DNA of 25,345 bases from Promethearchaeota archaeon (lineage in GTDB: Archaea > Asgardarchaeota > Lokiarchaeia > Sigynarchaeales > SOKP01). A program made the position numbers and the translations under genes. Positions 1-25,345 of the stretch are shown in pieces (the first letter of the stretch is position 1; each line of letters opens with the position of its first letter). The stretch lies in assembly GCA_014730295.1 (NCBI GenBank), contig WJIN01000186.1, forward strand, positions 1 to 25,345, read 5' to 3'. The notes beneath the pieces are model-generated. The model did not search any database, was not told the origin of the DNA, and saw only the letters and a program-made list of their open reading frames with translations.

Positions 1-73
1 CAATAATTTATTAGAATAATAATTATTTAGAAACAATTTTGGCATATAATAATCATCCTTTAGGTGGGATAAT

Positions 74-1525
74 ATTAAAAATCTAATTTTTTCATTTAGC
101 GGCATTAGAGGGATTGCCGGAGATACACTAAATACAGAAACAGTACAAAATATCGCAACCGCCTACGGTCTATGGTTAAATCGAGATAAAAGTCGTAAAA
201 GAGATGTAATAGTTGGTAGAGATACACGACCTAGTGGAAAATGGATTAAGGAAGTAGTGGTTGAAAGTCTTATTAATACTGATTGTATGGTAATAGACGC
301 TGATATTTGTCCCACTCCAACAATTTTATACGAGAAAAATAGATCGAATATTAGGGGGGCTATTATCATCTCCGGATCTCATAATCCCCCAGAATGGAAT
401 GCCCTAAAACTAGTTTCGGAAACGACTTTTCTTAACCAATCCGAATTAGATGAAATATCTTTAATTCTAACCCGGAATGATAACGAAAAAAAAGAAATTC
501 CCGGGGAAATAAAGCAGAAAAAAAAGAACGTTATAAAAATTTCTCCCATTAAAGATTATATTGAGGCAATATATAACAATCTGGACTATAAGGATGTGAA
601 AAAAAATAATCATCTTAAGGTTATTGTTGATACAGGGGCGGGATCAGGAAAATTAGTAACTCCAAAACTTCTTAAAGGACTAGGATGTGATGTGAAAGTA
701 ATAAATAATGATTTTGATGAGAATGGAAACTTTCCAAGAGGTATTGAGCCAGTAGAAAAAAATCTGGAAAATTTAATTATGGAAGTTTGGGAGGAGAAAG
801 CCGATGTAGGGTTTGCCCATGACTGTGATGCTGATAGACTTGGGATCGTCGGCGATGATTTTAACTGCTATGCCGAAGATGTAGGATTAGCACTAATCAC
901 GGACTGTTATTTGAAAGATTACCATAAAAAAGTTGAGAAACCTGTATTTATTACTAATGTCGCTTCTTCACTTCGATTTGATGCACTTGCGAATAAGTAC
1001 AATGCGAAAGTTATAAGAACTCCAATAGGAGAATGCTATTTAGCAGAGAAAATGCACAATTTACTTAATGAGAATGTACAAGGAAAAGATATCCTTGTTT
1101 TTGGCGGAGAAGGCTCTTGTGGGGGGGTAATGCTTCCTTCTTTTAACAACGCAAGAGATGGGATTTTTGCGGCAGCAAAGATCATAGAAATACTCGTGCA
1201 TTCAGGCAAAAAGATATCTGAGTTAGTATCAGAATTACCCATATATTATAATTACAGAGAAAAAATTAAAATTGAAGGCATAAAAATAGAGCCATTAATT
1301 AAACAAATAAAGCAAGAATTGATATCTGAAGGAGAAGATATTTATCAAATAGAGAATGATTTAAGATTTGGAAAAGGTATCGATTGGTTTGTATTAATTC
1401 ATCCCTCAAATACAGAACCGGTGATAAGAATCATAGCTGAAGCTAAAAGAGATTCTCTTGCAAGAATACATGGACAAGCTGCTGCTCATTTGGTACGTAT
1501 TGTTCTAGATAGAATATCGAAATGA
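74..1525 (+). CDS. glmM: Phosphoglucosamine/phosphomannomutase family protein, probable AUU start
   Basis: Alpha-D-phosphohexomutase, a cytosolic Mg-dependent enzyme moving phosphate between C6 and C1 of a hexose phosphate for UDP-GlcNAc or GDP-mannose supply. Family motifs seen in order: FSGIRG near the N-terminus, the phosphoserine loop SGSHNP (codons near 376), the metal loop DCDADR (near 823), the sugar-binding loop GGEGSCGG (near 1105) and the phosphate-binding SNTEPVIRI (near 1408). The first ATG/GTG/TTG in frame is GTG 257, which would remove the conserved FSGIRG segment at 95-112 and most of the first domain. No ATG, GTG or TTG lies in frame between the stop at 50-52 and 257. ATT at 74 gives the family-like start MKNLIFSFSGIRG and sits 5 bases after AGGTGGG (62-68). 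ATT 86 is the alternative. Glucosamine versus mannose specificity cannot be read from sequence. The family call is firm; the start is inferred. Confidence 0.85.
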   Translation: MKNLIFSFSGIRGIAGDTLNTETVQNIATAYGLWLNRDKSRKRDVIVGRDTRPSGKWIKEVVVESLINTDCMVIDADICPTPTILYEKNRSNIRGAIIISGSHNPPEWNALKLVSETTFLNQSELDEISLILTRNDNEKKEIPGEIKQKKKNVIKISPIKDYIEAIYNNLDYKDVKKNNHLKVIVDTGAGSGKLVTPKLLKGLGCDVKVINNDFDENGNFPRGIEPVEKNLENLIMEVWEEKADVGFAHDCDADRLGIVGDDFNCYAEDVGLALITDCYLKDYHKKVEKPVFITNVASSLRFDALANKYNAKVIRTPIGECYLAEKMHNLLNENVQGKDILVFGGEGSCGGVMLPSFNNARDGIFAAAKIIEILVHSGKKISELVSELPIYYNYREKIKIEGIKIEPLIKQIKQELISEGEDIYQIENDLRFGKGIDWFVLIHPSNTEPVIRIIAEAKRDSLARIHGQAAAHLVRIVLDRISK

Positions 1526-1559
1526 AACTTCTAATAATCTGAGATTTACCCTTAACATA

Positions 1560-2006
1560 ATGAAAATTATTTCATTTCGCTCTGAAGATGGATTGGAAGT
1601 CTCCAATCTTATTCGAAAAACTTTAGAAAAAATTAATAGTAAATATTATCCGCAAAATGTTATCAATTTTTTGTCAAAGGAATATTCTCCAGAAAATCTC
1701 AGAAAAATGACTAAAAAAAAGGAATTATTACTTGCTATAAAAGAGGAGGTAATAATTGGAGTTGCTGGTTTAGAAGAAAATCATATTGGAACGGTTTTTG
1801 TATCGCCAAAATATCAAAACCAAGGAATAGGGAAAAAATTAATGTTTTTTATTGAAAAATTGGCTCGGAAAAGAGGTTTTAGCGAGGTCAAACTCAATTC
1901 AAGCATCAATGCGTTGGATTTTTATAAAAGAATTGGATATGAGCAAGGTGAGAAGGTTGAAGAGGAGAATTATGGAATTACTTATATGATGACTAAGCGA
2001 TTATGA
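1560..2006 (+). CDS. GNAT-family N-acetyltransferase
   Basis: A 148-residue protein of the usual single-domain GNAT length. It should transfer an acyl group from acetyl-CoA to an amine; the acceptor is not identifiable. The acetyl-CoA-binding motif A is clear in the middle: VFVSPKYQNQGIGKKLM, matching the V-x-P-x-Q/R-x-x-G-x-G/A pattern. It is followed by the motif B-like ALDFYKRIGYE, the usual end of the fold. ATG 1560 follows the mutase stop by 34 bases on the same strand, so the two may be co-transcribed, but GNAT genes are often mobile in context and I infer no shared pathway. No signal peptide or membrane segment is seen. Confidence 0.8.
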   Translation: MKIISFRSEDGLEVSNLIRKTLEKINSKYYPQNVINFLSKEYSPENLRKMTKKKELLLAIKEEVIIGVAGLEENHIGTVFVSPKYQNQGIGKKLMFFIEKLARKRGFSEVKLNSSINALDFYKRIGYEQGEKVEEENYGITYMMTKRL

Positions 2007-2118
2007 AACAATTTCCTTTTTCCTTTGGTTTTTTGGAGAATGAACATAAATTTTATTTTTCATAGTATATATGCTTATTTATCTGAATTGAAATTAAAAG
2101 GAAGAGTGATTAATACTA

Positions 2119-2295
2119 ATGGTAAAATGTGAATGCCCTGCTTGTTTTTTTGAATTCGATCTTGATGAAGGAACGATTGTAGGTGAAGTAATTCCTTGTC
2201 CTGACTGTGGCGTGGATTTGGAAATCACGGCAATAGAGAATGAACAAGCTTCAGCTGAAGTTGCTGAAATGGCGGAAGAAGATTGGGGAGAATAA
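2119..2295 (+). CDS. lysW: LysW-type amino-group carrier protein
   Basis: A 58-residue acidic protein, easy to miss because of its size. Two CxxC pairs (CECPAC at residues 4-9 and CPDC at 27-30) form a zinc ribbon. The chain is rich in Asp/Glu and ends in the signature EDWGE, whose terminal Glu gamma-carboxyl is the attachment point for alpha-aminoadipate (lysine) or glutamate (arginine/ornithine) in the LysW pathway. This is established for Thermus, Sulfolobus and Thermococcus LysW. The ligases and converting enzymes (LysX/ArgX, LysZ, LysY, LysJ, LysK) are not in this window, so the gene stands alone here. ATG 2119 is preceded by GGAAGAG (2100-2106), a weak ribosome-binding site. Whether it serves lysine, arginine or both cannot be told from the carrier. 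Confidence 0.9.
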   Translation: MVKCECPACFFEFDLDEGTIVGEVIPCPDCGVDLEITAIENEQASAEVAEMAEEDWGE

Positions 2296-2402
2296 AGTTT
2301 ATAAAGGTGTTTCAAACGTTATTATTATTTTAGAATGTTTCTCGACAAATTATTATCTCAATAGTTTTTAGTTTATTCCTTAAAATCTTATTTCAATTTA
2401 AA

Positions 2403-4238
2403 TTAGTTTGTTTCTTTCTCTAATTTTTTCCTTATCTTTTTAACAAGGTTTGCTTTTACGATCTCAAGCAATTCTTCATCGGATGCTTTTTCTATACCCT
2501 CAATACTCCCGAAACGTTTTAATAACTTATTACGAGTAGCGGGGCCGATTCCCTTTATTTCTTCTAATACCGATCCTGAATACTTCTTCTTTCTCCGCGT
2601 CTTATGAAGTCGTACAGCAAATCTATGTGCTTCATCGCGGATGTGTTGGAATAATTTCAATATGGGAGAATTTTCAGGAAGGATCATTGATTCTTGATTC
2701 TCTGGGGTAAAGATCTCTTCCAGTCGCTTTGCTAAACTAATGACGGGGATTTTAAGACCTAAATCCTCAAGTATGCTTTTGGCGGCATTCAATTGGCCTT
2801 TACCTCCATCTACTAGTATAAGATCGGGTAAAGTTCCATTTCGTTCTAGGATTTTTGAATATCTCCGATAAACTATTTCTTTCATCATTCCAACATCATC
2901 TGGAGTCGATTTTGAACGAATATTATAGTGGCGGTACTTCTTATTATAGGGTTTTCCTTCCAGAAAGTAGACCATTGAACCCGTCGCATCCTTCCCTTCT
3001 ATATTTGAAATATCAAAACCTTCGATTATCCGGGGAATTTCTGATAAGTCCAGTAATTCTTTTATTTCTTCTAATATCTGTTTTCTCTCCTCACCCTCTT
3101 TTACTTTCAAATCCTCCATTTCTATTTGTTGATTCACCATAACTTTAGCATTTTTTTGAGCGATACGCAACAAGGCATATTCATCGGCATCTAGCGGAGT
3201 TCTAATGCGTAGATGCCTTTTAGAATCTCTCAGATAATCTCTTAACAATTCCAAACTGGAATATAATTCCGAGAGAATAATAAGATCGGGGAGATTGTGT
3301 AGAGTATCTTGGTAATATTGTTCAAGAAGGGAAGTTAGGATATCTTGTTTTTTTACCAATTTTTCTTCTAAATTAAGAGTAAATGGGCTTTTATTAGTAA
3401 ACTTACCGTCCCTTACATGAATAATCACCACTGCAGCATAGTTAACTTTGTTAAAATATCCAATAATATCCTTATCTAATTCGTCATTAAGAAGAACATG
3501 TTGCTTCGTAGTGGTATTCTCAATTGCTTGTAATTTATCACGCCAATAGGCGGCAGCTTCATAATTCTTGTTTTCAGCTGCGTCCTTCATTTTTTCCTCA
3601 ATTTCTGTTTTCAATTCGCCTGTCTCACCTTTAAGAAACATATCAATTTGTTTTATATTTTCCAAGTAAGATTTTTTATCAATTTTTCCAATGCAAGGGC
3701 CCGGACATAGTTTTAGCTGATAATATAGACATGGTCGATCCTTTTTTCTTATCTTCTTTTTGCAAGAACAATAAGGGAATACCTTCCTTAAGTCTCTTAA
3801 TATCCTTTGAATTTCTTGTTTATCAGTATAGGGACCGAGAAATAGGTTATCTGAATCATAGTGGCGTGGATTTCGCATAAGTCTAATTCGCGGATATTCC
3901 TCTGAATAAGTAATCATCACCCAAGGATAACTCTTAGAATCCCTCATAAAGACGTTAAAGCGAGGACGATACTTTTTTATCATAATATTTTCGAGGATAA
4001 GAGCTTCTTTTTCATTTTCTGTTACTATATATTCAATTGAATTGATTCGATTTACCAGATCAATTATCTTTTCTTCATAATATGGGTCATTAAAACTTTT
4101 ATTGGTAAAATAAGAGGAAACTCGTTTTCTCAGATCTTTTGCTTTTCCAATGTAGATGATTTTTCCCTTTTTATTTTTAAACTGATAAATACCTGGTTCA
4201 TTCGGAAGACTCCTGCGCTGAATATCCAAATCGCTCAT
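2403..4238 (-). CDS. uvrC: Excinuclease ABC subunit C
   Basis: UvrC makes the two incisions flanking a DNA lesion after UvrA/UvrB recognition. The 611 residues match a full-length bacterial-type protein. Domains in order: GIY-YIG nuclease (residues about 12-95, GIYQFKN then YIGKAKDLRKRV); a cysteine-rich segment with CSC, PCLYYQLKLCPGPC (about 157-183) resembling the iron-sulfur ligand region of UvrC; a UVR motif (about 210-245) for UvrB contact; the RNase H-like 5' nuclease half (GFDISNIEG, ILVDGGKGQL, DEAHRFA); and a C-terminal helix-hairpin-helix pair (LEEIKGIGPATRNKLLKRFG). No key motif is missing. UvrABC in archaea is generally regarded as acquired from bacteria. uvrA and uvrB are not in this window. 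ATG 4238 gives a normal N-terminus, MSDLDIQRRSLPNEPGIYQF. Confidence 0.97.
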   Translation of the reverse strand: MSDLDIQRRSLPNEPGIYQFKNKKGKIIYIGKAKDLRKRVSSYFTNKSFNDPYYEEKIIDLVNRINSIEYIVTENEKEALILENIMIKKYRPRFNVFMRDSKSYPWVMITYSEEYPRIRLMRNPRHYDSDNLFLGPYTDKQEIQRILRDLRKVFPYCSCKKKIRKKDRPCLYYQLKLCPGPCIGKIDKKSYLENIKQIDMFLKGETGELKTEIEEKMKDAAENKNYEAAAYWRDKLQAIENTTTKQHVLLNDELDKDIIGYFNKVNYAAVVIIHVRDGKFTNKSPFTLNLEEKLVKKQDILTSLLEQYYQDTLHNLPDLIILSELYSSLELLRDYLRDSKRHLRIRTPLDADEYALLRIAQKNAKVMVNQQIEMEDLKVKEGEERKQILEEIKELLDLSEIPRIIEGFDISNIEGKDATGSMVYFLEGKPYNKKYRHYNIRSKSTPDDVGMMKEIVYRRYSKILERNGTLPDLILVDGGKGQLNAAKSILEDLGLKIPVISLAKRLEEIFTPENQESMILPENSPILKLFQHIRDEAHRFAVRLHKTRRKKKYSGSVLEEIKGIGPATRNKLLKRFGSIEGIEKASDEELLEIVKANLVKKIRKKLEKETN

Positions 4239-4341
4239 AATCTACTTTCTCAGATTGTATAAGAATTGAGATATAATTTTTTTTACTATTATCAAAAATA
4301 AAGGAGAGGGTAGCTCAAGTTTTTTGATTTAGTATGACTAT

Positions 4342-4349
4342 TATAAATA
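4342..4349 (+). promoter_or_regulatory. TATA box for zinc-ribbon gene
   Basis: TATAAATA centred about 37 bases before ATG 4383. With the usual archaeal spacing of about 26 bases, transcription would start near 4372, leaving a leader of about 10 bases. The following R15P isomerase gene may be read from the same promoter. Confidence 0.5.
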
Positions 4350-4382
4350 TATTAAGCGGAAATTTTTTTATATGACATAATT

Positions 4383-4583
4383 ATGGTTAAAATTCGTATA
4401 TGCCCTAAATGTAAAAATCCTACTTTGCGTCCAGCATTTAATGTGAGTGGATGGTTAGGTCCAGAACGTTTTGAATGTACAGATTGTGGATATACTGGTT
4501 CTTTTTATGTCGAAATTGACTCTGAAGATTATGAACTGGAAGAAGAAGAGCGTATGAATGATAAGCCTGACGAAGGAGATTAA
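4383..4583 (+). CDS. Small zinc-ribbon protein with acidic tail
   Basis: A 66-residue protein with one four-cysteine zinc ribbon (CPKC at residues 8-11, CTDC at 32-35, then GYTGSFYVE). The C-terminal third is strongly acidic (EDYELEEEER, then DKPDEGD). Ribbons of this form occur in small archaeal proteins that associate with RNA polymerase or nucleic acids, but nothing here fixes a role. It lies 51 bases ahead of the R15P isomerase gene on the same strand and could be in one transcript. It differs from the TFS-like protein at 10540 in having a single ribbon and no catalytic acidic hairpin. Coding status is supported by the cysteine pairs, the promoter and the codon pattern; function is unknown. 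Confidence 0.75.
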   Translation: MVKIRICPKCKNPTLRPAFNVSGWLGPERFECTDCGYTGSFYVEIDSEDYELEEEERMNDKPDEGD

Positions 4584-4618
4584 TAACACCAATAAGATCG
4601 AAATCATATTTTTCAAAT

Positions 4619-4625
4619 AGGAGGG
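4619..4625 (+). promoter_or_regulatory. Strong Shine-Dalgarno for R15P isomerase
   Basis: AGGAGGG lies 9 bases ahead of ATG 4635. It is one of the few strong ribosome-binding sites in the window and fixes the start of the isomerase gene, implying translation from an internal position of a longer transcript. Confidence 0.75.
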
Positions 4626-4634
4626 AAATACTTA

Positions 4635-5588
4635 ATGGAAAAATTAAAAGAAGAAGCGAAACGAATTACGTCATTAGAAATCCAAGGAGCGACTAATGTC
4701 GCGTTGAACGCAATTCGATTGTTAATGGAGTATGCTTGTCGGATAGATAATGAATGTAAGACGTTTGAAGATTGGAAAGAAAAATTAGAGGAAGCTAAAG
4801 GAGTGTTATTTAAGACACGGGAAACAGAGCCAGCTATGCGAAACGGACTTAATTATATAACGCGAATGTTGGAGAAAAATAAGGAAAGGATAGAAAATGG
4901 TGAAATCCTTGATCTCATCGAGAATTTTCAAGAGGATTATCAAACTATGATTGAAACAGCAAAAGAAAAAATAGCGGAAATCGGGGCGAGAAGATTTCCT
5001 GATGATTCCTCTGAGGACGAATTCACTGTAATGACACATTGCCACTCTTCATTTGTTAATGCTATTTTAATGAAGGCAAAATCGCAGGGAAAACGATTTA
5101 AAGTAATCGCCACCGAGACTCAACCAAAGTTGCAAGGAAGGAAAACAGTAAAAAGATTAGTAGAGGCGGGCGTAGAGGTTATTCACGTGGTTGATAGCGC
5201 TATGCGGTGGGCAGTCAATAATTATGAAGTCGATTTGATACTTATTGGAGCGGATTCTGTTACATCTGAGGGAACAGTACTTAATAAGATAGGATCTCGG
5301 CTGCTCGCACTTGTTGCCCATGAGGAACATGTCCCTTTTTATGTAGCAACCACCCTGCTCAAATATAATCCAAAAACGAGTTTCGGGATTCTTGAAAAGA
5401 TTGAAATGAGGAGTCCAGAAGAGGTATGGAAAAATCCCCCAAAAGGAGTAAAAATCATAAATCCCGCTTTCGAAACGGTAAGTAGGAGATACATCGACGG
5501 GCTAATCAGCGAAGGAGGGATCTTTGCTTCGAGCCATGTACACGGATATTTTAACACATTATATCCCGATTTAGCAGAAACTTTTTAG
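4635..5588 (+). CDS. Ribose-1,5-bisphosphate isomerase (aIF2B/eIF2B-related family)
   Basis: Converts ribose 1,5-bisphosphate to ribulose 1,5-bisphosphate, the RuBisCO substrate, in the archaeal AMP/nucleoside degradation pathway. The 317 residues match the Thermococcus enzyme in size. Family motifs seen: an N-terminal helical domain, THCHSS with Cys136, ETQPKLQGR (161-169), and IGADSVTSEG with Asp207. Cys and Asp at these places correspond to the catalytic pair Cys133/Asp202 known from T. kodakarensis. Related eIF2B subunits and MtnA share the fold, but the Cys-Asp pair and a form III RuBisCO gene 1 kb away favour the isomerase role. The gene converges on the nucleoside hydrolase with 31 bases between them. 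Confidence 0.9.
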   Translation: MEKLKEEAKRITSLEIQGATNVALNAIRLLMEYACRIDNECKTFEDWKEKLEEAKGVLFKTRETEPAMRNGLNYITRMLEKNKERIENGEILDLIENFQEDYQTMIETAKEKIAEIGARRFPDDSSEDEFTVMTHCHSSFVNAILMKAKSQGKRFKVIATETQPKLQGRKTVKRLVEAGVEVIHVVDSAMRWAVNNYEVDLILIGADSVTSEGTVLNKIGSRLLALVAHEEHVPFYVATTLLKYNPKTSFGILEKIEMRSPEEVWKNPPKGVKIINPAFETVSRRYIDGLISEGGIFASSHVHGYFNTLYPDLAETF

Positions 5589-5619
5589 AAAAATTGACCA
5601 TTTTTTATTTTGGATTTCA

Positions 5620-6570
5620 TTAAGATAATATTGTTTTAAATACGTTTCTAATATATTCCTCTTGATCAATTTTCTTACATATTTCAATTAGTGCGCCATC
5701 CTCGGGATCCTCAATAATTCGCCCCGATTGCTCTCCTTCCTGCTCAATCACCCGAATTTTTCTGGTTTCTTTCTTTACTATTACTTCGTTGCCTAATATT
5801 GACGCAGCCACTAAATCCCAGAATGGAATAGAGGACGTCTCTATCCGAGAACCAAATCGTTTAATGATTTTAAGAAGAAATTGACAAATTACATTATTTT
5901 GATTATCATGCAATCGGTTAATAAACTTTTTATCAATAGGAACTTGATTGGTTACATCTAACGGGACCAAAACAACGGGGATGCCAGAATGAAAGACTAT
6001 ATTGGCTGCGTGTGGATCGCAATAGATATTCCATTCCGCATAGGGATTATCAATTGATCGTTGAACCTCAGAAATGTTTCCTTCTACATCCACGGCGCCA
6101 CCCATAATATAGATTTTTTCAATATTTTCTTTAACTTCAGGGTAATTAAGGAATAAATTGGCCAGATTAGTTAACGGTCCGAGGGCAATTAAGATAATTT
6201 TTTTAGAAGAAGTAATTATCTTTTTCATTAAATCTATGGCTTTTACTTCCAGAGGTTTTTTATTGGTTTTGGGAAACTTTATGAACAATCTTCTATCAAC
6301 AGCGAAACTCATTATCCAAGGAAATCTGTGAGAAAGTTGAAGGGCTTTTGGAGTACCATATGCTACGGGGATGTAAGATTTATTAACCATCTCAAGCAAG
6401 CGTAAGCAATTCTTTGCACCCCGTTTACCGTGAGCCTCCCCAGTTCCCGCAATGGTAATTCCTTTTATTATTACATCCTCCCGTTTTGTTAAGTAAAGAA
6501 TTGCAGCCCAGTCATCTGGCGCCATATCCGTGTCTATAATAATTGGATATGTAAAACTCTTTGAATTCAT
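5620..6570 (-). CDS. Inosine/uridine-preferring nucleoside hydrolase family protein
   Basis: Cleaves the N-glycosidic bond of ribonucleosides to base plus ribose, using a bound calcium ion. The 316 residues match the family. The N-terminal metal-binding signature reads IIIDTDMAPDDWAAI (residues 10-24), a variant of the usual DTDPGxDD. ALGPLTNLANL, a CDPHAANIVF segment and VPLDVTNQV follow, then FWDLVAAS, where the last metal-ligand Asp is retained but the usual neighbouring catalytic-region His is Trp. That change suggests altered base preference. It lies 50 bases downstream of RuBisCO on the same strand, so co-transcription is likely. Specificity cannot be set from sequence. Confidence 0.88.
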   Translation of the reverse strand: MNSKSFTYPIIIDTDMAPDDWAAILYLTKREDVIIKGITIAGTGEAHGKRGAKNCLRLLEMVNKSYIPVAYGTPKALQLSHRFPWIMSFAVDRRLFIKFPKTNKKPLEVKAIDLMKKIITSSKKIILIALGPLTNLANLFLNYPEVKENIEKIYIMGGAVDVEGNISEVQRSIDNPYAEWNIYCDPHAANIVFHSGIPVVLVPLDVTNQVPIDKKFINRLHDNQNNVICQFLLKIIKRFGSRIETSSIPFWDLVAASILGNEVIVKKETRKIRVIEQEGEQSGRIIEDPEDGALIEICKKIDQEEYIRNVFKTILS

Positions 6571-6620
6571 GAATATATCCTTTTATAATAGAATTAGAAA
6601 TATTAAAAATTTAGAGGTTC

Positions 6621-7895
6621 TTATCCCCATTTTTCAAGAGCGTGTTTTAATTCTTTATGTGTCTCTGAATATTCTTTAAGGGCAATATTATTTAAAGAAG
6701 CATCCAGCGCTTGGGTAATAGCCTTTGCACCCGCTTCCGTCCCGCTGGGATGTCCGTGGCACCCTCCTCCAAACTGGAATACCATATCTTTACCAAGAAT
6801 TTGAATTAGTTCCGGAAGGTGTAAAGGACTTAATCCTCCAGAAGCTACGGGAAGTACGGGTTTAATATGATACCATTTCTGTTCTAAGAGAGAACTATCA
6901 TTTCCGGAGATATTCGACTGCGTAATAACCTTATTAATGTCAAGTATTTCTTGCTTTTCCCCTTCCATTTTTCCGATTACGGTGCCCGTATGTAATTGAT
7001 CTACCCCAATTAATCGGGAAATCTTTGCTAAAGCCAACATAGTTAGTCCGTGTTGCTTAATTCGAGTAAAAGCAGCATGCATAGCCCGATGTGCGTGAAT
7101 GACCACATTTTTTGAATCAAGGTAATCTCGCATCTCCATTAGCGCAGAAAATCCCACAGTGACGATATCAATCATAACATATTCTCCCCCATGGTCTATC
7201 ACATAGTCCGCTCTTTCCTTCATCATGCTCACTTGTGCGGTTATGTTAGGCATATAGATTTTTTTATCTCCTGTTTCCTTTTCGATTTGATCTCTTCTTT
7301 CAAGGGTTTTTTCAACTCTCTTCTCAAATTGATTAAATTTCATACTTGTTAAGTTTTCATCGTCTTTTACAATATCTAGCCCGCCTCGCCAGGCTTGGGC
7401 GCATACCTCTGCATGTTCCGTTTCGTTTAACCCGACTTTCGGTTTTACGATCGTCCCTAAGAGAGGTCTTTTTTCAATTCCAGTCAATTTTCGAATTCCT
7501 TCTATTCCAAATTTCGGTCCCTTATAAGATCTGACAATATTTTCGGGAAAAGTCACATCTAATAACCTAAGGTATTTCAATTTTTTCATTCCATAAATAT
7601 TACCTGCTATAGCGCTTAGAATTTGAGATATATTACCCGCCTCAAACAAATCCTCCGTGTAGGCTATTTTTATTATATGTCTCTCATCATCTATATAAAA
7701 TGCCGCCGGTTTAAGGGATTGGGCAATCTCTTCTGACATGGTAAGAATCTTAGTCCATGTTCCGATTGAACTCTCCTTAGCGATTTCCATACACGCATGT
7801 TCTATATCCTTACATTCTGGTGATTTTTCAACATAATACATTGCAATTAAATCCTTCTTGCTTGGCACATAGTCTAAATCTACATAATCTACCAT
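6621..7895 (-). CDS. rbcL: Ribulose-bisphosphate carboxylase, archaeal form III
   Basis: Fixes CO2 onto ribulose 1,5-bisphosphate, giving two 3-phosphoglycerates; in archaea the form III enzyme serves nucleoside carbon recovery. Catalytic residues all appear present (numbered from ATG 7895, 424 aa): GTWT near 45-48, TIVKPKVG with Lys152, GGLDIVKDDE with the carbamylated Lys177 and metal ligands Asp179/Glu180, HAHRAMHA with His267/His269, the LHTGTVIGKMEG loop 6 with His302 and Lys309, SGG at 352-354 and FGGGCHGHPSG at 375-385. This is therefore an active carboxylase rather than a form IV RuBisCO-like protein. In-frame TTG 7913 and GTG 7904 lie upstream, but ATG 7895 gives a family-like start (MVDYVDLDYVPSKKDLIA). 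The nucleoside hydrolase follows by 50 bases; R15P isomerase faces them. Confidence 0.96.
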   Translation of the reverse strand: MVDYVDLDYVPSKKDLIAMYYVEKSPECKDIEHACMEIAKESSIGTWTKILTMSEEIAQSLKPAAFYIDDERHIIKIAYTEDLFEAGNISQILSAIAGNIYGMKKLKYLRLLDVTFPENIVRSYKGPKFGIEGIRKLTGIEKRPLLGTIVKPKVGLNETEHAEVCAQAWRGGLDIVKDDENLTSMKFNQFEKRVEKTLERRDQIEKETGDKKIYMPNITAQVSMMKERADYVIDHGGEYVMIDIVTVGFSALMEMRDYLDSKNVVIHAHRAMHAAFTRIKQHGLTMLALAKISRLIGVDQLHTGTVIGKMEGEKQEILDINKVITQSNISGNDSSLLEQKWYHIKPVLPVASGGLSPLHLPELIQILGKDMVFQFGGGCHGHPSGTEAGAKAITQALDASLNNIALKEYSETHKELKHALEKWG

Positions 7896-7967
7896 ATAAT
7901 TCACTTTATTCAATCTAATGTTATTGGATTAGCTATTTAATTTAAGAAAGAAGGAAATGATAAAAAA

Positions 7968-7975
7968 TTTATACT
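7968..7975 (+). promoter_or_regulatory. TATA box for eL22 gene
   Basis: TTTATACT, centred about 35 bases before ATG 8007, predicts transcription from near 7998 and a leader of about 9 bases. On the opposite strand the same AT-rich stretch also resembles a TATA box for RuBisCO, so the two divergent genes may share the region. Confidence 0.5.
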
Positions 7976-8006
7976 ATTTTTAATTCATTTAATAAGTGAT
8001 ATAGAT

Positions 8007-8318
8007 ATGAGCGCCGACACTAAAACGATCTATATAAATGTCAAGGAATTAAGTTTTAAGAGCGAACAACATGTAGAGGATTTAATGCAGTTTTTAGCAG
8101 AGCAAATCCCTCAATTAACTATTAATCGGGATGGAAATGAAATAGAAGTAATCATGCCAGCCGACCTTTCGAAAAGAGCTATTAAACTTAGAATCAAGAA
8201 ATTTCTCTACAAGAACAAGTTGAAGGAAGATTATCGCCCAATCGCGTACCGAACAGATGAGAGAGATGGATTCACCGTGAAAGAGCGAAAACAATTCGAA
8301 TTTACTTACTATTATTAG
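8007..8318 (+). CDS. rpl22e: Ribosomal protein eL22 (eukaryote-type)
   Basis: A 103-residue protein that I align by eye with human RPL22. The best segment is LSKRAIKLRIKKFLYKNKLK (near residues 54-73) against human [20 protein letters not shown], with the following R-x-I/V-A matching as well. The upstream half fits too: a short beta strand, then the helix HVEDLMQFLAEQIPQL, as in human FEQFLQERIKV, and a strand NEIEVIMPADLSKR matching SKITVTSEVPFSKR. eL22 binds the outer face of the large ribosomal subunit in eukaryotes. It is absent from most archaea and known from Asgard genomes, so it is the best lineage marker here. The highly basic N-terminal and acidic C-terminal tails of the human protein are missing. 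The gene is monocistronic with its own TATA box. Confidence 0.85.
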   Translation: MSADTKTIYINVKELSFKSEQHVEDLMQFLAEQIPQLTINRDGNEIEVIMPADLSKRAIKLRIKKFLYKNKLKEDYRPIAYRTDERDGFTVKERKQFEFTYYY

Positions 8319-8338
8319 TTCTTTCATAAAATAAAGAA

Positions 8339-8346
8339 TATATAAA
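8339..8346 (+). promoter_or_regulatory. TATA box for CitG-like gene, leaderless arrangement
   Basis: TATATAAA centred 24 bases ahead of GTG 8366. At usual archaeal spacing, transcription would start at or within a few bases of the start codon, so the message is predicted to be leaderless. This supports GTG 8366 as the start. Confidence 0.6.
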
Positions 8347-8365
8347 GTGCTAGCTTTTTTTAGAT

Positions 8366-9343
8366 GTGTTCATTCGGGAAAATTCAACTATTGAACTGGA
8401 ATCTGTTGAAGATATTATTAGATGTACTACATTATCCAGTTTATTAGAATTGTCTGGATATCCCAAACCAGGTAATATCCATCGAACCCAAGATTTTAAA
8501 GAAACCCGTTTTGAGCATTTCCTTGCGGGTGTGGCAGCTTTACAACCTGTTTTTTCTGCTTTTTGTAATCGAATATACAAATCTACAAAAAAAGGTCAAA
8601 GATCCCAAAATTTTAGCTATATCAATCTTGGAAAGTTCTTCATAGCAGCCACTCAAGAAATGATGAGATGGCAAAAAGGAGGGAACATTATGTTAGGACA
8701 TATTTTAATTTTGGGGCCCTTAGCTGCCAGCGCCGTGATTTCACTTAAATTGGGAATTACCACATTGGAAGAGTATAAAAAAATTTTAAGTGCTGTGATT
8801 GCGGATGCGACTGTATCGGATACCATCCATCTTTATGATGCAATCAGAATTTCAGACCCAGGGGGGTTAGGAAAAGTGGAAAAATATGACTTGACTGAAG
8901 AGAATTCAATAGACGAACTTAAGAGGGATAAGATAACCATAAAACAAATCTTTGAATTCTCACAAAACTATGATTTGATTAGTAAGGAATATGCAACTGG
9001 ATTTCCTATCATTTTGAATGAAGGCTTTCCCTATTTCATAAAAATCTTTACCAAATTACAAGACATCAATATTGCGACGGTTCACACATTTCTTAAAATT
9101 CTTTCCAATCATCCAGATACCTTGATTATCAGGAAATCTGGGATGAAGTCGGCCGAGATGATATCGGAACAATCATCAAAAATTCTAAACGCAGGAGGAC
9201 TTTTGACCGAAGAGGGTAAACGCTTGCTCAATGATCTGGATAAGCAATTACAAGAAAAGGATGGAAAATTAAATCCTGGTACTACGGCAGATCTGATAGC
9301 CGGCGTGATATTTATGGCTTTGTTATTTGGTCTTCGCTTTTAA
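8366..9343 (+). CDS. CitG/MdcB-like triphosphoribosyl-dephospho-CoA synthase family protein
   Basis: Family of ATP:dephospho-CoA triphosphoribosyl transferases, which make the precursor of the citrate/malonate lyase prosthetic group. The 325 residues carry the family landmarks: GYPKPGNIHR near the N-terminus, NIMLGHILILGPLAAS in the middle, DATVSDTIHLYDAIRISDPGGLG, and a C-terminal NPGTTADLIAGVIF. No citrate lyase or malonate decarboxylase genes are near, and archaeal members of this family occur widely without those enzymes, so the substrate may differ (related genes also occur in methanopterin gene clusters). GTG start; no ATG is available in frame upstream. The stop codon (9341-9343) directly abuts the stop of the convergent kelch gene with no base between. 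Confidence 0.8.
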   Translation: MFIRENSTIELESVEDIIRCTTLSSLLELSGYPKPGNIHRTQDFKETRFEHFLAGVAALQPVFSAFCNRIYKSTKKGQRSQNFSYINLGKFFIAATQEMMRWQKGGNIMLGHILILGPLAASAVISLKLGITTLEEYKKILSAVIADATVSDTIHLYDAIRISDPGGLGKVEKYDLTEENSIDELKRDKITIKQIFEFSQNYDLISKEYATGFPIILNEGFPYFIKIFTKLQDINIATVHTFLKILSNHPDTLIIRKSGMKSAEMISEQSSKILNAGGLLTEEGKRLLNDLDKQLQEKDGKLNPGTTADLIAGVIFMALLFGLRF

Positions 9344-10345
9344 CTAAAATTTTGGTCCGATTGGGGTAAAAATAGTTCCAAAATTCATTTTACGTACCGG
9401 TGCGGGCTCCATTTCAGTCCATTTAATTCCATCCCATTTAAAGATCTTATTTGAATGGGGATTTCGTTGTCGTATATCAATATCCTCATCGACCGTTCCC
9501 AAAAAACGCCAAAGAAACTGTGTTGTTCCCCGAGTCCCCCCATGATGCCAATTCGCTGGCAGCTCAGCTTCGAAACGCCATTTATCAAGCTCGTAATTAT
9601 ACACTAAATGTTGCTTTTTCACCGGACCCTTATAATTTGCAGTATTCGGATTATAAAAATTTTCGTTCGTATTCCAACCCCCGATAAAATGCAGCTCATT
9701 TTCCCATTTATCCCCAGAACCATCGGTAGTAGGAATTGGACATGGTGTGAGTACTTCCCATCTATCTTCTTTTGGATTATAACGCTGATTTAATGCACCC
9801 TCATAGGTATTTTGTTCTGGATTTAGTCCCGTATTTCCAGTTGAATAATATAGCCAGCCATTATGATATGTTGGAAGTGGAAACGATTGTGTATGTGGCG
9901 CATCCGCGACTTCAGTGTCCCATGTATCATTTCTCAGATCATATCTCCAATTCCAATTCACTCGACTAAAGGGACCTCCCTCGTCATCTCCGCCAAATAG
10001 ATAAACATAACGATTATCAACAACAGGGTAATATTTCCCTAATTTACTTCGAACCTTGGGTAAATTATTGTAAAGTTCCCACTCATCCTTTTCAATATCA
10101 TAGACTTGAAAAAAATCAGAGCATCCAGAATGAGGTTTAGTTTTGCCACCAAAACAATATATTTTATTTTGAAAAAATGTCCAACCTGCTCCCTGCACAG
10201 GATTGGGCATCGGTGCTAATTGTTTGTTTATACTACTATACCATTCATCTTCAGCAATATTATATACGGTTGTATCCTCCACCGTCTTCTTGTTTTCGAC
10301 CTTACCTCCGATGGCCCACAAAAATTCTCCTTTTTGAGTCTGCAT
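9344..10345 (-). CDS. Kelch-repeat beta-propeller protein
   Basis: A 333-residue protein made almost wholly of kelch-type repeats: FLWAIGGK, IYCFGGKTK, VYLFGGDDEGG, a weaker LYYSTGNTG, LHFIGGWN and FLWRFLGTVDED, each followed some 20-30 residues on by a Tyr/Asp...W motif such as YDIEKDEWE, YDLRNDTWD, YNPKEDRWE or YNYELDKWR. This predicts a single propeller of about six blades closing on itself. There is no signal peptide, membrane segment or extra domain, so it is probably a cytosolic binding protein. Kelch propellers bind proteins or, rarely, carry enzymatic activity (for example N-acetylneuraminate epimerase); nothing here selects between these. It converges with the CitG-like gene with touching stop codons. 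Confidence 0.85.
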   Translation of the reverse strand: MQTQKGEFLWAIGGKVENKKTVEDTTVYNIAEDEWYSSINKQLAPMPNPVQGAGWTFFQNKIYCFGGKTKPHSGCSDFFQVYDIEKDEWELYNNLPKVRSKLGKYYPVVDNRYVYLFGGDDEGGPFSRVNWNWRYDLRNDTWDTEVADAPHTQSFPLPTYHNGWLYYSTGNTGLNPEQNTYEGALNQRYNPKEDRWEVLTPCPIPTTDGSGDKWENELHFIGGWNTNENFYNPNTANYKGPVKKQHLVYNYELDKWRFEAELPANWHHGGTRGTTQFLWRFLGTVDEDIDIRQRNPHSNKIFKWDGIKWTEMEPAPVRKMNFGTIFTPIGPKF

Positions 10346-10539
10346 TCTGTATTTATTCCTCCTTTATATCTAGTAATATTTGGGTTCATTTTAAAAACTA
10401 TTTAGGCAATAAAAAATGTGGAAATAAAATAAGTCAAAATGCTTATAAAGTAAATCCACCGCTTATATAACCAATACCCCAAAATTTTTCTAAAATGCCA
10501 TAATATCATTACTATCTAGAGATACGGGAATGATAAAAA

Positions 10540-10893
10540 GTGAAGTTCTGTCCAGAGTGTGGCGCATTAATGCTTCCTTCGAAAGATGAAAAGGGGAATA
10601 AGGTGTTTAAATGTAGATGCGGAACAGTTGGCTCCTTTTCTGAGGATGAATCGGAGAATTATAAGATCTCCACCCGTATCGAGCGTGATTTTAAGGACGA
10701 GGTTGTCAATGCGAAGCAGATAATCGATTGGAAGGAAAAGAATCTAAAAAGCACCATCAAAGACTTTAAATGTCCAAAATGTGGATATAATAAGGCTTCT
10801 TTGGAAACAAGACAAACCAGAAGTGCAGATGAGGGAATGACTCATTTTATTGTCTGTCTTCGGTGCGGTAGGATGATTAAGATTGGTTCTTAG
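10540..10893 (+). CDS. tfs: Transcription factor S (TFIIS/RPB9-like)
   Basis: A 117-residue protein with an N-terminal zinc ribbon (CPEC at 4-7, CRC at 25-27) and a C-terminal TFIIS-type ribbon (CPKC near 79-82, CLRC near 107-110) separated by a linker. The C-terminal hairpin reads QTRSADEG, keeping the Asp-Glu pair that TFIIS and archaeal TFS insert into the RNA polymerase active site to stimulate cleavage of backtracked RNA. It should therefore be a cleavage factor, not a structural RPB9. The start is GTG 10540; ATG 10530 is out of frame. The stop lies 8 bases before the convergent DUF167 gene. Archaeal genomes often carry several TFS paralogues, so this may be one of a set. Confidence 0.88.
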   Translation: MKFCPECGALMLPSKDEKGNKVFKCRCGTVGSFSEDESENYKISTRIERDFKDEVVNAKQIIDWKEKNLKSTIKDFKCPKCGYNKASLETRQTRSADEGMTHFIVCLRCGRMIKIGS

Positions 10894-10901
10894 GTTCTTT
10901 T

Positions 10902-11198
10902 TTATTCCAATAATCTTTGTGCAATCTGATTTTCATCCATAGGCTCCATAAAATCTATTTGAATAATTTTATCCTCGTTTTGGAGTCCTGATAAAAATTT
11001 AATCTGATTAACATTAATTTCCAACTTTTTTTGTAAGAGACGTAATAATTCTTTATTGGCTTTGTTCCGTCGTGCTTTAGATTTTAGTGATATAGCCAAA
11101 AATTTACCATCTTTTTCAATTTTTTGGTGATGAGAGTTAGGTTTTACATAGATAGTCAAAATATAGCTATTTTCAGATTTTTTTTCAATATAATTCAT
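10902..11198 (-). CDS. DUF167 / YggU-family protein
   Basis: A 98-residue protein matching the DUF167 (YggU) fold in length and pattern: LTIYVKPNSHHQKI near the N-terminus, FLAISLKSKARRNKANKELL (the conserved K-A-x-x-x-x-A-N-x-x-L helix) and a C-terminal IKFLSGLQNEDKIIQID. The family is widespread in all domains with no settled function. It begins 21 bases after the DHH phosphoesterase stop on the same strand and is probably the second gene of that operon. Confidence 0.85.
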   Translation of the reverse strand: MNYIEKKSENSYILTIYVKPNSHHQKIEKDGKFLAISLKSKARRNKANKELLRLLQKKLEINVNQIKFLSGLQNEDKIIQIDFMEPMDENQIAQRLLE

Positions 11199-11219
11199 TG
11201 GAAATTCATAAAATAAAAT

Positions 11220-12617
11220 TTAATTGGAATTTACAATATAATTATCCGCATTTTCTTTTAGTCTTTTATAAGATGCTCTGGATAAGCGAATTCCGCCCGC
11301 CAATTTGTGTCCACCACCCGTTCCCCCCAAATCATCTTTAATCTTCGTAATTACTGTATTCACTCCTACCCCATTATTGCTTTCTAAGAATTTACGAGTG
11401 CATCGGATGCTTAATTTGATGGTCTGTGATTTTCGTTCCAATCCTCCCAAAAAGAGTATTTTATGGGGATCTAATAATTCATTTACGCTACTAAACGATG
11501 CGGTATCAGACCAATTACTCGGGGGAATTTGCCCTTTCACGTTAATAAAGATTGCTTTTTCTGTTTCATACCGGGGTAAGTCGTTGGAAAGAATCTTTAA
11601 ATTTTTTGCCAAATTAGACACATAATCGTGATATACATTTTTCGCATATCTAGTGATTCTCTTTAGCTGAATACTAGACACTGCCGCGCTGATATTTTTA
11701 AAACAAAGAATATTAAGCAGAAGTGCATGCTCAAAGGCGAACTTTAATAATCCATTTTTTTCAGGAAGCAATGCGTAATGGCCATAACTTTCAAAATTGG
11801 CTTCTGACTGTATCTTTTCTATTTCTGATTCTGTTAATTTATTTACTTTCTTATTAGGATTGATGTTAAGACTATTTAAAAAAGATTTTATATCCTTATC
11901 ACTTCCTCCACCAAATCCCTCAACGAAAGGTAGTATACTATATCTCAGCCCATTTTTAATTGTATCATGCATACTCCCGAATAAAATTAAACCCGATTTG
12001 TCGATAAATATCTCTTCAGCGAGCAATTCTTCATAGACTTCTCTATTAAACGATTTAAGCTTGTCCATAGATTTTAAAGAATCTCCCGCAATGCCGATTA
12101 TTGCTAACCATCCTTGTTTGATAATCTGAGGCTTAATTTGTTTTGCAAACATATATGCTAATGTGGAGCCTGCGATATGATCAAGTCCATCAAAACCGTA
12201 TACAGTAGGATTCACAAAAAACAGATTTTCAGGATACTCTTCGGAAGGGATGGTACAATCGACTTCATGGTGATCTAAAATGAAAAATAATTCTTGTCGT
12301 TTCTCTATTATTGGAATCAGTTCTGAAAGGTTAGATCCCACATCAGTAAATATATAGGCGCTCCTTTGGGTGCTTCTATTTGAAAAAATTCCCTTTAGAT
12401 AATCTGCCCATGAAGTTGATCGATTATAAATAAAATAATCATAATTCAAATTCATTTTGTAGAGCAGATTCTGAATAAGATGCAAACATGAAATCCCATC
12501 AGCGTCGTTATGAGAGATTGTAATAACCTTATTAAAATTAGAAGAATAATCGACGAAATTATTTATAGCAATATCAAGTTTGTTTAAAAATCCCGTGCGA
12601 TCTGGTTCTGAATTCAT
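11220..12617 (-). CDS. DHH-family phosphoesterase (RecJ/GAN-like)
   Basis: A 465-residue two-domain protein. The N-terminal DHH domain shows motif I as HNDADG (His36, Asp38, Asp40), motif II TDVGS and motif III LDHHEVD, the metal-binding set of this superfamily. The C-terminal DHHA1 domain ends in GGTGGGHKLAGGI, the substrate-binding GGGH loop. The length and arrangement fit the archaeal RecJ/GAN group, single-strand nucleases of which some associate with GINS in the replisome. Phosphodiesterases acting on oligonucleotides share these motifs, so nuclease activity is inferred. It appears to form a two-gene operon with the DUF167 gene. All catalytic residues are present, unlike in eukaryotic Cdc45. 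Confidence 0.85.
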   Translation of the reverse strand: MNSEPDRTGFLNKLDIAINNFVDYSSNFNKVITISHNDADGISCLHLIQNLLYKMNLNYDYFIYNRSTSWADYLKGIFSNRSTQRSAYIFTDVGSNLSELIPIIEKRQELFFILDHHEVDCTIPSEEYPENLFFVNPTVYGFDGLDHIAGSTLAYMFAKQIKPQIIKQGWLAIIGIAGDSLKSMDKLKSFNREVYEELLAEEIFIDKSGLILFGSMHDTIKNGLRYSILPFVEGFGGGSDKDIKSFLNSLNINPNKKVNKLTESEIEKIQSEANFESYGHYALLPEKNGLLKFAFEHALLLNILCFKNISAAVSSIQLKRITRYAKNVYHDYVSNLAKNLKILSNDLPRYETEKAIFINVKGQIPPSNWSDTASFSSVNELLDPHKILFLGGLERKSQTIKLSIRCTRKFLESNNGVGVNTVITKIKDDLGGTGGGHKLAGGIRLSRASYKRLKENADNYIVNSN

Positions 12618-12825
12618 TTTACTCAGAGTTATGATTTAGAGAGAGACTAATTTGATTGTATCAAACTCCCACAAAAGCCTTTATGCAATTCATTGACTTT
12701 GCTTTATTCTAAGGAGAAATTTTTAATTAGTGTGGCATTATTTCGACTTAAATTTAAAGGAGTTCAAACAAATTCTATTGATCTAATAAATATAGTATTG
12801 ATATTTTAATTTTTATCTAATGAAA

Positions 12826-12845
12826 TTTAGATATTAAAATCTAAA
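12826..12845. repeat. Inverted repeat in divergent promoter region
   Basis: Arms TTTAGAT and ATCTAAA pair perfectly (7 bp) around the 6-base spacer ATTAAA. It lies about 100 bases before the surface-protein gene. It could be a regulator site, but in such AT-rich sequence chance is a real alternative. Confidence 0.3.
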
Positions 12846-12910
12846 AGAAAATTAAACTTAAAATTCAATTAAATATTATTAAAATTTAATTTGGTTTGAA
12901 AAACTCTGTA

Positions 12911-12918
12911 GATAAAAT
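12911..12918 (+). promoter_or_regulatory. TATA-like element before surface-protein gene
   Basis: GATAAAAT centred about 30 bases ahead of ATG 12945, predicting a transcript with almost no leader. No Shine-Dalgarno sequence is seen, which fits. Confidence 0.4.
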
Positions 12919-12944
12919 CGTATGATAATGAGATTGATACAATA

Positions 12945-14636
12945 ATGGGCAAACAGCATACTAAATTAAAGGTAACTGTAATTTTCATTATTACGCTTAT
13001 TTCATTAAGCTCATTGTGCTTTTTGTTTCAGCAAAATCAGAGAAATATAAAAATAGATTCCGTCTCATCAAGTCAAAATCCCTTTTTAGAGATCAGTTCT
13101 TTTTCTCAAGATAATTACAGCTCAATATTAGAACAACCAAAGAATGGAGTCGGAGAAATCACGGTTACCAACATTAGTTTTCACGAAAAAGGATTTGATA
13201 ACTCAACAAAATATGATGCGCTAGATGATGATATTGGAAAAGATTTAAATGTCAGTTACTCGGGAACATTATTTCTCGAAACAATGGTCAACGCCTCGAA
13301 AAACTATCTTAAGGATGAGTATATCGATAATGATAAAGTGAGGATTAAATTAAGAGACAAGCTGGATGTAAGCTATGATAATAACTCACATGACGGACTT
13401 GCGGGATTTATGGTATATCTACCAAGGTTAACACCCAGCGAAATTTTAAAAATCCAAGTGGATGGAACAATTTTAGCGGAGGATGAATATTCATTAGTTA
13501 TTGACAATAATAATAATGAATTTGTCTATTTTGACTATTTTAACTATTTTGGATCGTCGGTACAAAATGATTTTTCAATGAATATCACCTATTCTTATGA
13601 TATATCCTTTATTACATGGGAGATTGATCAGTTGAATGAGGATGAGCTCGTAGCAACCGAACCCTTTCATAATTTTGAAGCTGAATATAAATATCAATTC
13701 TATTTGAAAGGCGATCGATTTTCCGGAGACAACCCTACCAATACGGTAGAAGCGGAAAACCTAACAGTGGGTTTAATTATCGAACTTTTTGATAAAGATG
13801 ATTTAGATAATTTCTCTCTTGCCTTAAATGAGCAAGAGAAGGATGCTAATAATTACCAGATAAGCTCAGGAATCTTCAATATTTCTCTCGATCATGGATT
13901 TACCGCAAATTCAAGCTATTTTGAGTTGAATTTTACTTCCGCATTTCAAGTGAGATTCCAAGACCCTGTGAGCAACTCTTGGGCAATTGATCGGTTATTA
14001 AGTGGAAACAATATCAGACAGAGAATTTACATCCCTCAAGTGCTTAATGGTCCTGAACACCTCCTTCTTAAATATACCTTTTACGAGCCTACGATACTTA
14101 ATGAACAGATAAGACAGATTAGCTCGCAATTCGGGAGAAACGTGATCCGATTGCCTGTATCTGCGGTAGAAGACCCCCTAGAAGATCAAGGAATCTTGAT
14201 CTACACTCCGTCATTAATACTTGGAGAATATGGATGCCCATTTAGTATTAAGTACGAGGCAACCAACTCATTTCGGATTATCATTACGGATAACATCAAT
14301 ATGCCCCTATGGGATGTAGATGTGAAAGTCTATTATAATGGTCTTTTATATGGAACATATATTTCTAACAACTATACTCAGCCCCTTGCTCCGTTAGTTG
14401 CCAATGAAAACGGTGAGATAATATTGGACTATGTCCCTAATGGAAACTACAGGTTAGAGATATATCAAGGAGCAAGGATAATTAAGAGCGCAACTATCAA
14501 CACAAGTCAAGAAACCCACTATATCAGTACCAGTATTATTCATTTTCCGAGTGTGGTATTAGCTTTTGGCATCATTAGTGTTATTATCTTAGGAATTGGT
14601 ATTCTATTATTTTTACGCAATAAGAAAAGGACGTAA
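12945..14636 (+). CDS. Membrane-anchored extracellular protein of unknown function
   Basis: A 563-residue type I-like surface protein. A hydrophobic segment (about residues 9-28) preceded by lysines acts as signal or anchor. The large middle is acidic, Asn-rich and has many N-x-S/T sites, as expected of a glycosylated archaeal exoprotein. Near residues 445-535 is a carboxypeptidase-regulatory-like beta sandwich (LWDVDVKVYYNG, then NENGEIILDYVPNGNYRLEI). A C-terminal transmembrane helix (about 537-557) ends in a basic tail, RNKKRT. I recognise no catalytic motif. The topology, with the bulk outside and a short KKRT-type cytoplasmic tail, is the same as in the C25 protease at 17049. The small gene at 14639 follows after 2 bases. 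Confidence 0.8.
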   Translation: MGKQHTKLKVTVIFIITLISLSSLCFLFQQNQRNIKIDSVSSSQNPFLEISSFSQDNYSSILEQPKNGVGEITVTNISFHEKGFDNSTKYDALDDDIGKDLNVSYSGTLFLETMVNASKNYLKDEYIDNDKVRIKLRDKLDVSYDNNSHDGLAGFMVYLPRLTPSEILKIQVDGTILAEDEYSLVIDNNNNEFVYFDYFNYFGSSVQNDFSMNITYSYDISFITWEIDQLNEDELVATEPFHNFEAEYKYQFYLKGDRFSGDNPTNTVEAENLTVGLIIELFDKDDLDNFSLALNEQEKDANNYQISSGIFNISLDHGFTANSSYFELNFTSAFQVRFQDPVSNSWAIDRLLSGNNIRQRIYIPQVLNGPEHLLLKYTFYEPTILNEQIRQISSQFGRNVIRLPVSAVEDPLEDQGILIYTPSLILGEYGCPFSIKYEATNSFRIIITDNINMPLWDVDVKVYYNGLLYGTYISNNYTQPLAPLVANENGEIILDYVPNGNYRLEIYQGARIIKSATINTSQETHYISTSIIHFPSVVLAFGIISVIILGIGILLFLRNKKRT

Positions 14637-14638
14637 AT

Positions 14639-14965
14639 TTGATTGTTATATTCATCGATAATATAGAGGAATTTGTCGAATTTTTAGATCGACGGATTAT
14701 GAATGAAATCTTTTTTGAGTTTAAGGAAGTAGGGAAACATTCCGATCTTTCGAGTAAAATTGAAGTGGAAATAATTCTTCATTTTCTTTCAAAGCTAGAA
14801 AGCTATTTAGTCCTCTATGAAACTGAATTTAGAATCACAAAACCCAGTAATTTAGACATTGATGAAGAGGTCATTCACGAATTACAGCGTATTTTTAGCA
14901 AAATCGATGATTCTATTAAGCTCACAAAGGGTAAAATTAGAGAGATCTTTCTCTCGTTTAGTTAA
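14639..14965 (+). CDS. Small predicted helical protein, unknown
   Basis: A 108-residue frame starting at TTG 14639, 2 bases after the surface-protein stop, so translational coupling is plausible. ATG 14699 is the alternative start. The sequence is highly charged and almost entirely predicted alpha-helical (FVEFLDRRIMNEIFFEFKEV, later EVIHELQRIFSKIDDSIKL), with no cysteines, signal or membrane segment. I do not recognise a family. Position suggests a role linked to the surface protein, perhaps on the cytoplasmic side, but that is inference only. Confidence 0.55.
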   Translation: MIVIFIDNIEEFVEFLDRRIMNEIFFEFKEVGKHSDLSSKIEVEIILHFLSKLESYLVLYETEFRITKPSNLDIDEEVIHELQRIFSKIDDSIKLTKGKIREIFLSFS

Positions 14966-14990
14966 AGCACGATAAAATAGTGTTTCCTAT

Positions 14991-16556
14991 TTATTCGATA
15001 TCCACGCGAAGGCCGTATCCGATAAGTCGATACCGACGGTTGATAATGCGTGAAATCGCAAAAATAAAATTTCGCGGTACACATATAGGTGGGTTTAATT
15101 CAATAATATATGTATCTTTCAGGATTTTTTTCACCGTGCCCGCACAGCGCTCGGTTCCAACTACCATTAAAAGACGTTCTCCGTGTTTTAATTCATGGAC
15201 TTTAATCATCTCTTCGGTACCAATAACTCTATCAAGGAGATGGACTTCTAATTCCACTTCATTTAAAACAGGTGGCAAAGTATTGGGCTTCCCCACCAAA
15301 TTTCCTATCAAAGCGTCTCCTTTCGTTAATGCCGGATCGAGTTTTGTTCCGAGTCCGATTAACCCTCCTGGCTTTCCCTCTTCCAGAAAGACGCTTCCTT
15401 GGCTGATACTCACTACTTCTGAAGTGATTGGGACATATCCATCTTTTCTTTTAAGGCCAGGTCTGATCTCTATTTCGTCTCCTACCTTTACTTTTCCTTT
15501 TAGCACAGAACCCCCAATTACACCTCCGATAAGTTGAGTAATATCCGTTCCTGGTTTATTCACGTCAAACGAGCGAGCAATTAGGAATTCAAAATCTTCA
15601 GTTTCATCCAGTTCTGGAGTTGGGATAAATTCCTCAAATGCACTGACAACCAACTCTAAATTCGCGCTAAAAACAGCAGAAGTAGGGATAATAGGTGCAT
15701 TTTCGGCTACAGTGCCTTTTACAAATTCCTTAATCTGATTGAAATTCTTCTGTGCCTCTTCTCGATCCACAGCATCAATTTTATTTTGGATGATAATAAT
15801 ATTTTCTATTCCCGCAATATCCAAGGCCGCAAGATGTTCTCTAGTCTGGGGTTGAGGACATTTCTCATCCGCAGCAATTAATAAACATGCGCCGTCCATA
15901 AGGGATGCTCCGCTCAGCATGGTCGCCATGAGAATCTCGTGTCCTGGGGCATCGACGAACGATATATTTCGTTTAAATTGCACTTGACTGTCACATTTGG
16001 GACATCTAAAACGAGGTTGCCCTTTTTCTCTTTGCTCTTCTAACATATGAAGGGTCATATAATAATCACAAGCCGGACAATATAGGATGGTGGAGTTGGA
16101 GTAGCCTAATTTGATCGAAATTCCCCGTTCTTGCTCTTCTGAATGACGATCCGTCCAATCTCCTGTAAGAGCTTCAACTAATGTCGTTTTACCGTGGTCC
16201 ACATGCCCAACGAGCCCTATATTGCATTCTGCTTGCTGCTTAATAAGAGCTTTTAATTCTGCCGTAGTTTTTTCCTCTTCTGGCGTCTTGGGTTTCTTTT
16301 CTGCTTTTTTCGGTTTTTCGGGTTCTTCTTTCTTTTCTTCCTCAAGACTAACCTTTTGTTCTTTAGGTGTTTCCCCAAGGAGTTTTTGTGCAGTTTCAAT
16401 ATATTTAGAAGCCGTGCTTTTTCCGATACCTTTCACTTTTAATAATTCCTCTACTTTCAGATTGGCGAGTTTTTCGACACTATCGATTCCCGCCTCACGC
16501 AAACTTTCCGCAGTGGCTTTCCCGATCCCAGTGATATCTTCTAATTGTAGAGACAT
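14991..16556 (-). CDS. Translation initiation factor aIF2 gamma with N-terminal helix-hairpin-helix extension
   Basis: GTPase subunit of the aIF2 trimer that carries initiator Met-tRNA to the small ribosomal subunit. The 521 residues exceed the usual length of about 410. The canonical part starts near residue 110: G1 GHVDHGKTT (117-125), switch I region QERGISIKLGY, a zinc knuckle with CPAC and CPKC, G3 DAPGH, G4 NKID and G5 TSAVF, then two beta-barrel domains ending RRYRLIGYGLRVDIE. All GTPase motifs are intact. The extra N-terminus has two helix-hairpin-helix motifs (ITGIGKATAESLREAGI at 8-24 and VKGIGKSTASKYIETA at 41-56), resembling the RadA/Rad51 N-terminal domain, then a Lys/Glu/Pro-rich linker (63-100). 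The extension is in frame from ATG 16556 and uses the same codon style as the rest. Confidence 0.95.
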   Translation of the reverse strand: MSLQLEDITGIGKATAESLREAGIDSVEKLANLKVEELLKVKGIGKSTASKYIETAQKLLGETPKEQKVSLEEEKKEEPEKPKKAEKKPKTPEEEKTTAELKALIKQQAECNIGLVGHVDHGKTTLVEALTGDWTDRHSEEQERGISIKLGYSNSTILYCPACDYYMTLHMLEEQREKGQPRFRCPKCDSQVQFKRNISFVDAPGHEILMATMLSGASLMDGACLLIAADEKCPQPQTREHLAALDIAGIENIIIIQNKIDAVDREEAQKNFNQIKEFVKGTVAENAPIIPTSAVFSANLELVVSAFEEFIPTPELDETEDFEFLIARSFDVNKPGTDITQLIGGVIGGSVLKGKVKVGDEIEIRPGLKRKDGYVPITSEVVSISQGSVFLEEGKPGGLIGLGTKLDPALTKGDALIGNLVGKPNTLPPVLNEVELEVHLLDRVIGTEEMIKVHELKHGERLLMVVGTERCAGTVKKILKDTYIIELNPPICVPRNFIFAISRIINRRYRLIGYGLRVDIE

Positions 16557-16706
16557 AATTTAAAAGTTGAAGGTTGGTAAATATGAATAGAATGGGTTTA
16601 TTCTACTTCCTTATAAAATTTAAGTGTGTTATTTTTTATTAAATTAATTAAAATTAAAAAGAATTAGCTAAATAATTCTAATGCGAATAAATCGAATGTT
16701 ATAGAG

Positions 16707-16934
16707 TTATTTTGTTGTTTTAATTGTCTTAATGGCGCCCGGTTTTTTTTCCAATTCTTTATATGAGACAAAAAGGAGGCTATCCACAAAGAAGGTTGAG
16801 GTTTTTCCGCATGAATCGTCATCATGAAGGATATACACGGGTGCGGGATATTTACTGGTATCGATATCATCTGTCGAGATTCTAAAAATGATTCTTTCGC
16901 CGCAATGGGGGCACGTGTTAAAGCGGAGGGGCAT
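16707..16934 (-). CDS. Small putative zinc-binding protein, unknown family
   Basis: A 75-residue protein with CPHCGERI (Cys8/Cys11) near the N-terminus and a conserved-looking block YILHDDDSCGKTSTFFVDS (about 35-53), which supplies a His and a third Cys as possible metal ligands. The C-terminus is basic. I do not recognise the family. The dense metal-ligand pattern, a normal ATG and the lack of a better frame on the other strand argue for a real gene. It lies upstream of the aIF2-gamma gene on the same strand with about 150 bases between them, so co-transcription is possible. An overlapping frame on the + strand lacks any such pattern. Confidence 0.6.
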   Translation of the reverse strand: MPLRFNTCPHCGERIIFRISTDDIDTSKYPAPVYILHDDDSCGKTSTFFVDSLLFVSYKELEKKPGAIKTIKTTK

Positions 16935-16991
16935 TTCTATTTTGGTGGACTTAATAATTTGCTCTATTTATGGTTAAAAGAATTAAATTCT

Positions 16992-16999
16992 TATAAATA
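16992..16999 (+). promoter_or_regulatory. TATA box for C25 protease gene
   Basis: TATAAATA placed to start transcription near 17022, about 27 bases before ATG 17049. Confidence 0.5.
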
Positions 17000-17048
17000 T
17001 ATTCTTATTTACATAATAACAATAGAGTGAGTTTTTTTATATTTATTG

Positions 17049-19208
17049 ATGAGAATGATCAGAAGCAATCGAAAAAAACTATGTTTTGCGGTCATTTTTT
17101 TATTATTTCTTATACCAGTTATGAGTATCGGTTTCTTTCTGGCAAATGCATCAACACACTCACTTGATGCAGATATTTCTGAGGCGGAATTTGCCCCCGA
17201 CATAGACTTTTCAGAATTACCTCCTATCGATTATGAGACACTAAACGAGAGCTGGTATAATCCCGATATCGAGATGATTATCGTGGTTCCAGACGGGAAT
17301 CAGGACTTTATAGATGCTGTGCAACCATTATGCGATTGGAAAAACGAAAAAGGGGTGAAAACCATCATATTGAGCAATTACTCATCATACGGCCAAGAAG
17401 AAGATGAGCCACAAGTGAAGATCCGCGAAATGATTAAAACATATTATGAATCGGATGGAATACGCTGGGTTTTGCTTGCGGGAGATGCCCAATCCAATAG
17501 GATTCCTATTCAAGAGATCTACAATCCGGATGGAGCTCCGGGAGAAACAGATAAAAAACCAAGTGATTATTATTACGCGGGATTGAATGGAACTTGGGAT
17601 GAAGATGGTGATGGGAATTTTGGCGAATCAGCAGAGTTTAATTCAAATGGGATTGATGAGATAGATTGGATCCCAGAGGTCTATGTGGGGCGATTGCCCG
17701 CGAGCAATTCTGATCAATTAGAAATTATGGTAAATAAGATAATGAGTTATGAAAAAGGAGAATATTCAGGAATATGGATGAATAGGATGCTCTTAGCTGG
17801 GGGGATCTCTGATACCTGTAATGAGGAGCCTCCCGATGGAGAAGATGAAGCAAGATTGACAGAATATATTTGGAAAAATTATGTCCAGGATGAAATGAAT
17901 TTTACTCACTTGTATAAAACAGCATCTTTTTCAGTGGACACAAATGTTATTCTTCCAGATGAAGTAATAGAACTTGATTTAGATAATTTTGATACTAAAT
18001 TCGATACTGGCTATTCCACAGTGTTGTTTGCTGGTCATGGCTCCCCCACTAGTTTTAATTCAGAAAGTCTTGGAGATGTTTATACCGATACTGATGCCTT
18101 TACTTGTTTGAACGATGAAATGCCCTCATTGGTATATGCTGATGCATGCTCCACCGCATCTTATGATATGGTAAGTGATAATAATATCGGCGAGATTTTA
18201 ATTAAAGAAAATAATGCGGGAGCTATAGGTTATATTGGCGCATTACGTAAAACATGGTATAGGCTTAACGACTTTACCTTGGAAATGTTAAATCGGGGAA
18301 ATGCAAAATTATTCTGGAAGATTTTTTTTGAGGAAAAAAAATATCAACAAGGTCGGGCACTTTATGACTCCAAAATTGCTTACATTTATAGTGATTATCT
18401 TCAAGATTATTCGTCTTTACAATATGAATATGAAAGAAAGAATTTATTATCATATAATCTCTTGGGGGATCCAGAAACAGACGTCTATACAAATATTCCC
18501 AAACAAGCGATCAATCCATTCCCAGACGAAATATATGAAGGCCAATTTATAGATGTTCAAATAAAAGATTTAAGGGGTAATTTGGTTCCCTATCCACGTG
18601 TGCATTTGAGAAATGAGCTTGGAGCATATTTTACTGCCTATGGAGATGTGAATGGAAACGTGAAATTAAGACTACCCACGGGTTCAGATCTATCATATAA
18701 TATCACAATAACAGGTCATAATTTACTCCAATCTAACTTTACCTTTACCACTTTATCAGATCAAGAAAAACCTAATAGATTTAAAGTTGCCGCTGTTCCT
18801 CCAGATCCATCAATAAAAGATAATATTTGTTTTGAAATAAGCAGCCAAGATGCAGAATCAGGGCTGGAAAGTATTTTTACGTACATATCAAACGAGAGTT
18901 TGGTGGATTACACCTCAATCAGGTTTAAAAATGAGTATTTAGAAAATCAGAGTCAATTTGAGATCATATTGAATAAACTAGATCCTGGAAATTACCAGTA
19001 TGAGTTTTTTTTAATCGGAAGGGATTATCTCAATAATACGGATACCTATGAATTTAAGATAAATTTTGTCATTGCGAATCCTATCACTGATTATTACCTC
19101 ATAGGCGGGATCTTTACCATCGGCGCAGTTTCGGTTGTATCTTCGTTTATGGGATTTGTTGGGATCAAACAATACCCTAAACACATTGAAAAATCCAAAA
19201 GAACGTAA
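17049..19208 (+). CDS. Gingipain-like C25 family cysteine protease, membrane-anchored
   Basis: A 719-residue exported protease. A hydrophobic signal segment lies at about residues 11-35. The catalytic dyad of peptidase family C25 is visible: His330 in VLFAGHGSP and Cys367 in LVYADACSTASYD, each after a hydrophobic strand as in the caspase-hemoglobinase fold. An acidic stretch, DEDGDGNFGE (near residue 185), may bind calcium. After the protease come beta-rich segments (about 490-680) resembling Ig-like or carboxypeptidase-regulatory domains, then a transmembrane helix (about 683-705) and a basic tail ending KSKRT. It therefore probably works on the outer face of the cell membrane, on peptides or on processing of surface proteins. 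TTG 17046 directly precedes ATG 17049; I choose the ATG. The tail and topology resemble the protein at 12945. Confidence 0.88.
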   Translation: MRMIRSNRKKLCFAVIFLLFLIPVMSIGFFLANASTHSLDADISEAEFAPDIDFSELPPIDYETLNESWYNPDIEMIIVVPDGNQDFIDAVQPLCDWKNEKGVKTIILSNYSSYGQEEDEPQVKIREMIKTYYESDGIRWVLLAGDAQSNRIPIQEIYNPDGAPGETDKKPSDYYYAGLNGTWDEDGDGNFGESAEFNSNGIDEIDWIPEVYVGRLPASNSDQLEIMVNKIMSYEKGEYSGIWMNRMLLAGGISDTCNEEPPDGEDEARLTEYIWKNYVQDEMNFTHLYKTASFSVDTNVILPDEVIELDLDNFDTKFDTGYSTVLFAGHGSPTSFNSESLGDVYTDTDAFTCLNDEMPSLVYADACSTASYDMVSDNNIGEILIKENNAGAIGYIGALRKTWYRLNDFTLEMLNRGNAKLFWKIFFEEKKYQQGRALYDSKIAYIYSDYLQDYSSLQYEYERKNLLSYNLLGDPETDVYTNIPKQAINPFPDEIYEGQFIDVQIKDLRGNLVPYPRVHLRNELGAYFTAYGDVNGNVKLRLPTGSDLSYNITITGHNLLQSNFTFTTLSDQEKPNRFKVAAVPPDPSIKDNICFEISSQDAESGLESIFTYISNESLVDYTSIRFKNEYLENQSQFEIILNKLDPGNYQYEFFLIGRDYLNNTDTYEFKINFVIANPITDYYLIGGIFTIGAVSVVSSFMGFVGIKQYPKHIEKSKRT

Positions 19209-19421
19209 ACATCAACTCAAAGCTTATCTGATAAAATGAAAAAAGCGGTATTTTATGTTTTACCCAATTTAAAGCAAAAATGAGACCTCGAATAGCCCCG
19301 CTCACTTATCCCTTTTAAATTTAATGGTTTTCCATAGAAAACTTTAATTATAAGCTTTTACTACATTTATTTACCTAAAACCATTATGTTTTAAGTTATC
19401 AATTTCCCAGAAATTGAGATA

Positions 19422-19430
19422 CTTAAAAAG
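19422..19430 (+). promoter_or_regulatory. TATA-like box for permuted 5S RNA
   Basis: CTTAAAAAG centred at 19426. Spacing of about 26 bases predicts a start near 19445-19452, at or just inside the outer stem of the RNA. The RNA thus seems to have its own promoter and not to depend on a 16S-23S operon. Confidence 0.45.
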
Positions 19431-19443
19431 TTAATATGGTTGA

Positions 19444-19660
19444 TGTTCGTAGCCACATACGATGTAGCATTCCGCTACAGCGCTGGAAGTTAAACTTTGT
19501 TGCGTTAGTAATAGTACTTCTGTTGAAATCAGCGGGAAATACTAAACTGTGAGTTCGCTCACGGTCATAGTAACAAAGGATAGTACCTGGTCCCATTCCG
19601 AAAGTGCCTCTAACTTGTGGGGGACCGGAAACCCAGAAACGCCTTCTATGTGGCTGAACA
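19444..19660 (+). rRNA. 5S ribosomal RNA, circularly permuted, with added terminal stem
   Basis: All 5S elements are present but in rotated order. First the 3' half: GAAGTTAA of loop B (19486-19493), CTTTGTT (helix II 3', 19495-19501), GCG of loop A (19502-19504), TTAGTA (helix V, 19505-19510), TAGTACT of loop E (19512-19518), GGGAA (19534-19538), TACTAA (helix V, 19540-19545) and CTGTGAG (helix I 3', 19547-19553). A TTCG loop (19554-19557) joins this to the 5' half: CTCACGG (helix I 5', 19558-19564), CATAG of loop A (19566-19570), AACAAAG (helix II 5', 19572-19578), CTGGTCCC (helix III, 19587-19594), CATTCCGAA of loop C (19594-19602) and GGGACCGG (19621-19628). Helix II pairs 7/7, helix V 6/6, helix I 7/7 with one G-U. 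New ends are closed by TGTTC(gt)AGCCACATA (19444-19459) with TATGTGGCTGAACA (19647-19660), and inside that by GCG-CTGG with CCAG-AAA-CGC. A side hairpin GTAGC-ATTCC-GCTAC lies at 19464-19478. A normal 5S is about 120 bases; this locus is 217. Confidence 0.85.
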
Positions 19661-19672
19661 AATATCCTTTTC
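19661..19672 (+). terminator. Possible T-rich terminator of 5S RNA
   Basis: The outer stem is followed by a short T-rich run (CCTTTTCT at 19665-19672), the kind of signal at which archaeal RNA polymerase can stop. It is weak. Confidence 0.3.
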
Positions 19673-19720
19673 TAAATTCTTAAAATTGTGTGAAATAATT
19701 TTTAAATCATCTAAAATACC

Positions 19721-19730
19721 ATAAAATATA
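19721..19730 (+). promoter_or_regulatory. TATA box for small membrane-protein gene
   Basis: ATAAAATATA centred 35 bases before ATG 19760, predicting a leader of roughly 8 bases and separating this gene transcriptionally from the 5S RNA. Confidence 0.45.
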
Positions 19731-19759
19731 CTAAATGAATTACACTCCATAGTTGAAAT

Positions 19760-20284
19760 ATGCCCAAGAAGTATATAGTATTTTTAAAAACAATATGGCG
19801 TTCATGGTTTTTGATCTTAGTTGCTATCATCATCATTTTAGCAATATATAACCCTCCTACTGCGATTATACTAACAATTATCACAATTATCTTATTTGTG
19901 CTTTCCTATATTCCCTCCTTTTTCTTTAAAAATAGGATGTTACGATTCTTGAAAAAATATTATCGAATAGAAGAAAGCGATATCATACGAGAATTTGGGA
20001 AGGATAGGAATAAAATCAGAAAAACTTTATTCGAACTGTCGCAAAACCAACAAAATAGAAATTGGCTAATTATCTTGTTGAATAGTAATTATATTTTTTA
20101 TCATAGCGATTTAGTCGAAAAGTTTAAGGCGCTCTATAACAAGGGATCTGGCGAAAAAGAGATTTATGAGACATTGAAAAAAATAGATATTGAGACAAGG
20201 GCAGAAATTAAAACAATAGAAGACACGCTAAAGCGAAACCAACGACTTGATGCTGGCAAGCAAAATTTAGAAGAAGAACCGTAA
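19760..20284 (+). CDS. Two-helix membrane protein with cytoplasmic domain, unknown
   Basis: A 174-residue protein. Two adjacent hydrophobic helices at about residues 14-30 and 34-54 form a hairpin in the membrane. The remaining 115 residues are charged and helical (ESDIIREFGKDRNKIRKTLF, then SDLVEKFKALYNKGSGEKEI), followed by a long charged helix that may be a coiled coil (residues about 142-165). The middle part has the rhythm of a winged-helix domain, but I cannot confirm that by eye. No known family is recognised. It has its own TATA box and no obvious partner next to it. Confidence 0.65.
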   Translation: MPKKYIVFLKTIWRSWFLILVAIIIILAIYNPPTAIILTIITIILFVLSYIPSFFFKNRMLRFLKKYYRIEESDIIREFGKDRNKIRKTLFELSQNQQNRNWLIILLNSNYIFYHSDLVEKFKALYNKGSGEKEIYETLKKIDIETRAEIKTIEDTLKRNQRLDAGKQNLEEEP

Positions 20285-20355
20285 TTTGTATTGTTTTTTA
20301 GCATTCTAAAAACGAAAATCATAAATTGTTTATCTTTTTTCTAGAAAGATTAATC

Positions 20356-20363
20356 TTTAAATA
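20356..20363 (+). promoter_or_regulatory. TATA box for VOC-fold gene
   Basis: TTTAAATA centred about 32 bases before ATG 20392 predicts a start near 20386 and a leader of about 6 bases. Confidence 0.55.
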
Positions 20364-20391
20364 ATAGATAAGGAAACATACATATAAGAAA

Positions 20392-20862
20392 ATGTCAGAT
20401 CAAGAGAATATAGATATCGGAAATTTAGAAATATTTCAGCTAGGCTACGTTTATCGAGACATCGAAAAGCAAGCACGAATTATGGAAGAAGTATGGGGGA
20501 TGCCAAAGTTCGCTATGCTGGGAGAGAATGAAAATGAAGTAATCTATCGAGGGAGAAAATCAATATACACTACCAAGATCGCGATGAGCAGATATTTTGG
20601 GAAGCAGATAGAGTTAATCGAATGGGTCTCGGGAGAGGGGATACATAAGGAATTTTTAGATAATGGAAATGAAGGATTCCAGCATATTAGTTGTATGGTG
20701 GAAGGACTTGATGACTATATCGAATCTTTCAAGACACATGGCATAGAAGCAGTTTTTATTGGTAGTATCGGAAAACAATATTTTGCTTATTTTGATACGG
20801 TGGACACCTTAGGATATATTATCGAACTTCAGGAAACGAAGAAGAGAAAAAGGCAAAAATAA
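20392..20862 (+). CDS. VOC (glyoxalase/epimerase fold) family protein
   Basis: A 156-residue protein with the paired beta-alpha-beta-beta-beta modules of the vicinal oxygen chelate fold. Strand-borne metal-ligand positions look like Gln in FQLGYVYRD, Glu in QIELIEW, His in GFQHISCMV and Glu in GYIIELQE. A Gln/Glu/His/Glu set is that of human glyoxalase I, while methylmalonyl-CoA epimerases use a different set. The reaction cannot be assigned from this alone: lyase, epimerase, dioxygenase and resistance proteins share the fold. The C-terminus is basic (KKRKRQK). It has its own promoter and converges on the PAS sensor gene with about 30 bases between the stops. Confidence 0.75.
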   Translation: MSDQENIDIGNLEIFQLGYVYRDIEKQARIMEEVWGMPKFAMLGENENEVIYRGRKSIYTTKIAMSRYFGKQIELIEWVSGEGIHKEFLDNGNEGFQHISCMVEGLDDYIESFKTHGIEAVFIGSIGKQYFAYFDTVDTLGYIIELQETKKRKRQK

Positions 20863-20891
20863 ACCATAAATATGGATGGTATTATGAAGGT

Positions 20892-23327
20892 TCATCGCTC
20901 CATTTGCTTAAAAACAGAGTTAAAATATTGCGGGTCAAACACCAATAGAGATTGAATATAGGTGCTCTTTCCGATGGTAAAGAGATGGGAAAAGATCGCC
21001 ACATCTATAGTATTTCCTTGTTTATTTCGAATTTTTATTTCCATCGCATCCTTTTTATTTTTTTTCACTTTATTAAAATGGTTTTGAAGGGAATTATTAA
21101 ATATTTTAGAGTCTGAGAAGGAATTAAATTCACGTTCAAATTCTTCACGAGTGAAGCCGAGAGAATTATGTGTCTTCTTGTTAAAATCGACAATTTCATT
21201 TACGTCAGGGTCAAATATAAGTATTCCGTGGTCTGCTTGCTCAAATAAAAATTGATACTTACCTTTTGCTTTAAGAAATTCTTTTTCTGTTTTTTTAAAT
21301 TGGGTGATATCTTGCCCTATTATTACAACTAATTCCGCCTCTCCATCAACACTTTTTGAGATGACGTTAGAATTGGTGTTTATAATACGTGTATCATCTT
21401 TTTTATAGAGATATTCAATTTCTTGTTGGTGCATTTTTCCTGTTTTGAATGTTTTTTCTGCGGGACAATTTTTGCATACTTCATCGGAATTTCGAAATAC
21501 ATTATAACAATGCTTTCCGATAATATTTTCTTTGTACATATTTTGGGTCTTATCGTTTACCCATATCAATTGATATTCGGGATCAATAATGCACATTAGA
21601 TTTGGAATTGAAGAAATAATACCATCAAGAAAATTATGACTCTCAGTTAGAGTTTTTTCTGTTAATCTACGTTCTAAACTTGTTCCGATAATATCGGCAG
21701 CAATTTGAAAAATAGAGAGATCTTTCTGATTCCATTTTTGTGTTTTCTCAACCCCATCAAATCCCAAAAATCCGCTTAATTCTTCATTCAAGAATATGGG
21801 AAACATCAAAATAGATTTTATAAATTCTGTTTCAAAAAATTTAAAGTAAGATTTTATTTCTGAAAATATTTTAGCAGATTTTGTTACATGGATGGGATTT
21901 CCTTCTTCTAAACGCTTTATTAGCCATGGAAAATGATTTAAAGGAATATTTTGTAATTGATCAATCTGAGGTTCCACATCTGGAGCACTCCATTCGTGGG
22001 AATTTGACATGAATGCTTTATCTTCATCAAAAAGAAAGATATATGACCTATTTGCATTAATAAAATCTGCTAACTCCTTAAGTGAATTTTGTAGCGCTTC
22101 ATTAAAGTCATCTGTGAAGATGAAACGTGATGAGAGGTTAGAAATTAAGCTCTCTAATTCTAATTTCTCTTCCAATAATTTTTCCGTAGTTTTTTTATCG
22201 CTTATATCCCTAATAACTCCTAATAATCTCAACTTTCCTTGATCATTTATTAATTTACCTCTCCCGCCTACTGGCAAGTAGCTGCCGTCCAATTTTTTAA
22301 TTCTATACTCTAATGAGATAGGATCACCGGTTTCAATTGCTTTCTTTTGAGTTTTTTTAAATAACCCTAGGTCAGCCGGATGAATTAGGTCAAAATAAGA
22401 GGTCCCAATCAAACTATTAGAGGTGTATCCTAATAATTCTTTAACTTGAGGACTGGCGAATAATATATTACCATTAGGTTTGATTTTGATAATCAAATCG
22501 GGTACACTCTCTATCAAATTTTGATAACTTTCCTTAGAATCCTCAAGATTTTTTTCTGTAATTTTCAATGCATTAATATCTTGAAAAATACATTGATAAT
22601 AGGGAACTTCATCGAGATCAAAAGAGGATATCTGGTAGAGAATCCAAGAATACGAATTGTCTTTTTTCTTGATTTGGATTTCGGACAATTCTGATCTCTG
22701 GGCTTTTTCAAGTGTTTTGATATTTTTATTGAATAATGAGAAATACTGAGGGGAAAATAATGGAAAATCTTTAAAATTTCTATTAATAAGTTCTGCTCTG
22801 GTATAGCCAGTTATTTTTTCGCTCATCGGATTGCAATCGATCAATTTCCCTTCTTTATCAAAGATTGCAATACCAAGAGGTGAATGCTTAAATAGAGAGT
22901 GGTATTTTGCGCGTGAATTTTTTAACTCTTCTTGAGCTAATTTTCTTTTCGTGATATCCTCATAATGAACCAAAATGAAATCGGGATCAATAAATTGAAA
23001 TTCTACCATTACATGCTTGAGTTCGTCTACACTCTTGAAAAAATACGTAAAATGATTCCTCACAAGGGTTTTGTTTTCATAACAATATTTAAACGAACTA
23101 ATGACTTTTGGTTTATCTCTAAATAATTCCGAGACCCTTGAGCCTAAATAATTCTCCAATTTTCCATGGAGAATCTTGTTTGCTGCTTCATTGTAATCGA
23201 CTAAGACATAATCATTGTCAATCATTTTAAAAATATGCATTGGCGTCGGGCTCTTCTTGAAAAACTTAAAATAAAGAGCTTCAGGAAATTTGTATGCTGA
23301 TCTATTTATATTAGTAATATGAATCAC
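20892..23327 (-). CDS. Multi-PAS/GAF sensor protein without kinase domain
   Basis: An 811-residue soluble sensor. Domains by eye: PAS at about 15-130, PAS 135-260 (SPLGIAIFDKEGKLIDCNP), PAS 265-385 (YTSNSLIGTSYFDLIHPADL, then GVIRDISDKK), GAF 390-565 (ADFINANRSYIFLFDED), PAS 565-690 with an inserted CKNCPAEKTFKTG motif, and a last PAS 690-811. The protein ends directly after this PAS; there is no HisKA, HATPase, GGDEF, HTH or receiver domain. The PAS-4 CxxC segment could bind a metal or sense redox state. There is no transmembrane helix, so it senses cytosolic signals. The start is GTG 23327; the next Met is about 30 residues in and would cut the first PAS. Output presumably goes through a partner, perhaps the truncated kinase upstream. 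Confidence 0.85.
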   Translation of the reverse strand: MIHITNINRSAYKFPEALYFKFFKKSPTPMHIFKMIDNDYVLVDYNEAANKILHGKLENYLGSRVSELFRDKPKVISSFKYCYENKTLVRNHFTYFFKSVDELKHVMVEFQFIDPDFILVHYEDITKRKLAQEELKNSRAKYHSLFKHSPLGIAIFDKEGKLIDCNPMSEKITGYTRAELINRNFKDFPLFSPQYFSLFNKNIKTLEKAQRSELSEIQIKKKDNSYSWILYQISSFDLDEVPYYQCIFQDINALKITEKNLEDSKESYQNLIESVPDLIIKIKPNGNILFASPQVKELLGYTSNSLIGTSYFDLIHPADLGLFKKTQKKAIETGDPISLEYRIKKLDGSYLPVGGRGKLINDQGKLRLLGVIRDISDKKTTEKLLEEKLELESLISNLSSRFIFTDDFNEALQNSLKELADFINANRSYIFLFDEDKAFMSNSHEWSAPDVEPQIDQLQNIPLNHFPWLIKRLEEGNPIHVTKSAKIFSEIKSYFKFFETEFIKSILMFPIFLNEELSGFLGFDGVEKTQKWNQKDLSIFQIAADIIGTSLERRLTEKTLTESHNFLDGIISSIPNLMCIIDPEYQLIWVNDKTQNMYKENIIGKHCYNVFRNSDEVCKNCPAEKTFKTGKMHQQEIEYLYKKDDTRIINTNSNVISKSVDGEAELVVIIGQDITQFKKTEKEFLKAKGKYQFLFEQADHGILIFDPDVNEIVDFNKKTHNSLGFTREEFEREFNSFSDSKIFNNSLQNHFNKVKKNKKDAMEIKIRNKQGNTIDVAIFSHLFTIGKSTYIQSLLVFDPQYFNSVFKQMER

Positions 23328-23507
23328 CTTAGTTTTTAGGATATCGCAAAATTAACCCCGACTTAATTTATAGCGTGAGGATCTAAATTTATACCTTTAC
23401 TAATTCTTAGGAATTCACTTTACAACTTATTTGAATGAAATTATTGTAATATTTAAATAATTTATGAAATCATAATCAATTTTATGGTTTCAAATTATTA
23501 ATTATCA

Positions 23508-23523
23508 ATATTAATATTAATAT
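23508..23523. repeat. 16-bp AT-only palindrome
   Basis: ATATTAATATTAATAT is a perfect palindrome in the 267-base gap between the PAS sensor and the kinase fragment. It contains only A and T and may be a chance result of composition or a regulator site. Confidence 0.25.
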
Positions 23524-23594
23524 ATTACATTTTTAGGATTCAATGAGAAAAGAGAATATCTCTGACATAGAAGCTGATAAATACGGATCATTTA

Positions 23595-24171
23595 TTATGA
23601 TTTGTAAATAGGGATAATAAGTACAAATTTGGTACCTCTTGAATAATTTCCCTTTAGTCGATCTTCGACCCAAATATCTCCATTATAGGTCCTAAGTATC
23701 TTCTTTACCAGAGAAAGACCAAATCCCATTCCTTTACCTTCTTTTTCTTTCTGGAACCCAGGTAAAAAGAGGATTTTTTTTTTAGAATCAGGAATTCCAA
23801 TCCCATTGTCAATGAACTTTATTCGCACAAATTTTTCACTATTTTTCACAATCTCATCTACTTCAATTTGAATTTTAACTGTATCAGAATCATTGTATTT
23901 GATTGCATTGTCCAGTATGTTTTCAAACACATCTAATAATAATTCATTTCCTCTTACCCTAATCTCATCCTCAAATCTCTTCTTAGTTATTTGAAGCTTT
24001 CTTGTGGATATTTTCTTTCGAACTAAATCTATTGCTTGATTAAGGTATTTAATAAGGTCCACCCCGAAAAAAGTGAGTTCTTCCTCCTCTATCTTGGATA
24101 GTTTTTGCACATTACTTACCAATTTTTCCCCTGGACTCTGCTCTTCTATTATTAATTGGAATCGGATCTAT
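23595..24171 (-). pseudogene. 5'-truncated histidine kinase, ATPase domain intact
   Basis: The C-terminal part of a two-component histidine kinase. The HATPase domain is complete: N box NILDNAIKYN, G1 DNGIGIPD, G2 GKGMGFGLSL and a final SRGTKFVLIIP. The obvious start is TTG 24122, but family-like sequence continues upstream in the same frame (EEQSPGEKLVSNVQKLSKIEEEEL, the end of a HisKA dimerisation helix) to a TAG near 24171. No H-box with a phosphorylatable His is found in any frame of the 200 bases beyond. It is thus either a decayed kinase that lost its sensor and H-box or a free-standing ATPase module (175 residues if TTG 24122 is used). It lies 267 bases upstream of the PAS sensor on the same strand. 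Confidence 0.65.
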
Positions 24172-24385
24172 TTAAAGAATACGCTTTTAAAAGAAATCTT
24201 TCCTTTATATAGAGATTATACTGCCGAACACACGGGCATATTGAAAAGAAGGCGCAAACGAGATAAATTATCAAGATAAAGAATCCAGAAAATAAGGATC
24301 CCGCATATTCACAATTATCATCTGTACTTTTGATAGTTTGCTCCTATATTTAGAGAAAACAGTAGGTACAATGTATGCATCGTTC

Positions 24386-24412
24386 GCTTAATTATAAATT
24401 TTCTAATTAAGC
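24386..24412. repeat. Inverted repeat, 9-bp arms
   Basis: GCTTAATTA (24386-24394) and TAATTAAGC (24404-24412) pair perfectly around a 9-base loop. It stands in the gene-poor stretch. It could be an RNA hairpin, an insertion-sequence remnant or a regulatory site; no partner copy is seen in the window. Confidence 0.4.
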
Positions 24413-25019
24413 ATACCGCACTATTATCTGTATTATTTAGTCTTTTTATGTTCATTAGAAAGCTTTCAGGAGGGAAAAGAAGGAAAATGATGACAATCCT
24501 AAGCGCACGGGTGCGATTATAAAAGGAGTAAATGGGTTGATAACCAAAAAAAAAATTTAGCAAAAAGGTCACAAAAGGACCCACGCTCAAAATTGTCATC
24601 GTTAATAGTAAAAATTACTCGATCTATATTAAAGAAAAATGGGAAAAAGAACTAAGGCGAAAAAAATCATATCGGAAAAAAAGAAGATAAGAAAGTGGAA
24701 ATGTTACAGAAATGTATATATTTTGAGGAAAAGTATGTTGTTAAAGCTGTTAAATTCCTAATACTAAGATCCCTAAAACTTCCCTATCGTTTACATTCTT
24801 TACAGAAAAAATTACCCTAAGTTTTCGTGCTAAAGTAATAACCCAAATTATTCCCGTCTTATTTTTAAAGGGGGGTGATTTTGATCAAGTGATCTGCATA
24901 TTTCGTTTCTCATTTTTGTATAAAAACATTTTTCAGAAATAATCTCAAATAATGAAGAATGTTTATAGATCTCTGAGATACTAATTAAATAGCTTAAACA
25001 AAATTTACAAAACAAAACA

Positions 25020-25027
25020 TTTAAATA
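25020..25027 (+). promoter_or_regulatory. TATA box for right-edge gene
   Basis: TTTAAATA matches the canonical archaeal TATA box and predicts transcription from about 25050, leaving a leader of roughly 58 bases before ATG 25108. The leader is unusually long for this window. Confidence 0.45.
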
Positions 25028-25107
25028 GCAAACTGGGTCTCTTTTCTATCTTAGAAAAATTGTGAAAAAGTGATCGAAAAAAACTTTCAAAGTACGTGAT
25101 AAAAAAA

Positions 25108-25345
25108 ATGGCATCTCAAAATTATTCGCAAAACCATACGGTCGGTGATCTGGGGCTGACCTGCGATCTCTGTCAATCTGATGAGATCATCGAGACCGAG
25201 CAAGTGAAAAAGGCGGGCTCTCGTGGTATCTGCTCAAGAAAGAATTAGGCCTATCCAGCATAGAAGCCCAACTCATAATCCAAGTGCTTTTACGCCGTAA
25301 GCTGGGCATTACCACGTTCTCGTATCTCCAAGGAGAGAAATTTTA
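25108..25345 (+). CDS. Partial gene at right edge, apparently frameshifted
   Basis: ATG 25108 opens a frame with MASQNYSQNHTVGDLGLTCD and a CDLC zinc-ligand pair, but it stops at TAG 25246. A second frame, one base back (-1), reads on from about 25182 to the window end as a plausible helical protein (GLSWYLLKKELGLSSIEAQL, then IIQVLLRRKLGITTFSYLQG). The two frames overlap at 25182-25245, where GTGAAAAAGG (25205-25214) could be the slip point. The intended protein is probably one chain beginning with a zinc ribbon and continuing into a helical, possibly DNA-binding region, but only 80 or so residues are visible. The base composition from about 25140 is clearly richer in G and C than the rest of the window. 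The cause could be a real indel (pseudogene), a sequencing error or programmed slippage. No family is assigned. Confidence 0.5.

What the first reader, a model, noticed from the sequence alone, without database searches (positions are those of the whole stretch)
19444..19660. Circularly permuted 5S rRNA gene in an archaeal chromosome
Seen: the conserved 5S 3'-half blocks (GAAGTTAA, GCG, TAGTACT, GGGAAAT) come before the 5'-half blocks (CATAG, GGTCCCATTCCGAA). Helix II is formed by AACAAAG (19572-19578) and CTTTGTT (19495-19501) with 7 of 7 pairs. Helix V is TTAGTA/TACTAA with 6 of 6. Helix I is CTGTGAG/CTCACGG capped by a TTCG tetraloop, so the normal 5S ends are joined. Known: 5S in virtually all organisms begins and ends in helix I; permuted 5S genes are documented in mitochondria of some stramenopiles (Rfam family mtPerm-5S). 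I know of no described archaeal case, but I cannot search. Inference: the cell uses this RNA as its ribosomal 5S.
Basis: partly seen in the sequence, partly recalled or inferred. Interest (0 to 1): 0.96.

Follow-up and report, generated by a model that had tools for sequence, protein, structure and literature searches.

The report
Permuted, likely circular 5S rRNA gene
In this Asgard archaeon, and in most Asgard genomes searched, the gene for 5S ribosomal RNA is written with its second half first and its usual two ends joined by a small hairpin, and its transcript is predicted to be cut and sealed into a ring, a form of this ribosome part that my literature searches did not find described.

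Summary
A model of 14 ordinary archaeal 5S rRNAs permuted in silico hits 19489-19638 with 67.1 bits, E 4e-14. The same 14 in natural order score 22.0; Rfam 5S scores 16.7, cut-off 38. Of 227 Asgard genomes, 136 carry a permuted 5S, 59 a natural-order one, 32 neither. Seven essentially single-contig permuted genomes have no Rfam 5S hit over the cut-off. The break is in loop B (19638|19489), not loop C.

New here: the gene's outer ends form a bulge-helix-bulge, the substrate of archaeal tRNA-splicing endonuclease, in 82 of 119 distinct loci (shuffled partners 10.5). In 74 of the 82 a symmetric cut and ligation restores canonical 5S spacing. Six genomes are opened in loop C instead, and there too the best bulge-helix-bulge restores the canonical junction. 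The predicted product is a circular 5S rRNA; no RNA data were available. Closed Heimdallarchaeum genomes were reported without predictable 5S (PMC8813620); permutation is a likely reason. Paper searches found no archaeal permuted or circular 5S.

The parts
19489..19638 (+). 5S rRNA in permuted order; predicted 150-nt circle after joining 19638 to 19489
   Evidence: R1 (permuted canonical model) 67.1 bits, E 4.3e-14; natural-order model 22.0
19495..19501 (+). helix II, 3' strand (CTTTGTT), here upstream of its partner
   Evidence: helix 80.0% paired, 6 of 7 pairs with two-sided changes in 25 loci
19572..19578 (+). helix II, 5' strand (AACAAAG)
19505..19510 (+). helix V, 5' strand (TTAGTA), paired with 19540-19545
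   Evidence: (98.0% of cells paired)
19520..19532 (+). helix IV core, CTG 19520-19522 with CAG 19530-19532
   Evidence: (100% of cells paired)
19540..19545 (+). helix V, 3' strand (TACTAA)
19547..19564 (+). helix I (CTGTGAG/CTCACGG) with the normal 5S ends sealed by a TTCG tetraloop (19554-19557)
   Evidence: caps of 6 nt or less in 134 of 139 permuted hits, TTCG in 57
19587..19590 (+). helix III, 5' strand (CUGG), pairs with CCAG 19633-19636 in the finished 5S
   Evidence: one of the four pairs is C-G in 18 and U-A in 7 of 25 loci, the other three do not vary
19603..19632 (+). 30-nt insert in loop C
   Evidence: insert in the R1 alignment; similar inserts in some Loki relatives
19633..19636 (+). 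strand C (CCAG): helix III 3' strand in the finished 5S; central BHB helix with 19483-19486 in the predicted precursor
19483..19486 (+). strand A (CTGG): central 4-bp BHB helix with 19633-19636
19487..19489 (+). 5'-side bulge (AAG, or AA if a short inner helix forms); predicted cut 19488|19489
   Evidence: symmetric cutting stated in PMC7758197, position after the second bulge nucleotide recalled
19637..19639 (+). 3'-side bulge (AAA); predicted cut 19638|19639
   Evidence: size 3 preferred across loci
19480..19482 (+). outer helix GCG, pairs with CGC 19640-19642
   Evidence: two of the three pairs counted
19640..19642 (+). outer helix CGC
19451..19459 (+). leader strand of the terminal stem (AGCCACATA)
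   Evidence: predicted de novo on 25 relatives with some two-sided changes
19464..19478 (+). leader hairpin GTAGC-ATTCC-GCTAC
19647..19655 (+). trailer strand of the terminal stem (TATGTGGCT)
19420..19429 (+). TATA-like promoter element (TACTTAAAAA); function inferred
   Evidence: read; GATACTTAAA also upstream in L093, L094 and L095, close variants in L092 and L096

Best explanation
[quoted passage not shown] Shown: the permuted order, conservation of the 5S helices by covariation, no Rfam 5S hit over the cut-off in seven essentially single-contig permuted relatives, and a conserved bulge-helix-bulge layout at the gene's outer ends whose symmetric cutting and joining would restore canonical 5S spacing. 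Inferred: transcription from the TATA-like element near 19420, cleavage by an EndA-type enzyme in the two bulges (19488|19489 and 19638|19639), ligation (RtcB or another ligase), release of leader and trailer, a switch of strand CCAG (19633-19636) from the leader strand to helix III, and use of the 150-nt circle in the ribosome.
For: Permuted model 67.1 bits against 22.0 for the same sequences unpermuted. Permuted hits of 49.9-108.1 bits in 34 of 36 sources tested; the other two are L086 (two partial hits) and L090 (none). 136 of 227 Asgard genomes permuted, 59 natural order, 32 neither. 5S helices: 94.4% of cells paired against 76.3% shuffled, covariation 0.532 against 0.184. BHB: 82 of 119 distinct loci have the 4-bp helix, 3-nt 3'-side bulge and at least 3 outer pairs; bulge sizes 0, 1, 2, 4, 5, 6 give 0, 3, 6, 3, 10, 21 loci; shuffled partners give 10.5 (sd 2.9, max 18). 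BHB pairs covary in Loki-type loci and differ between groups: CCGG/CCGG, CTGG/CCAG, CGTG/CACG, CGAG/CTCG, CAAG/CTTG, CGGG/CCCG. 74 of the 82 are in register, restoring canonical spacing. In six genomes the gene is opened in loop C instead, and the best-scoring BHB in each restores a canonical loop C, CCCGGUC|CCAUCCGAAC in five of them, which may be close relatives. EndA family in 7 of 7 and RtcB in 6 of 7 permuted single-contig genomes.
Against: No RNA was examined, so neither cutting nor circularity is shown. The register agreement is weaker evidence than it looks: among shuffled partners that pass by chance, 8.6 of 10.5 are also in register, because the loci are homologous; the excess lies in the number of loci, 74 against 8.6 (max 15). 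37 of 119 loci fail the strict BHB criterion; nine of these have CCGA/CCGG with one mismatch. The 5'-side bulge is 2 to 4 nt if a short inner helix (1-3 bp) forms, so the motif is relaxed. In 7 of the 82 the predicted junction is one nucleotide longer than canonical, and one arrangement is plainly spurious. In the unbiased scan of the window another pairing scores slightly higher (21.5 against 20); in CR_4 (L287) the proposed motif ranks third; for L253 the scan found no canonical junction among its top four. G139 has no RtcB match. A circle could be re-linearised, as is believed for archaeal 16S and 23S intermediates (PMC12918454).
Confidence: 0.72

Rival explanations
1. The permuted RNA stays linear, with new ends in loop B or at the terminal stem, and works in the ribosome as a linear permuted 5S, as proposed for permuted mitochondrial 5S (recalled). 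The terminal pairing would only protect the ends or serve ordinary end trimming.
For: The order and sealed helix I need no splicing to fold as 5S. Permuted 5S is cited as a natural permutation in PMC10085705.
Against: Strand C cannot pair with the leader and with helix III at once, yet both pairings are conserved, which fits a transient precursor structure. The 3'-side bulge is 3 nt in 79 of 90 loci with any arrangement. The BHB sits at the outer ends at two different break points, loop B and loop C.
Confidence: 0.12
2. A circular intermediate forms by BHB splicing and is then opened again in the helix I cap, giving a linear 5S with ordinary ends, as in permuted tRNAs.
For: Permuted pre-tRNAs mature that way via a circular intermediate (PMC3978253 and PMC4090602, passages).
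Against: The cap is 6 nt or less in 134 of 139 hits, most often UUCG (57). The R1 model penalises long linkers, so this count leans to short caps. I know of no 5S end-processing enzyme that would cut such a cap (recalled).
Confidence: 0.13
3. The locus is a decayed 5S pseudogene or a 5S-derived regulatory RNA, and the real 5S lies elsewhere.
For: No whole genome is held for the window, so a second 5S cannot be excluded there.
Against: Permuted 5S occurs in 63 of 83 genomes of the class and 136 of 227 of the phylum with strong covariation. None of seven essentially single-contig permuted genomes has an Rfam 5S hit over the cut-off.
Confidence: 0.02
4. Assembly artefact: chimeric or tandem natural-order copies misread as a permuted gene.
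For: Tandem copies exist: three natural copies in G019 and two permuted copies in G143.
Against: Permuted order occurs in 136 genomes, several essentially single-contig, with a sealed helix I and a conserved BHB that a natural-order tandem would not have.
Confidence: 0.01

Closest known systems
Circularly permuted SRP RNA genes of Thermoproteus (Plagens et al. 2015, as described in PMC7758197, passage)
   Same: Gene rearranged in the DNA; leader and trailer form a BHB; the tRNA-splicing machinery yields a circular functional RNA.
   Different: SRP RNA, two species of one genus; here it is a ribosomal RNA in 136 of 227 Asgard genomes, and processing is not yet shown.
Permuted mitochondrial 5S rRNA (mtPerm-5S, RF02547; Valach et al. 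2014, paper not held; known from the finding and a citation in PMC10085705)
   Same: 5S with the 3' half first and helix I closed by a loop (closing recalled).
   Different: Organellar. The mtPerm-5S model gives no match at the permuted locus in 10 permuted genomes searched. I recall no BHB there.
Circularly permuted tRNA genes (PMC3978253, PMC4090602, passages)
   Same: 3' half upstream, normal ends bridged by a short loop, BHB at the outer ends, circular intermediate.
   Different: tRNA ends are then made by RNase P and tRNase Z; here the cap is a tight loop in helix I with no cutter known to me.
Circular archaeal 23S/16S rRNA (PMC7758197, PMC12918454, passages)
   Different: Those genes are in natural order. 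PMC12918454 says that studies of pure cultures show this often for 16S and 23S but not 5S.
Rfam RF00001 5S rRNA
   Same: 5S helices and loop motifs present.
   Different: Linear order permuted; 16.7 bits against a cut-off of 38.

Membership tests
5S rRNA (RF00001) | reaches Rfam gathering score in natural order | tested here: not met
   16.7 bits, cut-off 38
5S rRNA (RF00001) | 5S helices and conserved loops, any order | tested here: met
   permuted canonical model 67.1 bits; covariation
5S rRNA (RF00001) | cell has no other 5S and has the 5S-binding protein uL18 | tested here: inconclusive
   not testable in the window's own genome; in permuted single-contig relatives no Rfam hit over cut-off in 7 of 7, uL18 (PF17144) in 6 of 7, G138 none
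5S rRNA (RF00001) | RNA is in the ribosome | not testable with these tools
   no RNA or structure data
mtPerm-5S (RF02547) | match to the Rfam model | tested here: not met
   not listed for the window at E up to 10 (a weaker overlapping match of the same clan would be hidden); 0 of 10 permuted genomes over cut-off and no match at their permuted locus, with 150 of up to 573 candidates scored per genome
mtPerm-5S (RF02547) | mitochondrial genome | tested here: not met
   window encodes an aIF2-gamma 96% identical to that of a Lokiarchaeota MAG and a RuBisCO large chain
Bulge-helix-bulge splicing substrate | 4-bp central helix | tested here: met
   CTGG/CCAG; 99.0% of cells paired in 25 loci
Bulge-helix-bulge splicing substrate | two 3-nt bulges | tested here: inconclusive
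   3' side 3 nt in 79 of 90 loci with any arrangement; 5' side 2 to 4 nt depending on a short inner helix
Bulge-helix-bulge splicing substrate | cut by EndA and ligated | not testable with these tools
   EndA family present in 10 of 10 and RtcB in 9 of 10 genomes tested
Circularly permuted RNA gene matured via a circle (tRNA, SRP RNA) | halves reversed, old ends bridged, BHB at new ends | tested here: met
Circularly permuted RNA gene matured via a circle (tRNA, SRP RNA) | circular RNA detected | not testable with these tools
   no reads available

The most novel reading that the evidence does not exclude
Most Asgard archaea build their ribosomes with a covalently closed circular 5S rRNA, made from a permuted gene by the tRNA-splicing machinery; because the RNA is a circle, the place where the gene is opened has moved during evolution between loop B and loop C.
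Probability: 0.68. Interest if true: 0.97.

Novelty: new variant of a known kind. Interest (0 to 1): 0.93.

Why it matters
5S rRNA is commonly treated as one of the most invariant RNAs of the ribosome (recalled). If true, a large group of archaea, the phylum held to include the closest relatives of eukaryotes (recalled; also the abstract start of PMC8813620), has rewritten the gene and likely uses a ring-shaped 5S. [quoted passage not shown] It would mean that tools tuned to natural order, such as Rfam's cut-off here, miss the 5S of permuted genomes. It gives a simple testable prediction: junction reads in Asgard RNA-seq.

Tried and rejected
R1 places helix III's 3' strand at 19633-19636, although a loop-C break occurs in six other genomes.

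Rfam as sole judge: Rfam 5S gave weak, misaligned or split hits on permuted genes, so it could not decide.

Fixed-register pairing test: 62 of 122 distinct loci with 4 of 4 pairs against 32.4 shuffled. It mixed registers, so it was replaced by the register-free scan. From the 139 hits, those counts leave out four loci with short flanks (L153, L177, L196, L239), the loop-C-opened L252 and L254-L258, and L225 with a loop-C insert; duplicates were collapsed to 119. Alignment A5 used 25 of 27 loci listed (L214 and L238 left out).

Apparent natural-order 5S in permuted genomes: five permuted genomes have an Rfam hit over cut-off. Those in G042, G130 (L124, L126) and G063 (L270) look bacterial by eye and were set aside as contaminants. 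G119's 38.4-bit hit overlaps its permuted hit on contig C90. G102 carries a natural-order 5S with a BHB-like insert on another contig, origin unclear. The 61.2-bit R2 hit in G143 spans two tandem permuted copies.

Counts: 136 = 128 genomes with R1 at 53.9 bits or more, five opened in loop C (G050, G051, G054, G056, G057) and three weak ones (G040, G044, G048; 41.9-45.1 bits), permuted by reading. 59 = R2 at 60 bits or more, without G143. 32 of 227 are neither; of these G005 is permuted with a third break point by reading (I first took it for natural order) and G052 has a DNA match at a contig end.

Outside Asgard: 50 genomes searched, two of them Asgard (G006, G158); no R1 hit over 48.5 bits, and the best (G272) is natural order by reading.

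Sigma-70 promoter and terminator scan: nothing useful (not meant for archaea).

Odds changed on checking: best explanation lowered from 0.8 to 0.72 and the novel case from 0.7 to 0.68, because the shuffle control shows that register agreement is partly built in, and because the first odds did not add up to one.

Full report
What is there. The window is from a Lokiarchaeota-like genome: its aIF2-gamma is 96% identical to that of MAG Lokiarchaeota BC3 and 69-74% to three further Lokiarchaeota. ARAGORN finds no tRNA, and Rfam at E up to 1 finds only one sub-threshold CRISPR repeat, in the 25-kb window, so the 5S stands alone here. No whole genome is held for it.

Checking the observation. All quoted blocks are present. 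The region folds with z -5.6. Rfam 5S on the locus gives 16.7 bits, below its cut-off of 38. To test order as such, I took 14 natural-order archaeal 5S genes found by Rfam in other genomes (14 of the 33 listed; found). I built one covariance model with each sequence permuted in silico and NNNN between the old ends (R1), and one with the same sequences in natural order (R2). Neither contains the window or a permuted gene; both carry a structure drawn by hand on one member, which RNAalifold largely agreed with. In the window R1 has one hit, 19489-19638, 67.1 bits, E 4.3e-14, and R2 gives 22.0 bits. The R1 alignment places the 3' strand of helix III at 19633-19636 and leaves a 30-nt insert in loop C. 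So the gene is opened in loop B, and the canonical junction is 19638|19489.

Conservation. DNA search finds the locus in 57 of 83 genomes of the class. R1 hits 34 of 36 fetched sources with 49.9-108.1 bits (L089 and L109 are the same gene), including Baldrarchaeota MAG_95 (G007) with 108.1. R2 never exceeds 39.9 on them. Over 227 genomes of the phylum (compiled) 136 carry a permuted 5S: 128 with R1 at 53.9 bits or more, five opened in loop C and three weak. Another 59 have a natural-order gene (R2 at 60 bits or more), and 32 have neither. At these thresholds the two sets do not overlap, after setting aside one R2 hit spanning tandem permuted copies (G143) and, at the Rfam level, five over-cut-off hits in permuted genomes that look bacterial (G042, G130, G063), overlap the permuted gene (G119) or carry an intron-like insert (G102). 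In the window's class 63 of 83 are permuted, 6 are natural order and 14 neither. By named loci, natural order holds in three Thorarchaeota (G008-G010) and in a genome labelled Hermod (G158). In the 48 non-Asgard archaea no R1 hit exceeds 48.5 bits, and that best one reads as natural order.

Is it the only 5S? Seven permuted genomes are essentially single contigs by length (G139, G179, G097, G138, G140, G053, G054). Rfam 5S at E up to 10 finds nothing over cut-off in any of them; the best is 32.7 bits, at the permuted locus itself, while three natural-order controls score 60-68. 6 of these 7 show the 5S-binding protein uL18 (G138 gave none). The window's own genome could not be searched.

Covariation. 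On 25 Loki-type loci aligned by MAFFT without structure, the 5S helices are 94.4% paired against 76.3% in shuffles; sliding by one column drops this to 41.8-47.2%. 18 of 27 pairs have changes on both sides, against 14.6 in shuffles; helix II is the weakest with 80.0% paired. RNAalifold finds helices I to V and a terminal stem de novo. On 54 distinct sequences from across the phylum the covariation score is 0.648 against 0.193 shuffled; that alignment was fitted to the model and so leans towards it.

The ends. A leader strand (A: CTGG in the window) just upstream of the core can pair with helix III's own 3' strand (C: CCAG) and is followed outward by a further helix. This is the layout of a bulge-helix-bulge, defined as a 4-bp helix with two 3-nt bulges (PMC4090602 and PMC7758197, passages). 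In a scan free to choose the register, 82 of 119 distinct loci have a perfect 4-bp helix (G-U allowed) plus a 3-nt 3'-side bulge plus at least three outer pairs. Bulge sizes 0, 1, 2, 4, 5 and 6 give 0, 3, 6, 3, 10 and 21 loci, and shuffled partners give 10.5 (sd 2.9, max 18). In 74 of the 82 the two sides are in register, so a symmetric cut and ligation restores the canonical spacing. This agreement is partly built in by homology: of the 10.5 chance arrangements 8.6 are in register too (max 15). The pairing differs between groups in a compensating way: CCGG/CCGG, CTGG/CCAG, CGTG/CACG, CGAG/CTCG, CAAG/CTTG, CGGG/CCCG. In 25 Loki-type loci 99.3% of cells are paired (shuffled 89.3%) with covariation 0.354 against 0.137. 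On the 5' side the bulge is 2 to 4 nt if a 1-3 bp inner helix forms, so the motif is relaxed. That cutting is symmetric is stated in PMC7758197; the exact position after the second bulge nucleotide is recalled.

A second and a third break point. In six genomes (G031, G050, G051, G054, G056, G057) the gene is opened in loop C and the loop B junction is intact. In each, the best-scoring BHB of an unbiased scan sits at the new ends and gives a 121-nt circle. In five, which look alike and may be close relatives, the junction is CCCGGUC|CCAUCCGAAC, the common loop C sequence; in G031 (L252) it is CCCAGAA|ACAUUCCGAAC. In Lokiarchaeota CR_4 (G005) the gene is opened on the other strand of loop B; a BHB there also gives 121 nt and a canonical-looking junction, but only as third-ranked candidate. 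In the same scan the window's motif ranks second (20 against 21.5), and none of the top four for L253 gives a canonical junction. Movement of the opening while the junction stays canonical is what a circular product would allow.

The sealed end. Helix I is capped by 6 nt or less in 134 of 139 hits, TTCG in 57. Enzymes: EndA family in 7 of 7 and RtcB in 6 of 7 of the permuted single-contig genomes; G139 has no RtcB match.

Mechanism. I propose transcription from the TATA-like element near 19420, pairing of leader and trailer, cutting in both bulges, ligation, and then helix III formation by the released strand C. Every step after the DNA arrangement is inferred. The same scheme is reported for Thermoproteus SRP RNA (PMC7758197, passage), and a related one for permuted tRNAs (passages).

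Literature. Searches for 'permuted 5S' and 'circular 5S rRNA' in 5.39 million open papers gave none. Searches combining 5S rRNA with permuted, circularly permuted, Asgard, Lokiarchaeota, cryo-EM, Promethearchaeota or Heimdallarchae listed no paper whose title or abstract start describes it; of those listed I read passages of seven and none in full. PMC8813620 reports that 5S sequences could not be predicted in closed Heimdallarchaeum genomes (passage); PMC9723677 on the other hand reports a 5S in two Asgard MAGs of other lineages (passages), order not stated. Subscription papers and preprints were not searchable, so prior description cannot be excluded. The paper on permuted mitochondrial 5S was not held; its Rfam model finds no permuted Asgard locus in 10 genomes.

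Verdict. A permuted 5S gene is as good as certain. That it is the functional 5S is very likely. Circularity is the best-supported mechanism but needs RNA.

Noticed in passing
L289 (G102 contig C117), minus strand; L271: Natural-order archaeal 5S with a ~23-nt insert at the same loop-B site, flanked by CACG/CGTG and 3-nt bulges: looks like a BHB intron in a 5S gene, between tRNA-like sequences by eye. Possibly a contaminating contig.
   Followed up: partly
L283 (G215 contig C15): Natural-order 5S with a ~30-nt insert between GTTAA and helix II; possible second intron-like insert.
   Followed up: no
L230/L275 (G143 contig C510): Two permuted 5S copies in tandem, 157 bp apart, so a natural-order reading spans them; tandem copies offer a route between the two orders.
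   Followed up: partly
L146 (G019 contig C1, 1399892-1400758): Three natural-order 5S copies in tandem about 375 bp apart in a genome of the window's class.
   Followed up: no
L272 (G088 contig C277): Permuted 5S with a ~32-nt insert between CTACCC and GTTCTC near helix III; its top-ranked BHB still gives a canonical loop B junction.
   Followed up: partly
19393-19424: Palindrome AAGTTATCAATTTC-CCA-GAAATTGAGATACTT over the promoter region, with similar sequences in L092-L094; possible regulator site.
   Followed up: no
4635-7913: eIF2B-like protein, nucleoside hydrolase and RuBisCO large chain side by side (Pfam), reminiscent of the archaeal nucleoside-to-RuBisCO pathway (recalled).
   Followed up: no
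14991-16556: aIF2-gamma with an N-terminal helix-hairpin-helix extension (Pfam HHH_5).
   Followed up: no
G139: Single-contig 1.39-Mb permuted genome without an RtcB match; another ligase may act there.
   Followed up: no
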